The notes below the pieces were generated by a model. That model saw only the letters and a list, made by a program, of their open reading frames with translations, was not told the origin of the DNA and did no database searches. A stretch of 64,000 bases of DNA from an uncultured Anaerobiospirillum sp. (GTDB taxonomy: Bacteria > Pseudomonadota > Gammaproteobacteria > Enterobacterales > Succinivibrionaceae). Below are positions 1 to 64,000 of the stretch, piece by piece. Position 1 is the first letter of the stretch. Each line of letters starts with the position of its first letter. The stretch covers positions 1-64,000 of the forward strand of contig CALXOW010000003.1 of NCBI GenBank assembly GCA_944390115.1, in the 5' to 3' direction. The position numbers were made by a program, and so were the translations under genes.

Positions 1-1012
1 CAACACTTATTTTTCTAAGCTCCTGCCTGCTTATCCCCACTCTTACGAGTGGGGTGTGCGCAGGCTCCTTTATCAAATCAAAACCGGCAGCGCGCGCACT
101 CGCGACTACTTGCTCCAGATCACTCTGCTCTTGTTCGTTGTAGAGGATAAGTGGCTTGGCGTTAGCCAGCTCAAAGTCACTTAACGCGCCGTCTTCGCGC
201 AGCCTCTGACAAAACTTCTGAGCCTGAGCGATGAGTGCCTTGATATCATGCGGCGCGCAGTTCACCAGGTCAAAATAGATCGGAATCTCATGCTCGCAGT
301 CGCAGACGAGCAGCAATTGGTGCAACTTGGTGCCATCTTGCTCTAAGGCGTAGTCGCAGTCGGAAAAGTCCGCGATGTTAAAGACCATCAGCAGCAGCGT
401 GTTAGGTTTGGTCGGACAATGGTGTTGCAGGTAGCTTTGGGTGATTTTTGCAATTTGCCCCAGTTCCAAGCGGTGCAGGGCCTCCTGCAGTTGCAATGGA
501 TTGAGCTCATAGCCCATTTGGTTCTTGAAATCATTAAGTACATCGACCTGCTCGCGGGAGTAATTAGGCCGAGCTGAGCTTGCTTGCGGGCGTGCTTTGG
601 TGGCCTGCGGCTTTGCGGGCGCAGGCTTAGCCTTCTGAGCTTTAGCCTTCTGGGCCTTAGGCTTGCGTTCAGGCTGCCAGCCATTAGCAGCGATCACATC
701 CTGGTGGTACCAGCGGCGTGGGCCTAATAAAGGCGGTTGGTGCTTGGTGTCCTCACGATAGATATAGCTGTGGTCCATGGTGCGGATGACCGTGACCTTT
801 TTGACCTGAGGGTAGCTCTCAGCAAAGGAAATGTAGAAGCTGATCGGGCTATATTCCTGGTCATTGTGCACCTGACCGACGGTAGTGTATTTGACCCCAT
901 CGAGCTTGGCGCGCACATAGCAGCGATAGGAACCATCGCTGCGCTTGGAGCGCTGCGTCACTAAGGCTGGGATCCCTAATTGGGCGATCGGAAATTCTTT
1001 ACTACGGGGCAC
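1..1012 (-). CDS. Array paralogue, partial or disrupted; unknown function
   Basis: Runs off the left edge of the window. I chose a GTG start at 1012 because AGGAG lies 7 bases upstream. The first ~80 residues (motifs DGSYRCYVRAKLDG and TMDHSYIYRED) match the domain that occurs twice in the neighbouring 744-residue protein. A Lys/Ala/Gln/Pro-rich linker follows, then a region like the other array members (TLLLMVFNIADF, then FDLVNCAPHD and LEQVVASARAAGFDLI). Similarity stops abruptly at 'AGFDLI', where the paralogues continue with a hydrophobic-Asp stretch; here the frame enters a perfect 8-bp hairpin at 35-54. The gene is therefore either divergent or interrupted near the window edge. No known family recognised and no function assigned. 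It is the last gene of a minus-strand array, 14 bases beyond the 744-residue gene. Confidence 0.75.
   Translation of the reverse strand, partial: MPRSKEFPIAQLGIPALVTQRSKRSDGSYRCYVRAKLDGVKYTTVGQVHNDQEYSPISFYISFAESYPQVKKVTVIRTMDHSYIYREDTKHQPPLLGPRRWYHQDVIAANGWQPERKPKAQKAKAQKAKPAPAKPQATKARPQASSARPNYSREQVDVLNDFKNQMGYELNPLQLQEALHRLELGQIAKITQSYLQHHCPTKPNTLLLMVFNIADFSDCDYALEQDGTKLHQLLLVCDCEHEIPIYFDLVNCAPHDIKALIAQAQKFCQRLREDGALSDFELANAKPLILYNEQEQSDLEQVVASARAAGFDLIKEPAHTPLVRVGISRQELRKISV
35..54. repeat. Perfect 8-bp hairpin, possible insertion-element end
   Basis: CCCCACTC and GAGTGGGG are separated by TTAC. The hairpin lies just where the paralogue alignment of the surrounding gene breaks. Subterminal hairpins of this size are known at ends of IS200/IS605-type elements, but no transposase is visible inside the window, so this reading is only inference. 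Confidence 0.4.
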
Positions 1013-1026
1013 GCGATTGCTCCTGA

Positions 1027-3261
1027 TTATGGGTGCAAGGAACGCACTTGATTGATGAAAATGTAGTTAAGGGACCAAGCTAAGAGCAGGCGGGAGCCTT
1101 GCGCGCCAGTAAACTTAAGCTCGGCGCGCTGGGCAAAGGCCGTCAGGCTCTGAGGATAGTCTGTCAGCATCTGGGCGCCACGTACCAGTTCGCTCCCGGT
1201 GAGGTTGGCGATGGTCGTGCCTAAAACCATGAGGTTAGGGGCTAAGGCCTGTTGCTCAATATTCTTGGTGTTGAGCTGATAGCTCTTTTGCTCGCCACTT
1301 GCCGTAACCAGCTTGAGCTTGAGGCTTTGCAGGTCATTAGCGTCAGGCGTGCTGCCCGCGCGCTTATGCTCAATGAAGCTCTGAGCCATTTGGGTGTAGC
1401 GCTTGATCGTGGCTTCGTAGCCTTGGTTGTTGAGCAAGACGTGTAAGTGCACCAAGATGGTATCGTCTTCACCTTCCAGCTCCAGATCGGTGGCCGGAGG
1501 CAGGGCTAAATGATGCCACTGCGGGTTGGTCGCAATGCGGTTTTGGGCGCTGACGATATTAAAGCGCGCTGCCATATCCAAGGCCGATGCTCCCACTGCG
1601 CTCTTGGAGTCAAGCTGAGTGATCAAATCAAAGTTGGCATCAGCGCAGTAGGTCAGGGCAGACTTGCTGCTAAGTTTTGGGCCTAACAGTAGAACCGGAC
1701 GGTAGGCGCGCTGTTCATCGCTGTCATCAGGCTCTGGGGTGCCCCGCGTCGCTTGCACTAAGTCTGAGAGGCGCTCCGCTTCATCACATAAGCCCTCAAT
1801 GGAGCTGACATTGCCTTGAGGTGCGCCAACATAGCACGGAGCCGCCCACTGATCTTCGGCTAAGAACAGGTAAGGCAGTGCCGCTTGCTCAGAGCGTGCC
1901 CCGGAAGAGCCCTGAACTGAAGGCAGATTATTGAGGTCAACACTCAGCAAGAACAGACGGCGCTTCGGGTCGTGTTGCTTATGCTTGATTTGCTCAAGGA
2001 AGAATTGCTCAGCCTTCTCTGGGCTGAACTGAGCCATCAGCTGGCCTAACTGTGCTGTCGCACAGCCGAAAATGGCCTTGACGTCGTCCTCGCTTGGCTC
2101 ACCTGGGCAGTTGAGCCAAAAGCCTGGCAGGTTCTGATTTTCAGCTTCATTACCGTACAGGCCACCATTTAAGTTCGAGGAAGTCTGAGTGCGCAGTGTC
2201 TTAAGCGTGAGCGTGCCCGCTGCCGGTTCAGCCTGGGCCTTAGTGTTCTGAGGCTGAGTTTCAGTCTCAGTAGCGGCTGGCTTAGTCGCAGGCTTAGCTT
2301 CAGCGTTCTGCGCGCTGGCAGCTTTAGCGCTAGCCTTGGCCGCCGAGGTCTTAGTGGTCGCAGGCTTGGCCTCAGCGGTCTTAGGGACCTCAGTTGCGGC
2401 GACATCAGTCTTAGTGGTTGCGGTCTTTGCGGCCGTAAGCTTAGCCGCAGAACTCTTAGCTGCCTTAGTTGCGGCCGTAGGGGCCTCAGTTGCGGCAACA
2501 TCAGTCTTAGTGGCTGTGGTCTTTGCGGCTGTAGGCTTGGTCGCAGCGCTCTTAGCGCCCGTGGACTTGGTCGGAGCCTTCTTGGTGGTAGCTTTCTTGG
2601 TAGCAGGCTTAGCGGCCGGGGCCTGGGCAGTGTCCTCAGGCAGCTTAAGTGCGCCCTCAAGGTAGACATAGCCTCGGTCGCTGGTGCGCAGGACCGTGAG
2701 CTCCTTGAGCTTAGGGTAGAGCGCGACAAAGCTGTCATTGAAAAGGATTGGGCCAAACTCGTCGTTGCCTGCGACCTTGCCTACGCTTGGGCACTTAGTT
2801 GAGCCCTTGAGCTTGTAGCGTAAGCTGCAGCGATAGGTGCCGTCGGCGCGCTTGTTGCGCTGGGCAATAAAACCAGGTAAGTTCAGCTCAGCAATCGGAT
2901 GCTCGCTTGGCTGTAAGGTCGGGGCGGCACTTTGCGGTTTAGGTTGGGCTTGAGGTGCGGGCGCCGGGGCGCTTGGTGCCTCTACCTTTACTGGCTCGGT
3001 GGAATTGAGGTAAACGTAGCTGCGATCGGGCTTGCGGATCACGGTCACGCCCTTAAGCTGAGGAAAGCGCTCAATAAACTCGTCCCGGAAGCTGACGACA
3101 CCAAATTCACCCTCGTCGATCTTGCCTGCGGGGATAAACTTGTCCGAGCCCTTAGGCTTGCAACGCAAAGTGCAGCGGTAGCTGCCATCCTTGCGCTGCA
3201 CGCGCTGGGCAATGAAGCCCGAGAGGCCAAGGTTGGAGATAGGCTGCTCTTTTGTGCTCAT
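1027..3261 (-). CDS. Array paralogue with duplicated N-terminal domain and Lys/Ala linker
   Basis: 744 residues, unknown function. Three parts can be seen. First, two copies of a ~80-residue domain, roughly residues 7-90 and 122-205, sharing GFIAQR..R.DG.YRC.LR, a central Gly/Phe segment, and a YVYL end. Second, a low-complexity Ala/Lys/Thr linker at about 210-345 with the near-repeat TKTDVAATE, resembling basic histone-H1-like tails. Third, a C-terminal domain at about 360-744 shared with the other array members (LFLLSVDLNNLPS, LPYLFLAED, MVLGTTIANL). No signal peptide or membrane segment is evident, so it is probably cytoplasmic. The start at 3261 has GAGGAG 7 bases upstream. The basic linker could contact nucleic acid, but that is inference only. 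Confidence 0.85.
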   Translation of the reverse strand: MSTKEQPISNLGLSGFIAQRVQRKDGSYRCTLRCKPKGSDKFIPAGKIDEGEFGVVSFRDEFIERFPQLKGVTVIRKPDRSYVYLNSTEPVKVEAPSAPAPAPQAQPKPQSAAPTLQPSEHPIAELNLPGFIAQRNKRADGTYRCSLRYKLKGSTKCPSVGKVAGNDEFGPILFNDSFVALYPKLKELTVLRTSDRGYVYLEGALKLPEDTAQAPAAKPATKKATTKKAPTKSTGAKSAATKPTAAKTTATKTDVAATEAPTAATKAAKSSAAKLTAAKTATTKTDVAATEVPKTAEAKPATTKTSAAKASAKAASAQNAEAKPATKPAATETETQPQNTKAQAEPAAGTLTLKTLRTQTSSNLNGGLYGNEAENQNLPGFWLNCPGEPSEDDVKAIFGCATAQLGQLMAQFSPEKAEQFFLEQIKHKQHDPKRRLFLLSVDLNNLPSVQGSSGARSEQAALPYLFLAEDQWAAPCYVGAPQGNVSSIEGLCDEAERLSDLVQATRGTPEPDDSDEQRAYRPVLLLGPKLSSKSALTYCADANFDLITQLDSKSAVGASALDMAARFNIVSAQNRIATNPQWHHLALPPATDLELEGEDDTILVHLHVLLNNQGYEATIKRYTQMAQSFIEHKRAGSTPDANDLQSLKLKLVTASGEQKSYQLNTKNIEQQALAPNLMVLGTTIANLTGSELVRGAQMLTDYPQSLTAFAQRAELKFTGAQGSRLLLAWSLNYIFINQVRSLHP

Positions 3262-3588
3262 AGAAGGGCTCCTCTAGGTTCAGGGGGTTAGTCGGTTCCA
3301 GGTGGTCAGCGCCGTGCGCTAAAAGCGCATATATGCAGGGACGGTGCTCTCTAAATTGGACCAGGGTGAGCATACCGTCTGGGTCTGCAGTACCTTGGTT
3401 TTGATTGCTCGGTGCCAGTCGTGGGTGTAGCTGCTCTGATTATGAACAGTCCTTGCTTCGTGCTGCAGCTTATCGCTTGGGGCCATTAGCCCCAACTGAT
3501 TCGAGCCGCATGGCCTGCGCTTAGTGCTATCTACCGGGAGCTTGGGGACAAAAAGCATGGCTGACCTCACTTACAATTGGGGTTAATG
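3262..3588. other. Intergenic gap within the array
   Basis: 327 bases without a convincing gene. It holds the ribosome binding site of the 744-residue gene. The one reading frame present has no family features, and I see no clear terminator. Confidence 0.5.
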
Positions 3589-4713
3589 CTAGGGCGTGAG
3601 GAACGACGGATTGACACATTCAGTGCCCGAAATCAGCGAGTAAAAGGCTTGAGCTTGGATTAAATTGCGCGCGGCCTGCTTAGGCATATCGTAATAGCCG
3701 TGACATTTAAAGTTTGGGGCCACTTCTTCCTCTTGTTCGCGCAATAGCTGCGCCATCGCAAAAGGGGAGAGGACCGCCCCAAATGCCTCGAGGTAGGTGC
3801 AGTCGCTGATGGTGGTTGCTACAGTGATGCTGGTATGAATCGCGGCGGCTTCGCGTACTGCCTCCTCGTCGATCACATATTTGGTAGTGCCGTTGGCTTT
3901 GGTTTGTTCCTTGACTAATTGGTAGAAATAGCCAAATTCGTTGGTGATGCGTTGCGGATTGTTAGGGTCGAGCTGGTAGGATTTCAGTTGTTCGCGTGCA
4001 TGGCCTTGGAACTCTGCAAGCTTTGTTTGGAACACTTCCGGGTTGATGCTAACCCAAGTCTTAAGGGGGACGCGTTTGCCCTTAATCTTCAACATTACGC
4101 TTTCTTCAGGCGGCAGTTCAATGGGAGCGCGCTCATCCTTTTTTAAGTACTTGAGCGCTGCTTTGGTGGCGGCAATAGCCGCAGTGCAGCCTTGGTGAAA
4201 GTCAATCATGAGGTCAAAGCCTGCAGCGGTCATTTGTTCTAAATAGTTAAGACGATCAGCGTGCTTAGTGAAGATCAAGACCGGCTGAGCGTTTGCTTGA
4301 TCTTGAGGACGGCGGATACGAGCGTGACGCGCGATAAATTGCTGCACCTTGCGCACATTGGTTAAGTAGTTGGCGGCAACGTCCTGCTTGCCCTCAAAAT
4401 GATACAGATAGCGCGGGGTATGATAAACGCTATCAGCCAAGAACATATAGACATCAGGTTGATGGGTAGCGGCAAAGCCATGGAGCTCGACGTCGAGATT
4501 AGTGACATCAAGGGCGTAGAGCTTGAGGCCATGTGGGATAAGAGGCGTCTTGTGGCTTAAGATATGCGCCCAGAACTCATCGGCCTCGCGCTGTGACACG
4601 GGGCCTAAGTACTTGATGATGCCCGCTACATCGTAACCAAGCCGTTCTTGGAGCAATTTCTCATTAAAAGGCATCTCTAAAGTGCTAGGTTTTGAGCTGA
4701 GCGTAAAAGCCAT
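3589..4713 (-). CDS. Array paralogue, unknown function
   Basis: 374 residues. It carries the full core of the local family: a helical N-terminus (LLQERLGYDVAGII), PHGLKLYALDVTNL at about 60-75, VYMFLADS followed by RYLYHFEGKQD, then IRRPQDQANAQPVLIFTKH and AAGFDLMIDFHQGC at about 135-175, and a C-terminal helical part ending ISGTECVNPSFL. The recurring alternation of beta-like hydrophobic strands and helices suggests an alpha/beta fold, but I recognise no catalytic motif. No signal peptide. GAGGT 5 bases upstream supports this start. It is read in the same direction as its four or five relatives, 184 bases from the next one. Confidence 0.85.
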   Translation of the reverse strand: MAFTLSSKPSTLEMPFNEKLLQERLGYDVAGIIKYLGPVSQREADEFWAHILSHKTPLIPHGLKLYALDVTNLDVELHGFAATHQPDVYMFLADSVYHTPRYLYHFEGKQDVAANYLTNVRKVQQFIARHARIRRPQDQANAQPVLIFTKHADRLNYLEQMTAAGFDLMIDFHQGCTAAIAATKAALKYLKKDERAPIELPPEESVMLKIKGKRVPLKTWVSINPEVFQTKLAEFQGHAREQLKSYQLDPNNPQRITNEFGYFYQLVKEQTKANGTTKYVIDEEAVREAAAIHTSITVATTISDCTYLEAFGAVLSPFAMAQLLREQEEEVAPNFKCHGYYDMPKQAARNLIQAQAFYSLISGTECVNPSFLTP

Positions 4714-4897
4714 GATTTACCTCACTTGAAAAGACATGCCCCGATTATAGCTTGCTCAAGGCGGCGTAACATAGTTCTGTATGCAGCAGAGCTCCTTTTT
4801 TCGCACTTGGGTCCCGCTTTTAGCGGCGCGGCGCCTGCCCGTGCCTAAGGCGGGCGCCTGTAGGCTTGGTGGGTGCCTGGGGGCGTGGTGAGGCCAC

Positions 4898-6049
4898 TTA
4901 ATCGCTTTTTTCTTCCTCCTTGAGACAGCCCATAATTTCCAAATTGTTGCAGATAGAGAGGATCTTGAGCAGCTTCAGCAAGGTCTCAGGCTCCACCGTA
5001 TGGAAGCCTTGGCTATTGGTGAATACTTCCTCTTCATGAGCCAAGGTGTAAGCTAGGTTCTGCGCGAGCATGCAGTTGCAGTAGATATCGTATGGTTCTT
5101 GTTTTTTAATAGTGCTGCCCAGCACCATCAGCGCACCTAGGCAGGACGCAAGATCAATCGCATCATCGTTACGCTCAAAATGGGTCGTACCGTCAGCTGC
5201 GAAGTAACGGGTCACCAAGGAAAACTCGAGATGATAGTCAGCGCTGATTGCGTTTAGGGTGCTCGGGTCTTGCTCGCCGCATTCAATCATAATATCGGCC
5301 ACCCGCTGGAAGTGCGGTCTTAATTCCTCAATGTCGCGCGGGCCAATAAAGATGTTGAGATTAAGTGAAGTTTTTTGCTCATTGAGGTGGAGCTGAGGCT
5401 GCAGTGAGCGGGGCACCTTCTTGTTGGCAACTTTATCGCGGATTTCAGGGATAGGATGTGCCATCGCTGGTTCCAGAAAGCCTGACATTAGACTCCAGAT
5501 CTTGATGTCATGGGCAATGGTGCAACCTTCTTGAAAGTTGACTACACAGTCATAGTTGGCCGCAATCAGCTGCTCTAAGAAGCTAAGATCATCCTGACGT
5601 TGGCCAATAATGAGGTCGGGCGTGGCGTAATAGCGCAGGTGGGGCTGACTTAGGTCATAGACTTGAGCAAGATAGGCCTGCACCTTGTGCACATTATTGA
5701 GAAAATCGTGCGCATTCTCGCGCTTGCCCTCGTAGGGGGCGACGTAGCGCCAGGACTCATCGCTCGCATCCAGCAGCATGACATAAAGCTGCGGCTCATG
5801 GTGAACCCAGTCCGTGTGGCACTCGGCCCCCAAGTTGGCCAGATCTAAGACGCAGAGTTTAAAGTGATGGGGCTCACTGAGCGGACAGAGGGCTAAGAGC
5901 TGGGCGCTAATGGCGTCAAGCTCTTCAATACTGCCGTGCAGGAAGTGCTGCTCAAGCTCCTGGGTTCCAAAGCCTAGCAGTAGCTGAACCTTGTCTTGGT
6001 CGAAAACTGTGGTGACATCAGGGTAGGGATAGTAAAACTCATCACTCAT
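4898..6049 (-). CDS. Array paralogue, unknown function
   Basis: 383 residues from the ATG at 6049, preferred over an upstream start at 6127 because AAGGGG lies just upstream of it and the extra 26 residues are not family-like. Family features are FKLCVLDLANLGAEC, LYVMLLDASDESWRYVAPYEGKRE, a short PQ/PDLIIGQ segment in place of the usual PQDQ, LEQLIAANYDCVVNFQEGC, and the C-terminal block LGALMVLGSTIKKQ plus MLAQNLAYTLA. The end is acidic (KEEEKSD). It diverges most from the others in the centre. Function unknown. No transmembrane segment, signal peptide or recognisable enzymatic motif. Confidence 0.82.
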   Translation of the reverse strand: MSDEFYYPYPDVTTVFDQDKVQLLLGFGTQELEQHFLHGSIEELDAISAQLLALCPLSEPHHFKLCVLDLANLGAECHTDWVHHEPQLYVMLLDASDESWRYVAPYEGKRENAHDFLNNVHKVQAYLAQVYDLSQPHLRYYATPDLIIGQRQDDLSFLEQLIAANYDCVVNFQEGCTIAHDIKIWSLMSGFLEPAMAHPIPEIRDKVANKKVPRSLQPQLHLNEQKTSLNLNIFIGPRDIEELRPHFQRVADIMIECGEQDPSTLNAISADYHLEFSLVTRYFAADGTTHFERNDDAIDLASCLGALMVLGSTIKKQEPYDIYCNCMLAQNLAYTLAHEEEVFTNSQGFHTVEPETLLKLLKILSICNNLEIMGCLKEEEKSD

Positions 6050-6189
6050 GATTAGCCCCTTGTTCGTTAAGTCAACTCGGCTATTGTAGGACAGGGGTGG
6101 CGGCAATAGGTGAAAAAAGCCGCTCAAAACATTTTCCCAAGCTTACTAGGGGCAGCTGTCCCAAGCTTACTTAGGCCAGCCTTTTGGGT

Positions 6190-7200
6190 TTAGCGGGTGT
6201 TGGTTAAGATGGCCAGAGCAACACAGCCGCGAATGGTCATGTCTATCTTCTTGGCTGAGAGCTGGCGATAACTTGCACCCCTGGCAAAGTCTTGTTCTTG
6301 CATGCGAAAGTAACCAGCCGTCGACCAATAGGCTTTGAGCATTTCGCCCAGGTTCGAGAGATCAAAATCGGTCATATTTGTGCCTAACACGTGACTTGAC
6401 TCACGTGCAGCCTGCTCCATTAAGGGTACCCACTCGGCACGCGGGTGGGGCTCAAGTAAGTGCACCATATTTCCGCGATCAACGGACATGAGGACCTTAA
6501 GCGTTTTTTCTTGCTGTTTTGAGGTCATAACCGGCTTAAACTCGGTTGGTTTCATCATTAGAGTGACGCTTGTGGGGGTGATGCCCTCAAGAAAGGCGGG
6601 CACGAAAAATTTGCGCAGTGACGCTATATGTTGATCGATGATGTTGGTGATGTCGGGCTGGTTGTGGTAGTAGTCAACTACGAAGTCATAGCCTGCTGCC
6701 TCTAATAGGCTTAAGTCATTATTGCGGGCAAGGTCGTGACGTAAGATCAATACTGGTGTAGCGTTCTTTTGGTCTTGAGGCGTGCGGATCTTGGAGTGGC
6801 GCATGACAAACTGCGTTGCCTGGCGCGCTTGGGCCAAAAAGTCAGATACGGTCTCGAGCTTGCCCTTGACCTGGAACGCATAAAAAGGCTGGCGCGTGGC
6901 GGTATCTGCAAGGAACATAAAGTTGAGCGGCTTAGGGCTCGAGGTTACGGTGCCCGCATAGACGGAGGCGAAATTGCTCAGGTCAAGGGTAAAGGCCACG
7001 ATACTCCGACGCTTAACTTGCACGCAGCTATGCAAGATCTTGCCATAGAGCTCGTCCATCTTGCGCGGCTGGTTTTGCGTGATGCATTTTAGAAAGTCAG
7101 TGTATTCCATCCCCAGGAGTGCCTCAATTTGGGCTTGGAGCACTTCTTTGTTAGAGTTCGGATCTTGCGCGAAGAGATTGGAACTGACGTCAAATTGCAT
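6190..7200 (-). CDS. Array paralogue, unknown function
   Basis: 336 residues, beginning MQFDVSSNLF, almost the same as the next gene upstream (MKFDVSSELL). AAGGAG stands just before the start. Core blocks are IVAFTLDLSNFASVY, NFMFLADTATRQPFYAFQVKGK, IRTPQDQKNATPVLILRHD and LLEAAGYDFVVDYY. The C-terminus has HVLGTNMTDFDLSNLGEMLKAYWSTAGYFRMQEQD, then ALAILTNTR. The strong conservation of the PQDQ..PV(L/I)ILRH block across the array marks it as the probable functional or structural centre of the family. Role unknown. It sits 76 bases from the upstream paralogue, probably in one transcript. Confidence 0.83.
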   Translation of the reverse strand: MQFDVSSNLFAQDPNSNKEVLQAQIEALLGMEYTDFLKCITQNQPRKMDELYGKILHSCVQVKRRSIVAFTLDLSNFASVYAGTVTSSPKPLNFMFLADTATRQPFYAFQVKGKLETVSDFLAQARQATQFVMRHSKIRTPQDQKNATPVLILRHDLARNNDLSLLEAAGYDFVVDYYHNQPDITNIIDQHIASLRKFFVPAFLEGITPTSVTLMMKPTEFKPVMTSKQQEKTLKVLMSVDRGNMVHLLEPHPRAEWVPLMEQAARESSHVLGTNMTDFDLSNLGEMLKAYWSTAGYFRMQEQDFARGASYRQLSAKKIDMTIRGCVALAILTNTR

Positions 7201-7276
7201 AGACGCTCCTTTATTGGTCGTAGCTCAGGCGCCGGGACGTAGTTAGCGGGATGGCATCATTAATGAGCACATGGCA

Positions 7277-8311
7277 TCAGCCTGCGTATTGATCATCACA
7301 TTGCGGGGTTAGGGCCGCGATGGTCGCAATCGCTTGCAGCGCTCGATTGATGCCGGTGCTGCGGATGCTGCGATAGCCCTGGCCGCTGGTGTAATAATCT
7401 TCCTTGCGCTGTAACATATTTGCGATGTTCCACAGGCAGATCAAAGCGTCCGGCAGATCAGGAGCATCCTCTTCAGGAAGCGTGGTACCGACAATGGAGA
7501 TGTTGCCCATCAGCGCATCAGTTAGGGCTTGGCTTGGGGCGGAGGTTGGCTCTTGCTCTGATTGCTCGAGCTCTTGAGCTGCTACCTGGAGGTCAGTTAG
7601 GGCATAGAATTGCAGGAGCTGGGGCTTTGAGGCGTGAGGCAGTTCCCTGCGGTAGTCCAGCTTTTGCACCACAAAGCTCTGCTCATCAAAGTTAAAGTTT
7701 TGGGGGAAATCAGGGCCCAATTGTGCCCTCAGACCGTCATAGGCTTGCGGCATGAGCCGTTGTGCCTCTTCGTTATTGCCGCTGATATCCACCACTAAAT
7801 CATAGCTCTGCGCTAATTGAGCTAAGTCTTCAGGGGCTTGCAATAGATGGCGCAATACAATGATAGGAGTGACGTTGGCCTGATCTTGAGGTGAGCGAAT
7901 CGGGATATGCCGCATCACAAACTGCGTGAGGGCGCGCGCTTGAGTGAGGAAAGCTTGCGCATTATTGAGCTTGCCGACTACGGGCTGAGCGTAGCGCACC
8001 ATGCCATTGTCGCAACCAGCTAAGAACATGAAATATCTCGGGTCATGGCAAGGGATGGCGTCGCCGGTGATGCTGCTCAGATTGTTGATATCGAGGGCAA
8101 ACATGGTCAGACCGTGAGGCTTGAACGTGGTGGTACGGCGCAGTACCTTGCCAAAGAGGGCGTCGCGTTTTTTGGCATTAGGGCTAGCTAAAATATCTTG
8201 CAGCTCTTGGCAGTTAAGGCCAATGCAGGCCTGGAGCTTGTCTTCGTTGAGGCTAATATTGCCCAGTTGCGGCTCGGAGTCGAGCAGCTCAGAGCTTACG
8301 TCAAATTTCAT
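7277..8311 (-). CDS. Array paralogue, unknown function
   Basis: 344 residues, the closest match to the preceding entry. AAGGA 6 bases upstream of the ATG supports the start. Core blocks are PHGLTMFALDINNLSSI, YFMFLAGCDNGMVRYAQPVVGKLN, IRSPQDQANVTPIIVLRH and LAQSYDLVVDISGN. The C-terminal block is IVGTTLPEEDAPDLPDAL, then YYTSGQGYRSIRSTGIN and a final ATIAALTPQ. The repeated 'GQGYRS/GFR' near the end is shared with other members. Cytoplasmic by absence of any signal. Its start lies only 21 bases beyond the stop of the 602-residue gene, so the two are very likely cotranscribed. Confidence 0.83.
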   Translation of the reverse strand: MKFDVSSELLDSEPQLGNISLNEDKLQACIGLNCQELQDILASPNAKKRDALFGKVLRRTTTFKPHGLTMFALDINNLSSITGDAIPCHDPRYFMFLAGCDNGMVRYAQPVVGKLNNAQAFLTQARALTQFVMRHIPIRSPQDQANVTPIIVLRHLLQAPEDLAQLAQSYDLVVDISGNNEEAQRLMPQAYDGLRAQLGPDFPQNFNFDEQSFVVQKLDYRRELPHASKPQLLQFYALTDLQVAAQELEQSEQEPTSAPSQALTDALMGNISIVGTTLPEEDAPDLPDALICLWNIANMLQRKEDYYTSGQGYRSIRSTGINRALQAIATIAALTPQCDDQYAG

Positions 8312-8332
8312 CTTGCATCCTTGGGGCGTGGT

Positions 8333-10141
8333 CTAAGGCTTGAGGTACTCGTACCAGCACTCGTTGATTTGGCTTTCTAAAATCAAGGTGCTCAGTTCCA
8401 AGACTTGGTTCGGGCTAAAGTCCAAGGTGACCAAGGTCTCGTGCTCTAAGGACTCGCGTTTGCGCTCAGGGGGTGTGACTAAATCATGATAAGCCTCATG
8501 TTGGCGTAAGGAGGCTGCACGAAAAGCCCGGCGTTCCTTGGTATTGATTCCAGCATAAAGGGCCGTGTGCTCATAATCAAGCTGCGCGGTATCAAGTTCA
8601 GCGTGCGGCGCAGGCTCAGAAGCCACCGGACTAGCGTTGCTCACTTGAGCCACGTCGGCGTGAGCTTGAGCTACATTAGCTGCATCGGTGCTGGTTTGAG
8701 CTACATTGGCGTGAGTTTGTGCCACGTTTGCTCCGTCAGTGCTGGCTTGTGCTGCGTTAGCTGCGTCGAAGCTGGTTTGGGCCATGTTGGCTCCGTCGGT
8801 GCGAGCTTGGGCCATGTTGGCTCCGTCGTTAAAGGCGCTCTCATCTGAGTCTTGCCGTGGATCAGCAAGGAGGTGGCTCCTTACCCACTCGTCATCGTCA
8901 GCAAAATCTGGGTCTTCATCGACAAAATCTGAGTCGAAATCTACCAACGATGCGTCGGCCATTGATGCAGCCGCAAGCTGGGCATGAGCGTCGTCCGGTT
9001 GGGCCTTAGCTACGGGGGCGTCAGCGGCGGCTGGGGCCGCAGGTGCAGCGTCTGCGGCTTGGTTTGTGCTCTCAGGGGCGGGCGCTTGGGCCGTGAGGGC
9101 TTTTAAGACCTGACTTTCGGGCTCATTGAGGTCTTGCTGGTGGTGAGTCAGAGCTGAGAGCTCCTCGGGCGTGTATTGCGCCAGGGTGGCCTCGATATGC
9201 GCTTTATCTTCGTCGCTGTCGATGAGGTAGGCATTGACGCCATCGGACATGGCTACGACCTTGTTACCGCCGATCACGCCAAAGGCCGGGCCCTTGATGT
9301 GCTCAAAAGGAGTTGGGTTGACGCTCTTGCCATGGCGCTTGGTCTCAAGCTCGATGCGCCTTTTAGCTAGATCGGCATTGGTTAGAGCCGGGGCACTCAT
9401 CACCGGATCATTGAGCTCAGCTGAGGACATGGTGCGCGCGCTTAAGGCTTGCGCCGGGTCGCGTGCCGGGTGCGCATCAATCGGCGCATATTGCACCGGA
9501 GTGTTCATAAGCTCGGGAGCGGGCGCCTTCATCAAGGTCGCCGGAGTATCCACCGTGCTTAAGACATGGGTGTGCGAGGTGATGATGCTTGGGTTGAGCT
9601 TGCGCTCCTTGGTGTAGGCGATGAGTTTGTCGGTGAAGTACTCGCCTAATTCTTGGGAGCTAAAGAGCGTGCTTAACCCCTTGATCGCGCACAGCCCTAA
9701 GTAGGCGCAATCCTGCTTTAAGGCGGAGAGATTGGGCTCGTAGTCAAAGTTCTTGATGAGATAGCCGTAGTCGAGGGCGAAATTGTAAACATCGCGCCCA
9801 ATGGCCTCATAGACTTGATCGAGCTCGCTTTGCACGGTGATGCGCGCCAGCTGCTGGGCGCTGATGCAGGCACCTAAGTAGATGATGAGCTGGTCGAGCT
9901 CGTCGTTTTTGAGCAGGCAATAGCGGTCGACCGGGCGCTCAAAGTAATAGGAAATATTGTGCTCTTCGTGAAAGCGCGCCAGCTGCGGATGGAGCCGGTA
10001 GAGGCTGTCGGTGATTGCATTGGGGTCCTGTTGGCGCAAGGTGCGCTGCTTGGCGGTGAAGTCAGCATTAAAGCTCAAGATACGACCGAAGAGGTCGCCT
10101 TGCGTTAACAAGTACTGCACATAGTATGGGCTCATGGCCAT
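8333..10141 (-). CDS. Array head protein with alanine-rich repeats, unknown function
   Basis: 602 residues from the ATG at 10141 (AGGGG 7 bases upstream; a TTG at 10156 is less likely). The N-terminal ~200 residues are helical (LLTQGDLFGRILSF, DELDQLIIYLGACISAQQL, GRDVYNFALDYGYLI). The pattern faintly recalls SctK/YscK proteins of type III secretion, but no other secretion gene is in the window, so I do not assign it. The middle is Ala/Pro/Asp-rich, with about six copies of an ~11-residue unit like DGANVAQTS at about 455-520, preceded by an acidic stretch (DSDFVDEDPDFADDDEW). The last ~70 residues are again ordered (LVTLDFSPNQVLELSTLI). It is the first gene of the array and likely sets its promoter. 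Confidence 0.8.
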   Translation of the reverse strand: MAMSPYYVQYLLTQGDLFGRILSFNADFTAKQRTLRQQDPNAITDSLYRLHPQLARFHEEHNISYYFERPVDRYCLLKNDELDQLIIYLGACISAQQLARITVQSELDQVYEAIGRDVYNFALDYGYLIKNFDYEPNLSALKQDCAYLGLCAIKGLSTLFSSQELGEYFTDKLIAYTKERKLNPSIITSHTHVLSTVDTPATLMKAPAPELMNTPVQYAPIDAHPARDPAQALSARTMSSAELNDPVMSAPALTNADLAKRRIELETKRHGKSVNPTPFEHIKGPAFGVIGGNKVVAMSDGVNAYLIDSDEDKAHIEATLAQYTPEELSALTHHQQDLNEPESQVLKALTAQAPAPESTNQAADAAPAAPAAADAPVAKAQPDDAHAQLAAASMADASLVDFDSDFVDEDPDFADDDEWVRSHLLADPRQDSDESAFNDGANMAQARTDGANMAQTSFDAANAAQASTDGANVAQTHANVAQTSTDAANVAQAHADVAQVSNASPVASEPAPHAELDTAQLDYEHTALYAGINTKERRAFRAASLRQHEAYHDLVTPPERKRESLEHETLVTLDFSPNQVLELSTLILESQINECWYEYLKP

Positions 10142-10306
10142 AGCTTTGCCCCTCAAACCTCACATCAAGCAATAAACAATCTGCCCTTGCTCCAAAGTTT
10201 GTGCCAAGAACACCCGTGGTTGAGCACCAGGTTGATGCACCAAACTGGCCATAGTTTAGCGCGCCTGATGTGAGAAAAATAGGCAAGCAGTTAAGACTGT
10301 GAGCTA

Positions 10307-10335
10307 ATTACAGCCTAATTCACTGTCTTTATAAT
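10307..10335 (+). promoter_or_regulatory. Promoter for the metallophosphoesterase gene
   Basis: ATTACA at 10307-10312, a 17-base spacer and a perfect TATAAT at 10330-10335 give a good sigma-70 promoter about 65 bases before the start codon at 10401. The GC-rich stretch after the -10 box (GGGCGC) recurs after other -10 boxes in this window. Confidence 0.65.
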
Positions 10336-10400
10336 GGGCGCAAACTAGGCTCGGTGCAGAAGCCTTAAGTGTGTGTGTCTTTTGTTGGTAGGAGCAAGCA

Positions 10401-11819
10401 ATGGCAGCATTGCATATCTCGGCGGCGATCTTCGTGATTTACGCCCTGGTCTCACTGGTATGGCCGCTTAGAATTAAGACCGGCCTCAAGCTCATCTTGG
10501 GCGCCTTCGTGATTGCCTTTGGCCTCAAGTACGTGGTGTACTCGCACTTTGGCTCAATCCTGATGCCAGATTTGCCCCCATACTTGATTGTGGCGATGGA
10601 GGCGGCCTATTCAGCGCTGATGCTGATGGTGCTGATGGCCTTGATCAAGGATATCTGCTTGTTCCTGCGCTGGCTGTACCGCAAGTTTAAGCGCTCCCGT
10701 GCTATTCAAAAGAGCGCCGCTCAATCTATTAAGGGCTCTGCCGCCGCTCAGGGCTCAGCGGTGGCAACTAAAGGCGCCGCCGTAGCCACTACCAGTTCTC
10801 AGGTTGGGGCGCACCGCCAGGTCGGCAAGAGCGAGTTTATCTTCGTCAATAAGCGCAGTGGCTATGGTCGTCCGCGCCTCTTGCTTCATAGCATCATCGC
10901 GGCCGTGGCCTTAGTGGCAGGTTTTGGTGGCACCATTAGCCAGTTATCGGTGCCGGATGTGGTCGAGCACGAAATTGCGATCAAGAACCTGCCGGAGGAG
11001 CTCGAGGGCTTCACTATTGTTCAGCTGACTGATTTACACTTAGGTCCAATTCTCAAGCGTGACTTCTTAGCCGGAGTGGTAGCGCGCACCAACGAGCTTA
11101 AGCCTGATTTGGTGGTGATCACCGGTGACTTGGTCGATGGCCCGGTCTCGGTCCTCAAGGACGAGTTCTTACCCCTCAATGACTTGAAGGCAAGTTATGG
11201 CGTGCTCGCGGTCACGGGCAATCATGAATATTACTCGGGCGTGAACTCGTGGCTTGAGACCTGGGAGGCACAGGGCATTACCTTCCTTGATAATGAGCAT
11301 GTGCGTCTGCTCAAGGTACCGCTGGCCATTGCCGGTGTACCAGACCCACGTAGGGGCTTAAGCCCAGTAGCGGGCGCTGATGTAAATAAGGCGCTCAAGA
11401 CGGTGCGTCCATACCCATTCACTGAAGCCGCCTATCGTCACTGGACCGATAGCGTCGCTGCAGTAGGGGCTGCCGCCGGTAGTGCCGCGCTCAATGTCAG
11501 CTCCTATGTCACCGATGCTTTGAGTGATGTGAGTGACAATGAAGCGGTGGTCAAGATCCTGCTGGCGCACGAGCCGACCATCATGGCGCAAAATCCGGAC
11601 GTCGATTTAGTTTTAACCGGCCACACCCATGGCGGCACGATGTTCTTTTTACAGCCGCTCATCGCACGCTTTAATTTAGGCTATGTCTCGGGCCTGTATC
11701 AGGTCAATGAGCGCACGAAGATCTACGTCTCCAATGGCACCGGCATTTGGTCGGGCTTCTCCTGCCGCGTCTTAGTACCTGCGGAAATCACGCGCTTTAC
11801 TCTGCGCTCAGCTGATTAG
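10401..11819 (+). CDS. Membrane-anchored metallophosphoesterase (YkuE-like)
   Basis: 472 residues. Three membrane segments lie at about 3-22, 28-49 and 61-89, then a basic Ala/Ser-rich linker, and a fourth hydrophobic segment at about 162-180. The catalytic calcineurin-like domain starts near 203 and has all the metal ligands: DLHLG (D211, H213), GDLVDG (D243), GNHEYY (N275, H276), H390 in LLAHEP and GHTHGG (H408, H410). Related YkuE/YaeI-type proteins are binuclear phosphoesterases; some hydrolyse lipid or UDP-sugar pyrophosphates, so an envelope substrate is plausible but not shown. AGGAG lies 6 bases before the start. It is followed 9 bases later by an SDR gene, likely in one operon. Longer than the family's usual ~270-370 residues because of the N-terminal membrane part. 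Confidence 0.88.
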   Translation: MAALHISAAIFVIYALVSLVWPLRIKTGLKLILGAFVIAFGLKYVVYSHFGSILMPDLPPYLIVAMEAAYSALMLMVLMALIKDICLFLRWLYRKFKRSRAIQKSAAQSIKGSAAAQGSAVATKGAAVATTSSQVGAHRQVGKSEFIFVNKRSGYGRPRLLLHSIIAAVALVAGFGGTISQLSVPDVVEHEIAIKNLPEELEGFTIVQLTDLHLGPILKRDFLAGVVARTNELKPDLVVITGDLVDGPVSVLKDEFLPLNDLKASYGVLAVTGNHEYYSGVNSWLETWEAQGITFLDNEHVRLLKVPLAIAGVPDPRRGLSPVAGADVNKALKTVRPYPFTEAAYRHWTDSVAAVGAAAGSAALNVSSYVTDALSDVSDNEAVVKILLAHEPTIMAQNPDVDLVLTGHTHGGTMFFLQPLIARFNLGYVSGLYQVNERTKIYVSNGTGIWSGFSCRVLVPAEITRFTLRSAD

Positions 11820-11828
11820 GATAGAAGT

Positions 11829-12650
11829 ATGGACGTTATGATTCTCACCGGTGCCGGGCAGATTGGTCTGGCGATCGCGCGTCGTTTAGGCTACGGCCAC
11901 AAGATCGTGATTGGCGATAAGAGCCTGGAGCACGCTCAGGACATGGCGGCCATCATGAACCAGGCGGGCTTTGACGCTGCGCCCTATGCTATGGATTTAG
12001 CTGACCGGGCCTCGATTGTCGCAATGATTGAGCAGGCTCAGCAGTTAGGTCCGATCAAGATGCTGGTTAATGCCGCCGGTGTGTCCCCAAGCCAAGCCTC
12101 AATTGAGACCATTCTCAAGGTCGACCTCTACGGCACAGCAGTGCTGTTAGAAGAGGTAGGTAAGGTGATCGCCCCTGGTGGTACTGGTGTTACCATCTCA
12201 AGCCAATCGGGACATCGTATGCCGGCTTTAGGCGCGGAGATTGATCGCCATCTGGCGTGCACGCCAAGCGAAGAGCTGCTCTCGCTGGAGGTGCTCCAGC
12301 CTCAGAATATCAAAGACACCTTGCATGCCTATCAGCTGGCCAAGCGCTGCAACGTCAAGCGTGTCATGGCTGAGGCGGTCAAGTGGGGTGAGCGCGGGGC
12401 CCGTATTAATTCGATCTCACCGGGCATCATCGTGACGCCGCTCGCCCTCGATGAGTTCAATGGTCCACGCGGTGATTTCTATCAAGATATGTTCGCCCGT
12501 TGCCCGGCTGGGCGTCCTGGTACCGCCGATGAGGTGGCCAATGTCGCCGAGCTCATCATGACGGAGCGTGGTGCCTTCATCACCGGTTCTGATTTCTTGG
12601 TTGATGGTGGTGCCACCGCCTCTTACTTCTACGGTCCGCTGCAGCCGTAA
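11829..12650 (+). CDS. SDR-family NAD(P)-dependent oxidoreductase
   Basis: 273 residues, cytoplasmic. Rossmann features are the nucleotide-binding GAGQIG at 8-13, a D35-type strand end (VIGDKS), DLADRAS at about 56-62, NAAG at 81-84, the catalytic Ser in ISSQSG (124-127), YQLAK (Y168, K172) and SPGIIVTP at 197-204. The catalytic Ser and Tyr are about 41-44 residues apart instead of the usual ~13, so there is an extra loop as in some hydroxysteroid-dehydrogenase-type SDRs. Asp after beta-2 suggests NAD(H). Substrate unknown. It follows the phosphoesterase by 9 bases and is closed by a strong terminator. Confidence 0.88.
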   Translation: MDVMILTGAGQIGLAIARRLGYGHKIVIGDKSLEHAQDMAAIMNQAGFDAAPYAMDLADRASIVAMIEQAQQLGPIKMLVNAAGVSPSQASIETILKVDLYGTAVLLEEVGKVIAPGGTGVTISSQSGHRMPALGAEIDRHLACTPSEELLSLEVLQPQNIKDTLHAYQLAKRCNVKRVMAEAVKWGERGARINSISPGIIVTPLALDEFNGPRGDFYQDMFARCPAGRPGTADEVANVAELIMTERGAFITGSDFLVDGGATASYFYGPLQP

Positions 12651-12676
12651 ACCAAGGAGCAAGCAAGTTTTCATCA

Positions 12677-12708
12677 GGCTGTGCCATTAAGGCATGGCCT
12701 TTTTTTTT
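12677..12708 (+). terminator. Rho-independent terminator after the SDR gene
   Basis: A 9-bp stem (GGCTGTGCC with GGCATGGCC, two G-U pairs), loop ATTAA, followed by nine T residues. It lies 27 bases after the stop codon. Confidence 0.85.
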
Positions 12709-14021
12709 GTGTGTGTGTTTTTTCTTCCTCTTGGGGACGGGGGCGGGGGCCTGTCGGCGCGACGACGAAAACATAAAATCATAGGGGCGCACAGCTGCTT
12801 GAGCAGAAAGCAAATTATGGTCGTCAAGGTTGCAGCTAGTTACAGCGTGAAACTTTTTTCAGCAGTTTAACTTAAACAGATCAGTACACGGGCACAGAGA
12901 CTAAGTGCGGGGCAATATGGAGGAGAGCTTAGAGCTTAATGTGCACTCAATGGACGGCACAAATGACTAACGGACCGGCTTTATGGCGGGAGAAAAAAGA
13001 GCTCACTTGACGCGAGCACAACTGTAGACAAAACGGCTTTTATGCGCGCTTAAACTTGGAAACGATTTCCTGTGCTGTAATAGCTAGAGCCCAAGTCTGT
13101 TGGTAGTAGCCCATTTTGGGCGCACCTGGCACCCTAGAGGTACGGGGCCGATATTTGTGCGCTTTTTGTCCAAATTGCGAGCTAGGCGGCACGGTACACG
13201 ATACCACAATTGCCCTTTTGGGTAGACAATGGGGGCAAATCTGCAATTAAGTGTGGTTGTGTGCCATGATGTAAACGTTTACATTTGACTTAAACACGGG
13301 CTTAAGCGCTTAAGCAATCCCGCTTAAGGGTAGACCACGCTGCGCCAAACAGGGCGGCCAGAGCAAGACTCGTCTTAGTCTACCTCTAGGTAATAAAACT
13401 TGTATCTAGATAGGTACTAAAACCGCATGGTTATTGGCCTTGAGCTCAGTTTGTACCGGTCAAATTTGCTGGTTACTGGCACATAGTGTGCAAAGCTTAA
13501 GTTGGGCGGGCACCATTGCACCTGAATGGTGCGTTAAATGCCCGTGACATTATTGGTTCCGTGTGGATTGCTTGCGTCTGGACTAAGAGGTTATCGAGTC
13601 TGGGTTTGTTCAAGAGTGAGTCTGGACGCTGGGGCGGGGAATTGTGCCCAAAGGGATAGCCGATTTGGTCTTAAGGCACCTCGAACGTGCCGAGCGTGAG
13701 CGTATGCTCTCAGCCTTTGCGCCAGCTTGGGCGTTAAGGGCTGTCCTCAGCGTGAGACTAACACTGCGCGTGAGGTTAACACGAAGCAGAGATACGCGCG
13801 GGAGCCGACTAGTAATGTTGAGGTAGGGCTTCAAGAGCCGTACCCATGGGGCTGGGGCCCGAAAGCACGCTGTATCGATCCAAGCTTTCCCTAGGGCTGG
13901 GAGGTTCATAGTACAGATGGTTGCAGTGACTTTATTGGGACATTGCCTATGAGGCGATAACGGCTAAGTAACGCACTTGTACTTAGTTGAATGACTGGTT
14001 TGGACTGGACTTTGGCTCGAT
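12709..14021. other. 1.3 kb intergenic region
   Basis: No reading frame here looks protein-like. It holds two palindromes of LacI-operator type (13058-13070 and 13270-13283). The rest is unstructured to my eye. With the 850-base gap after the next gene it isolates the transposase-like gene. Confidence 0.55.
13270..13283. promoter_or_regulatory. Perfect 14-bp palindrome, LacI/GalR-type operator
   Basis: TGTAAACGTTTACA is fully symmetric around a central CG, the hallmark of LacI-family operators. A LacI-type regulator gene lies 3.3 kb downstream. A second, weaker site, GGAAACGATTTCC, lies at 13058-13070. Confidence 0.5.
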
Positions 14022-15704
14022 ATGCAGGATAGCAACAAGCTAAGAGACGAATTGATGCAGCAGGTCTATGGCCCTAATTTAGATGAGGCCAAGTCTGGTG
14101 CTGAGGTCTTAAGCCTCATCAAGAGTCTGGGGCAAGGCATGGCCCGCGATCAGGCTTTAAATGGTGACCTGAGCGCAGAGGACATGGCGGCCTTGCTTGC
14201 CCATGAAGAGTACCAGCGTGCAGCCTTAGAGACGGCTCTGACCTTTCCTTACCTGGACGAGGCCGCTAAGGCCCAAGCCCTGCGCACCTACGATTTTGAA
14301 GCCCTGAAAAATGAGAGCATGGCTCTCCACGCCCAGTCCCAAGGAGCAGATTGGACCGCAGAAGATGGTGCGGCCCCGACTCAAAGCCGCGTGCACTACC
14401 AAAGTCCTTTTAGTTATGAGTTCTGGGAGCTCAGAAACGTCCAAGCTAACACCAATGTCCGCTCGATTTACAAATCACGCGGCGTGTCCTCGCGTTTAGC
14501 TGAGCTGACGCCGGCGGCCAAGTACCGGGGCTCGCGCTATGCCATGGCCCCTGAGCTCTTAGCTGCGGTCAAAGAGCTCAATGCGCGTGGCCTGTCCTTA
14601 GAGGAAATCTCCACGCAGGTACAGGCGCGTTTTAAGATTCAGGTCTCGGTCAACCGCTTAAGCTCCTTATTGCGCTATGGTCTGCGTGAACTCAACGAGT
14701 TCAACCAGCGCCGCCTCAATCCTTGCTACCCGATTATTTACATCGAGGTTGTACCGCTGCGCATGCTCACCAGCGCTAACTTGCTGGTCGAGCACCCCTT
14801 TTACTTCATCATGGGCCTTGATTTCAAAGGCGACCAAGAGCTGCTGAAAGTCTTTAACCTGCCTAAGGACTATGACCGTCCAGGAGCGCAGGCTCAGATG
14901 TGGCAGCGTGCCTTACAAGACCTCAAAGAGCGCGGCTTAGTCGACCCGATTTACTTTGTCACCGGGGCGCTCCAAGAGTTTGATGAGCCGCTGCGTGAGG
15001 TTTACCCGCAGGCCATCTATCAGCGCTGTGTTAGTTCCATGCTCGACGAGGCCTTAGCCTTAGCCGGGAGCTACGGTCCTGATGTCTCCGCCTCGGACTT
15101 TAACGACTTCACCAATCACTTTCGCAGCTTAGGTTCGTGCAAGACGCTGCTGGAATGCATGAAGCTCTTTAGCATTTACGAGCGGCGCTGGCTGGGGAAG
15201 TTTGCCGGAGCTGATCGCACCATTGCTTTCTTGCGTGAGAACTTTGTGTTCTTTGAGCAGTACTATGCCGCCGAGCCTGCGATTCGTGCCTCGCTGCGGG
15301 CGCTCAAGCCGCTTGATAACATCATCAACAACGTGCGCCGCGCCATTCGCAATGATCACAGCTACATGTTCTGCGATGTGCTCCACACCTTATGCCGGGT
15401 GTTGGAGATCGAGCGCTACTACACGCTCAAGCGCCGTCCGGTCCAGTGGCGCCGGGCGCTGCATTGCATGTTTGATGATGCCTACACCAACAAGATCATC
15501 AGCAAATATTTAAGCCTAGATGACGTGCGCTTATCTGAGCGCAGTGTCAAGCGCGATCTCGCTAAAAGCCGCAAGCTCAAGAAGGCCGAGTCCAACGCCT
15601 TCAAGCATGCCCTGGTGGTACAGGAGCATATGGATCAGCTCACCTCAGGTGAAGTCCCGGTGGTGGATATCCTTGAAGACGATAGCCCGGAATCCGAAGA
15701 TTAA
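14022..15704 (+). CDS. Catalytically dead IS256/Mutator-type transposase homologue
   Basis: 560 residues. From about 186 onward it follows the IS256 transposase plan: a helix-turn-helix (LNARGLSLEEISTQV) and KIQVSVNRLSSLL, then NQRRLNPCYPIIYIEVV, GLDFKGDQELL, WQRALQDLKERGL, YFVTGALQEF, YPQAIYQRCVSSM and the C-terminal helical block with IRASLRALKPLDNIINNVRR and PVQWRRALHC. At the three DDE positions I read E242 (family D, in YLDAL), G315 (family D, in SDG) and I435 (family E, in TTNAIE); the conserved His after QRC is Ser. An N-terminal ~170-residue extension is not part of the family. The reading frame is intact and long, so it is probably a domesticated DNA-binding protein, not an IS. Function unknown. 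Confidence 0.72.
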   Translation: MQDSNKLRDELMQQVYGPNLDEAKSGAEVLSLIKSLGQGMARDQALNGDLSAEDMAALLAHEEYQRAALETALTFPYLDEAAKAQALRTYDFEALKNESMALHAQSQGADWTAEDGAAPTQSRVHYQSPFSYEFWELRNVQANTNVRSIYKSRGVSSRLAELTPAAKYRGSRYAMAPELLAAVKELNARGLSLEEISTQVQARFKIQVSVNRLSSLLRYGLRELNEFNQRRLNPCYPIIYIEVVPLRMLTSANLLVEHPFYFIMGLDFKGDQELLKVFNLPKDYDRPGAQAQMWQRALQDLKERGLVDPIYFVTGALQEFDEPLREVYPQAIYQRCVSSMLDEALALAGSYGPDVSASDFNDFTNHFRSLGSCKTLLECMKLFSIYERRWLGKFAGADRTIAFLRENFVFFEQYYAAEPAIRASLRALKPLDNIINNVRRAIRNDHSYMFCDVLHTLCRVLEIERYYTLKRRPVQWRRALHCMFDDAYTNKIISKYLSLDDVRLSERSVKRDLAKSRKLKKAESNAFKHALVVQEHMDQLTSGEVPVVDILEDDSPESED

Positions 15705-16556
15705 GCGGGAACTTCCAGCAGGGGCTCACTGGGCACGGGCACAGTGCCCGCTGAGCGGCACCGGCGCGAGCGTAGTGCCTTGCTGAACGGAAACCCAGTA
15801 CCAAGCTGGCTAGAAACAGTGCCAGCGCGGGTACAGTACCAGCGCGCTCAGTCAGCGCAAGCACAGAGCCAACGAAAGCACAGTCAGTGGAAGCACAGCG
15901 CAAACACAGTACCAGGCGGGAGTAGGGGCTATGTCTGCTCTGAGTATTGGTGGTAGCACGGGCGAAGATCAGCCCTCAATGTTAGGGCGTGTGACCCATG
16001 ATGGTGCATGCACCAAATTGTCCTGGTGATGGTAATTGAGCCATCAAATGCCTACTTTGGGATGTTTCTAGCTTAATTATGCGCGACACAAAGTGAGAGG
16101 TTTGTTGCAAAACTCGATGTAATCTTTGCAGAACTTTGCATTGGGTTTGCCTAAGACCGGGTGCTTGTGATAAGGTTAGCTTGCACTACTAAGTGATTGG
16201 GGCAAAGGGTTGAGGCCGTTTGGCCCGATACTCCGCGCCCATAGGGATAGAACTTCACTTAGCTTACCTTGAGCCACCAATACCACAGACTAAGTGCTTT
16301 AGTGGAAGGGATAGCCAGTAAAGCAGCAGGTCTAAGCGCTGTGCGCTTATTCTTGTGTCACGGCAAGCATTCATTGACTCAGCCAGCAATGGCCGGTAAA
16401 TGTAGTGCTTGGCTCAAGGTGGTGCTCTAGTACTTTGTACTGAGCTTGCGTGGCAAGCTCAGCTAGACTCAGAACGAAGCTAGCCTCGGCTAGCTTTTCT
16501 TGTCTTTGGTCTCGGTTGGCTAGGCAAGCGCGTTGCGATGGACTGTGGGGTTGGAT
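15705..16556. other. 850-base intergenic region with degenerate short repeats
   Basis: Immediately after the stop, 15720-15930 is built of loosely repeated units around ACAGTGCC/ACAGTACC and GCACAG, including a near-palindrome GGGCACAGTGCCC. The remainder, toward the regulator, is AT-richer with scattered TTGCA motifs near 16102-16150. No gene is visible. Confidence 0.5.
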
Positions 16557-17513
16557 ATGGCCACTAATACGCAAATTGCTCGAGAGCTCGGAATCTCTGT
16601 GGCTACCGTGTCGCGGGCTTTAACCCGGCCGGAAATGGTCGCAGCCAATACCCGTGAACGCGTCTTGGCCAAAGCACGCGCCTTAGGCTTAAAGCCTGAA
16701 CCCAAGGGCAAGAGCAAAGTCACCGTACCTGTAGACGAGAATAAGTGCTTAGGCGTAATCGTCGCCGATCTCAACAATCCCTTTTCCGCAGGCGTGCTCA
16801 ATGCCATCAGTCAGCGCGCGCACGAAGACGGCGTACGCATTATCCTAGGGGTAAGCAATGAAAGCGCGGTGGTCGAGCGCCAGCTCTTAACTGATTTCAA
16901 TCAATGCGACTTACTGGGCCTCATCGCCATGCCGGTCGGGGCGCCGCTCACCATTAATCTCAATTGCCGCAATGTGGTCACGGTCGACCGTCCCTGGGAA
17001 GATAAGGACTATAAGTGCGCCTTACTCGACAATGCGCAGGCGGTGGCTATTGCCTACGAGCACCTTAGGGCACGCGGTCATGAGCGCATTGCCTTTTTGT
17101 CGGGTAAATCCAGTCTCTACACTTTTCGTGAGCGTCTTAATGCCGCTAAGAGCTATGGCCTCGAGTGCTTTGAGCTTGATGCCTTAGAGTACAGCGAGCT
17201 CTATAACCAAGCGATTATGCGCGCGGACATCTTGCTCAAGCGCAGTGATCGCCCGAGCGCCATCATCACGGCCAACAATGCCATCACCTCTGGTGTGGTC
17301 TATGCGCTCACCCAGCGCAATGTCCAGATGCCGCAGGATATGGCCTTAGTCTCGATTGGCGATCCGGATTGGTGCCGCTTTTTCCCTGCGCCGATCACGG
17401 CGGTCAAGACGCCTGATATGGAGCTTGGTTACTGCGCTTATGACATGCTCAAAAAGAGCGAGCCACGCATCCAGCTCATCGAGCCGAGCCTCGAAATCCG
17501 CTCTTCGAGCTAA
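16557..17513 (+). CDS. LacI/GalR-family transcriptional regulator
   Basis: 318 residues from the ATG at 16557, which places the helix-turn-helix at residues 4-23 (NTQIARELGISVATVSRAL) as usual for the family; a TTG at 16533 would add eight residues outside the fold. A hinge-type segment (VLAKARALGLKP) follows. The periplasmic-binding-like effector domain runs from about 62 (LGVIVADLNNPFSAGVL), with ISGKSS-like and TANNAITSGVV blocks and VSIGDPDW near 272. It represses or activates sugar genes in response to a small ligand in related proteins; ligand unknown. Neighbouring Bcr/CflA genes and the 13270 palindrome are possible targets. Confidence 0.88.
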   Translation: MATNTQIARELGISVATVSRALTRPEMVAANTRERVLAKARALGLKPEPKGKSKVTVPVDENKCLGVIVADLNNPFSAGVLNAISQRAHEDGVRIILGVSNESAVVERQLLTDFNQCDLLGLIAMPVGAPLTINLNCRNVVTVDRPWEDKDYKCALLDNAQAVAIAYEHLRARGHERIAFLSGKSSLYTFRERLNAAKSYGLECFELDALEYSELYNQAIMRADILLKRSDRPSAIITANNAITSGVVYALTQRNVQMPQDMALVSIGDPDWCRFFPAPITAVKTPDMELGYCAYDMLKKSEPRIQLIEPSLEIRSSS

Positions 17514-17909
17514 GCGCCAGCTCCCAGCATCGCTCTGCGCACTTAACGCAGATCAGAGCGCCCGCTCCCAGCGCCTGCTCCACTCGCAGCAGGTCCCGTC
17601 ATTTTTTGCTTTGTTGTGGTGCAAATTTGCCCGATAAGCGGGCTCGACATTAAAGCGGCGCGATCTGACCAATTGCCGTTATAATGCGCGGCATCGCAAA
17701 GGTGAATTTGCCGGAAATCTTGCGCCCGCTTGTGGCCTCAAGCGGTGGCGCCGTTGCCAGTTCGAGTACCTTGTTAGTCTTGGCAAGCTAACTTTTGCCC
17801 CCTCCTGCCTTAGCTCTGAGCAGCAAGAATGCTGGGCCTAGTGGGTTCAAGGTGAGGAGCAACTAGGAGTGAGCCGCGCTTGCTCCCATGTCTTTGGATA
17901 ATATGCTGC
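17514..17909. other. Intergenic region with a -10 box
   Basis: Just after the regulator stop, short GC-rich repeats occur (GCTCCCAGC/GCTCCCAGCGCC). A perfect TATAAT at 17680-17685, followed by GCGCGG, may be the promoter for the transporter; I cannot find a good -35 box. The leader would be about 220 bases. Confidence 0.45.
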
Positions 17910-19250
17910 ATGGCAAAGGATAACGTTACTGCACCAGATCTCACCACCACTGAACTAAACAACATTGAGGCTCAGCTGCACAAGCAACAAGACGCCGCAG
18001 CTGCTGCCGCCACCGCCGATCATGGACCTACGGGCATTCAGCCGACCGTAGTGGAGCAAGTCACCACCAGCGATAAGATTGCGTGGAGCTCCATTATCAT
18101 GCTGGGCATGCTCGCTGCTTTTGGTCCATTCTGCACCGACCTGTACTTACCGGCGGTCCCAACCATTACCCGTGAGCTCCAAACCGATGCTTCGACTATG
18201 CAGCTGACGCTGACCACGTCGTTCTTAGGTTTGGCCTTAGGTCAGCTCTTCATTGGACCAATCTCCGATGCCTTTGGGCGTAAGCGCCCGCTCTATCTGA
18301 GCCTGATCGTCTTTGCGCTCTCGTCGGTCGCCTGTGCCTTAGCCCCGAACATCACCTTCCTCATCATCGCCCGTCTGTTCCAAGGTATGGCCGGCGCCGG
18401 TGGCATTGTGCTGTCGCGTGCTATCGCCTGTGATATGTACCAAGGAGCACGCTTGACGCAGTTCATGAGTCTGCTCATGACCGTGAACAGCTTAGCGCCG
18501 ATCTTAGGTCCAATCGTGGGCTCGCTTATCTCGACCTTCTTTGATTGGCCAGCGATGTTCCTCTTCTTGGCGCTGTGGGGCGTGCTGCTCTTGTTAGGCT
18601 CGTTCAAGGCGGTACCTGAGAGCTTGCCGCCTGCTAAGCGCTCGCCTCAGATTAGCGGAGCCATTTGGGGCATGTGCAAGGAGTTCACGAACGCACGCTT
18701 CATGTGTCTGGCCCTGTCCTTGTCCTTTGTTCAAGGTAGCTTCTTTGGTTATTTGGCCTCCTCGCCTTTTATCTTCCAGACCATCTTTGGCTTAAGCCCG
18801 TTTGCGTACTCGGTAGTCTTCGCCCTCAATGCCGTGTGCATCACGGTGGCCGCCAACATCGCAGGCATGATGGCCAAGCGCCTCTCCGAGCCCTTCGTGG
18901 TCAAGCTTGCGTTGTTCTTACAGCTCGTTGCCACAGTGGCTTTGGGCTTTAATGTGTGCTTAGAGCTGAACAGCATCGTCATCGTGTGCCTGAGCTTTGC
19001 CTTATTCGTGGCGATGATGGGTGCCGCCCAGACCGCAGGTTTTGGCCTGGTGATGGGCGCACGCTCGGGCGGTGCGGGCGCCGCCTCGGGCCTCTTTGGC
19101 GTGCTCCAATTCGTCTTTGGTGCGATTAGTGCGCCGCTCGTCGGCCTCATGGGTGAGTCCTCGATGGTGCCACAGCTTGTCATCATGGCAGTGTGCACGG
19201 TCTGTGCAATTGTCTTGTTCCAGCTTGGTCTCAAGCAGCACCGTTTCTAG
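17910..19250 (+). CDS. Bcr/CflA-family multidrug efflux transporter (MFS)
   Basis: 446 residues from the ATG at 17910, which aligns with the start of its tandem copy (MAKD / MTKD); a TTG 30 bases upstream is less likely. After a ~55-residue hydrophilic N-terminus come 12 hydrophobic segments. Family motifs are FCTDLYLPAVPTI in TM1-loop, LGQLFIGPISDAFGRKRPL (MFS motif A), then LFQGMAGAGGIVLSRAIACD, and SLAPILGPIVG in TM5. Bcr/CflA proteins are inner-membrane proton antiporters exporting drugs or other small molecules; the native substrate here is unknown. The long Gln/Ala N-terminal extension (KQQDAAAAAATAD) is absent from its copy downstream. No strong ribosome binding site is visible. Confidence 0.9.
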   Translation: MAKDNVTAPDLTTTELNNIEAQLHKQQDAAAAAATADHGPTGIQPTVVEQVTTSDKIAWSSIIMLGMLAAFGPFCTDLYLPAVPTITRELQTDASTMQLTLTTSFLGLALGQLFIGPISDAFGRKRPLYLSLIVFALSSVACALAPNITFLIIARLFQGMAGAGGIVLSRAIACDMYQGARLTQFMSLLMTVNSLAPILGPIVGSLISTFFDWPAMFLFLALWGVLLLLGSFKAVPESLPPAKRSPQISGAIWGMCKEFTNARFMCLALSLSFVQGSFFGYLASSPFIFQTIFGLSPFAYSVVFALNAVCITVAANIAGMMAKRLSEPFVVKLALFLQLVATVALGFNVCLELNSIVIVCLSFALFVAMMGAAQTAGFGLVMGARSGGAGAASGLFGVLQFVFGAISAPLVGLMGESSMVPQLVIMAVCTVCAIVLFQLGLKQHRF

Positions 19251-19335
19251 CGACGGCACAGCGCGCATGCAAGTCACAGCTCAACGGCTGAGATTGCACG
19301 CAGAAAGAGCGAAAATTCGCGCTAGCTCCCAACCT

Positions 19336-19368
19336 CGGCCCGACCAAAATAGAGATGTGGTCGGGCCG
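19336..19368 (+). terminator. Hairpin after the first Bcr/CflA gene
   Basis: An 11-bp perfect stem, CGGCCCGACCA with TGGTCGGGCCG, and an 11-base loop, 85 bases after the stop. No T run follows directly, so it may be an RNA-stabilising hairpin or a weak terminator. The rest of the 19251-19614 gap shows nothing else clear. Confidence 0.5.
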
Positions 19369-19614
19369 CGTTACAATATTGCAACGCAATACTTTTTTCG
19401 GCCCGCTGGGCCGTGCGGACGTGATGACTGAGTTGACCATACGGTGAGTGATGGTCACCGCAAACGGAGCTCATTCTTACGTCTGTCCCCTTCTGCTAAA
19501 GCTTAGGCTTAAGTTCAGCTGCTAAGAACGCATCAGACTGAACGGCCTGACCATCAAGCTTTAGGTGGAAGCAACTGACCGCAGCTTGCTGCGGCCGAGG
19601 CGGGGATTCCCATT

Positions 19615-20841
19615 ATGACAAAGGACATTAACAGTGAAACGATAACCACCACTGATCACATCGCTTGGGTCAACATCATCATGTTGGCGATGCTCGCCGC
19701 ATTTGGCCCGTTCTGCACTGATCTTTACCTTCCGGCGCTCCCAGCCATTACCCGTGAGCTCAATACGGACGCTGCAGCGATCCAGCTGACGCTCACCACT
19801 TCCTTCTTAGGTCTAGCCTTAGGCCAACTCTTCATTGGACCGATTTCCGATGCCTATGGGCGCAAACGCCCGCTCTACGCGAGCTTAGTGGTTTTTGCCC
19901 TGTCTTCGGTGGCGTGTGCACTCGCGCCCAATATCACCTTCTTGATTATTGCCCGTTTCTTTCAGGGCTTAGCCGGAGCTGGAGGCATTGTGCTGTCTCG
20001 TGCCATTGCCTGCGATCTGTACCAAGGGGCGCGCTTAACGCAGTTCATGAGCTTGCTCATGACGATCAACAGCTTGGCGCCGATCTTAGGCCCGATCTGC
20101 GGTTCGCTCATCGCTACACACTTTGATTGGCCCGCGCTGTTCCTCTTTCTGGCGCTCTGGGGTTCCTTATTGCTATTGGCCTCGTTCAAGGCTATTGACG
20201 AGACCTTACCTCCAGATAAGCGCAGTCCGCAGATTAAAGAGGCGATCTTTGACCTGGGGCGTGAGCTCAAGAATCCGCCCTTTATGTGCCTGGCCCTGGC
20301 GCTGTCATTGATTTCGGGTGCCTTCTTTGGCTATTTAGCGGCCTCGCCTTTCATCTTTCAAGAGATCTTTGGTCTCACGCCCTTTGAGTACTCCTTGGTG
20401 TTTGGCCTCAACGCCGTCTGCGTCACGGTAGGGGCGAATGCGGCGGCGTGGCTGGCACGGCGCATCCCTGAGCGCAAGATTGCGCTGGCGTCGATTGTGC
20501 TGTTGCTGCTTGCTCCACTAGGCTTGCTCACCGAGATTATCTTGGAGCTCCACAGTTTTTACTTGGTGGCGGTGAGCCTAGCGCTCTTTATCGTGATGAA
20601 TGGCGCGGCACAAAGCACCGGCTTTACCGAGGTGATGGCACTACGCCAGGGCGGCGCGGGCGCAGCCACAGGCTTGTTTGGCGTGCTCACCTTCTTATTT
20701 GGCGCCTTGACCGCGCCTTTAGTCGGCCTCATGGGCGAGACCTCCATGGTGCCCTTGATGCTGGTGATGCTGGTCTGTGGTGCAGGCGCGTTCATCTTGT
20801 TCAAGCTGGGCCTGACGCAAAGGGCAGCAAAGATGGGTTAA
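19615..20841 (+). CDS. Bcr/CflA-family multidrug efflux transporter, tandem copy
   Basis: 408 residues, 12 membrane segments, very similar to the preceding transporter through the N-terminal half (FCTDLYLPALPAI, LFIGPISDAYGRKRPL, FFQGLAGAGGIVLSRAIACD) and more divergent in TM9-TM11 (IALASIVLLLLAPLGLL). The short N-terminus (MTKDINSETITTTDHIAW) lacks the extension of the first copy. This pattern indicates an old tandem duplication followed by divergence, most likely in the substrate-facing C-terminal half. Each copy appears to have its own transcription unit. Probable inner-membrane proton-driven exporter; substrate unknown. Confidence 0.9.
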   Translation: MTKDINSETITTTDHIAWVNIIMLAMLAAFGPFCTDLYLPALPAITRELNTDAAAIQLTLTTSFLGLALGQLFIGPISDAYGRKRPLYASLVVFALSSVACALAPNITFLIIARFFQGLAGAGGIVLSRAIACDLYQGARLTQFMSLLMTINSLAPILGPICGSLIATHFDWPALFLFLALWGSLLLLASFKAIDETLPPDKRSPQIKEAIFDLGRELKNPPFMCLALALSLISGAFFGYLAASPFIFQEIFGLTPFEYSLVFGLNAVCVTVGANAAAWLARRIPERKIALASIVLLLLAPLGLLTEIILELHSFYLVAVSLALFIVMNGAAQSTGFTEVMALRQGGAGAATGLFGVLTFLFGALTAPLVGLMGETSMVPLMLVMLVCGAGAFILFKLGLTQRAAKMG

Positions 20842-21036
20842 AACCACTAGGGCTGTACAGCTCGGTGTTGCGCCCTAACGAGCGCGCTACTAGCGGTGAG
20901 GGCACCTCATTATTAGTGGTTGGCCGCAGTGCTTGGACTCAGCTCTTGGGGTGTGCCTTACCTGTCTGAACATATGGGGTGTAGAGACTTATTAGCATGA
21001 AGTTATATGGTTGCTCCGGCGGCATGAGCTTGCCGT

Positions 21037-21042
21037 TATAAT
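21037..21042 (+). promoter_or_regulatory. -10 box upstream of the DsbA-like gene
   Basis: Perfect TATAAT in the context TTGCCGTTATAATGGGC, nearly identical to the context at 17672-17688. No ideal -35 box; TTGCTC at 21011 is 20 bases away. Confidence 0.45.
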
Positions 21043-21100
21043 GGGCAAGCGCTTTGCTATGCTTAAGCGCTTGACCCTATCTTTTTGTAAGGAAATGCTG

Positions 21101-21880
21101 ATGTCCGCTCATCTTTCATTACGTTCGCGCCTTGGTCGTAAGTTAGCTCCGCTCACCTTGAGCCTGCTCACGCTGTGGGGTGGTGCTGCCGTTGCTGAAG
21201 AGGAACAGACCACTGAGGTCTTTAACGCCGAGGAGCAAGCGGCCATCGAGCAAATTGTGCGCAACTACCTCATTAGCCACCCAGAAATCTTGGTGGATAC
21301 CGCCCGCGCCTTAGAGCAGGCGCAGCAAGAGCAGCAACAAGAGCTGATTGTCACGGCGATCGATGAGCTGCGCACTAACGATCTGGTGCCAGTACGTGGT
21401 AACCGTGACGCTAAGCACTATTTGATCGAGTTCTACGACGTCAATTGCGGTTATTGCAAGGTGGTACGTCCCTTCACTCATCGCTTAGCCCAAGAAGAGG
21501 ATGTGGCCATCTTCTACATTGAGTTCCCAATCTTATCTGAGACCTCGGTCAAGGCTGCGGCCTTAGCCTTGTCGCTCTATCAACAAGACCCTAAGCTGTA
21601 CTTTGATTACCAAGAGAAGGTCATGACCTACAAGGGCAAGATCGACTCTGAGGACCAGCTGCGTGAGTTCATCTCCGAGGTCGGGGGCGATTATGACAAG
21701 ATTGCGGCTAAGGCTATGACCGATATCAAGATCCAGCGTGCGCTGCGTGCCAATATGCTCTTAGGTCAGAATCTGGGCGTGCGTGGTACCCCATTCTTCA
21801 TCTTAGACGGTGAGGTCATTCGCGGTGCCATCAACGATTACTCGGTCTTCGAGGACATCTTAAAGCGTAACGAGAAGTAA
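21101..21880 (+). CDS. Periplasmic thiol:disulfide oxidoreductase, DsbA/Com1-like
   Basis: 259 residues from the ATG at 21101, chosen because TAAGGA lies 7 bases upstream and a Sec signal peptide follows directly (basic LRSRLGRK, hydrophobic LTLSLLTLWGGA, cleavage after AVA near 32). A helical N-terminal segment at about 40-95 (FNAEEQAAIEQIVRNYL..HPEIL) is typical of Com1/BdbD-like proteins. The thioredoxin fold has the active site CGYC at 116-119 and the cis-Pro loop GVRGTPFF near 225. It probably forms or isomerises disulfides in exported proteins. A small membrane protein gene starts 3 bases after its stop, so the two are translationally linked. Confidence 0.88.
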   Translation: MSAHLSLRSRLGRKLAPLTLSLLTLWGGAAVAEEEQTTEVFNAEEQAAIEQIVRNYLISHPEILVDTARALEQAQQEQQQELIVTAIDELRTNDLVPVRGNRDAKHYLIEFYDVNCGYCKVVRPFTHRLAQEEDVAIFYIEFPILSETSVKAAALALSLYQQDPKLYFDYQEKVMTYKGKIDSEDQLREFISEVGGDYDKIAAKAMTDIKIQRALRANMLLGQNLGVRGTPFFILDGEVIRGAINDYSVFEDILKRNEK

Positions 21881-21883
21881 GCT

Positions 21884-22309
21884 GTGAATTGGTACATCGT
21901 ATTGGCGCTGGCCGTGCCCTTTCTCTTTGTAGTGGGCGTGGTCTATAGCGCCATTAAAGAGCAAAAGGTGCTCGAAGACGGGCAGCTCAAAAAGGTGCTG
22001 GCCGAGCGCCACGCCAAGGGCCTCATCAATAAGCGCGGCGCTTATGACGATGAGGACGATTATGGTGTGCCCGCGCGCCAAGACCTCAAGCGCAGTCCGT
22101 CTGAGTCCCAGCGCAGTCAGTCAGCACCCCAACAAAGTCAGTCAGAGCAGCACAGCCATCAAGCTGAGGGCGCCAGCGCCCCAGCTGAGGCACAACGCAC
22201 TCAAAGTGACGGGGCGACGGAACCAAATCATGAGCCTAAACGCTACGAATCCTTAGGTAACACTGAGGCTCGTGATGCTGCTTCGTACTTTGCCAAGTAC
22301 TATAAGTAA
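21884..22309 (+). CDS. Small single-pass membrane protein, unknown
   Basis: 141 residues from a GTG start 3 bases after the DsbA-like gene. One N-terminal membrane segment (about 3-22, WYIVLALAVPFLFVVGVVYS) is followed by a charged helix (EQKVLEDGQLKKVLAERHAK), an acidic patch (DDEDDYG) and a long Ser/Gln/Pro-rich disordered region, ending with a short ordered tail (DAASYFAKYYK). I do not recognise a family. Its fixed position behind an oxidoreductase suggests a membrane partner or assembly role, which is inference. Confidence 0.7.
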   Translation: MNWYIVLALAVPFLFVVGVVYSAIKEQKVLEDGQLKKVLAERHAKGLINKRGAYDDEDDYGVPARQDLKRSPSESQRSQSAPQQSQSEQHSHQAEGASAPAEAQRTQSDGATEPNHEPKRYESLGNTEARDAASYFAKYYK

Positions 22310-22612
22310 GTGCCAAAATGGTGCAAAGAGGGCGTCAAAAGCGGGGCAAATAACGCAAAGTAGGGGTTAGTGTGGTCACTAAATGCGCAAAGGGCCGCAG
22401 CTCGGGCTGTGACGGTGCACACTAAGCACACGTTAAGTGAGAGGCGGCGTCAAGCCACCCGGTCTGACTGGGAAGTCTGGCCCCTTAGCGCTGTTTGTTG
22501 GTTATTGACCCACATGCCCCAAGCTTGCTGCCTGTCTTAGCACCATAATCTTGGTAGAGACTAAATGCAGGAGCTGCACTCCTTGAGGCCGGGGGTCAAG
22601 GAGCATGAATTA
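22310..22612. other. Intergenic region before cstA
   Basis: About 300 bases without a gene. I see no convincing promoter or terminator beyond the AAGGAG at 22598 that serves cstA. Confidence 0.45.
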
Positions 22613-24352
22613 ATGAGCGGCTCTGTACTTTTCTGCATCTGCCTTGCTTACTTCGTCTTAGCTTATTTTGTCTACGGCGGATTTTTAGCACGCGTTTTCA
22701 AGATCGATCCTAATCGTCCGACCCCAGCCCACACTCAATATGACGGTGTGGACTATGTGCCTACCCCAGCCCCAGTGCTGTATGGCCACCACTTTGCCTC
22801 GATTGCGGGCCCAGGCCCAATCGTCGGCCCAATTATGGCCGCTTACTTCGGCTTCCTGCCTGCTCTGATTTGGATTTTAGTCGGCTGCGTCTTTGTCGGT
22901 GCTTTCCACGACTTTGCTGCCTTGGTCATGTCGGTGCGTAACCGTGGTCGCTCGATCTCCTTTATCATGGAGCGCCTGATGGGCTACACCGGCCGCCAGC
23001 TCTTCTTAATCTTCTGCATGGCCTGCTTGGTGCTGATTGTCGCCATCTTCTCGCTTATGATTGCGGGCATGTTTGTCCAGCTGCCGGAGGTCGCTTCGGC
23101 CAGCATCATGTTCATTGTGCTGGCACCAATCTTTGCCTTCTGCACCGTGCGTCTTAAGATGCGCTTAGCCCCAGCTTCGTTTATCTTTGTGCCGCTGGTC
23201 TTCTTCTGCGTTTATTTAGGCACCGTTGTTCCAATTGACTTAGTCAATGCCTTTGATATGGACTCAGGCTCAGCCACCATGGTTTGGCTCGCGGTCTTAG
23301 CAATCTATATCTTTGGTGCCTCGGTCATCCCAGTACAATGGTTACTCCAGCCACGTGACTACCTCAACAGCTATCTGCTCTACGGCATGTTAGCCTTAGG
23401 TATCGTCTCGATTTTGGCTTACAACCCAGAGATCAAGATGGCCGCCTTCAATGGTTGGGAAGCTGTTACCGCTGATGGCAATATGACCGCCATGATTCCA
23501 GCCTTGTTCATCTTCATTGCCTGCGGTGCCTGCTCGGGCTTCCACTCCTTGGTCGCCTCTGGTACCACCTCCAAGCAGATCAACTCCGAAAAGGATATGG
23601 TCAAGATCGGCTATGGCGGCATGATCATGGAAGGCATTGTCGGTATTATGGCCTTAGTGGCGGTGATGTCCTTTGAGCCTGCCACCTTTATGGAAGTAGG
23701 CAAGAACCAGCCAATGGCCTTTGCTACCGCGATTGCTTCGTTCTCGACTGCTGTCGGCATCCCAGAGGTTTATGCCAAGGTCTTCATCTCGCTTGCCATC
23801 TCGGCCTTTATGATGACCTCGCTTGATACGGCCACCCGTTTAGGTCGCTTCATTTGGCAAGAGATCTTCTTACCACGCACTATTGACCGCGATGGTAAGG
23901 AAATCGAGATTGACCCAAAGACCGCACGCGCTCAATTAGCCCCATGGCGCCGTCACCTCACCAACACCTACACCGCTGCCATTATCGTGGTTGGTGCTTC
24001 GATTCTGATGGCCTTATCGGGCAGTGCTGCCAGCATTTGGCCAATCTTCGGTGCCAGCAACCAGCTGATGGCCGCCTTAACCTTCTTAGGCATCACCATC
24101 TACCTCTTGGTCAAGGGCTCGAAGTGGTACATCGCCTTTATCCCAATGGTCTTCATGATGGTCATGAGCTTATGGGGTGTCATCCAGGTTATTACCCAGC
24201 AATGGGGTAAGAACATGGTCCTGGTAGTTGCAGGCTGCTTCTTAGTAGTCATGGCAGTTCTGATGATTGCCTTAGGCTTATCGATCATCAGCCATCACTT
24301 ACGTATCCACTTCAAGGGCGGCCAGCACGCTACCGCGATTGAAGAGGCCTAA
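22613..24352 (+). CDS. cstA: CstA-family peptide/pyruvate transporter
   Basis: 579 residues from the ATG at 22613; AAGGAG is 9 bases upstream and the membrane segment begins at once, whereas an ATG at 22565 adds 16 unlikely residues. About 14-16 hydrophobic segments. Family signatures are the N-terminal YGGFLARVFKID followed by GVDYVPTPAPVLYGHHFASIAG, GPIVGPIMAAYFG and FHDFAALVMSVRNRGRS, and the later CGACSGFHSLVASGTTSKQI and SLDTATRLGRFIWQE. E. coli CstA and BtsT take up peptides or pyruvate and are longer (~700); this is the shorter form found in many anaerobes. Inner membrane. Followed by a terminator. Confidence 0.92.
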   Translation: MSGSVLFCICLAYFVLAYFVYGGFLARVFKIDPNRPTPAHTQYDGVDYVPTPAPVLYGHHFASIAGPGPIVGPIMAAYFGFLPALIWILVGCVFVGAFHDFAALVMSVRNRGRSISFIMERLMGYTGRQLFLIFCMACLVLIVAIFSLMIAGMFVQLPEVASASIMFIVLAPIFAFCTVRLKMRLAPASFIFVPLVFFCVYLGTVVPIDLVNAFDMDSGSATMVWLAVLAIYIFGASVIPVQWLLQPRDYLNSYLLYGMLALGIVSILAYNPEIKMAAFNGWEAVTADGNMTAMIPALFIFIACGACSGFHSLVASGTTSKQINSEKDMVKIGYGGMIMEGIVGIMALVAVMSFEPATFMEVGKNQPMAFATAIASFSTAVGIPEVYAKVFISLAISAFMMTSLDTATRLGRFIWQEIFLPRTIDRDGKEIEIDPKTARAQLAPWRRHLTNTYTAAIIVVGASILMALSGSAASIWPIFGASNQLMAALTFLGITIYLLVKGSKWYIAFIPMVFMMVMSLWGVIQVITQQWGKNMVLVVAGCFLVVMAVLMIALGLSIISHHLRIHFKGGQHATAIEEA

Positions 24353-24400
24353 GCCCCAAGCTTAGCGCAATCGAGCTAAGCTCAGCTTAGAACACACAGA

Positions 24401-24430
24401 GGGCATCTTTCGCAAGGGAGATGCCCTTTG
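24401..24430 (+). terminator. Terminator after cstA
   Basis: An 8-bp stem, GGGCATCT with AGATGCCC, 10-base loop, followed by TTTG. It closely resembles the hairpin at 24826-24858 on the far side of the gap. Confidence 0.65.
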
Positions 24431-24442
24431 TGCGTCTTGGCA

Positions 24443-24552
24443 CTACGGGCGGCGGCTCCAATCGAGGTTGCGTGGCTCCAGAAGGCGCGGCGTCTTTCGT
24501 GACCAGCTTCAATCACCGTGTGCCCTCCCGCCACCCCCGCCGCCGCCCGTAG
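24443..24552. repeat. 13-bp perfect inverted repeat in the cstA-hsdS gap
   Basis: CTACGGGCGGCGG at 24443-24455 pairs with CCGCCGCCCGTAG at 24540-24552, with 84 bases between. The surrounding 24353-24877 gap has no gene. Confidence 0.5.
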
Positions 24553-24825
24553 GGCGAGGCCAGCGCAGAACCGTGTGAGCTTAAATCTTTGGTCGGTGTG
24601 CCTTAAGGCGCCTTAGTCTCAATGGCTTAGTGATGGCGCCAGGTTTAGTGAGAGCTTACGCCCACATGTGGTAGTGGTATCAGGCAGCCTTAGTCTCTAA
24701 GGGGGACGAGCGGCGTGACGATGGCTTGAGTGTGGCTGCCAAATGAAGCGTGCGCGGTGCGGGCGCTGAACACGTCAGAAGCCGCTGTGGCATGGCGCCA
24801 GCGTTGATGGTTTAGTCCGAGACAA

Positions 24826-24858
24826 CAAGGGCATCTGCCGTGATGGAGGATGCCCTTG
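24826..24858 (-). terminator. Terminator-like hairpin after hsdS
   Basis: A 10-bp perfect stem, CAAGGGCATC with GATGCCCTTG, 13-base loop, 20 bases beyond the hsdS stop on the minus strand. The T run is weak (TTGTTGTC). Confidence 0.6.
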
Positions 24859-24877
24859 AGTGCGGTAAGGCTAATGC

Positions 24878-26122
24878 CTAGACAAAGAGCTGCTGGAGCA
24901 GGCCTTTCTTGAGCTCGCGCCACTTCTCAAGCTCAGCCTTGGACAAAGCAATCACATCATCGATAGCGTCAAGGCATTCGGCGATCTTGCGTTGCTCTTC
25001 AAGGCTTGAAGGTACATAAGCTTTGATTTTGCTGATATCCTTTTCTTTGATATGAACAACTTGCGGCCCCTGAGCAACACGGGATATTGCTTGCTTGACC
25101 TGATGGTTGATTACGTAGCTTAGAATCCTACCATCGAGCCAAGGCACAGGGCGGTAGATAAGCAGATCGCTGCCAAGGATTACGCCTTCTTGCATCACGC
25201 AAGTCGCGGTTGAGATGTCTTCTGCAGTTTCACCTGATGTAGGTATGAGCACATCACCTATGTGGCTTAAGAACTTTGGTTCAACCTTTTTCTCTGTTCG
25301 TCGTACGATGTTGTATGCTACTTCTTCGTAGGTGGTGTATAGCTCTCCATATAGGATGAGTGGCGTGCCGTTATCTGAGATGGCGGCTTTAGAAAGTGGC
25401 GCGCCCTTTTGAAAGGTGCCAAGCTCACCCAGTGTTTTGCATTTCCAGTCAGGAAAGTCAGAGCCATCATCAGCCTTGAAGCGAACTTCTTGGCTAAATA
25501 GCTTTTGAACCACGCCCTTCTTGCGTTGTTCCCAAGCATCAACAATTGATTCCATTTGATTTATAGTATTATCAATTGATGATGCTATACGAACGACTTG
25601 TTGTTGTTCTTCAATGGATGGAATGTAAATAACGATGTTAAAGAAATCATCGACCGAAATATTAAGTGAACCATGTTGTCGAGCGCCTTTGCTACAAATA
25701 GATGCAACTTCTCGAGTCCATTTTTGGCTCTCAAAATAGTAAGCTAAAAAGTCTGAGTCGATGTTTGCTCGATCTTTGATGCTGAAGCAGAAATATAAAG
25801 GAGTAACGGCTCCGCAAGAAACCTTGGTTAAACGATGGATTGCACCATAATCATAGCCTTTTGATGAGCTATGATTGTACGCAAACTCACCTTGATACAA
25901 AAGAGTGTAATTTGATAGGTCAGAGCTTGCTACAGTTTTGTTGAAGTACGACTCTTGATCAATAAGACCATCACGTGCAGACATTGTAAGGGGAATATTT
26001 GTCTGGTTTTCACTATTCTTGCGAGTGACACGATTAACTAATGATGAAAGTACATAAGGTTGCCATTCAGCTTGGTAATACTGCCCATTGCTATCCTTAA
26101 ATCTAGCTAAAGGTCTAGCCAT
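24878..26122 (-). CDS. hsdS: Type I restriction-modification specificity subunit
   Basis: 414 residues. It has the usual two target-recognition domains, about 20-190 and 225-385, each closed by a conserved helical region (EEQQQVVRIASSIDNTINQM..WEQRKKGVVQKLF and LEEQRKIAECLDAIDDVI..KWRELKKGLLQQLF). These define the two halves of the DNA target and bind two HsdM subunits. The first recognition domain (about 25550-26100) is clearly richer in A+T and rare codons than the second, suggesting recombination or transfer of that half. The ATG at 26122 has AAGGAT upstream and starts 16 bases after the hsdM stop. Last gene of hsdR-hsdM-hsdS. Target sequence cannot be predicted here. Confidence 0.93.
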   Translation of the reverse strand: MARPLARFKDSNGQYYQAEWQPYVLSSLVNRVTRKNSENQTNIPLTMSARDGLIDQESYFNKTVASSDLSNYTLLYQGEFAYNHSSSKGYDYGAIHRLTKVSCGAVTPLYFCFSIKDRANIDSDFLAYYFESQKWTREVASICSKGARQHGSLNISVDDFFNIVIYIPSIEEQQQVVRIASSIDNTINQMESIVDAWEQRKKGVVQKLFSQEVRFKADDGSDFPDWKCKTLGELGTFQKGAPLSKAAISDNGTPLILYGELYTTYEEVAYNIVRRTEKKVEPKFLSHIGDVLIPTSGETAEDISTATCVMQEGVILGSDLLIYRPVPWLDGRILSYVINHQVKQAISRVAQGPQVVHIKEKDISKIKAYVPSSLEEQRKIAECLDAIDDVIALSKAELEKWRELKKGLLQQLFV

Positions 26123-26138
26123 AGCGTGATCCTTTATA

Positions 26139-27707
26139 TTATAAGTCCAACTGTTCTAGAAGAGAGTTAACTTTGGCAACAGCCTCTTGCTTGGCCATAT
26201 CTATTTTTTGAATTTCAAAGCCAATTGATTTAATATCGATCGATGGCTTCTCATCAAAAATAGGTATATATCTAGTAATATTAAGATTCCAGTTATTATT
26301 GGCCACATCTTCCATAGATGCTACATAAGCAAACTTATCTTTGTTTTCACGTTTTATGTAGGTGTTTACGATCTTATCAATGTGTTCTTGATCTAAGGTA
26401 TTTTGATTAACACCTGGAGAAAACTCTGAGTTTGCATTAATAAACACGATGTTATCTTTGTTTACTCCTCTGTCTGCTTTTAATAATAGTAAGCAAACTG
26501 AGATATCAGTGCCATGGAACAAATTCTCAGGGAGGCTAATCACCGCATCTAAGCAGTTGAGATTTTGGATGATGTACTTGCGAATGGTTTCATCGGGACC
26601 GTTTCGGAAGAGAACTCCGTGAGGTAAGAGCACCGCAATGCGGCCGTCGTTTGGATCCATGTGGTAAATCATGTGCTCAAGGAAGAGGAAGTCGGCTTGG
26701 TTTTTACGTGGCAGTTTGCCTGCGTCCTTATAGCGCGGATCGGATTTAAGACCAGGAGTTTTGGGCTCATATTTAAGCGAGTAAGGTGGATTGCACACCT
26801 GCACTGTGAGCTTGACTTTGTCGTAGTGGTCTTCGGTCAGGGTATCGCCGTTGTAGATGGTAAAGTCGCGGTAGCTAATGCCGTGCATTAGCATGTTCAT
26901 GCGTGCAAGATTATAGTTGCTGGCATTTTTCTCTTGGCCGTAGAAGTGACCCACCTTATGAGCGCTGAGGTGCTTTTGTACCTCAAGCAGCATTGAGGCT
27001 GAGCCACAGGTGCAGTCACCCACCGACTTGGCCTCACTCAAGCCGATCGTTGCCAAAGTAGCCACTAACTTAGCAAGGCAGGTTGGGGTAAAGAACTCAC
27101 CAGCCTTCTTGCCTGCATCAGAGGCAAAAAGAGCAATTAACTGCATGTAGGCTGTGCCTAAGAGATCAATGTCGGTAAGGTCAAAATCCAGCTCGTTAAC
27201 CTTGGTGATGACCGAGGCAATAAGCTTGGTGCGCTCGGCGACAGTACGTCCTAACTCTTTGTCTTGTAGGCGCATGTCGTCAAAGAGCCCGGCAAAGGTT
27301 GTCTCAGAGTCTTGTCCTACGGTTGAATCGGTCAGGGCCTTGATTGCTTTCTCGTAGTCTTCGATGCTGAACCTGTCATCTTCACCTACTGGAGCTTGGA
27401 TCTTTTGCACCAAGGTGCGGAACAAGTGCACCGGCTTGATGACATATCCCAGCTCACTTAACGAGCAAGCTATCAAATCATCATGGTAGTCATCAAGGGG
27501 GAAGGCCTCCTCATAGGTTAACTCATCATTAACCAGCTGCTCGTTCAGGTACCGCTCAGTGTGCTCGGACAGGTAGCGATAGAAGATAGTGCCTAAGATG
27601 TAGTTCTTGAACTTTGAGGCATCCATGGTGCCGCGCAACTCATTGGCGATTTCCCAGAGCTTGCTGGCAAGTACTTGTGCTTGGGCCGAGCTGTCGAGTT
27701 TCGACAT
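26139..27707 (-). CDS. hsdM: Type I restriction-modification DNA methyltransferase subunit
   Basis: 522 residues, the length of type IC (EcoR124-type) HsdM. The N-terminal helical domain (LASKLWEIANELRGTMDASKFKN, split as usual) is followed by the methyltransferase fold: GEFFTP near 210, the SAM-binding motif VGDCTCGSASMLL near 235, and the catalytic N6-adenine motif NPPY near 308. HDKIV-like C-terminal helices contact HsdS. It methylates adenine in the target as an M2S complex and protects host DNA; with HsdR it forms the nuclease. Its ATG follows the hsdR stop by 5 bases, with the ribosome binding site AGGAG inside the end of hsdR. Confidence 0.95.
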   Translation of the reverse strand: MSKLDSSAQAQVLASKLWEIANELRGTMDASKFKNYILGTIFYRYLSEHTERYLNEQLVNDELTYEEAFPLDDYHDDLIACSLSELGYVIKPVHLFRTLVQKIQAPVGEDDRFSIEDYEKAIKALTDSTVGQDSETTFAGLFDDMRLQDKELGRTVAERTKLIASVITKVNELDFDLTDIDLLGTAYMQLIALFASDAGKKAGEFFTPTCLAKLVATLATIGLSEAKSVGDCTCGSASMLLEVQKHLSAHKVGHFYGQEKNASNYNLARMNMLMHGISYRDFTIYNGDTLTEDHYDKVKLTVQVCNPPYSLKYEPKTPGLKSDPRYKDAGKLPRKNQADFLFLEHMIYHMDPNDGRIAVLLPHGVLFRNGPDETIRKYIIQNLNCLDAVISLPENLFHGTDISVCLLLLKADRGVNKDNIVFINANSEFSPGVNQNTLDQEHIDKIVNTYIKRENKDKFAYVASMEDVANNNWNLNITRYIPIFDEKPSIDIKSIGFEIQKIDMAKQEAVAKVNSLLEQLDL

Positions 27708-27712
27708 GGGGG

Positions 27713-30634
27713 TTAGTCTCCTAAGTCCTTAAAGCGAAGGGCTGTCTGTAAAATGAAGTCTTTAATGCTGTTGGTGATTGGCTTGAGCTGCAGAAAGCCA
27801 AGGTTGTATGGCTGTGCCCGCAGTTGCTTGCGCAGCTCGTCATCAGGGATATAGCCTTTAAACTCGTAGTCATCCAAGGCATGAGCAATGATGTCGGGCG
27901 CAATACCTTGTTTGGCGGCAAAGTCTTGCAGTTCGCGCTCGCGTTCGTCGTGCTCAAACTGCTGGTAGGCGGCCTGGACCGAGGTGTTGGGGGCTAAGTT
28001 CGGGTAGGTGGAGACCACAAAGGTCTCAATGATGTCGCTCTTGAGGCGTACCTCAGGGTTATCGCTATCCTTAATGGCTTGCTGGAGCTCACTGAGTACC
28101 TTGTCTTGCTGCGCCTTAGCGTGCGTACGCACCTGTTCGAGTAGGCGCAGGATGTAGGCGACGTTGATGTGATCGATGCAGACCAAATCAATTTCGTAGT
28201 CCACCTCAAGGGCTAGCTTTTGGTTGGCGTCGGGGCGCTTGGATTGGTTGTATAGATCGACGTAGCGGCTCTTGTAGTCGTTGTACTCTTGGCAATTGAG
28301 GCCATGCTTGGCCAAGTCCTGCCAATTAAATTGGCTAAAACTCATGAGCAGGCCTAGGATGCGCGGGAGCTTCTTGAAGGCCTCTATAAAGGCCATCAGC
28401 TCGTCCTCGCTTTCCATCTGGGCTACGCTCTCTGGCGTGGACGCGACCTTTTTGAGCTGGGCGCTGAACTCTTGCCATCGCTCCAAGAAGTGCTCATAAC
28501 CATCGATCAGGTACTCGTTAGGGTCGCCGTTGCCTGAGAAGAGGCGCAGTGCATTGTCTTGAGCTTGCTTGATATTGCGGTAGGTGACGATCTGGCCACA
28601 CTGTTTATTGATGGTATCGATGCGGTTGGTACGGCTGTAGGCCTGGAGCAGTCCGTGCCAGCGCAACGTCTTGTCGAGGTACAGGGTGTTGAGCGGCCGG
28701 GCATCAAAGCCGGTGAGCATCATGTCAACGACTAAGAGCAGATCGATTTGCGGCAAATCTGCCTGCTTCATGCGACGAGCGATGTCTTGGCGATAGCCAT
28801 CAAAAGTCTCAAGGCCATAGTTAGTGCCAAAGAGCTCGTTGTAGTCCTTGATGCAGCGGGCGAGCAGCTCTTGGCTTAGCTCTTTGCTGGTCGGATCTTT
28901 GGACTCGCCATCGTCATAATCTTCATTGGCACGGAAGCTGAAAATCGCGGCGATACGCAGTGGCTCTTGGCGCTCAGTGTTGAGTTGGCGCAGCAGGTCG
29001 TAGTAGCGCCCTAGAGTTGCAATGGAGTCGACCGCAAACATGGCAGTAAAGCTGCGTTGCTGTGTCTTTTGGTCGTGACGCTCCATGATGTCACGCGCGA
29101 TGTGCTCTAGACGCTCTTCATCGTGGTACAGGGCATCACGGTCGATGTGATTGGCACTGCAAAAACTCGCATCTTCCAGATCTTCGGCTTTGTACTGCGC
29201 ATCTTTGGTCCCCAAGATAGAGCTCTTGTGCTCAACCGAGAAAGGCAGAACATTATGATCGCGGATCGCATCCTTGATCATGTAGCGGTGCAGGCAGGGC
29301 TTAAGGTCTCCGGCGTGAAAAACGTCTGCGGTAGTACGGCCTTTATTCTTGTTCTCATCGAAGATTGGAGTGCCGGTAAAGCCGATGTAGAGCGCATTTT
29401 TGAAGTGGCGCTTGATGTCAGCGTGCATCTTTCCAAACTGGCTGCGGTGGCACTCATCGATGATGAAGACAATCCGTGCAGCGCGCAGTTTTTTCATGAC
29501 CTTTTGATGGCCTTCGCTGTTAAGCGCGCAGGCCAGCTTTTGGATGGTCGTAACGATCAGTTCGGCCTTTTGGGTTTTGAGCTGAGCCACTAACTTGGCA
29601 GTTGAATCGGTATTATCAACGCAGCCTGGCTCAAAGGCGTTGTACTCCCCAATAGTCTGGTCATCGAGGTCTTTACGGTCAACTAAGAAGATGATTTTGG
29701 CGATGCGCGTTTGCCCTGCGTAGCTGCTCTCATCGCGCAGCAGCTGGGCCAGCTTAAATGAGGTCAAAGTCTTGCCCGAACCGGTGCAGGCAAAGACGTA
29801 GCCGTTTTGCTGTTCGACCAAGATGCGCTTTTGTGCAGCTTTGACCGCGTAAATCTGGTAGGGGCGCATGACCATCAATTCTTTGGTTTCTTTGAGGATC
29901 ATGAACTTGGAGAGCATCTCAACCAAGTGGGCTGGAGCTAAGAAGTCCTGAGCAAAGTCGGTCAGATTAGTGATGAGCTCATTGTCCGCTTTAGACCAAA
30001 AGAAGGCTTGACCTTTGGAGATAGGGAAAAAGCTGTTGCCGCACATGCGGTTTTGGTTGCAGCAGTACTGAGTGTTGACCCCATTGGAGATCACAAAGAG
30101 CTGGGTGTAAGTGAACAGCCCGCGCATCGAGTGCTTACGGTAGCGGTTAATTTGCGCCAGTGCTTGGCTCAGCTCCACACCGGGACGCTTGAGTTCAATT
30201 GCGACTAAGGGCAGGCCGTTGACCAAAATAGTGACGTCATAGCGGTTATCATGCTCAACTGTGCTGAGCCCGTCACGCTCCATCTTGATTTGGTGGGCGA
30301 CCTGAAAAATATTGCGCGCCGGATCACGGTGCAAGAGATCTAAGTAAATCGTCTGGCCGTTATCGAGGTCGATGAGGCATTGGTCGCGTAAGCACTTTGC
30401 CGCTTCATAGACTTGATCTTGCTCTAAGTTGTTGAGAACCTGGGTAAATTCAGCGTCGGAAAAGGAGACCGAACCCTTCTTGGTGTCCAGATCGGCTTGG
30501 TTCAAGCGTGCCATCTGCTTGCGGAAGTTGACCACAAGGTCGTTATAATCGCGAATGGTCACCAGCTCGTAGCCTAGACTCTTAAGCTGGGTGAGCAGAT
30601 CTTGCTCGATTTGTGCTTCTGAGATGTAGGACAT
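27713..30634 (-). CDS. hsdR: Type I restriction endonuclease motor subunit
   Basis: 973 residues from the ATG at 30634 (GAGG 9 bases upstream); a GTG at 30652 would add six residues. The N-terminal PD-(D/E)xK nuclease has LPLVAIELKRPGVEL (E, K) near 145-160. The superfamily 2 translocase has FACTGSGKTLTSF (Walker A) near 285, IIDECHRSQFG (DECH) near 395, IGFTGTPIF (motif III) and MLTGFDARPLNTLYLDK and AYSRTNR (motifs V-VI). The C-terminal helical region binds the methylase core. 'DECHRSQFG' and the length agree with EcoR124-like type IC enzymes. It cuts unmodified invading DNA after ATP-driven translocation. First gene of the minus-strand operon. Confidence 0.95.
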   Translation of the reverse strand: MSYISEAQIEQDLLTQLKSLGYELVTIRDYNDLVVNFRKQMARLNQADLDTKKGSVSFSDAEFTQVLNNLEQDQVYEAAKCLRDQCLIDLDNGQTIYLDLLHRDPARNIFQVAHQIKMERDGLSTVEHDNRYDVTILVNGLPLVAIELKRPGVELSQALAQINRYRKHSMRGLFTYTQLFVISNGVNTQYCCNQNRMCGNSFFPISKGQAFFWSKADNELITNLTDFAQDFLAPAHLVEMLSKFMILKETKELMVMRPYQIYAVKAAQKRILVEQQNGYVFACTGSGKTLTSFKLAQLLRDESSYAGQTRIAKIIFLVDRKDLDDQTIGEYNAFEPGCVDNTDSTAKLVAQLKTQKAELIVTTIQKLACALNSEGHQKVMKKLRAARIVFIIDECHRSQFGKMHADIKRHFKNALYIGFTGTPIFDENKNKGRTTADVFHAGDLKPCLHRYMIKDAIRDHNVLPFSVEHKSSILGTKDAQYKAEDLEDASFCSANHIDRDALYHDEERLEHIARDIMERHDQKTQQRSFTAMFAVDSIATLGRYYDLLRQLNTERQEPLRIAAIFSFRANEDYDDGESKDPTSKELSQELLARCIKDYNELFGTNYGLETFDGYRQDIARRMKQADLPQIDLLLVVDMMLTGFDARPLNTLYLDKTLRWHGLLQAYSRTNRIDTINKQCGQIVTYRNIKQAQDNALRLFSGNGDPNEYLIDGYEHFLERWQEFSAQLKKVASTPESVAQMESEDELMAFIEAFKKLPRILGLLMSFSQFNWQDLAKHGLNCQEYNDYKSRYVDLYNQSKRPDANQKLALEVDYEIDLVCIDHINVAYILRLLEQVRTHAKAQQDKVLSELQQAIKDSDNPEVRLKSDIIETFVVSTYPNLAPNTSVQAAYQQFEHDERERELQDFAAKQGIAPDIIAHALDDYEFKGYIPDDELRKQLRAQPYNLGFLQLKPITNSIKDFILQTALRFKDLGD

Positions 30635-31146
30635 GGACTGAGACCTCGCCACATGGGACTTTATGAGACTGCTGGTTGTAAGGTGCGGGCGCGGAGGTTA
30701 TGGGCTACTAACTGAATCAGGCTAAGTTCACATAGGGCTGCGTTTGGCCGCAAAATCAATTAGACACAGTTGTCCGCATAAAGCCTTATACCAATCCGTA
30801 GGATACGAATAAAGTCTTTTTTTTTTTTTTGCCAAAAATTTGGGTGCGTCGAATTTTTAATATCAATAGAAATGGCTTAAATAAGCCATTTGTTGGCGTA
30901 GCGGTGAGTGTGGTTCTTGACCCAAGTTAAATGTGACGCAGTGGTGTGTAGGGGATCGGCACGACGTTTTGGTTTTAGCTCTGCTGTTTAATGAAGCGAG
31001 TTCGGTGATTTCGGTGGGGCGGGCGCTATGAAAAAATATTTCGTGTGTGTCACATAATTTAGAGAAAATTTTTACATAGTGGGTGCTTGGGCCTAAAATA
31101 GGCCCTAAGCTTTAGGGCTGGTATTTGTGTTTTGGGAGATGCCATC
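30635..31146. other. Divergent promoter region with a 14-base T tract
   Basis: About 510 AT-rich bases between hsdR (minus) and the CBM9-like gene (plus). It contains an uninterrupted run of 14 T at 30817-30830, about 185 bases upstream of hsdR. No gene is visible. Confidence 0.6.
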
Positions 31147-31764
31147 ATGCTCGTTTTGCCTTTGAATGGGGCGGCTCAGACGCTGCCGATCGATCATTAC
31201 TTGTGGCACTGTGTCGAGCGCCCGGTAGCTCAGGCAACGCTGGCCTTGAACAGTGATGGCCTGCACTGCTCCTTTGAGGTCAAAGAGTCTGACCCTTATA
31301 CCACGGTCTTCACGCAGCAAGATCCTATGCTCATGGTCTGCCAAGACAGCGCCGTCGAGCTGTTCTTAGCCTTTGCCGACTCGGCGGATAACGCCTCGTT
31401 TGCACCGCGCTTGGAGCATTGCCTCTACCTTAATATCGAAATCAATTCAGCTGGATGCTGCTACGCCAAGCATGGCCATAGCCGTAAGGGCCGCACTGCG
31501 TTTACTGCCGCTGAGATTGCCGCGCTTAAGATTAAGGCTGAGAAAAAGGCTGACTCGTGGTCGTTGTCGCTGGTGGTGCCCCGTGCCTTTATTGCTGCGT
31601 TAGCAGGCTACGACGCCTTTGCAGTGGGGCAGACCTTTGCGCTTAATCTCTACAAGATCTCCGAGACCAAGGAGCATGAGCATTATGTCGCCTTTAACCC
31701 GGTTGAGGTTCCGACTCCTAACTTCCACTTACCTGAGTTCTTTGCTCTGACTCGGGTGGAGTAG
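31147..31764 (+). CDS. CBM9-like (DOMON-type) domain protein
   Basis: 205 residues from the ATG at 31147 (GGGAG 8 bases upstream; a TTG at 31132 is less likely). The order of blocks matches carbohydrate-binding family 9-like proteins: PIDHYLWHCVERPVAQATLAL, then FEVKESDPYTTVF, DSAVELFLAF, YLNIEINSAGCC, DSWSLSLVVPRAFI and FALNLYKIS..HYVAFNPV. No signal peptide is seen, so it appears cytoplasmic, unlike secreted CBM9 modules. Similar stand-alone proteins occur in many gut bacteria and their role is not established. Sugar binding is possible given nagA next to it. Confidence 0.78.
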   Translation: MLVLPLNGAAQTLPIDHYLWHCVERPVAQATLALNSDGLHCSFEVKESDPYTTVFTQQDPMLMVCQDSAVELFLAFADSADNASFAPRLEHCLYLNIEINSAGCCYAKHGHSRKGRTAFTAAEIAALKIKAEKKADSWSLSLVVPRAFIAALAGYDAFAVGQTFALNLYKISETKEHEHYVAFNPVEVPTPNFHLPEFFALTRVE

Positions 31765-32020
31765 TGGCTTTGAGGTGAGTCATGGAGGCGGTGCTATTAG
31801 TGGTGATTTCGGGCCTGGCATGGCTGCTTAGTCGTGCCTTGTTGGGAATTGGTCTCATTTGGCCCCTTGGTTCCAGCTTGTTGCTCTAATTTGGGCTACA
31901 CTGAACTTGTTCTTGGTTTAGCCACAACTGCGGCGTCCTCTGTGGTCGCTATTTCATATTGTGCTTTAGGTTTTTTGCGGGGGCGCGTGCGCGCCTTGCC
32001 CATAGTGAGGAATGTTGTTT

Positions 32021-33172
32021 ATGCTGCTGTCACATGCCAACCTCTATACTAAGGATTTCCGCTTCGCTCCTGAGAGCTCAGTTAAGGTCGAGGGTGAGCG
32101 CATCGCTTCAGTGGTCGAAGGTGGTAGCTCAGAGGTCGGCTCGGAGGAAGTGGTCGACTTAAAGGGCCTGTCGTTAATTCCGGGCCTGGTTGATATCCAC
32201 TTCCACGGCGCGGTTGGCCACGATCTGATGGAAGGTACCGAAGTAGCCTTAGACGCGATCGCTAAGTACGAGGCTAAGTCTGGTATCACCGCAATCTGCC
32301 CTGCGACCATGACTATGTCCGAGGCTGATATCACCAAGGCTTGCGCTAATGTCCGTGAGTATCAAGTCAAGGACGATGGTGCGGACGTCGTCGGCATCAA
32401 TATGGAAGGCCCATTTGTTTCACCTAAGAAGGTCGGCGCCCAAAACCCAGAGTTCGTCCACAAGCCTGATGCCGAATTTTTCCGTCGCTGCAATGCCGCC
32501 TCGGGTGGTAAGATTAAGCTCATGGCGATTGCCCCGGAAGAGCCTAATGCCATCGAGGTCATTCGCCTGTTAAATAAGGAAGTCCTGTCCTCGATTGCTC
32601 ACACTTGCTGCAGCTACGATGTCGCCCGTCAAGCTATCGAGGCCGGTGCTACTCACTTAACTCACTGCTATAACGCTATGCCAGGTCTGGTTCACCGCGA
32701 CCCAGGCCCAATCGCCGCTATGGCCGATGCCCGTTGGGGTGAAGCTGAGATCATCTGCGACGGCATTCACATCCACCCAGCTGCCGTGCGTGTTGCATTC
32801 CGTCTCATGGGGGAGGAGCGCATGATCCTCATTTCTGACTCGATGATGGCGGTGGGCTTAGAGGACGGCACCTACGAATTAGGTGGTCAGCCGGTTTACG
32901 TTAAGGGCCGTCTTGCCACCCTGAAGTCGGGCACTATCGCAGGTTCTGCGACCAACCTTTACGACTGCATGGTTAACGCCTACAAGACCATGGGCTTGCC
33001 TTTAGCCACCGTCATTCGCTGCGCTACCTACAACCCAGCCCGCTCGATCAAGGTCTTAGACGACTACGGCACCATCGAGCCAGGTAAGGTCGCTTCCATG
33101 CTGGTGGTTGACTCTGACCTCAACTTAAAGGGCGTCTTGCTGCGCGGCAAGTGGCTCTTTAAGAACTTCTAA
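32021..33172 (+). CDS. nagA: N-acetylglucosamine-6-phosphate deacetylase
   Basis: 383 residues from the ATG at 32021, chosen because GTGAGGA lies 9 bases upstream; an ATG at 32012 is too close to it. The amidohydrolase barrel has the metal motif HFHG (H60, H62), the metal-binding Glu in NMEGPF, the His residues in SIAHTC and LTHCYNAM, and the catalytic Asp in ILISDSMMA. The HxH motif places it with the Bacillus type, unlike E. coli NagA. It converts GlcNAc-6-P to glucosamine-6-P and acetate, feeding amino-sugar breakdown and cell-wall recycling. nagB is not in the window. Cytoplasmic. Confidence 0.94.
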   Translation: MLLSHANLYTKDFRFAPESSVKVEGERIASVVEGGSSEVGSEEVVDLKGLSLIPGLVDIHFHGAVGHDLMEGTEVALDAIAKYEAKSGITAICPATMTMSEADITKACANVREYQVKDDGADVVGINMEGPFVSPKKVGAQNPEFVHKPDAEFFRRCNAASGGKIKLMAIAPEEPNAIEVIRLLNKEVLSSIAHTCCSYDVARQAIEAGATHLTHCYNAMPGLVHRDPGPIAAMADARWGEAEIICDGIHIHPAAVRVAFRLMGEERMILISDSMMAVGLEDGTYELGGQPVYVKGRLATLKSGTIAGSATNLYDCMVNAYKTMGLPLATVIRCATYNPARSIKVLDDYGTIEPGKVASMLVVDSDLNLKGVLLRGKWLFKNF

Positions 33173-33201
33173 GCTCTGGTACTCATTTGTTTTTGAGACA
33201 G

Positions 33202-33236
33202 GCCTCCGAGGTAGCAATGCCTTGGGGGCTTGTTTG
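33202..33236 (+). terminator. Terminator after nagA
   Basis: Stem GCCTCCGAGG with CCTTGGGGGC (several G-U pairs), 8-base loop, followed by TTGTTTGT. Confidence 0.55.
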
Positions 33237-33298
33237 TCTGGGGACTTTGAGTACAATAGGCCCACTTTTTTCTTTCTTCTTTGGTGGAGGGGGCCTTA

Positions 33299-34354
33299 GT
33301 GGTCACGGTTGCACAGATGCCAGAGCCTAAGGCTCTGGAGCTTGATCCAAATTTGGTTGCGGCAGGAGCTAATGTGCCTTTGTCGCGCGTCTATTTAGCG
33401 CCGATGGAGGGCGTGTGCGATCCACCGATGCGCCAAGTGATCACGCGTCATGGTCACTACGACGAGTGCTTCTCGGAGTTTATCCGGGTTACCACCGAGC
33501 CGATCCCGTATAAGTCGCTGCTGCGCGAGGTCCCTGAGCTCGAGCACGATGGCAAGACTGACTCAGGCTGTCTGTGCCGCGTCCAGCTCTTGGGCGATAA
33601 CGCTGAGGCCATGGCTTTAACCGCCCAGCGCGCGGTCGAGCTGGGTGCTAAGAGCATCGATCTCAACTTTGGCTGCCCGTCGCGCTTTGTCCATCATGGC
33701 GGCGCTATTTTGCTCAAGGAACCTGAGCTCATTCATTCGATCACCGCACGAGTTCGTGATGCCTTAGATCCGGCCATCTTCCTCTCGGTCAAGTTCCGCC
33801 TAGGAGTCATGAGCGCCTCTGAGCTTACTACCATTGTGAATGCGGTGGCGGTACCCGGCGTCAACGAGCTCATCATCCATGCGCGCACCCGTAAAGACCT
33901 CTACAAGGCCGAAGGTCTCAATTGGCCTGCCATCACCACGGTGATGGACGATGAGACTTCAGGTTTATGCCATGGCATCCCGGTGGTCGCCAATGGCGAT
34001 GTCTCAGACTTAGCGTCCTCGTGCCAATGCCGCGCGGTCACGCGCTGCCAGCGTCAAATGGTGGGGCGCGCCGCCTTTGGTACTCCTAATATGCCGCAGG
34101 TGTTGCGGGGCAATGAGCCTGCCATGTCATTAGCTTCCGTGCTTGATGTTGCCTGGGAATTTGGCCTGGAGCTGCAAAAGTTTGGCTGCCCTGAAAAGTC
34201 GACCATGGACCGCTTAAAGCAGTTCTTGGGCTATGCCAATAAGTACCGCTTCAAGGAAGTGCTGGCTCCCTTCTTCTACACTTTCTGCCGCGCCCAAACC
34301 TTAGTTGAGGCACAGCAATTGCTTTCGACCAAGAAAACTGAGCTGGGCGCCTAA
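33299..34354 (+). CDS. tRNA-dihydrouridine synthase (DusC-like)
   Basis: 351 residues from the GTG at 33299, with GGAGG 8 bases upstream. FMN-dependent TIM barrel: YLAPMEGVCDPPMRQVIT at the N-terminus, QLLGDNAEAM, SIDLNFGCPSRFVHHGGA with the catalytic Cys, ELIIHARTRKDLYKAEGLNW and VVANGDVSD. It reduces specific uridines in tRNA; the HARTR..Y..LNW pattern and the C-terminal helical domain (KQFLGYANKYRF) are closest to DusC, which modifies U16 in E. coli. The SRFVHHGGA variant differs from the common NRSGGGA form, so the exact target is not certain. Cytoplasmic. Confidence 0.88.
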   Translation: MVTVAQMPEPKALELDPNLVAAGANVPLSRVYLAPMEGVCDPPMRQVITRHGHYDECFSEFIRVTTEPIPYKSLLREVPELEHDGKTDSGCLCRVQLLGDNAEAMALTAQRAVELGAKSIDLNFGCPSRFVHHGGAILLKEPELIHSITARVRDALDPAIFLSVKFRLGVMSASELTTIVNAVAVPGVNELIIHARTRKDLYKAEGLNWPAITTVMDDETSGLCHGIPVVANGDVSDLASSCQCRAVTRCQRQMVGRAAFGTPNMPQVLRGNEPAMSLASVLDVAWEFGLELQKFGCPEKSTMDRLKQFLGYANKYRFKEVLAPFFYTFCRAQTLVEAQQLLSTKKTELGA

Positions 34355-34519
34355 GGCCCGCTCCGTGCGGCTTTGCTCTCATTTTTGTTGGGGCCAACTA
34401 GGCTCTGTTGTCAGTTAGGGGTAAACTCTAATGGGGCATAAGCTCTAATGAGGGCACACGGGGGCGGTATCAGTCCCTGTTAGTCGGCAATCTGGTTGAG
34501 TTGGTACGAGGAAGAGAAT

Positions 34520-35266
34520 ATGGCTTGGCAGAAAATGGGCGCCGCCTTATTAGGCTTAGCGACCGCCCTGACCTTCAGTGTCAGTGTCGCCCATGCGGCA
34601 ATGGAAGAGCATGCTGTCAAGTTTAAGCGTCCGGCCCCACCGCCAGAAATTCAGGCCAAGTACGACGCCTATATGAAGAATATCGAGCCGGTCTATTACC
34701 CACCGGTTCCGTTTGGTTGGCAGGTAGTAGTGGGCACGGATAACTCCGTGAGCTACGTGCACGCCAATCAAAGTGAGGGTGCCGATCACACCACCACGAT
34801 CAAGATGTTCTACACCCGCAAGACGGCCAATATGGACGCAGAGCGCTATATGAGCAACTACGTCTATAACCACTCTTGCACCAATATGTTTAAGCAGGGC
34901 ACCGGCTTCTACACCGCTGACTGCCTCGAGACGAACACCTACGCTATAGTGATCGGCGAGGTCGACAATATGTACGTCATCGAGCTCACCGGCGACTACA
35001 ACAATGCCGCACGCGCCATCATCGAAGGCTATGTCAGCTCGATCATCACGGGTAAAAAGGTCTTTGCCGATCGCAATATCGGTAATATGCGCGACCGCGA
35101 TGCCAGCCCTGACGGGGCAGCCCCGGCACCGCAGCAAGAAGCTGCGCCCGCTGCCGAGGCCCCGGTGGTAGCTGAGGTATCTGATGAGGCACCCGCTGAG
35201 GGTGAGGCAACTGATGCTGCCGCTGAAGAAGATGAAGGCTTCTTCTCGTGGCTTCCTTTCCTCTAG
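34520..35266 (+). CDS. Secreted protein with acidic Ala/Pro tail, unknown
   Basis: 248 residues from the ATG at 34520 (GAGGAAGAG just upstream; a TTG at 34496 is less likely). A clear Sec signal peptide (MAWQKMGAALLGLATALTFS, cleavage after AHA) is followed by a compact domain at about 35-185 (VPFGWQVVVGTDNSVSYVHA, TTIKMFYTRKTANMDAERY, two Cys in NHSCTNMF and TADCLE that could form a disulfide, MYVIELTGDYNNAARAII). The last 60 residues are Ala/Pro/Glu-rich, ending FFSWLPFL. Probably periplasmic. No family recognised. It converges on the esterase gene, with two strong hairpins between. Confidence 0.78.
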   Translation: MAWQKMGAALLGLATALTFSVSVAHAAMEEHAVKFKRPAPPPEIQAKYDAYMKNIEPVYYPPVPFGWQVVVGTDNSVSYVHANQSEGADHTTTIKMFYTRKTANMDAERYMSNYVYNHSCTNMFKQGTGFYTADCLETNTYAIVIGEVDNMYVIELTGDYNNAARAIIEGYVSSIITGKKVFADRNIGNMRDRDASPDGAAPAPQQEAAPAAEAPVVAEVSDEAPAEGEATDAAAEEDEGFFSWLPFL

Positions 35267-35285
35267 CAGGTTAGCTGCTTTTTGT

Positions 35286-35332
35286 TAGGAGCCGCCTGAG
35301 CACTTTGCATCAGGCTCTGTAAGCGGCTCCTA
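35286..35332 (+). terminator. Nested hairpin after the secreted protein gene
   Basis: A 10-bp outer stem (TAGGAGCCGC with GCGGCTCCTA) encloses a smaller hairpin. It starts 20 bases after the stop codon. Confidence 0.55.
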
Positions 35333-35364
35333 TGCGGCATCGTGTTTGTGCCGCGCTTTGCAAA

Positions 35365-35396
35365 CAAGGCTCGCCCCAGTATTGGGGCGAGCCTTG
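35365..35396. terminator. Bidirectional hairpin between convergent genes
   Basis: A 14-bp perfect stem, CAAGGCTCGCCCCA with TGGGGCGAGCCTTG, loop GTAT, between the secreted protein gene (plus) and the esterase gene (minus). T runs are poor on both sides. Confidence 0.65.
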
Positions 35397-35429
35397 TCGT
35401 AGCTAAAGGTTTAAGCTGGGTCTCAGCTG

Positions 35430-36527
35430 TTACTTGGCGGTTTCTGCGGTGCTGAGCTTATCCTTAAAGAACTCTGCGACCACCTTAACTACCGGGAATT
35501 GATGCCACAGTTCACCGCCATGTGGGGCGCCTTCAACCATGACATAGTTGACGTCCACGCCTGCAGACTTCATCTTTTCGAACATATGGGCGCTCTGCCA
35601 TGGGCTAACCAAGGTATCGGCGCTGCCATGCAACAGCAGCATTGGTGGGTCATTTGCGTCGACGTGGTTGATGGCGCTGGCCTCTTGGGCGCGCTTGAGG
35701 TCAGCATCGATGCTGGCACCAGGGAAGGTGTTAAAGGCCGGGCCGTTGACTAACAGGGCTTCGGTTACGGCTGGGGAGTGGTGGACCGCGACGATGTCCT
35801 CGCTGTAGCCTTCGCCGATGTTGAGTAGGTCAGAAATACCGTAGATCGAGCAGGCGGCCTGGACATCGGAGCTGACCTCGGTGTAGTCGCCTTGATCGTA
35901 CTTGGTCTCACCATTGGTGGTGCCCACGATTTGGGCCATATAGCCACCGGCGGAATCACCTAAGACGCCGATGCGATTCGGATCAATGCCTAGATCTTTT
36001 GCGTGGTAGCGCAAATAGCGGACGGCGGCCTTACCATCCTCGAGTAATGCTGGGAACTGGTTTGGCACGACGCGATACTCCGCAGTTGCGACCACAAAGC
36101 CGTACTCAGCCAAGATATAGCGGAATTGGAAATAACGGTCTAAGTCGGCGGAGGTAAAGCCACCACCTGGGAAGAAGATGATCGCAGGCTTAGGCTCAGC
36201 GCTTTTTGGAATTAACAGGTGCATCTTCAGCTGCACCAACTGGTTGGGGGTGGCGTGCTGCGAGTAAATGACGCCGCTGCGCGCCTCGATGGTAGCAATG
36301 CTCGGCTTAATGCCGGACAGGACGGTGGCACCTTCGGTGTAGCCCATGAATTGCTTTTGCGCCGCAGTCGGAGCCATTGGGACTGGGGTGGCGCCGGAGA
36401 CCGCGTCGACGGTGTCGACTGCTTCGGTCGAGTTTGCGGTCGGGGCAGTTTGCTCTTGCGTCATGGTGCAGCCTTGGACGAAGACTAGGGCTGCGGCTAA
36501 AGCCGATAAGGCAAATTTTTTTGGCAT
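35430..36527 (-). CDS. Alpha/beta-hydrolase lipoprotein, BD-FAE/acetyl-esterase-like
   Basis: 365 residues from the ATG at 36527. It opens with a lipoprotein signal (SALAAALVFVQGC, lipidated Cys near 20) and a Thr/Ala-rich tether. The hydrolase fold has the oxyanion-hole motif FFPGGGF (HGG-like) near 120, the nucleophile elbow GDSAGG near 195, the acid in LHGSADTLVSPWQ near 305 and the catalytic His in EGAPHGGE near 335. Relatives (feruloyl/acetyl esterases, BD-FAE group) deacylate polysaccharides. Membrane-anchored, facing the periplasm or outside. It is convergent with the preceding gene and not obviously in an operon. Confidence 0.88.
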   Translation of the reverse strand: MPKKFALSALAAALVFVQGCTMTQEQTAPTANSTEAVDTVDAVSGATPVPMAPTAAQKQFMGYTEGATVLSGIKPSIATIEARSGVIYSQHATPNQLVQLKMHLLIPKSAEPKPAIIFFPGGGFTSADLDRYFQFRYILAEYGFVVATAEYRVVPNQFPALLEDGKAAVRYLRYHAKDLGIDPNRIGVLGDSAGGYMAQIVGTTNGETKYDQGDYTEVSSDVQAACSIYGISDLLNIGEGYSEDIVAVHHSPAVTEALLVNGPAFNTFPGASIDADLKRAQEASAINHVDANDPPMLLLHGSADTLVSPWQSAHMFEKMKSAGVDVNYVMVEGAPHGGELWHQFPVVKVVAEFFKDKLSTAETAK

Positions 36528-36656
36528 CACTTCTTTGTTTCTCCTTTGCTTGGTTCACATAGATTTCAATTTAGCACTGAGGGGGCGGGGCGGGCGCCAC
36601 CGCGATCGCAAAGTGTAAAAGTGCCCCAAAGGGGTGTACGCGGTTGCGCTAATAAA

Positions 36657-36679
36657 AAAGCGGGCTTCAGCCCGCTTTA
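36657..36679 (-). terminator. Terminator of the pyruvate:ferredoxin oxidoreductase operon
   Basis: Stem AAAGCGGGC with GCCCGCTTT around a TTCA/TGAA loop; read on the minus strand it is followed by TTTTTTATT. A second hairpin (ACGGAGC/GCTCCGT) at 36732-36750 lies closer to the stop codon. Confidence 0.8.
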
Positions 36680-36765
36680 GTGGGGAGCACTAGGCCCCGC
36701 TTCAAGTTAATTGGTGGAGAAAATCAAGGGCACGGAGCTCTAGGCTCCGTACCGGGCGAGCTTTT

Positions 36766-38394
36766 TTAGATCAGCTCTGGAACCATCTTGATGTGGCCGC
36801 ATGGGCACTCTTGAGCGCATACACCGCAGCCCTTGCAGTAGGTGTAGTTGAACTCGTAGTGCTTGCCTGGGCCTAACTTGATGATGGCATTGTCAGGGCA
36901 AACGCCGTAGCAGTTGTCGCACTCCATGCAGTTACCGCACGATAAGCAACGACGAGCCTCGAAGACGGCATTCTCCTCGGTTAAGCCATGCTGAACCTCG
37001 TCGAAGGTCGAGGTACGGCGAGCTAACTCTAATTGAGGACGAACCTTCTTAGGAGCGTCGGTGTAGTAGTATGGGTGCATGTCCTCAAAGCGCGCATCTT
37101 CGTGCTTCTCTGGCTTGACATATGGACGGCCATTTAAGTAGCCGTTGACGCCACGTGCGGCGTGCTTGCCCATACCGATAGCGGCAGTAACAGTACGATC
37201 ACCTGGAACCATGTCACCGGCAGCAAAGATGCCTGGAACCGTGGTCTCAAAGGTGGTGGTGTTGACGGTGACTGCGTCCTTTTGCAGCTCGAGGCCTGGA
37301 ATGGTCTTTAAGACCGAGAGGTCAACGTTCTGGCCGATCGCGAGGACCACGCTGTCAGCGTCCATTTCCTCGTACTCGCCGGTTGGCTGAGGATAGCCCT
37401 TCTCGTCTAAGGCCATCTTCTCAATCTTGAGCTTCTCGCCTTGAGCTTCTTGAATGGTGGTGAGCCACTTGACCTGAATGCCTTCCTCGATGGCGCCATC
37501 CATTTCCTCTTCGTTGGCTGGCATCTTATCGCGGTTACGACGATAAACGATGATTGGCTCAGCGCCTAAACGACGTAAGGAGCGAGCTACGTCCACTGCG
37601 GTGTTACCACCACCGTAAACTGCAACCTTGCGGCCGATTTGGATATCGCCGTCGCTCGAGATCTTCTCTAAGACGTTTAAGGCGGTCAGGATGTGGGTGG
37701 TGTCGCCCGATGGAATGTCAACGTTGGTTGACAGGGAAGCACCCATGCCCATAATGACGGCATCGTACTTGCCCTTTTCCTTCTCGGCTAAGACGTCCTC
37801 AACCTTGCGGCCGTACTCGATGGTGACGCCCATATCTAAGATGCGTTGAATCTCAGCATCTAAGATCTCGCGTGGCAGACGGTAAACTGGGATGCCATAA
37901 CGCATCATACCGCCCGCCTTTTGGGCCATCTCAACGATGTGGACGGTGTGGCCAAAACGGCGTAAGTGGTAAGCAGCCGATAAGCCAGCAGGGCCCGAGC
38001 CGATGATTAAGACGCGCTTGCCGGTCTCACGAGCAGGCTTCTTGAAAGCCAGCTTGTGGGATAAAGCATAGTCGCCTAAGAAGCGCTCAACCGAGTTGAT
38101 GCCGACGCTCTCATCTAAGAAGCCACGGTTGCACTTACCCTCGCAGGTGTGATAGCAAACACGGCCCATGCAAGCAGGCAGTGGGTTGTTCTCAGTTAAG
38201 ACGCGCCAAGCTTGCTCATAGTCACCTTCAGCAGCGTAGTAGAGCCATTGCTGGATGTTTTCACCTGCAGGGCACTGCTTGTTGCAAGGTGGCAGCTTGA
38301 AGACGTTAACTGGACGTAAGGTACGCCAAGAACCAGTGTGATTAGCAAGCGAAGTTGCTGGATCCAAGGTCGTGGCAAAAGGCTTTTTCATCAT
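36766..38394 (-). CDS. GltD-like NAD(P)H oxidoreductase fused to 2[4Fe-4S] ferredoxin (pyruvate:ferredoxin oxidoreductase subunit)
   Basis: 542 residues. The N-terminus has the cysteine pattern of GltD-type proteins (CNKQCP at 37-42 and CMGRVCYHTCEGKCNRG at about 75-90). Then comes an FAD domain (IIGSGPAGLSAAYHLRR near 130, the GGMMRYGIP loop), an NAD(P)H domain (VYGGGNTAVDVARSLRR near 270) and GIFAAGDMVPGDRTV. The last ~60 residues carry a ferredoxin module (CLSCGNCMECDNCYGVCP and CKGCGVCAQECPCG). It is last in the operon after the gamma, alpha and beta subunits, where a PorD ferredoxin is expected. The fusion therefore probably carries electrons from the pyruvate enzyme to NAD(P)+, or the reverse. 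AAGGAG lies 9 bases before the ATG. Confidence 0.9.
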   Translation of the reverse strand: MMKKPFATTLDPATSLANHTGSWRTLRPVNVFKLPPCNKQCPAGENIQQWLYYAAEGDYEQAWRVLTENNPLPACMGRVCYHTCEGKCNRGFLDESVGINSVERFLGDYALSHKLAFKKPARETGKRVLIIGSGPAGLSAAYHLRRFGHTVHIVEMAQKAGGMMRYGIPVYRLPREILDAEIQRILDMGVTIEYGRKVEDVLAEKEKGKYDAVIMGMGASLSTNVDIPSGDTTHILTALNVLEKISSDGDIQIGRKVAVYGGGNTAVDVARSLRRLGAEPIIVYRRNRDKMPANEEEMDGAIEEGIQVKWLTTIQEAQGEKLKIEKMALDEKGYPQPTGEYEEMDADSVVLAIGQNVDLSVLKTIPGLELQKDAVTVNTTTFETTVPGIFAAGDMVPGDRTVTAAIGMGKHAARGVNGYLNGRPYVKPEKHEDARFEDMHPYYYTDAPKKVRPQLELARRTSTFDEVQHGLTEENAVFEARRCLSCGNCMECDNCYGVCPDNAIIKLGPGKHYEFNYTYCKGCGVCAQECPCGHIKMVPELI

Positions 38395-38421
38395 TTGGTA
38401 AAACTCCTTGTAGCAACTGCA

Positions 38422-39480
38422 TTACATGAGCTCTTGGCGCTCATAAGCCTGAATGGCGGTTGGTACCGTCTCTGGGATGGAGTCGCCTAAGAGGTCGTAC
38501 TGACGAATGTTCTCGTCGCACATAGCCTGTAAGCGCTCTAAGACCTTAGGATCGGCCTTCTTGCCCGTTAAGTGGGCATAACGGCGTTGCAACTTCAAGA
38601 AGTTGATGAGTGGCTGCTTTTGCTTGATCTTGTGGACCGAGGTGACCTTGCCGTACTCAGCCTCAAAGATTGGGTAGAAGCCACACTCGACGGCGTTACG
38701 TGCTACGGTAACGGTGCTCGAGGAAGCAGTACCCCAGCCTAATGGGCATGGTACGAAGATCTGGATATAACGGGCGCCATGGAAGGACATGGCCTTTTGG
38801 ATCTTGTACTCGATATCGCGTAAGTCCGCCACCGATGCGGTAGCAACATAAGGGATACCGTGAGCCATAGCGATTAATGGAACGTTCTTGCCCTTGCCCC
38901 AATCAGAACCTGGCTCAGCACCAACTAATTGAGTAGTAGCGGTACGAGCAGCTGGTGGGGTGGCCGAGGAACGCTGGACACCGGTGTTCATATAAGCTTG
39001 GTTGTCGTAGCAGATGTACAGGACGTCATCGTTACGCTCGAACATACCGGATAATGGACCAAAACCGATATCGGTGGTACCACCGTCACCGCCTTGGGCG
39101 ATAACACGGGCTGCCTTGCCCCCGTACTTCTTGGCACGAACACGGGCGGCAGCGGCTAAGCCGGTACCAACAGCGGCGGCATTACCGAACAGGGAGTGAA
39201 TCCAAGGTAAACGCCAAGCTGATTCTGGATATGGAGTGGAGAAAACTTCCAAGCAGCCGGTGGCATTGCAGACTACCAGCTGGCCATTGGTGGCGCGCAT
39301 CGCGGCGTCAATGGCGGTACGTGCACCTAAGGCCTCACCGCAACCTTGGCAGGCACGGTGGCCCGAGGTTAAGGTGTTAGGACGATCCACGGCAGCTTGG
39401 GTGGCACGCATCGAAGGGTTTAAGAGACGGTTACCGACAGTGTTGGAACCAGTCTGATAGAAGTTAATTTTGTCTAACAT
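38422..39480 (-). CDS. porB: Pyruvate:ferredoxin oxidoreductase beta subunit (TPP-binding)
   Basis: 352 residues. It has the beta-subunit signature: HRACQGCGEALGAR (C44, C47, cluster ligands), VCNATGCLEVFSTPYPESAW, the thiamine diphosphate motif GDGGTTDIGFGPLSGMFERN near 130 and YDNQAYMNTGVQRSSATP. With the alpha subunit it decarboxylates pyruvate and makes acetyl-CoA, passing two electrons to ferredoxin. Cytoplasmic, strict-anaerobe type. It follows porA by 18 bases and precedes the fused oxidoreductase by 27. 2-ketoisovalerate or other 2-oxoacid specificity cannot be excluded from sequence alone, but the subunit set fits pyruvate best. Confidence 0.92.
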   Translation of the reverse strand: MLDKINFYQTGSNTVGNRLLNPSMRATQAAVDRPNTLTSGHRACQGCGEALGARTAIDAAMRATNGQLVVCNATGCLEVFSTPYPESAWRLPWIHSLFGNAAAVGTGLAAAARVRAKKYGGKAARVIAQGGDGGTTDIGFGPLSGMFERNDDVLYICYDNQAYMNTGVQRSSATPPAARTATTQLVGAEPGSDWGKGKNVPLIAMAHGIPYVATASVADLRDIEYKIQKAMSFHGARYIQIFVPCPLGWGTASSSTVTVARNAVECGFYPIFEAEYGKVTSVHKIKQKQPLINFLKLQRRYAHLTGKKADPKVLERLQAMCDENIRQYDLLGDSIPETVPTAIQAYERQELM

Positions 39481-39498
39481 TGCGATCTCCCAAACTGA

Positions 39499-40749
39499 CT
39501 AGGCCTTGGCGCGAGAGGACTTCTCGACCGTGCTATCAGAGATAGCACCTGGCTCGAAGGTGACACCTTCAGCGTCCTTTAAGTAGTTGTTGAGGACATT
39601 GGCGTCAACGTCAACCCAAGTTACTTCATCGGTTAACTTGTCGTTAAGAGCTAAATCAGCAATGTTCTTGATGGTGTCGCCGACAATAGCGCGACCACCT
39701 AAACCTGCGATGCAGCTGCGAACTTGGCAATCAGTACCGCGCATAGCACGCTCAATTTCTGGAGCGATAATGCCACGGGCACCAAAGGAGAAGGCACGCT
39801 CTAAGACTGCAACCTTCTTGCAATCACCAATTGCCTCACGCATAGCAGCGTATGGGAATGGACGGAAGGCCTTTAAGGAGATCAAGCCGACCTTGTAACC
39901 TTGAGCGGTTAAGCGGTCGATTTCGTCCTTAGCGGTACCAACCGAGGAGCCTGCTACGACTAACTTGACGTCAGCGCCCTCGCAGTTGTAGCAATCAAGT
40001 AAGCCACCGGAGTTGCGGCCGGTTAAAGCGCGGTACTCCTTGGTTACTTCCTCGATGACGTCTAAGGCCTTGTACATCTTGCGTTGTTGTAACAGACGTA
40101 CTTCGGTGAAGGCCTCAGGACCAACCATCGCACCCATCGAGATTGGCTCTTCTGGGTTTAAGAACTCAGTTGGCTCGTACTCTGGTAAGAACGAGTCAAT
40201 TTGCTCTTGGCTTGGGATATCTAAACGCTCGAAAGCGTGGGTCAAAACGAAGCCGTCCATCAAGACCATAACTGGCAGACCAACCTTCTCGGCGATCTTG
40301 AAAGCCATAATATGGGTGTCAACGGCGTCTTGGTTGGACTCGCAGAAGAGCTGGAGCCAGCCGGAGTCGCGCTGCGACAGGGAGTCGGAGTGATCGTTCC
40401 AAATATTGATTGGGGCACCGATCGCACGGGAGGCTACGGTCATCACAATTGGCAGGCCTAAACCGGAGGCGTTATAAACACCCTCGGCCATAAAGAGCAG
40501 GCCTTGGGAGGCGGTAGCGGTGTAAGTACGAACACCACCGGCGCTAGCACCGATCGAGATCGACATCGCCGAGAACTCGGACTCGCAGTTGATAAACTCG
40601 CAGTTCTCTAACTTGCCTTCCTTGACGAACTTACCGATATTCTCCACGATGTGGGTTTGTGGGGAAATTGGGTAGGCGCAAACGGCACCAGGACGGCATA
40701 AAGCAACGGCCTCAGCGATACCAAGAGAACCTTCGATTTGCTTAAGCAT
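39499..40749 (-). CDS. porA: Pyruvate:ferredoxin oxidoreductase alpha subunit
   Basis: 416 residues from the ATG at 40749, with GGAGG 5 bases upstream, overlapping the gamma-subunit stop by 8 bases (ATGCTTAA). Alpha-subunit blocks: GNEAVALC-like IAEAVALCRPGAVCAYPISPQTHIVE, FINCESEFSAMSISIGASAGGVRTYTATASQGL (split), PIVMTVASRAIGAPINIWNDHSDSL and, after mid-protein, VAGSSVGTAKDEIDRL and RPFPYAAMREAI. It contacts thiamine diphosphate with beta and forms the transketolase-like core. The overlap with porG implies translational coupling and fixed stoichiometry. Confidence 0.92.
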   Translation of the reverse strand: MLKQIEGSLGIAEAVALCRPGAVCAYPISPQTHIVENIGKFVKEGKLENCEFINCESEFSAMSISIGASAGGVRTYTATASQGLLFMAEGVYNASGLGLPIVMTVASRAIGAPINIWNDHSDSLSQRDSGWLQLFCESNQDAVDTHIMAFKIAEKVGLPVMVLMDGFVLTHAFERLDIPSQEQIDSFLPEYEPTEFLNPEEPISMGAMVGPEAFTEVRLLQQRKMYKALDVIEEVTKEYRALTGRNSGGLLDCYNCEGADVKLVVAGSSVGTAKDEIDRLTAQGYKVGLISLKAFRPFPYAAMREAIGDCKKVAVLERAFSFGARGIIAPEIERAMRGTDCQVRSCIAGLGGRAIVGDTIKNIADLALNDKLTDEVTWVDVDANVLNNYLKDAEGVTFEPGAISDSTVEKSSRAKA

Positions 40750-41320
40750 GGGTGCCTCCATTCTTGACGTTCTTGATGAATTCGTAAGCTAAAGCAGCGG
40801 TTTCAGCGTTGGCGTCACCGACCTTACCTGGGTAGCGAGTTTGGAACGATTTCTGAACCGACTCGAGCTTAAAGACATCGGTAACGGCAGCAAGCGAGGC
40901 GATCATTGGGGCGCCAGGTAATGGGCGGCCGATCTTCTGCATGGCGTAATCGGTGGCAGGAACGGTGTAGACGTGACCTGGTGGCAGGCGCTTGACTAAC
41001 TCTGGAACTAAGTCCTCTGGCTTCTCGGCCGAGTTGATCACAGCGTAGCCGGTCTCAGACAGACCTGCGAAGACATCGATAACGTCAAGTAAGGTACGGT
41101 CTTGGACTAAGACGATATCTGGAGTGGCGATAGGCTCGTGGGTACGAATTTCCTTATCGTCGATACGGGCATAAGCGACAACCGGGGCGCCGGTACGCTC
41201 TGAGCCGAAGCTTGGGAAAGCTTGAGCACAGTGACCCTCTAAGAAGGCTGCCAAGGACAGCATTTCGGCTGCGGTAACAACACCCTGACCGCCACGGCCA
41301 TGTAATCTAACTTGAAGCAA
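40742..41320 (-). CDS. porG: Pyruvate:ferredoxin oxidoreductase gamma subunit
   Basis: 192 residues from a TTG start at 41320, chosen because AAGGAG stands 6 bases upstream and the family begins here (LLQVRLHGRGGQGVVTAAEM); upstream codons give unrelated residues. Gamma-family blocks: LHGRGGQGVVTAAEMLSLAA, AFPSFGSERTGAPVVAYARI, PDIVLVQDRTLL, INSAEKP and NAPMIASLAAVT-like GAPMIASLAAVTDVF. First gene of the operon, after a long leader of several hundred bases. The gamma subunit stabilises the complex and contributes to CoA binding. Confidence 0.9.
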   Translation of the reverse strand: MLQVRLHGRGGQGVVTAAEMLSLAAFLEGHCAQAFPSFGSERTGAPVVAYARIDDKEIRTHEPIATPDIVLVQDRTLLDVIDVFAGLSETGYAVINSAEKPEDLVPELVKRLPPGHVYTVPATDYAMQKIGRPLPGAPMIASLAAVTDVFKLESVQKSFQTRYPGKVGDANAETAALAYEFIKNVKNGGTHA

Positions 41321-42603
41321 AGTTGGCTCCTTAAGAATGCAGCAACTTAACAATCCCTTAGCCTGCACGCTTCGCAACTAGCGTGGCCCCAACACCCTAA
41401 GCCCTAGGAAAACTGAAGTTTGATTAAACAGTTTACGAAACAGGACGCTAGGTTTTGAGCTAACCCCAAGGCCTAAGTTGGTGTTCACCTGGGTCAACGC
41501 TATTTGAGACAATCCTAGAAAGAAGCATCAACAGGGAAAGATCCTAAAACAGCACTGCACCTCCTTGAGCCAAGAGAGGCGCTTTAGCGCGATACTCACC
41601 TTAAGTAAGTAACCGACTAAAGGGGCTTGCCTCATCTGAGGTGTCGGCAGGAAGGGCAGTTAACGCATCAGTACGGAACTGAGCTTACGCACCAGGGCGT
41701 GACTGAGCTGCGTTGCGCTGTTCAATGAGTTCACTATAGTCAAAGCGCGCGCAAAAACCACGACTTAACTTGCGAAAAGATGCGATAGGAAAAATGCAAA
41801 ATTGCAATGCAGATCACAAAAATAGCGGGCTCATTTCCCGCAAACGGTTACGGAACTCCTCCGTAGAATGCGTTGATAAAATAGAAATGTACAAAAATTA
41901 AACATCACAAAGGCGATAAATACGTAAAAAACCACAGTAAGTCAAAACTAACTAAAGTTAGCAAGAGCTAATCGCAATTGGTTCCAGATCACAATTTTCG
42001 GCAAAACCTCGCTGCCAGCCCTTTTATAAAGTGACTTAACAAAACAATTTTAATAAAGCGACTCGACCAAACCAAGCCCGTATTTTCAGCGTAAAGCTGA
42101 TAAATAAGGGATAAAATCGGAGCAGAGTTTTCTGGGTTGCTCAAATTGATAAATTTTGCTTATCGAAAATTGCGCTAATTTGCCGTTCAAACTTGCACGC
42201 GAAAACGCGCTGAGGGCCTGTCTATCTGTGTTGCAGCGCTGCAATACTTGTATGGTACCCCGCTGGGCTCCGGGCTTAGGCGCAAGAAAAGTGCGGTCGG
42301 CCGCACTTAAACCGGCGTTAATCCGGCTAGTTGCTAGTAGTTAGCTAGATATAACTGCTAAATTAATCTGGACATTGCTCTAATTTGGACCGTAGCGAGG
42401 GGGCTGGCGACTTATTGCGCTGACTTATGCCCAAGTTTTAGGTAAAAGTCGGGGCTTAACTGTGAGCAGCAAGGCAAAATGGCATTGCGCCTTGTCAGAA
42501 TGCGGCCTGACCCTTGCTAGCAATTATTAAGTTTGCTTTAATAAAGCGCAGGCCCGATATAACCAGAGAGAGGCGGCAGCGGCCAAGCGAGGGAGAGGTC
42601 ACG
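41321..42603. promoter_or_regulatory. Divergent control region between the por operon and the ROK regulator
   Basis: About 1.28 kb, AT-rich from 41740 to 42180, no gene. Two CRP-like sites: TTGCAATGCAGATCACA at 41802-41818 and TTGGTTCCAGATCACA at 41978-41993. A possible minus-strand -10 box (TATAGT) at 41733-41738 would put the first site about 84 bases upstream of the start point of por transcription. Several GATAAAT motifs occur near 42090-42170. Confidence 0.5.
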
Positions 42604-43620
42604 ATGAGCGATTTGAATCAATTGATGATGAGTCACGACATCCGTGAGAAGAATTTAGAGCGCGTGCTGCGTACGCTCCATAAGGAGCAGGTGGCGACCG
42701 CGACGCGCCTCAATAAGCTCACTGGCCTGTCGGTGGTGACCATCAATAAACTCTTAGCGCAGCTCGTGGACTCAGGCCAGGTCACGATTGGCTCCCAGAC
42801 CAAGAACTTAAAAGGACGCCCCGCGACCACCTATCATTACAACGCGGCCTACAAGCTGGTCCTGGTTATCTCCTGCTATAAGCGCTCGGGGCACGATTAC
42901 GCAGGCTATTCCATTCATGACCTCTTTGGTGAGTGCATTGAGCGGCGTGAGGAGCTCTTGCAAATGGTGCACACCGACGAGTTTAAGGTGGCGATTGAAA
43001 ACTATTTAGAGCGCTATCCTAAGATCTCCATGATTGGCATTTCGATGCCTTCGGACACCATTGGTGGCCGTATGGCCTCGGCGCTGCGCCGTGACCCGCT
43101 CTCGCGGCGCTTAGCCCAGCATATGAAGAATCGCTACCACCTGCCGGTGTTCTTTGAGACCGACATCAACGCGGCCACCCTAGGCGCGTTCAAGCGCCAC
43201 GCCCACTACGAGTTCGTCTGTGGCCTAGCCTTAGTGCCGGGACGTTCGCCGGTATGCTCCTTCTGCTATAACGGTTCGCTCATTCGCGGGCGCGACGGTC
43301 TGGCAGGCGAGGTTAAGCACTTCCCGATGTACAATAATATTGGCATTTTGCCCCTCGACCCCGAGGCGGCAGATGACCTAGCCGTGCGCACCTTACAGGC
43401 GGTCACCTGCGTGCTCAATCCGGCGCTCATCATCGTCTATGCTGAGAGCTTAAAGCATGGTCCGGCCTTAAGTGACCGGCTCAAGCGTCGTCTGAGCAAC
43501 GAAGCGGAGATCGTGCTCATGCCTAAGATTGAGGTCACCGACAAGATCCGCGAGGACATTGTCTCGGGCATGATCACCTTATGCTTGCAGCGCCTCAACC
43601 AGCCTAACCTCAACGCCTAA
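42604..43620 (+). CDS. ROK-family transcriptional regulator, divergent
   Basis: 338 residues from the ATG at 42604 (AGGGAGAGG just upstream); a start at 42514 adds 30 basic residues not in the family. N-terminal winged helix at about 12-75 (ERVLRTLHKEQVATATRLNKLTGLSVVT split; KGRPATTYHYN wing). The ROK fold follows with weak sugar-kinase features: MIGISMPSDTI, VFFETDINAATLGAFKRHA, and GLAGEVKHFPMYN replacing the GxxGExGH motif. The zinc-binding CxCGxxGCxE signature of ROK proteins is missing. Relatives (NagC, Mlc, XylR) sense sugars or sugar phosphates. Its divergent position opposite the por operon suggests control of that operon or of itself. Confidence 0.8.
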   Translation: MSDLNQLMMSHDIREKNLERVLRTLHKEQVATATRLNKLTGLSVVTINKLLAQLVDSGQVTIGSQTKNLKGRPATTYHYNAAYKLVLVISCYKRSGHDYAGYSIHDLFGECIERREELLQMVHTDEFKVAIENYLERYPKISMIGISMPSDTIGGRMASALRRDPLSRRLAQHMKNRYHLPVFFETDINAATLGAFKRHAHYEFVCGLALVPGRSPVCSFCYNGSLIRGRDGLAGEVKHFPMYNNIGILPLDPEAADDLAVRTLQAVTCVLNPALIIVYAESLKHGPALSDRLKRRLSNEAEIVLMPKIEVTDKIREDIVSGMITLCLQRLNQPNLNA

Positions 43621-44211
43621 GCCCAAGCCAAGCACCCCAGACCGAGCGCCCACGAGTGCAGCACTCACGAGTGCAGCCCCGCGCAGCCTTCACGAGCGCG
43701 CGCCCCATGCAGCACTGCCCTCACGCAGCGTGACCCCCTGCACCAGTCGCTACGCCGTGCAGGTCTCCAGTGCATGCACGCTCGGCTCATAGCACGCACG
43801 CTCAAAACAGCGTATGGGGCAGGGGCTCACAGTGCGCAAGCGTTTGTAATGCACGACGGGCTAGCACCGGTAGAGCAGGATCCCCAAGCTCCTCTTAAGG
43901 GCGTGAGGAGCATAGTATGCGCAGCGCGAGTGCCCGCACCGCACAGAGCGAGGCGCATGCCGCGTAGCCCTCACTAATATACCTCGTAGGTGCGCTAGCG
44001 CCTTAAGGCGCCAATGCGCAGAGGGCCGTACAGCCCTTACTTCCTTCAAGGGCAGACCCAAGAGCTCAGGTCTCCACGCAGGTCGCAGCGTCATAATGCA
44101 GGAGGCAGTATGCGGCGCGCGCATGCTCGTGGGGCGAGATGGCAACTCTGGGGACAGGGCGGCTTAGCTGCTTTTTCTGAAGTTGGGCAGATTTGTTTTA
44201 ATTAATTTTTT

Positions 44212-44227
44212 TGTGATAAAGATCACT
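44212..44227. promoter_or_regulatory. CRP-like binding site
   Basis: TGTGATAAAGATCACT matches the TGTGA-N6-TCACA consensus at 9 of 10 positions. It lies about 240 bases upstream of the promoter of the WYL gene; its target is unclear. Confidence 0.5.
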
Positions 44228-44452
44228 ACGACGCAACTTGCGTCGCACTAGTTTTTGCACCGGGACGAAGTTTCGCAACAGTCCTGATAAATAGGGCGTT
44301 TTCCGGAAGCAAATCCGATAAATAAGCCTTTGGCGGATACGTATAGTGGCCCTACGCGATGCCCTTATTTGACCTGGCTGATCCCGCACTCTTAGGCTTT
44401 TTTGATCCATATACCCCTATTCGGATAAGGGGGGTGTCTGAAACAAAAATTA

Positions 44453-44481
44453 TTTGCGGTTTAGGGCGGTAGTGATATACT
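44453..44481 (+). promoter_or_regulatory. Extended -10 promoter for the WYL regulator
   Basis: TTTGCG, 17-base spacer, TGATATACT (extended -10). Start point near 44488, giving a leader of about 466 bases. Confidence 0.55.
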
Positions 44482-44507
44482 CACGATATAGCGGTGAGCT
44501 GTATGGC

Positions 44508-44523
44508 CAGTTTGTACAAACTG
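44508..44523. promoter_or_regulatory. Perfect 16-bp palindrome, probable operator
   Basis: CAGTTTGTACAAACTG is fully symmetric and lies about 20-35 bases after the predicted start point of the WYL gene, a position where a bound repressor would block transcription. Confidence 0.55.
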
Positions 44524-44953
44524 CCTGCGCTGACCGTCATGACGCTGGTTGCGTGCACTGGTAAGTGCTAAAGAAGGGCGCGTTTGCGATCCTTTTTATT
44601 GGGGCACTTCCCTCAACCCTGATTTGAGCTGGCTATAACCCCCACTTGGGTCGTAACTTTTGAGGCCAGTAACTTTGCTTGTTTTGTAGTGTGCGCTCAC
44701 GTCGCTCCGCACAACCCCTATCACAGTGCGCGGAGAAAGATTTTTTTTGTGGAGGAGCTTGCACGTCGAGCTCTGGGCTTGAACCTTAGTGGGCTTGGGC
44801 CTCAATCACTGAGTTTGTGTCCAGGAAGCCCAGGTGTGACCTTATGGTTGCCTGCTTCTTAGGCTACAGGCTTGCCCTTTTGGTTTCCTTATGGGAGGAG
44901 ATGGGAGCGCTTGAACGCTGACATCTCATGACGATCAATTAGGTTGCGTCTCT

Positions 44954-45949
44954 ATGGTAATGAAAGCAGTTAAGACCACTCCGGTGGCCGATGAGAGTGT
45001 GGTCGAAGATAAGACCAACAATAAGTGGAATCAAACCCGCCGTCTTGAGTTCATCGACTTCCGCTTGAACTGCGATGGCAAGATCAATCGTCGTGATTTG
45101 GTTGATTTCTTCGGTATCTCGATTCCTCAAGCTTCGCTTGACTTATCGCGCTACCACCAGATGGTGTCTGAGGCCGAGCCGCCACGTGTTAACTTAGCTT
45201 ATGACCGCCACCTGAAGTACTACGTTAAGACTGGCGACTTTAAGCCACTCTTCCCGAACTTATGCTCGCCACAAAGCTACTTAACCGACTTACTGTCGTT
45301 ATGCCGTGGTGAGTTACCACCAAGCCGCAATTACTTTGGCTTCGTACCAAATGTAGGTGTTGCCACCTTCGTTCCACCACGTCGCAATATCGATCCTGAG
45401 GTCTTATTCAACCTGTTAGAGTCGATCCGTGGCAAGAAGGCCGTCCACATCTCCTATATGTCGGTTTCGAGCAATAGCAACACCGATCACCTGATCGCTC
45501 CTCACGGCTTAGCCTATGATGGCCTGCGTTGGCACGTGCGCGCTTACTGCTACGACCACCACGCTTTCCGTGACTTCGTGCTGTCGCGTATCTTACGTTG
45601 CGCTGTTCCTGAGATCGATGCTCCAAGCGATCGCTTCCCAGATCCAATCGGCAATGGCTTCCGTGAGGTGGGCACCACCGGTGATGATGATGCCGAGTGG
45701 AATGAGCTCATCGATCTGGTGCTGTGCGCCAACCCAGAGCTGCCTGAGCGTGCCCGCCGCGCCATCGAGCTCGATTACGGTATGGAAGAGAATGGCACCG
45801 TGGTTTACACCTGCCGCCGTGCTTTAGTCTTCTACACCTTAAAGTGGCTGCGCTTAACCAAGGAAGATCAGGCCTTACCTCCAGAGTCGCGTCAGATCAT
45901 CCTCGATAACGCCGCTGAGGTTTATCGCCGCATGTCGGGTGGTAATTAA
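44954..45949 (+). CDS. WYL-domain transcriptional regulator, BrxR/CapW-like
   Basis: 331 residues. Winged helix-turn-helix at about 27-95 (RRLEFIDFRLNCDGKINRRD, then FFGISIPQASLDLSRY, YDRHLKYYVKTGDFKPLF). WYL domain at about 160-215 (KAVHISYMSVSS, HLIAPHGLAYDGLRWHVRAY, FRDFVLSRIL), where the WYL signature reads WHV. A WCX-like C-terminal domain completes it. This architecture and the first block match regulators of BREX (BrxR) and CBASS (CapW) defence islands, which repress by binding inverted repeats and respond to a ligand held by WYL. No BREX or CBASS gene is nearby, so it may control a remote or lost target. Codon use is typical of highly expressed local genes. Confidence 0.82.
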   Translation: MVMKAVKTTPVADESVVEDKTNNKWNQTRRLEFIDFRLNCDGKINRRDLVDFFGISIPQASLDLSRYHQMVSEAEPPRVNLAYDRHLKYYVKTGDFKPLFPNLCSPQSYLTDLLSLCRGELPPSRNYFGFVPNVGVATFVPPRRNIDPEVLFNLLESIRGKKAVHISYMSVSSNSNTDHLIAPHGLAYDGLRWHVRAYCYDHHAFRDFVLSRILRCAVPEIDAPSDRFPDPIGNGFREVGTTGDDDAEWNELIDLVLCANPELPERARRAIELDYGMEENGTVVYTCRRALVFYTLKWLRLTKEDQALPPESRQIILDNAAEVYRRMSGGN

Positions 45950-46030
45950 AAACCAAGTCGGGCCGTCATCAAAAATGTGCCCGCGTAGCAGGTGTTAGTC
46001 CTACCACAGGATCCTGCTTAGTTCCAATCT

Positions 46031-46063
46031 AAGCCCCGCCCGAGGTACTCGCGGCGGGGCTTG
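46031..46063 (+). terminator. Terminator after the WYL gene
   Basis: Perfect 10-bp stem AAGCCCCGCC with GGCGGGGCTT, 12-base loop, followed by TTGTTG. The rest of the 45950-46355 gap shows no gene. Confidence 0.7.
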
Positions 46064-46355
46064 TTGCATCTTAACGGGGCGCAAGCATCCGTAATGGTGC
46101 TCAGGAATAAGACTTGCTAGATATAAAGTCTCGCATCTAGCCATAAACTTATAGTTGAGTTGGTGGACACATTGGGGCAAATTGACCAATTGCGGAAAAA
46201 TTGGTGCACCTTTGTCCAACTTTGTGGCCTAGGCGGCGTTCTTCGTCGCAAGTCACGGCTAAGATGGGGAAAGAGCAGTGAGGAGTAGTCCTTGCTCACT
46301 GCAACTTGTTTTGTGGAGAAGGTGGAGCCGAAGCTTACGCCTAGGGAGAGAAACC

Positions 46356-47243
46356 ATGCATCTTAGTGGCAAAACCATTAATTTAATCGCAGGTGATTAC
46401 ACCGCAACTATCGTTACGGTTGGTGGTGCGATTGCTGGGCTCAAGTATCGCGGCCATGACATTACCTTGCCTTTTAATCCTGAGTCGGTGCCGGTCGCTC
46501 ACCAAGGTAAGATCTTGGCTCCATGGCCGAATCGCATTGCCGACGGCAAGTATTGCTTTGCCGGGCACAAATATCAGCTGCCTTTAACTGACGTTAAGAC
46601 GATGAGTGCCAGCCACGGCCTCGTTGCTTGGAAGGAGTGGGTCATTACCCGCATGCGTGGTTACAGCGTTGAGCTCGAGACCTATGTCACCCCAATTGAG
46701 GGCTATCCTTTCTTAATCAAGGTTACGGCCCAATATGAGCTGATCGCAGGCATGGGGCTGAAGGTCGATATCACTGCGGTTAACACAGGTACCACCGCCG
46801 CTCCATATGGCGTGGGCATGCACCCTTACATCACCTGCGACGGTGAGGTGATCGACAACTGCGAGCTCAAGACGCCATTTACTCAAGTCTATACTTTGAC
46901 TGACCGCATGGTCCCAGATCAGTTAGTGCCAGCTGAGCAGTTGGGCTTTGACTTCACCACCTCACGTCAAATTGGCGATATCAAGATTGACCACTGCTTT
47001 ATCTCGCCGGACAAGACTCACATCAACACCATTATGCTCGAGAACAAGAACCTCCAGGTCTATGTTAAGAGCAATGCCCCATATATCCAGCTCTTCTCGG
47101 CCGAGAAGTTAGGCCGTCGTGCCTTAGCCGTTGAGCCAATGAGCTGCACCGCCAATGCCTTCAACAATGGCAATGGCCTGATCACCTTAGAAGAGCAGCA
47201 GCACTACACCTTATCCTACGTTATCGGCGCCTTAGAGAAGTAA
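46356..47243 (+). CDS. Aldose 1-epimerase family protein
   Basis: 295 residues from the ATG at 46356, with AGGGAGAG 5 bases upstream; a TTG/other start at 46278 adds an unrelated basic stretch. Galactose mutarotase-like beta-sandwich with PWPNRI (N59, R60), SHG (H87), the catalytic His H156 in GVGMHPY and the catalytic base E260 in AVEPMSC. It interconverts alpha and beta anomers of hexoses; sugar specificity (galactose, glucose or a sugar phosphate) is uncertain. Cytoplasmic. Stands alone, between the WYL regulator and a long gene-poor stretch. Confidence 0.9.
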   Translation: MHLSGKTINLIAGDYTATIVTVGGAIAGLKYRGHDITLPFNPESVPVAHQGKILAPWPNRIADGKYCFAGHKYQLPLTDVKTMSASHGLVAWKEWVITRMRGYSVELETYVTPIEGYPFLIKVTAQYELIAGMGLKVDITAVNTGTTAAPYGVGMHPYITCDGEVIDNCELKTPFTQVYTLTDRMVPDQLVPAEQLGFDFTTSRQIGDIKIDHCFISPDKTHINTIMLENKNLQVYVKSNAPYIQLFSAEKLGRRALAVEPMSCTANAFNNGNGLITLEEQQHYTLSYVIGALEK

Positions 47244-48899
47244 GCGTAGCGCTGGTAACTGCTCAGGGCGTGCTCACAGAGCTCGCTTGTCGGGCCGCTG
47301 GGAGCACAGGGCGCACAGGGCGCTTGAGGCCGTGCGGAGCTTAAGCTGCGCGCGGCCTCACTGTCTGTGCCGTAATTAAACCTAAGTGCGCCTTAGGGGA
47401 CACCGTAGGGGACACGATAGGGTACAAGTGCGGGCGCGTGTCAAGCCAAAATGAAACGACTAACGCGATTTGTGAGAAAGAAGGCAGTTTGGTTGTTAAA
47501 TTTTTGCACTCGCTCAAATTCTGGGACCGAATTTTGGAATTTGTATCCGCTGGATTTGAGGTGGTTGTATGACAAGTTGCATTGTGGTGCACAGGTGCGG
47601 GGCGCGATCTAGGGCACGGGAAAGGGCGTAAATTAACGCCTGGCGGCCTAAGCTCGATCGAAATCATAAAAATTTACAAAAGGTCATGGCAAAAAAGGAA
47701 CTTTTGTGCGAAAGTATAGGCAAGAAGTGAACTGCCTGGGGCAGGGTGGGACGCCTTAGCTTGGGTTTAGGAGCCCAGGTTAAGAAACGCCGCCTGAAAC
47801 TTGGTAGGGTGCTTCTAGGTAGGAGAGTATGACGGGCTTGAGTTACGGTAAAACGGGCTTAAGTTCGCCGTGCGCTTTTGCCGATTTCAATAAAGCCTCT
47901 TTTATGGCTCCAGGGTCTTGTCCTAACGAGGCCTTGATAGCCAACCGCTGGGCTAGAGTGCAACGTGGGCAGTAGCTGGTATGTGCGTAAGCCAGTTGCT
48001 GTAGTGCAAACGAAATCGGAGCTCTAACTGGCGGGTCTTGTCAGGTACATGCGCCACAACTAAGACCGAGTTCATTGGTACATGGTGTGGTAGTCAGGCA
48101 GAGCACTCATGGTAGTCTGCTCCCAATGGTACTGAGGAGAGTAAGGACCGTGCTTGGTGCATAGTCTGCGCATAGTCCTGACAAGACAGGGGGCTTTATC
48201 GAAACGCTTGGCGACAAGCTGCTTTTTGCCCTCAGCCTCAGGGCATAAACAACTACTGACTAACTGGAATGATAAAAGCTTAAGCAAAAGCATAAGGACG
48301 ACCGCCGAACCAAAGAGAAGCAAACGGAAACACCAAGTTAGATAACCCCAATTTTTTTTCTTCAAGAGCTCTGCTCTTTTTTATTGGCTCTTATGTTGTA
48401 TCTATGAAACAAGCCTAGCTGCCCAGCTCGGCCAAGCCGCCGCCCGCGTGCGCGATCTGCTCTTGGCGCGCTTGCCAAGCGCAGGTTCTGCTGAGAGCGA
48501 GCGCAGCGCTCAGTACAGCGAAGGTCGTAATAGGAAGTCGGGCAACGACACAAGCCCGTCTCAGCCTGCTCCCAGCTCTGATAGGCCTAAGCTCTGGGGC
48601 CTTAACCAGCCGCTTGAGCGTTGTCAATGCGGTAGGGCAAGTGGGGCTGAAGAGACAAGGTGACAGGCCTATGAGGTTTCAAAGCCTAGGAGCTTTGTTG
48701 CTGAGCGCAATGCGAGAGTTTGGGCAGCTGCCAAGAGGCCGGGCGGCTTGGATTCAGCGTGCGCGTGCACGAAGAGGTCAACGCAGTATGGGTACTGGTG
48801 ATAGGTGGAAGCTGGAGAAGAATTGGTAGGCGGGAAATTAGGTACCCTCGACATCTTCGTCCTAAAGACGTCGAGGGAGCCAAATGGCAAGTAAGCTGG

Positions 48900-49440
48900 C
48901 TCTTACTGCCAAGACCAAGCGCGGCCGCTTGGGGGATAGAACAGATGCCCTAAGGCATGGGGTGATGGGAGCTCAGGCCATCTAATATCGCTTGGGAAGT
49001 AACAAGCTCAAGGCCAAGGAAGCGCTTGTGGCAGTGCATGCCATACTCTATGGCAGTGGCACTCTACCCTAGGCCGATGATCCGGCCCTAAACGACGTCT
49101 GAGTCCAGCAGACGTAGCTTAAAAGGACAAGTGGTGTTGCTTGGGCCGCCTCCATCTTCAGAGGAGCTTACGCCTTGTCCCCAATAAGCAGGGTAGTGTT
49201 ACTTCGTACTCCAAGCTGGGCGCACATCCTCAAACAAAGCTGTATCTCAGGCGGCTGGGGTGCCACACGCCTTTGAGCGCAGTGCAACTTAAGTTGCTGC
49301 AGCTGCCACTAAAACGCGATGCGACAAGGTCGTTTTAGTGTTGCTGCCGCGCTTTACGCGTGGGGTGGCGGTGGCATTACAGCACCTTGGTAGGTATCGA
49401 AGATACCTTCCTGAGCAAGGAGGCCGTCACGTACGCCAAG
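48900..49440 (+). pseudogene. Possible gene remnant, family unknown
   Basis: Read from 48892, one plus-strand frame gives hydrophilic, protein-like sequence (ASKLALTAKTKRGRLGD..., KAKEALVAVHAILYGSG, ADDPALNDV) interrupted by five or more stop codons. Neighbouring stretches need frame changes. I cannot name the family, and chance reading is possible in this GC-rich DNA. Confidence 0.3.
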
Positions 49441-50039
49441 GTGACCACTTAGATCCCGCGCTGCGGTAGTTGAGCTTAGGATCAACAACTAAAGCAGACT
49501 GCGGTAAGCACCATCTAAGTTAAGTCAGGATCCCCGGTTTGGATCAAGCGTTCCTAAGCCCTGTTAGCTATCACTAAAGCCTCAATAAGTGATTTCGCAC
49601 CTAGAGGTCGTGAGCCTAGAGCCAAAAGTGAGCGCAACCACGCTTGCTTAAGGCGCGGTGACTTTTGGTGGATGCACCCAGTGAGGAAGGCTGTGCCTGC
49701 CTCATTGGAATGCTGTGGTTTTTACCGACCGCGAGGATGAATAATTTGGTCACGCTGAGCTTCCTTGCGCGGCTTGGTGCGTTAGGCCAAGCCTGCTCCC
49801 TTAGGAAGGGGAGCCAAGGTCACCGTAGCATGCCTTACTCATCAGCACCTGAGTGCTACCACCACTCTTAACTCCACGCTGACACCACAGGGTGAAGCTA
49901 AGACTCGTGGTCGGGACTTGAGCGCATTGCACCTTGTGCAGAGGTACGCTGCGCTCAAATCATTATCGTTTTACGTTACTTCTATGGACTGACGGTAATG
50001 CCGAAAGTTTCCACAGCGATGCTAAAAATTTGAAAAATT

Positions 50040-50056
50040 TTGCAATGCAGATCACA
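50040..50056. promoter_or_regulatory. CRP-like site, same 17 bases as at 41802
   Basis: TTGCAATGCAGATCACA is identical to 41802-41818. It lies about 470 bases upstream of the next gene. Confidence 0.45.
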
Positions 50057-50525
50057 TTTTTCGCTAAAACTAACGCGCCATAAAATGGAACTTACGCCTG
50101 GCAGGTGGCACTGCAAGCCTGATTTTATAGGCCTTCTGGCTCTATGCTAGATAAATACCAAGCTCAAGCTAAGTTTGGGCTAAGCTATTTCTAAGGAAGT
50201 CCTAAGCGAACGCTAAGATTTCTGTGTCATGGTGAAAAATTTGAGGGCCCATCATCCCAATCTGGGAACAAACTCTGACCGTCAAGGTGGAAGCGCTGAC
50301 GCTCTGGAGTAAGCTCAGACCTTTATGGTTCAGTCCAGACCTGCGTGGTTTAGCCCAAAACTGTCACCAGGCCGGTTCAGCGCCGCCGTGGGGCGTTGAA
50401 CCTAAGGAAACCTGGATGGGTGGAGCGCGCAAACTTCTGCCCTGGGGACTGCGACCCTTGGCATATTCTGTGCTATTGTTGGTGCTAGGTATTTGCTCAT
50501 AGGGTACCTTAAGGAGACATGTTCT

Positions 50526-50969
50526 ATGTCAAGCTCACTTGTCAGCCCCGTAGCTGCCGAAAAATCGCAGGATAGCTGGTGGGACAAAGCTAACACGATC
50601 GACAAGTTAGCCGCTAACTCCTTACCTGATCCCTTACTAGCGCCACGTCCGAAAGAGACGTCGTTTAGTGAGAGCCTTGAGAACATCTTGGCGCGTTCTG
50701 ATTCCATCGTAAACAACGAAGGTCTCAACATTGCCCAAGCTGCGCCAACCACGGTAACGGGTGAAGCGGTAACGTTCGAGGAGCTCATTAACTCAGAGAA
50801 CGAGCAAATCAGAGAATTTGCGGTCTTAGACCAACAGCCTCTGTCGCCTGATTGGATCTGCGTCAAGAACGCCAATCCAGTCACTCCGAGCAACTTTAAG
50901 GCAATCACCGGTTTATCCGATGGCCTGATGCTCTCGCAGCGCTTTGCTAACGCGATCTACTCGCAGTAG
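50526..50969 (+). CDS. Hypothetical protein, 147 residues
   Basis: Start at 50526 with AAGGAG 9 bases upstream. Soluble and acidic, no signal peptide or membrane segment. The N-terminal half is rich in Ser/Asn/Asp and probably flexible (VAAEKSQDSWWDKANTIDKL, SFSESLENILARSDSIV). The end is more ordered (LSPDWICVKNANPVTPSNFK, GLSDGLMLSQRFANAIYSQ). Good codon use and ribosome binding site argue it is a real gene. I do not recognise the family, and the context (between a gene desert and a nitroreductase) gives no clue. Confidence 0.72.
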   Translation: MSSSLVSPVAAEKSQDSWWDKANTIDKLAANSLPDPLLAPRPKETSFSESLENILARSDSIVNNEGLNIAQAAPTTVTGEAVTFEELINSENEQIREFAVLDQQPLSPDWICVKNANPVTPSNFKAITGLSDGLMLSQRFANAIYSQ

Positions 50970-51317
50970 CGCCGTAGGAGTCACAGCGGCAACCAAGCGG
51001 CAAAAAGTCGCAGCGGGCAGTGGTGTCACCGGCTGGGTCCGCCCAGCCTGGGACCGCAACTCTCTAAGTGCTCTGAGCTTTTGAGCTTGCAGTGCAAATT
51101 TTGCCGGTGTCGCGCTACGCAAAAAAAAATTGCGCCGCCAGCCGCGCTTTTTTATGCAATAAATTAACAAATATCTTCCCAGTTTTCTTGAGTGGATCGT
51201 CTCACTCACATGAACTTAGCCGACCAAATTTGTGGCAGGGCGTGCCCGCGCCTTGGGGCTTAGGTTATGATGCTCTTAGGCCATATGGCTGCATTGTTCT
51301 GAAAAAAGGAGTGAGTT
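50970..51317. other. Intergenic region before the nitroreductase
   Basis: 348 bases with a short A run (AAAAAAAAA near 51121) and no clear terminator or gene. Confidence 0.45.
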
Positions 51318-51965
51318 ATGGACTTTGAGCAACTGCTAAAACAGCGCTACACCACCAAGCACTACGACAACACCCGCAAGGTACCAGACGAGACTATCAC
51401 CAAGATTTTGGAGTGCGTCCGTCTCACCCCAACCTCGGTTAACGCTCAGCCGTACCACTTCTACGTCTTAACCGGCGCCGCTAAGGACAGCCTGCGTCCA
51501 GCCATTATGGACTTTAACCTGCAACGCTATGATGGCGCCTCGCACGCCATTGTGATTGCGTGCAAGACCGGTATCGACGAGGAGCACTTAGCTAAGGTGC
51601 TCGCCGCTGAAGAGCGTGACGGCCGCTTGCCAACTGCTGACATCAAGGCCGCCCAGGACAAGTCGCGCCATTACTTCAACAATCTGCACGTCACTAAGGG
51701 CGACTACACCACTTGGACTGGCAAGCAGGCCTACAGCGCCTTTGCCACTATGGTCTATGCCGCTGAGAACTACGGCGTTGACTCGACTGCCTTAGAGGGC
51801 ATTGAGTTTGAAAAGGTCGATGAGATCATGAAGCTAGCAGATAAGCAAGAGACCTGCGCCTTAATCGTGGTCTTGGGCTATCGCGCTGCGGATGACTCGA
51901 ACCAGCTAACCAAGCGTCCAAAGTCACGCCTTGACTTAGCCGACTTAGTCACTTATTTGAACTAA
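51318..51965 (+). CDS. NfsB-type FMN-dependent nitroreductase
   Basis: 215 residues, AAGGAG 8 bases upstream. Blocks of the NfsB/FRase I group: LLKQRYTTKHYDNTRKVPDE at the start (FMN phosphate contacts), LTPTSVNAQPYHFYVL near 38-53, the dimer region with TWTGKQAYSAFATMVYAAENYGVDSTALEGIE and the C-terminal VVLGYRAADDSN. It uses NAD(P)H to reduce nitro compounds and quinones in two-electron steps, in a homodimer. Cytoplasmic. No partner genes; the role is probably general detoxification or redox balance. Confidence 0.92.
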   Translation: MDFEQLLKQRYTTKHYDNTRKVPDETITKILECVRLTPTSVNAQPYHFYVLTGAAKDSLRPAIMDFNLQRYDGASHAIVIACKTGIDEEHLAKVLAAEERDGRLPTADIKAAQDKSRHYFNNLHVTKGDYTTWTGKQAYSAFATMVYAAENYGVDSTALEGIEFEKVDEIMKLADKQETCALIVVLGYRAADDSNQLTKRPKSRLDLADLVTYLN

Positions 51966-52234
51966 GGATCGCCCCAGAAGCTGGGGACGTACTTTGGTGA
52001 TTGCAGGGCAAGCTTGGGATACCGGGCTTGCCCTGTTGCTTTGGGGCGCAGGGCTGGGCGCGCGGCTTTGGGCGTGGTCTCTATAGTTTAGGGCAGGTCC
52101 TGCCGGGGCTTACGCCTTTGGGTCGTGCTGTGTTCGGTGCGGGCGCTTGCGTTATAATTTTTGCCAGCGTGCAGCTTGTGGGCTGCGCATGGTTTGCTTT
52201 GTTATGGAGCAGGTACTCACAAGAGGAAAGTGGC

Positions 52235-52858
52235 ATGACTGCCGAGTTTTTATCCATCCATCCCGATAACCCTCAACCACGCTTTATCAAGATGGCGTGC
52301 AACATCTTGCGTGACGGCGGCGTGGCCGTGGTGCCGACTGATTCGTCCTACGCTCTGTGCTGCATGATGGAGAAGAAGGATGCAATGGAGCGTATAGCGC
52401 GTATTCGCCAGATCAGCAAACGCCACAACTTCACCTTAATCTGCCGCGATTTGTCGGAGCTCTCGACCTACGCGCGCGTTGAGAATAGCTTTTTCCGCCT
52501 GATCAAGAACAATACCCCAGGCCCTTACACCTTCATTCTGCCTGCGACCAAGGACGTACCGCGCCGCGTCATGAATGAAAAGCGCCGCACTATCGGCATT
52601 CGCGTCCCTAAGTGCAATATCTTAGAGGCCTTGCTTGCGGAGTTAAACGAGCCGTTGATGAGCTGCTCGCTCATTTTGCCTGGTGAAGAGGAGGCCGAGT
52701 CTGATCCGGTGGAAATCAACCACAAGATCGGCTCGATTGTCGATCTGATCATCGACGGCGGCGAGCTCTACCCACAGGCCACCACGGTCATCCGCTTTGA
52801 GGATGGCGCTCCGATTGTGCGCCGTGTCGGCATTGGCGATCCAACCCCGTTTGAATAG
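52235..52858 (+). CDS. yciO: YciO-family (Sua5/YrdC-like) protein
   Basis: 207 residues from the ATG at 52235 (AGAGGAAAG upstream), the usual YciO length; the upstream open frame from 52001 is not family-like. YrdC-fold blocks: ILRDGGVAVVPTDSSYALCC near 30, RIRQISKRHNFTLICRDLSELS, NTPGPYTFILPATKDVPRR and the basic KRRTIGIRVP. YrdC/TsaC makes threonylcarbamoyl-AMP for tRNA t6A; YciO is the paralogue with a related, less settled activity. Followed by a UUCG hairpin. A -10 box TATAAT lies at 52155-52160. Confidence 0.9.
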   Translation: MTAEFLSIHPDNPQPRFIKMACNILRDGGVAVVPTDSSYALCCMMEKKDAMERIARIRQISKRHNFTLICRDLSELSTYARVENSFFRLIKNNTPGPYTFILPATKDVPRRVMNEKRRTIGIRVPKCNILEALLAELNEPLMSCSLILPGEEEAESDPVEINHKIGSIVDLIIDGGELYPQATTVIRFEDGAPIVRRVGIGDPTPFE

Positions 52859-52901
52859 GGACTAGCCCCAGGCTCAGAGAGCCTCTTCTATACATTATGC
52901 G

Positions 52902-52919
52902 CGCGGCCTTCGGGCCGCG
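52902..52919 (+). terminator. Terminator after yciO
   Basis: CGCGGCC with GGCCGCG around a TTCG tetraloop, then TTGCGTTT. Confidence 0.65.
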
Positions 52920-53001
52920 TTGCGTTTCTGGGGCTACGAAGTGTGCTGCGTTGCGCTCTGGTGCCGTGGAGCGTGCTGCTTTGCGTTTTGGGGGCAGCAA
53001 A

Positions 53002-53029
53002 AAGGCATGCCACAGGTGTGGCATGCCTT
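53002..53029 (-). terminator. Terminator of the sugar transporter gene
   Basis: 12-bp perfect stem AAGGCATGCCAC with GTGGCATGCCTT, 4-base loop; on the minus strand it runs into TTTTTGC. 41 bases after the stop. Confidence 0.8.
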
Positions 53030-53069
53030 AAGGAATAGAGGAGGGGGTCCTCAGAATTTTGCTTGTCGT

Positions 53070-54683
53070 TTAATCTGTTGCCAGCTCGCGGCTGATGTCC
53101 TCTAAGCTGCGGCCTTTGGTCTCAGGCATCATCAGACGGCACCATAATAGTTGCAGAATCATCATGAGGCAGAAGAAGGCAAAGATATAGCCTGGGTCGA
53201 AGTTAGCTAGGGCAATCGGGAATAAGAGGGTAAGCCCGGCGGCAAAAATCCAGTGAGTGGCTGAGCCCAGAGCCTGGCCCGAGGCACGGAACTCGTTAGG
53301 GAAGATCTCCGAAACAAAGACCCAGATAATGGTGCCCGAGCCCACCGCGTGCGCGGCGATAAAGACGATCATGCAGACTAAGACCAGCTTGCTCACTAGC
53401 CCTAAGTTGGCGCTGGCGGCATCTTGGATGCTTTGAGCGCCTGTCGCGATCGCCGTCAGGTCGTTGAGCGAGAGCTGGGTTAAGGCGTGAGTCTGCTCAG
53501 CGTAGGCACTATCGGCACCAGCGGTGACCAGCTTATCCAAGGCCAGCTGGAAGTTGACCTGAGCCTTGGCTTGATCTTCTGGCGTGAAGTAGCCTAAGCC
53601 TTGCTCCATCTGATGGACCTGAGTAGCGTAGGCCACGGTGTCTTGCGCTGCTGACTCGATCTTAAGATCGTGATAGTGGAAGAAAGCAAAGGTGCAGACG
53701 GCAAGTGAGATGATTTAGCCGCAGCAGCCGATAAAGAGCAGGGTACGGCGTCCTAAGGCATCGATTAAGCGCAGGCCAACAAAGGTTGCAATCAGGTTAG
53801 TGATGCCTAAGGCAATCGAGGCGGCCACTGGATCGGACATACCCGCTAAGCCCAGAAGACGTGGGGCAAAGTAGAGAATTATGTTGATGCCCGAGAGCTG
53901 GTTGAAGGCGGCAATCAAGAAGGCAAAGAGAATCGGGTAGCGCAGGCGTCGAGTAAAGAACTGGGCGGCACTGGTCTTGTTTTGGCTTTCCTCTTGGGCA
54001 CTGCGCTCGACGCTTTGTACCAGCATCTCAATGGCCGCATCATTCATCTCAGGGTTAACCAGAGCAAAGACGCGCTTGCCTTCCGCACGATTATGGGCCT
54101 GGGTAATCAGCCAGCATGGTGACTCCGGCAGGGTAAAGCACAATAAGGTGTAGAGGGCGGCTGGTACCAGTTGGATACCGAGCATCCAGCGCCATGCGGT
54201 CTCTTCTGGTGCTAAGGCCAGAATCACGAAGTTCGAGAAGAAGGCCAGCAAGATGCCGAACACGATGTTGAACTGGAACATGCCGGTTAGCTTGCCGCGA
54301 TGTTGTGCCGGAGAAATCTCCGAGATAAAGAGCGGGGCGGCGATCGTGGAGATACCGATGCCAATGCCGCCGATAAAGCGGAAGATGAAGAAGGACCAGA
54401 CATCCCAAGCAAAGGCGGTACCGGCTGCGCCTACTAAGAAGAGCAGGCCATTGCCGATTAAGACCTTCTTGCGGCCATATTTGGCAGTAGGGATGCCACC
54501 AAAGATGGCACCTAAGACCGTGCCCCATAAGGCGGCGCTAATGGCTAAGCCATGCATGGTGCCGCTTAGAGACCAAAGCTGTTGGATTTTGCTCTCGGCT
54601 CCTGAGCTCACCGCAGTGTCAAAGCCAAAGAGCAGACCGGCGAGGGCCGAGGTAATGGCCCACAGGACAAGTCGTTTATTCAT
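53070..54683 (-). pseudogene. Sugar:proton symporter (XylE/GalP type) split by an in-frame stop
   Basis: Two frames in the same phase, 54683-53715 and 53714-53070, form one MFS sugar porter of about 537 codons. The N-terminal part has LLFGFDTAVSSGAE, GRKKVLIGNGLL, RFIGGIGIGISTIAAPLFIS, PESPCWLI and NQLSGINIILYF; the C-terminal part has SEIFPNEFRASGQALGSATHW and PETKGRSLEDI. A TAA at 53717-53715, after RRTLLFIGCCG, interrupts the membrane segment; the frame resumes at once with IISLAVCTFAFFHY, so a single base change (for example from TAC or TAT) explains it. An insert of about 85 hydrophilic residues lies in the next periplasmic loop, unusual for the family. Either a recent pseudogene, a sequencing error or a read-through site. 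Confidence 0.82.
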
Positions 54684-55354
54684 TTGATTGTTGTTGCTCA
54701 GATGGCGCGGGCTTGGGGCCTGCCCCAAGCCTGACGCACAAGTTCACCACGGCAGCCCGCAGCTGCAAGTGACTGCGGTGACGCCTGCTGCCTTAAGCCC
54801 TAAGAGACTTAGGGCCAACACACCCTTGAGATTGCTGCAAAGATCTTGCAAGGAAATGCAAAACATTGCAAAAGCGCTGTGCGCTCTATTAAGCGGCGTC
54901 ATAGCTTGATTTGCGCTTATTTAACCGGATTTTCTTTTACTAAAGTTTTAGCTTAATCAAAGTTTTTTGCAGCAAAGTTTGGTGAGTGTTTTTGCAAACG
55001 TTGCAAAGTAATGCAAAGAATGCAAAATTTTGCAGAGCAAAAAGAGGTATCTAGCGGATGGTCGCATGGCGCTGTGGTAGGGCGGTGACGCTCGGAGGGC
55101 CTGGGGGATAACTGGGATATCAGTTAAGGGCGTGCTGGAGCACGGCGGGTTAATTTTTTTTTTGCTGTGAGCTTGGGCGGAGTCATACCAGGCAGAGAAC
55201 GGGATAAATTTCACTTCCGTGGTGCGAATGCGCTTTCTTGCTCCAGTATGTAGCACGTACTGCGCTCAATTTTTGCTCTAAAGTGGTGCGTTTGTTGGGG
55301 GCTTGCTGCCAGCTAGTGCAAAAAGGGACGAATGTGCGTGAACTTTTCTTAATC
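54684..55354. promoter_or_regulatory. Control region of the sugar transporter with phased TGCAA arrays
   Basis: Four TGCAA motifs begin at 54836, 54847, 54857 and 54867, and four more at 54993, 55002, 55012 and 55021, each array spaced 9-11 bases (one helical turn). TTGCAAACGTTGCAA at 54992-55006 is one base short of a LacI/PurR-type operator. The region lies upstream of the minus-strand sugar transporter. A short T run at 55146 follows no clear stem. Confidence 0.55.
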
Positions 55355-55370
55355 TGTGGGCTAGATCACA
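55355..55370 (+). promoter_or_regulatory. CRP-like activator site
   Basis: TGTGGGCTAGATCACA matches TGTGA-N6-TCACA at 9 of 10 positions. Its centre (55362.5) lies 71.5 bases before the start point predicted from CATAAT at 55422-55427, a classic class I CRP distance. Confidence 0.6.
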
Positions 55371-55433
55371 AATATTTGTGGTTGTGTAATTAGGTCACTT
55401 TTAAGTGTTTTGCCAAAATTGCATAATGCTCGC

Positions 55434-55667
55434 AAGAAAAGCAAAGTATGGTGCAGACTTGTTCACGCCCAAGCTTGCCTTGGGGCTTGTGCCAACTCAA
55501 ACCGACAGGAACTGAGAGTGACTCTCTCAGGCGGTCTGAGCTTTTCCTCGAGTGCCTCCACTTCTTTTTGCCGAGAGGTGCGATGATCTCGAGCATTTCC
55601 AATCAGTCAGTTAGATATGTTGCAGCACCTTCTAAACAGTGATGGTTGGAAGGTGCTTTTTTTTTTT
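55434..55667 (+). ncRNA. Candidate CRP-activated small RNA, ~234 nt
   Basis: A promoter-like element (CATAAT at 55422-55427 with a poor -35, as usual for CRP-dependent promoters) follows the CRP-like site, and the transcript would end at a very strong terminator at 55624-55667. Between them are hairpin-forming segments (GCCCAAGC...GGGGCTTG and CTGAGAG...CTCTCAG). The only open frame, 64 codons from 55448, is not protein-like and ends inside the terminator region. I recognise none of 6S, tmRNA, RNase P, SRP RNA or a riboswitch. Hfq-type U-rich tail. Confidence 0.4.
55624..55667 (+). terminator. Strong rho-independent terminator
   Basis: 9-bp stem AGCACCTTC with GAAGGTGCT, 16-base loop, and a run of 11 T. 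No protein gene precedes it on the plus strand. Confidence 0.88.
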
Positions 55668-55779
55668 CGCGCACGATTTTTTAGCCCGCGTTGCGCGCAA
55701 CTGGGCTTGCTCAAACGTACGCAGCCCCAGGCCATCTGGCCTAGGACTGCGCTCACTGGATTTTTCTTCTGCTGTGGCC

Positions 55780-56403
55780 TCAATTGGCGGCCGTGACGTT
55801 GATGCTGACCTGATGGCAGGTTGGTTTGTCGATCTTAACCGGAGCGCCTGATAAGTGTAGGCCTCGGATCAATACCTGGCGCACTGCACTGAGCTCGAGA
55901 ACGGCGGTAAAGCTCGGGTCACAGCTGATTTCGTTACGCCCTTCTCCGCATAGCTCAACATCGTGCACGCGTTGGATGCTTAAGGCGCTATCGCTGAGCG
56001 CGGATTCTGCTCTGGTGATATGCAGGCACGCACCAGCTAAAAGCTTGAGGCGGATGTTGGAGGGGAGGGCAAACTGCAAGCAGGTGTGCTGACCTGCAGG
56101 AATAATGACCTCGCAGGCGATTTGAGGGGCTACGGGCGCCTTGCTCGGTGCTTTGCCGTCCACATAGGCAGCATGCGCCTGATGGGCGCGCTGTTCGGCC
56201 TGGGCTTGCGCCTTTTCTGGAGTGAGGGCGAGGCAGTCTGTGATGTGCTTAGCGTAGAGCGCGGCCGTAATCATGCCCTCCACCGAGCGCGCATATTGGG
56301 TGGCAGCGGCGAGGGCGGCATTGAGCGCACCTTCCGGTGCGGCTTGATAATCTGTCACGCTAAATGATTTCGCCACAGGAATCTTGGTGGTATCAAGCTC
56401 CAT
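55780..56403 (-). CDS. Parallel beta-helix-like protein (GH28/pectate-lyase-like N-terminus)
   Basis: 207 residues, AAGGAG 6 bases before the ATG. The order of motifs recalls the start of polygalacturonase-like beta-helices: SFSVTDYQAAPEGALNAALAAAT near 14-36, then VIIPAGQHTCLQFALPSNIRLKLLAGACLHIT near 98-130, VHDVELCGEGRNEISCD and VRQVLIRGLHLSG. The catalytic region of GH28 enzymes (NTDGxD, GHG) is absent, so it is a truncated relative or a binding protein. No signal peptide, so probably cytoplasmic. A divergent pgsA lies upstream. Family match is by pattern only. Confidence 0.65.
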   Translation of the reverse strand: MELDTTKIPVAKSFSVTDYQAAPEGALNAALAAATQYARSVEGMITAALYAKHITDCLALTPEKAQAQAEQRAHQAHAAYVDGKAPSKAPVAPQIACEVIIPAGQHTCLQFALPSNIRLKLLAGACLHITRAESALSDSALSIQRVHDVELCGEGRNEISCDPSFTAVLELSAVRQVLIRGLHLSGAPVKIDKPTCHQVSINVTAAN

Positions 56404-56724
56404 AGCACGCTCCTTATTTTGTTCGATGATCTCACTTCATTGTATCAGCAAAGAAAGTGCCCAGGCTTACCTAAAAAGTTCTTGGATGCCGTGCCTACAA
56501 ATGAGCTGGGGCAGGGCACAGAGGGGGCAATCCTCTCTGAGGGGGTGGGCATTTTTTTGCCCATAGGCCCGCTATGCACCATGGCGTGGCTTATAATGCC
56601 TAGAGCGCCCTGAGCGCTTGATGCTTAGGTTTTGTGTTTTTCTTATTTTGTGATTTTTCTAGGTGCTGACGGTTAACCCCTTGGGTTAACAGCGGTGGCT
56701 TGGGAAGCTAGAAGACCCCTTTCT
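56404..56724. other. Divergent intergenic region before pgsA
   Basis: 321 bases. TATAAT at 56592-56597 (in CTTATAATGCC) is a likely -10 box for pgsA. No gene seen. Confidence 0.45.
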
Positions 56725-57375
56725 ATGTACAACCTGCCCAATATCCTGACTATTTTGCGCGTCATCCTGATTCCTGTCTTTGTGGGGCTGTTCTATTATC
56801 CGACCCCGAGCAGTAATCTCTATGCTGCGATTGTCTTCGTGATCGCGGCCTTGACCGACCTCTTAGACGGCTATTTAGCCCGTAAATTAAAGCAGACCAC
56901 TAAGTTTGGCGCCTTCTTGGATCCGGTCGCCGATAAGATTATCGTGTGCACGGCCTTAGTGCTGATCGTCGAATATTACTCGGTGCACGTGGGCGATTTC
57001 TTCCCTCACTTCAACCTCTTGGTATCGATCCCGGCTATGGTCATCATTGCTCGTGAGATTGTGGTTTCGGCCTTACGCGAGTGGATGGCTGAGATTGGCC
57101 AGCGCGCCCAAGTCGCTGTTAACTGGGTGGGCAAGTGGAAAACGACCATTCAGATGTCAGCGATTGCTCTGTTAGTCTGGCGCGTCAACGAGCCGATTAT
57201 TTATGCCGCGATTGGCCTGTTGATTTTAGCTACCATCCTGACCATTTGGTCGATGGTGATGTACTTGAAGGTGGGCTTTGCCCATATGTCCGAGGGTGAG
57301 GATATCGCCAAGAGCGCTCCCGGTAGCGCCGCAGTGCCAAGCACTCAGGAGCAGGATACGGACCCTAAGGTCTAG
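56725..57375 (+). CDS. pgsA: CDP-diacylglycerol--glycerol-3-phosphate 3-phosphatidyltransferase
   Basis: 216 residues from the ATG at 56725. It carries the full CDP-alcohol phosphotransferase signature: D45, D48, G49, A52, R53, G62, D66 and D70 (DLLDGYLARKLKQTTKFGAF then LDPVADK). N-terminal MYNLPNILTILRVILIP is typical PgsA. About six membrane segments, inner membrane. It makes phosphatidylglycerol phosphate, the first step to phosphatidylglycerol and cardiolipin, and is normally essential. The C-terminal ~30 residues (HMSEGEDIAKSAPGSAAVPS...) are an extra disordered tail. Commonly next to uvrC in gammaproteobacteria, which is not the case here. Confidence 0.94.
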   Translation: MYNLPNILTILRVILIPVFVGLFYYPTPSSNLYAAIVFVIAALTDLLDGYLARKLKQTTKFGAFLDPVADKIIVCTALVLIVEYYSVHVGDFFPHFNLLVSIPAMVIIAREIVVSALREWMAEIGQRAQVAVNWVGKWKTTIQMSAIALLVWRVNEPIIYAAIGLLILATILTIWSMVMYLKVGFAHMSEGEDIAKSAPGSAAVPSTQEQDTDPKV

Positions 57376-57398
57376 GATGTGACCTTAAGGTCGCGCAG

Positions 57399-57434
57399 AA
57401 AAAAATAAGGCGCTCACAGAGCGCCTTATTTTTT
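57399..57434. terminator. Bidirectional terminator between pgsA and tusE
   Basis: AATAAGGCGCTC with GAGCGCCTTATT around ACA, flanked by A and T runs on both sides, so it works for both convergent genes. Confidence 0.9.
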
Positions 57435-57439
57435 GGGGC

Positions 57440-57772
57440 TTAAATGCATTTAACCGGCTTGGGCAGGCCCGCAAGCTTAGCGGCGCTTTTGGCGGCGCCC
57501 TCAGGGAAGAGTACAGCTAGCTTAATGGAGTCAGCCAGCTCTTCATGGCCTTCTTGGAGTAAGAGCTTGATGAGACCGCGTATCGGTGGCGTGGTCTCGT
57601 ACTCATCGTAGTAGCGCTGAACCATGGCAATGATGGTCAGGTGCTCTGGGGTCAGAGTAAGGCCCATCTGTGCGGCCATAAAGTCTCTAAGCTCCGGGCT
57701 CCAGTCACTGCGCTCCTTGAGATAGCCCTCATCATCAGTGGCGATCGTGCGCCCCGCAAATTCCCATGCCAT
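57440..57772 (-). CDS. tusE: Sulfur relay protein TusE (DsrC family)
   Basis: 110 residues. DsrC/TusE blocks: TDDEGYLKERSDWSPELRDFMA, LTPEHLTIIAMVQRYYDEYETTPPIRGLIK and the C-terminal arm GLPKPVKCI with the active Cys C109, next to last as in E. coli TusE. It accepts persulfide from TusBCD and passes it to MnmA for 2-thiouridine in tRNA. TusBCD are not in the window. It follows ribA by 22 bases, likely in the same transcript. Confidence 0.93.
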   Translation of the reverse strand: MAWEFAGRTIATDDEGYLKERSDWSPELRDFMAAQMGLTLTPEHLTIIAMVQRYYDEYETTPPIRGLIKLLLQEGHEELADSIKLAVLFPEGAAKSAAKLAGLPKPVKCI

Positions 57773-57794
57773 GATCTAACTTATTCCTATGCGC

Positions 57795-58400
57795 TTAGTC
57801 TTGGTGATGGAGCAGGTGGCCCATCCGGTGTTCCTTGGTGCGCAGATAGGCTTCGTTGAACTTGTTCTCACCGTACTCGAGCGGCTCACGGGCGACTACC
57901 TCGATGCCGTGCTGCGAGATGTCGTTGATCTTGGCCGGGTTATTGGTCATGAGGATGATCTTGTCAAAGCCCATGGCACGCATCATTTCAGCGCAGATGC
58001 TGTAGCTGCGTCCGTCAGCGGGGAAGCCTAAGCGTAAATTGGCGTCGACCGTATCAAGACCACCGTCTTGGAGCTTGTAGGCTGCAATCTTATTGAAAAG
58101 ACCAATGCCACGACCTTCTTGGCGCATATACAGTAAGGCGCCGCGCCCGCGCTCGGCGATCTTGCGTAAGGCAGCCTCCAGCTGGAAGCCACAGTCGCAG
58201 CGCAGCGAGCCTAGGGTGTCACCGGTTAAGCACTCAGAGTGAATGCGGGTTAACACGGGCTCAGGGCTAGTCAGATCGCCAGTGTAAATTACGGCGTGTT
58301 CGCGTGCGTGCTTGTCACGAAACACGGTGATGTTGAACATGCCAAAACGACTGGGCAGCAGGGCGCTAGGGCTCCGATCTAAAATTTCGCTTTCAGCCAC
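57795..58400 (-). CDS. ribA: GTP cyclohydrolase II
   Basis: 201 residues from the GTG at 58400, with AGG 9 bases upstream; a TTG at 58406 is possible. Zinc ligands C57, C68 and C70 (HSECLTGDTLGSLRCDCG), the catalytic RQEGRGIGLFNKIAAYKLQD loop and DLRxYG-type SYSICAEMMRAMGFDKI are all present. It opens GTP to the first riboflavin precursor. The single-domain form, without RibB fused. No FMN riboswitch motif is visible upstream; a -10 box (TATAAT on the minus strand) lies at 58464-58469. First gene of a ribA-tusE unit. Cytoplasmic. Confidence 0.94.
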   Translation of the reverse strand: MAESEILDRSPSALLPSRFGMFNITVFRDKHAREHAVIYTGDLTSPEPVLTRIHSECLTGDTLGSLRCDCGFQLEAALRKIAERGRGALLYMRQEGRGIGLFNKIAAYKLQDGGLDTVDANLRLGFPADGRSYSICAEMMRAMGFDKIILMTNNPAKINDISQHGIEVVAREPLEYGENKFNEAYLRTKEHRMGHLLHHQD

Positions 58401-58537
58401 GACCAATTACCTATGTAAACGTAAACTAAACCAAGATGAGGAGCGTGCTCCTACGGGCCCCACATTATACACAATGAGGCAAATAATGGGCTTGACCGGT
58501 GCTTGCTGCGCTCTCATCTTAAAGCGTGAGGTGCCCC

Positions 58538-58606
58538 TTGAGCACAGCGTGAGGTGTGACTTGAGCACAGCGTGAGGTGTGGCTTGAGCAAAGCGTGATG
58601 CGTGGC
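58538..58606. repeat. Three tandem 23-bp repeats between ribA and cmk
   Basis: Units begin TTGAGCACAGCGTGAGGTGT at 58538 and 58561, with a third, more diverged copy at 58584-58606. The first two differ at one base. A partial copy (AAAGCGTGAGGTG) precedes them. Confidence 0.8.
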
Positions 58607-58617
58607 TTTGCTATGGT

Positions 58618-58642
58618 GGGGCAAAGTTGCTAAACTTGCCCC
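58618..58642 (+). promoter_or_regulatory. Hairpin in the cmk upstream region
   Basis: GGGGCAA...TTGCCCC with a partly paired inner part, 57 bases before cmk. It may be a terminator remnant or a leader structure. Confidence 0.4.
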
Positions 58643-58698
58643 GAGAGTGCCGCTTACTGCGGCCATTGCCACATTTTGTGTAAAGTTAAGGAAGATTC

Positions 58699-59373
58699 AT
58701 GGCTAAGGCTTTTGTCATTGCTGTTGATGGTCCTGGTGGTGCCGGTAAGGGTGAATTAACCCGTCGTTTGGCCAGCGCTTTAGGTTATGACTTGCTCGAT
58801 TCGGGCGCGATCTATCGCGTCTTAGCATACGCCGCTCGTAAGGCGGGCCTTGCCATGTTCGATGAGGACTCCTTAGTGCAAGAGGCTCAGGTCTTAAGCT
58901 TGAGCTTTAGGGTCGAGTCCGATGGCGTTCACGTGATGTTAGGCGCGGAAGATGTCTCCAAGGCGATCCGCACCGAAGAGTGCGGCGTCAATGCCAGCAA
59001 GGTCGCTGCGCACCCACTGGTGCGCCAAGCCCTGCTCCAGCGTCAGCGTGATTTCCGCCAAGAGCCGGGCCTGGTCGCCGACGGCCGCGATATGGGTACT
59101 GTGGTATTCCCAGATGCCCAGGTCAAGATTTTCTTAGACGCTTCGGCCGAAGTACGCGCTCAGCGCCGCAAGCTGCAGCTCGAGCAAGCAGGTAAGGAAG
59201 CTGACTTTGACCTCATCTTAAAAGAAATCACCGAGCGCGATGAGCGCGATCGCAACCGCCCAGTCGCCCCATTAAAGCCAGCTGAGGATGCCTTAGTGCT
59301 CGATTCAACTAATATGAGCATTGAAGAGGTCTTTAATACGGCTATGAACTATATCAAGTCCAAGCAGGCCTAA
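58699..59373 (+). CDS. cmk: Cytidylate kinase
   Basis: 224 residues, TAAGGA upstream of the ATG. P-loop GPGGAGKG at 11-18, then [16 protein letters not shown], the CMP-binding insert, [20 protein letters not shown] and the lid region [26 protein letters not shown]. It phosphorylates CMP and dCMP with ATP. In most proteobacteria rpsA (ribosomal protein S1) follows directly; here a 12-bp repeat tract and dolP follow instead. Cytoplasmic, normally important for growth. Confidence 0.95.
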
Positions 59374-59385
59374 GCCTGGCCACAA

Positions 59386-59475
59386 GGCCTCAGCTTTGGC
59401 CTCAGCTCTGGCCTCAGCTTTGGCCTCAGCTTTGGCCTCAGCCCGGCTTCAACTCTGGCTTCAGCCCTAGCCTCA
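59386..59475. repeat. 12-bp tandem repeats after cmk
   Basis: About seven imperfect copies of a unit like GGCCTCAGCTTT, starting 13 bases after the cmk stop. Confidence 0.8.
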
Positions 59476-59563
59476 AAGCCGCGTCTTAGTGGCCTAAGCC
59501 TAGCCTGAGTTTGCGGGCCTATCATAGGCTTTACGTTTATTGTTTAATGTAAGGAGTAAGACG

Positions 59564-60490
59564 ATGCCAGCATCACAGTTAGCTCATTCTCAGGATTGCG
59601 CCCGTAAGTGTCGCTTGCGTAGACTGGTGCCGGTCTTACTCTTAAGCTGCCTGCCGGTACTGACCACGGGCTGCGGCGCGCTGCTTTTAGGCGGTGGTGC
59701 CGCCGGTGGTGCGGCCGTGGCTCAAGATAGCCGTAGCTTCTCGACCATGGTTTATGACGATGGCATCGAGCAAAAGGGCTACGAAATCTTAAAGTCCAAT
59801 AGCCTGCTCTCCAAGCCGGAAGATACCAGCGTCTCGATTACCTGCTTTAACGGCAATGTGCTTATTACCGGTCAAACGGTCAATCGCGATTACATCAAGT
59901 GGGTGGTTAAAGAAATCGAGGGCTTAGAGCACGTCCGTAAGGTCTATAACTACGCGACCTTGCAAAAGCCGGTACCAGCGAGCGTGGTCTCGAGTGATGC
60001 TCTCATCACCTCCAAGGTCAAAACTCAGCTCTTGTTTGGCAAGGACATTTCCTCCAATCGCTTCAAGGTAGTAACCGAGAACGGCAATGTTTACCTGATG
60101 GGCATTGTCACCAAGGATGAAAGCGCCCGTGCCATCAACACTGTGCTGAAGATCAGTGGCGTACGCCGCGTGTATCACATCTTTGATTACATCGAAGAGC
60201 AGAAGTACCAAGGCAATGGCGCCAATGAGGAAGAGAATATCTTAGTCTCGCCGCAAAAGCGCGGGCAAAACAATTACAACAAGCCGGTGCGCAGCTCCAA
60301 TTACCAGGACTACAGCAATTCTGATGGCACCTATGCACCGCAGCAGCGCTACGGCTCGTATGAGCCATCATCAACCTACGTACCGCCAGTACAGCAACAG
60401 CAAAACGGTGGTGCGTACATCATGGATGAGCCAGCGCCACAGCCAACCAGCGGTCCTGCTTCGCTCTTAGTCCCGGCTGATCAGTACTAA
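59564..60490 (+). CDS. dolP: BON-domain outer-membrane lipoprotein DolP-like
   Basis: 308 residues from the ATG at 59564 (AAGGAG upstream). Signal peptide ends in a lipobox LTTGC (lipidated Cys near 37), then a Gly/Ala segment (GALLLGGGAAGG) as in DolP/YraP. Two BON domains: about 60-130 (DDGIEQKGYEILKSNSLL, NGNVLITGQTVNRDYI) and 145-215 (ALITSKVKTQLLFGKDISSN, NGNVYLMGIVTKDESARA). DolP keeps outer-membrane integrity and aids the BAM machinery. The ~90-residue Asn/Gln/Tyr/Pro-rich C-terminal tail (YQDYSNSDGTYAPQQRYGSY) is not in E. coli DolP (191 residues). Anchored in the outer membrane. Confidence 0.9.
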   Translation: MPASQLAHSQDCARKCRLRRLVPVLLLSCLPVLTTGCGALLLGGGAAGGAAVAQDSRSFSTMVYDDGIEQKGYEILKSNSLLSKPEDTSVSITCFNGNVLITGQTVNRDYIKWVVKEIEGLEHVRKVYNYATLQKPVPASVVSSDALITSKVKTQLLFGKDISSNRFKVVTENGNVYLMGIVTKDESARAINTVLKISGVRRVYHIFDYIEEQKYQGNGANEEENILVSPQKRGQNNYNKPVRSSNYQDYSNSDGTYAPQQRYGSYEPSSTYVPPVQQQQNGGAYIMDEPAPQPTSGPASLLVPADQY

Positions 60491-60493
60491 AGG

Positions 60494-60743
60494 CCTTAAC
60501 TTCCAGAGATTTTGACCCTTAGTCCCTTAAATTCTTGCTACTTTGACACTCATTTTCTAAGAATGCGATATTTATGAGGTTTTAATGCTAAAGACGAGTG
60601 TCTGACGAGTGTCTTTTGCCTTTAATTCAAGTGGCACTGTTGACCCTTAGTTTAGGCTCTCAAATCAAGCAATAAAACCGCATAAATATGACCTTTTCTC
60701 AATCAAAGCTACAACTGAGTGTCAACCTTACTGGAAGTTAAGG
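60494..60743. repeat. Imperfect long palindrome downstream of dolP
   Basis: Arms begin with 13-bp perfect inverted repeats, CCTTAACTTCCAG at 60494-60506 and CTGGAAGTTAAGG at 60731-60743. Inside are TTGACACTCA at 60543-60552 against TGAGTGTCAA at 60716-60725, and partly matching AT-rich segments. Two direct copies of GACGAGTGTCT lie at 60593-60614. No reading frame. Confidence 0.65.
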
Positions 60744-60828
60744 AAAGGGCTGACCCATTTCAGATTAAGAAAAGCGTGGGGCTTGGGCTCTGCGCTTTTT
60801 TGTTCTGTGTCTTTCTTGCCATGGTGCG

Positions 60829-60858
60829 AGATCTCATTTTTGTTACAATATGAGATCT
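60829..60858. promoter_or_regulatory. 9-bp dyad flanking a -10 box, probable operator
   Basis: AGATCTCAT at 60829-60837 and ATGAGATCT at 60850-60858 form a perfect inverted repeat. The 12 bases between hold TACAAT at 60844-60849, a likely -10 box, so a bound dimer would cover the promoter of the next gene. Confidence 0.55.
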
Positions 60859-60944
60859 TATTGGTTCATTGCTCAAACGGTCAAACTAAGTAGGTAAAGC
60901 TTAGTGGGTCTTGGGTAGTGTGGGTTAAAGCGGTAGGGTATGAG

Positions 60945-62630
60945 ATGGCTGTAGATAACGCATTCTATATCGTTGATGTCTTCGTGCCCAATCGGGGTGA
61001 GCCCGAGAGCGCCTTGGAGCTCACGATCTTGCGGGTAGTCGATCCTGAAATCTTGCCCCAGGTCTATGTCCACACCTATATCCGCCCTGAGTTAAATATC
61101 TTAAGCCGGATTCATTGGAGTTATGCCGCCAGTTACGGCATTAGCCGCGACCAAATCTTAGGCTCGGATTACCCCACCTTTCACGAAATCGTCAACGCTG
61201 ATTATCTGCGCGATAAGAGCGTGGTCTGCTTGTGCGAGAATTTTGAGCCGATCCAAACCTTGGTGGCGCACGCCCAACAATGCTACAGCCTGCTCAATAT
61301 GTGGCAGGAGGTGTTCGCCGGGGATGAGGACGCCGGACAAATTGCCGAGCTTGAGCAAATGCTCTCCTATATGGGCCTGCCGACTCAAGACGCCAGCAAT
61401 TGTCATTACACGCCGCTGATGAAGCGCTGCCGGGCCCAGATTGCGGTCTGGATGTACCTCTTTGCCTGCATGCGCCAAAACAGCCGCCCACCACGGGGCT
61501 TTAACGAAAACGCTAAGACTGTGTTCTGGCCTTTAGATAATATTCCTGAGCCGTGGTATGACCCGCAGGCACGCGATTTCACCGATATCCCGCCTGAGGC
61601 GATTGCGGAGTACTTCTCGGAGCGTTTGCCCGAGTTCGTGCACTGGAGCGCGGTGCGCCTCTATGGCAATGATTGGCGTTTTGCGCGCGAGCGCAATTTT
61701 GAGGTGAAGATCGTCGATCAAGACGCGATGCTCAACTTTATCTTCTATCGCCTCTTTGATCTGCCCAAGCGTCTGATGGTGCTGACCTTCTATGCTCTGT
61801 GTGAGCAGCGCACTCTTTACGCGCGCCTTATCGCCTTGCATCCAGGGCAGTTCAACACGCTGCAAACTTCGGTCAAGGAAGATTTTGGTGCTTTTGTCAT
61901 CTCGCATTTGACCGATTTCTTGCTGACCAAACAAAAGCACGACATTATTCGGGCCTTGGTCGATCAGGTGCTCCAAGCTAAGTTTGAGCAGCCTCAGACC
62001 AATTACGACTTCGATGAGCTTTACAAAAAGCATGAGCTCAACCAGCGCCAGCGCTCCAAAGAGCGCGCCAAGGGCAGCTACTTTAGTCCTGCTTATGGCA
62101 CCGATGAGGATTTGATCTTTGTGCGCAAGCACTTAGAGTTAAATCGCAATATCTTCTGGTATCAGGAGTTACGGCTCCAAGATGAAGTGCTGCTGAGGCG
62201 CTTTATTATCAAGGGCAATGATGCCGAGCGCGACGAGTGTATTGACCATATTAATGCCAAGATTGAAGAGCTAATTGGCGAGGCCAAAACTCCGCTTGCT
62301 TCCTGCTGGCTCAATGCCGGGCTCAAGCAGTGGATCGAATTTATCACCGGCTTTGCTTGGAGTGAACTCTCGAATGTGCCAAAGCCGGGGGATGCTCCGT
62401 CCTTGAGCTCGGCGCGCCGCACGATTCAGGAGATTATCGCGCAGCGCTCACGGCGTTACTATCAAGCGTACATCAGTAACCTGCGCAAGGTGACAGCAGG
62501 GATTGATGCCACGCAAGAAGGGGAGCACACTATCTTGGCCTTTATGTTCCAAGGTATTGCCTACGAGTTTGATGTCGACAAGAGCTCCGATGGTGGCGGT
62601 TTGTTTGCTAAGATCCGCCAAATGCTTTAG
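60945..62630 (+). CDS. Large protein with degenerate DnaQ-like exonuclease N-terminus
   Basis: 561 residues from the ATG at 60945 (AGGG 6 bases upstream; GTG at 60918 possible). Residues 1-110 follow the DEDD/DnaQ exonuclease layout: YIVDVFVPN (family V-D-x-E), ELTILRVVDPEI, VYVHTYIRPELNILSR, SYGISRDQIL (HGI), FHEIVNADYLRDKSVVCLCENFEP (family HN..FD). The second acid of the first motif is Phe and HN is CE, so nuclease activity is doubtful. The remaining 450 residues are mostly helical, with no family I recognise (LPEFVHWSAVRLYGNDWRF, RSRRYYQAYISNLRK). It precedes umuD by 14 bases, so it probably belongs to the same DNA-damage-linked or mobile-element operon. Confidence 0.65.
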   Translation: MAVDNAFYIVDVFVPNRGEPESALELTILRVVDPEILPQVYVHTYIRPELNILSRIHWSYAASYGISRDQILGSDYPTFHEIVNADYLRDKSVVCLCENFEPIQTLVAHAQQCYSLLNMWQEVFAGDEDAGQIAELEQMLSYMGLPTQDASNCHYTPLMKRCRAQIAVWMYLFACMRQNSRPPRGFNENAKTVFWPLDNIPEPWYDPQARDFTDIPPEAIAEYFSERLPEFVHWSAVRLYGNDWRFARERNFEVKIVDQDAMLNFIFYRLFDLPKRLMVLTFYALCEQRTLYARLIALHPGQFNTLQTSVKEDFGAFVISHLTDFLLTKQKHDIIRALVDQVLQAKFEQPQTNYDFDELYKKHELNQRQRSKERAKGSYFSPAYGTDEDLIFVRKHLELNRNIFWYQELRLQDEVLLRRFIIKGNDAERDECIDHINAKIEELIGEAKTPLASCWLNAGLKQWIEFITGFAWSELSNVPKPGDAPSLSSARRTIQEIIAQRSRRYYQAYISNLRKVTAGIDATQEGEHTILAFMFQGIAYEFDVDKSSDGGGLFAKIRQML

Positions 62631-62644
62631 CTAGGTGAGGTTCT

Positions 62645-63082
62645 ATGACTCAAGATCGCGTTAAATCCTTTGGTTTGGTGCCACCAGCCCAGAGCCATTT
62701 GGAGCTGCCGGTTGCCTGTGAGAGTATTCCGGCGGGCTTCCCCTCGCCTAATGGCGGTTACATCGACGGCAATTTAGATGTCAATCAGTTCTTGGTCAGC
62801 CATCCTTCCTCGACCTATGTCTATCAGGTGACGGGCGATTCTATGATTGAGGCGGGTATCATGCCTGACGACTTTGTCTTGGTTGACTCCAGCATACAAG
62901 TGCGCTCGGGTGATGTGGTGGTAGCCTCGATTGACGGTGAGTTCACCATCAAGAAGCTTGAGGTGGGGCCGCCGCCGCGCTTGGTGCCGTGCAACAGCCT
63001 GTACCAGCCGGTGCAAATCGATGAGGGGGCCGAAGTCACCATTATCGGTCCGGTCATCAGCGTTATCCGCAAGTACCACTAA
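62645..63082 (+). CDS. umuD: UmuD-type S24 self-cleaving protein
   Basis: 145 residues. Close to E. coli UmuD throughout: AGFPSP with the predicted cut between A30 and G31, LDVNQFLVSHPSSTYVYQV, the nucleophile S66 in GDSMIEAG and the general base K103 in DGEFTIKKL. The 37-residue Ser-Lys spacing and 36-residue cut-to-Ser spacing equal those of E. coli UmuD. After RecA-stimulated cleavage UmuD' joins UmuC in Pol V. The cut site is Ala-Gly (LexA-like), not Cys-Gly. umuC does not follow in the window; the next gene is a DNA-binding protein. No LexA box of the CTGT-N8-ACAG type is seen immediately upstream. Confidence 0.92.
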   Translation: MTQDRVKSFGLVPPAQSHLELPVACESIPAGFPSPNGGYIDGNLDVNQFLVSHPSSTYVYQVTGDSMIEAGIMPDDFVLVDSSIQVRSGDVVVASIDGEFTIKKLEVGPPPRLVPCNSLYQPVQIDEGAEVTIIGPVISVIRKYH

Positions 63083-63106
63083 GTACCATTAATCCCAGGA
63101 GCCACG

Positions 63107-64000
63107 ATGGCAAATCAATCAGTCCACAAGCGCAAGCCCAGCGTGGCCCCCTCAAAGAACAATGATTCCGATGTCCCACGCCGGGGACCGGGCCGTCCGC
63201 GCAAGGATCCCGGTGAGGTCAAGCGCCAAGTTGCATTTTTCCTCACCGATGAAGAGCGGCGCATGCTCAAAGAAATGGCGCTGCTCTGGGGCTGTACTGC
63301 TTCGCAATTTTTAGCCAACCTCATCCGCGATAACTACAAGTCCAAGCGCTACATGAAGGGCTTTAACCAGTTAAGCCAAGATGAGCGCGCCGAGCTGGTG
63401 TCGCAGCGTCAGACCACTCAGTTTATTACCTCGCGCCGTGAGCAAACGGCGATGCAGCGCAACCTCGACCGGCGCATGGGAATGGATCGCAGTCTCACCA
63501 ATGTCATGGTGATTGCCGCGCCTCAGGCCGTGACGCAGAGCGCAGTACGTAACGTGGCGCTGCAAGATGGCATCAATGTGCCAGGCATTTACTGCAAGAA
63601 CTTAGGTGATGTCTGGATTGTGCCGTACGGTCAGCTCTACCGCATCTCGGTGGTGGAGATTATCCAATACCCATGCTATGCCTCGGTCTTAGATTACTTT
63701 GCCGGTAAGCGCATTGCCCCTGGCTTATTGAGCGACTTTATTGACCGTCAGCATGATTTCAAGCTGTCTTCGATGGGTGAGAAGGCGGTGCAAGAGCGCC
63801 TAGCTAAGGTCTACGGCACCATTCGCTACCCAGTAAAGGAGAGCTTTGAGTTAAAGCGCCGCGAGCGCATGATTGCCGAGTCTCAGCAGACTATGGCGCA
63901 GATGCTAGCTGAGCTCTCACCTGAAGCCCGCTCGACCTTAGACCATATCAACCAAAACGCTGCGTACGAAGCTGAGTCCTATGCCCAAGCAGCCAAGGAC
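63107..64000 (+). CDS. AT-hook/ribbon-helix-helix protein, partial at window edge
   Basis: 298 codons visible, open at the right edge. ATG at 63107 with AGGAG 6 bases upstream, 24 bases after umuD. The N-terminus is basic, with an AT-hook-like core (RRGPGRPRKDPG near 27-38), followed by a CopG/ribbon-helix-helix-like segment (VKRQVAFFLTDEERRMLKEM, then WGCTASQFLANLIRDNYK). A mixed alpha/beta part follows (MVIAAPQAV, DVWIVPYGQLYRISVVEII), then a charged helical end (SPEARSTLDHINQN). It is probably a DNA-binding regulator or plasmid-type partition/relaxase accessory protein; the family is not certain. Confidence 0.8.
   Translation, partial: MANQSVHKRKPSVAPSKNNDSDVPRRGPGRPRKDPGEVKRQVAFFLTDEERRMLKEMALLWGCTASQFLANLIRDNYKSKRYMKGFNQLSQDERAELVSQRQTTQFITSRREQTAMQRNLDRRMGMDRSLTNVMVIAAPQAVTQSAVRNVALQDGINVPGIYCKNLGDVWIVPYGQLYRISVVEIIQYPCYASVLDYFAGKRIAPGLLSDFIDRQHDFKLSSMGEKAVQERLAKVYGTIRYPVKESFELKRRERMIAESQQTMAQMLAELSPEARSTLDHINQNAAYEAESYAQAAKD

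What the first reader, a model, noticed from the sequence alone, without database searches (positions are those of the whole stretch)
14022..15704. Domesticated IS256 transposase with all three DDE positions lost
The protein keeps the IS256 helix-turn-helix, the fold landmarks and the C-terminal domain, but reads E, G and I at the three catalytic positions by my alignment. It also has a ~170-residue new N-terminus, an intact frame and long flanks without IS ends. This is the pattern of a transposase recruited as a DNA-binding protein, apparently undescribed.
Basis: partly seen in the sequence, partly recalled or inferred. Interest (0 to 1): 0.8.

Follow-up and report, generated by a model that had tools for sequence, protein, structure and literature searches.

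The report
Domesticated, catalytically dead IS256 transposase
A jumping-gene enzyme appears to have been turned, in a genus of gut bacteria, into a permanent cellular protein that can no longer be expected to cut DNA, and it is one of several such retired enzymes in these bacteria whose new job is still unknown.

The parts
14022..15704 (+). Class A gene: domesticated IS256-family transposase homologue, 560 aa, single copy
14022..14516 (+). New N-terminal region (residues 1-165) in place of the IS256 dimerization and N-terminal DNA-binding domains; residues 1-50 hold a conserved motif (LRDELMQQVYGP..VLS.I..ARDQALN), the rest is variable
   Evidence: 27 of 50 residues invariant in 6 orthologues; significant matches only in the 6 orthologues; low-confidence in the model
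14547..14717 (+). Helix-turn-helix equivalent (residues 176-232), most known DNA contacts replaced
14718..15521 (+). RNase H-like catalytic-domain fold with helical insertion (residues 233-500)
   Evidence: (pLDDT 85.5, pTM 0.80 for residues 166-530)
14745..14747 (+). Codon of E242, aligned to catalytic D175 of ISCth4
14964..14966 (+). Codon of G315, aligned to catalytic D241 of ISCth4; Gly in 6 of 6 orthologues
15315..15317 (+).

Best explanation
The gene encodes a domesticated, catalytically inactive IS256-family transposase that now serves the cell. Shown: descent from IS256 transposases; replacement of an essential catalytic aspartate by glycine and loss of the CxxH motif in all 6 orthologues; fixed chromosomal position in 4 species; purifying selection; a conserved new N-terminal motif. 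Inferred: catalysis is gone, and the protein keeps the RNase H-like fold plus helical insertion domain as a non-cutting binding platform. It probably engages DNA or a nucleoprotein complex through that core rather than through the altered HTH, and uses the conserved N-terminal motif to bind a partner. The giant class B relative, side by side with it in two species, is the leading partner candidate. The expected outcome is regulation or organisation of chromosomal DNA, not transposition. I put the domestication part at about 95% and the regulatory/architectural role at about 50%.
Against: No direct evidence of DNA binding, expression or any function. The HTH is weakly conserved and known contacts are replaced. 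The A gene was not found in 5 of 11 genomes of the genus (these are drafts, 81-95% complete), so it is not needed by the whole genus. A-B adjacency occurs in 2 of the 6 species with A. The full-length model is poor (pLDDT 55), so the N-terminal 'partner motif' is a guess from conservation.
Confidence: 0.55

Rival explanations
1. Domesticated protein that works purely as a protein scaffold or partner subunit (pseudo-transposase), with no DNA binding of its own; DNA targeting, if any, comes from class B or class C proteins.
For: HTH is the least conserved folded part and known terminal-repeat contacts are changed; class A has no recognisable dimerization and N-terminal DNA-binding domains as described for ISCth4 (passages), while the separate class C genes keep that half; A and B are adjacent in two species.
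Against: The HTH equivalent is kept as a predicted fold and is net +3 in the window protein; the 39 intact relatives themselves vary at several of the contact columns (T126 in 24 of 39, R127 in 30 of 39, K148 in 11 of 39), so change there need not mean loss of DNA binding; no interaction data; C and A are at unlinked places and do not always co-occur (C without A in G005-G007, A without C in G001).
Confidence: 0.25
2. Dominant-negative inhibitor that keeps IS256 elements silent by titrating transposase or its ends.
For: The window's genome shows 3 PF00872 genes (classes A, B and C), none with a full triad; in the genus, genes with an intact triad were found as one copy in 3 of 11 genomes.
Against: 32 of 46 other genomes of the family also show no PF00872 match at E 1e-5 although they lack these genes, so scarcity of IS256 needs no inhibitor; draft assemblies often miss IS copies (recalled), so scarcity itself is uncertain; class A lacks the domains that bind transposon ends.
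Confidence: 0.08
3. Still catalytic with an altered acidic set (E or D first, another nearby acid such as the invariant E319, D third), e.g. as a nuclease rather than a transposase.
For: First position is acidic in 5 of 6 and third in 5 of 6 orthologues; E319 is invariant four residues after G315.
Against: G001 has V at the first and G004 has G at the third position; D to G at the second in 6 of 6; CxxH lost; 39 of 39 relatives are strict D/D/E.
Confidence: 0.06
4. Decaying relict of an old IS insertion with no function.
For: Substitutions at catalytic residues; no mobility features.
Against: dN/dS 0.060 (0.041-0.084) with dS 0.69, open frames in 6 of 6 species; conserved new N-terminus.
Confidence: 0.02

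Closest known systems
IS256 / Mutator-family transposases (ISCth4, PDB 6xg8/6xgw/6xgx)
   Same: Sequence homology over HTH and catalytic domain; same predicted fold incl. helical insertion domain
   Different: No D/D/E triad, no CxxH, no recognisable dimerization or N-terminal DNA-binding domain, new N-terminus, no bracketing repeats, single copy, shared locus
Plant FHY3/FAR1 and MUSTANG genes (domesticated Mutator-like transposases)
   Same: Host genes derived from Mutator-like transposases; FHY3/FAR1 act as transcription factors (starts of abstracts in the listing: PMC13306707, PMC3435246)
   Different: Eukaryotic; no direct kinship tested; regulatory function reported there, not shown here
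Bacterial RAYT / TnpA-REP
   Same: A domesticated prokaryotic transposase (start of abstract of PMC8266576)
   Different: HuH-type enzyme linked to REP repeats and still catalytic (recalled); not DDE/IS256
TldR (nuclease-dead TnpB relatives)
   Same: Mobile-element protein that became a regulator (start of abstract of PMC13418256; origin and loss of nuclease activity recalled)
   Different: RNA-guided, unrelated fold and element

Membership tests
IS256-family transposase (active insertion sequence) | Homology to IS256 transposase profile | tested here: met
   Pfam above its gathering cut-off; NCBIfam equivalog matched but below its cut-off
IS256-family transposase (active insertion sequence) | D, D, E catalytic triad | tested here: not met
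   E242/G315/D432; G at the second position in 6 of 6
IS256-family transposase (active insertion sequence) | CxxH motif in the insertion domain | tested here: not met
   C in 2 of 6, H in 0 of 6 orthologues
IS256-family transposase (active insertion sequence) | Terminal inverted repeats flanking the ORF | tested here: not met
   No pair brackets the gene in 12651-16532; 3 of 4 ordinary copies positive by the same scan. Orthologue flanks were not scanned separately.
IS256-family transposase (active insertion sequence) | Target-site duplication / empty sites | tested here: inconclusive
   The flanking genes lie on different contigs in the 7 other genomes of the genus, so no empty site could be compared
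Domesticated transposase | Single copy at a conserved locus | tested here: met
   same place in 4 of 6 species, beside class B in 2
Domesticated transposase | Purifying selection | tested here: met
   dN/dS 0.060, 0.041-0.084
Domesticated transposase | A host function | not testable with these tools
   Needs experiments
DNA-binding transcription factor | Conserved DNA-reading HTH | tested here: inconclusive
   Fold kept in the model, but most known contact residues replaced and low conservation

The most novel reading that the evidence does not exclude
One bacterial genus has built a cellular system out of several non-catalytic IS256 transposase derivatives: a giant protein present in all 11 genomes examined, the 560-aa class A protein, and a truncated class C protein that keeps just the DNA-end-binding half that class A lacks. 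They would act together as a split, non-cutting 'pseudo-transpososome' that marks, bridges or silences chromosomal DNA.
Probability: 0.15. Interest if true: 0.85.

Novelty: new variant of a known kind. Interest (0 to 1): 0.6.

Why it matters
Domesticated transposases are well known in eukaryotes. In bacteria few are known, and I recall none derived from a DDE insertion sequence that lost its catalytic centre and was kept by selection at a fixed locus. Here one genus kept IS256 descendants at several separate loci, one of them (class B) in every genome looked at, so recruitment of dead transposases in bacteria becomes directly testable in a defined group.

Tried and rejected
Relict pseudogene: very unlikely given dN/dS. 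Empty-site comparison: not possible. One common origin of all classes: not decided. The tree used 44 of 49 sequences (5 of 8 class C left out for poor alignment or coverage) and 152 columns: A, B, D, F and the 3 class C rows are each one clade; class C nests among the family's IS256 elements (96/92 and 97/98 support); relations of A, B and D are unresolved, and AU tests do not reject AB, AC, ABC, ABD or BC. Full-length structure: poor with 6 rows. Anti-phage defence role: no PADLOC match at E 1 for one A, one B and one C protein, one weak match (E 0.015) for a class D protein. The conserved non-coding element downstream was first suspected to belong to class A. Its model scores strongly only at the 4 shared loci, but weak hits to one hairpin lie upstream of LacI on its strand in 5 of 7 other LacI loci, so it more likely belongs to LacI; these hits are E 0.11-2.6, two chance-level hits occur elsewhere in the same search, and the stretches held were mostly upstream sequence, so they prove little. 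A control dN/dS for MFS1 failed through a wrong coordinate of mine and was dropped. Class B dN/dS was computed for 7 pairs. (two of three terms enough, 1,225 papers, 8 listed) said nothing about Succinivibrionaceae.

Full report
WHAT IS THERE. The ORF at 14022-15704 (+) is intact and codes for 560 aa. It matches Pfam Transposase_mut (E 1.6e-18, residues 177-444), the NCBIfam IS256 model (E 6.4e-25, 87.8 bits, below its 150-bit cut-off) and one solved relative, the ISCth4 transposase (E 1.1e-15). The window's genome holds it once; the only other match (E 0.002) proved to be the class B gene below. All genomes used are drafts.

CATALYTIC POSITIONS. Profile alignment and a MAFFT alignment with 39 IS256-type rows (12 from genomes, 27 from viral contigs) agree. 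ISCth4 D175/D241/E348 (residues and domains from passages of PMC7780238) correspond to E242/G315/D432. Across the 6 orthologues (G000, G003, G009, G010, G001, G004) the columns read EEDDVD, GGGGGG and DDDDDG; CxxH reads CCSSSS and SSTTDD. The centre is still broken, chiefly through the invariant G315 and the lost CxxH; that this abolishes catalysis is inferred, not measured.

NOT MOBILE, UNDER SELECTION. In four species A is followed by LacI and MFS genes, with the metallophosphoesterase and a second shared gene on the other side; that pair is inverted in G009, and the window has an extra dehydrogenase-like ORF in between. In the other 7 genomes of the genus the metallophosphoesterase and LacI lie on different contigs, so no empty site could be read. 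In G001 and G004 class A ends 169 and 244 bp from the end of class B, convergent. No inverted repeats bracket the window gene (control 3 of 4 ordinary copies positive). dN/dS for the closest pair is 0.060 (bootstrap 0.041-0.084), like its neighbours (0.059, 0.083, 0.089); 5 further pairs with dS 1.1-1.6 give 0.134-0.208, and 9 of 15 pairs are too diverged to read. Class A was found in 6 of 11 genomes of the genus; in 46 other genomes of the family no match reaches its N-terminal part, and none was confirmed in the viral contigs (pattern-based).

DOES IT BIND DNA? Unproven. Residues 1-50 are the most conserved (27 of 50 invariant in 6 orthologues), then 233-345 (39 of 113) and 346-500 (47 of 155); the HTH has 8 of 57. 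Of the seven ISCth4 HTH contacts to the transposon end, the window protein matches two (S192, S214); T126 is Leu in 6 of 6, R127 is Glu in 5 of 6 and Y120 is kept in 0 of 6 (mapping). Against over-reading this: the 39 intact relatives also vary at some of these columns (T126 kept in 24, R127 in 30, K148 in 11, E144 in 2 of 39), and the HTH is net +3 in the window protein (-1 to +3 in the 6 orthologues, mean -1.4 in the 39), so binding with another specificity is possible. I therefore rank a non-catalytic nucleic-acid/partner platform first and a pure scaffold second.

A WIDER FAMILY. A PF00872 survey of the genus (11 genomes, 37 places) shows more. Class B: proteins of about 1190-1570 aa (one copy, G003, is cut by a contig end) in 11 of 11 genomes; the first catalytic Asp is kept in 11 of 11, Asp at the second position in 0 of 11 (4 of them aligned to a gap) and Glu at the third in 0 of 11. 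The nearest long ORF on one side is a TerC-like gene in 9 of 11, one gene further in a tenth (family named in G000). dN/dS is 0.083 for the closest pair. In 46 other family genomes only the IS256 core of the profile is matched (G020, G028). Class C: 268-376 aa, the N-terminal half of an IS256 transposase ending before the catalytic Glu, in 8 of 11 genomes in one neighbourhood: a conserved unnamed gene and rsmE-like genes on one side in 8 of 8, metK next to it in 6 of 8 (gene names by my reading of the sequences). At the first catalytic position 4 of 8 could be read (S, N, S, S); G006 keeps Asp at the second. dN/dS is 0.117 for the closest pair. Class D: 8 tandem genes in G008, none with all three residues (one could be read only at the first position, R). 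Class E: one gene in G007 with Pro at the second and Glu at the third position, the first not aligned. Class F: intact triad in G001, G002 and G008, one copy each, same locus in G002 and G008. The 3 class C rows in the tree nest among the family's own IS256 elements; the roots of A, B and D are unresolved, so several independent domestications are possible but not shown.

LITERATURE. Searches of the held library (with the domesticated-transposase, IS256, Anaerobiospirillum and exaptation terms given there) listed no description of such a gene; one search was too unspecific to count. One paper on domesticated bacterial transposases that I recalled is not held. I read passages of PMC7780238; all other papers were seen only as listings with the start of the abstract. 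Subscription papers and preprints are not covered.

VERDICT.

Noticed in passing
window 16188-16498: Conserved non-coding element between class A and LacI: about 310 nt, long-range helices, an intrinsic terminator (16479-16498), no Rfam match at gathering scores and only a chance-level one below. Strong only in the 4 species sharing the locus; weak hits to one hairpin upstream of LacI in 5 of 7 other LacI loci. 11 of 101 predicted pairs have a change on both sides among 4 sequences. Perhaps an undescribed small RNA or leader of the LacI gene.
   Followed up: partly
L071:7763-11413 and orthologues in 11 genomes: Class B: giant IS256-derived protein with a conserved N-terminal motif (SKYA.KK.AQ) and a conserved C-terminal block, in all 11 genomes of the genus.
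   Followed up: partly
L094:8475-9530 and orthologues in 8 genomes: Class C: truncated IS256 N-terminal half kept in one neighbourhood in 8 of 11 genomes.
   Followed up: partly
L080:5044-16759 (G008:C16): Tandem array of 8 IS256-derived genes of 387-469 aa, none with a full catalytic triad.
   Followed up: partly
L082:6876-8198 and L083:3918-5321: Single-copy IS256 gene with intact triad at the same locus in two species, dN/dS 0.148, no clear terminal repeats: perhaps an immobile but catalytic copy.
   Followed up: partly
L081:6665-7936 (G007:C1): A further single IS256-derived gene (423 aa) with Pro at the second catalytic position and Glu at the third.
   Followed up: no
window 4898-8311: Three neighbouring related ORFs of unknown function (409, 336, 344 aa) on the minus strand.
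   Followed up: no
window 25001-27000: GC drops to about 0.42 against about 0.51-0.56 in the blocks on either side, possibly foreign DNA.
   Followed up: no
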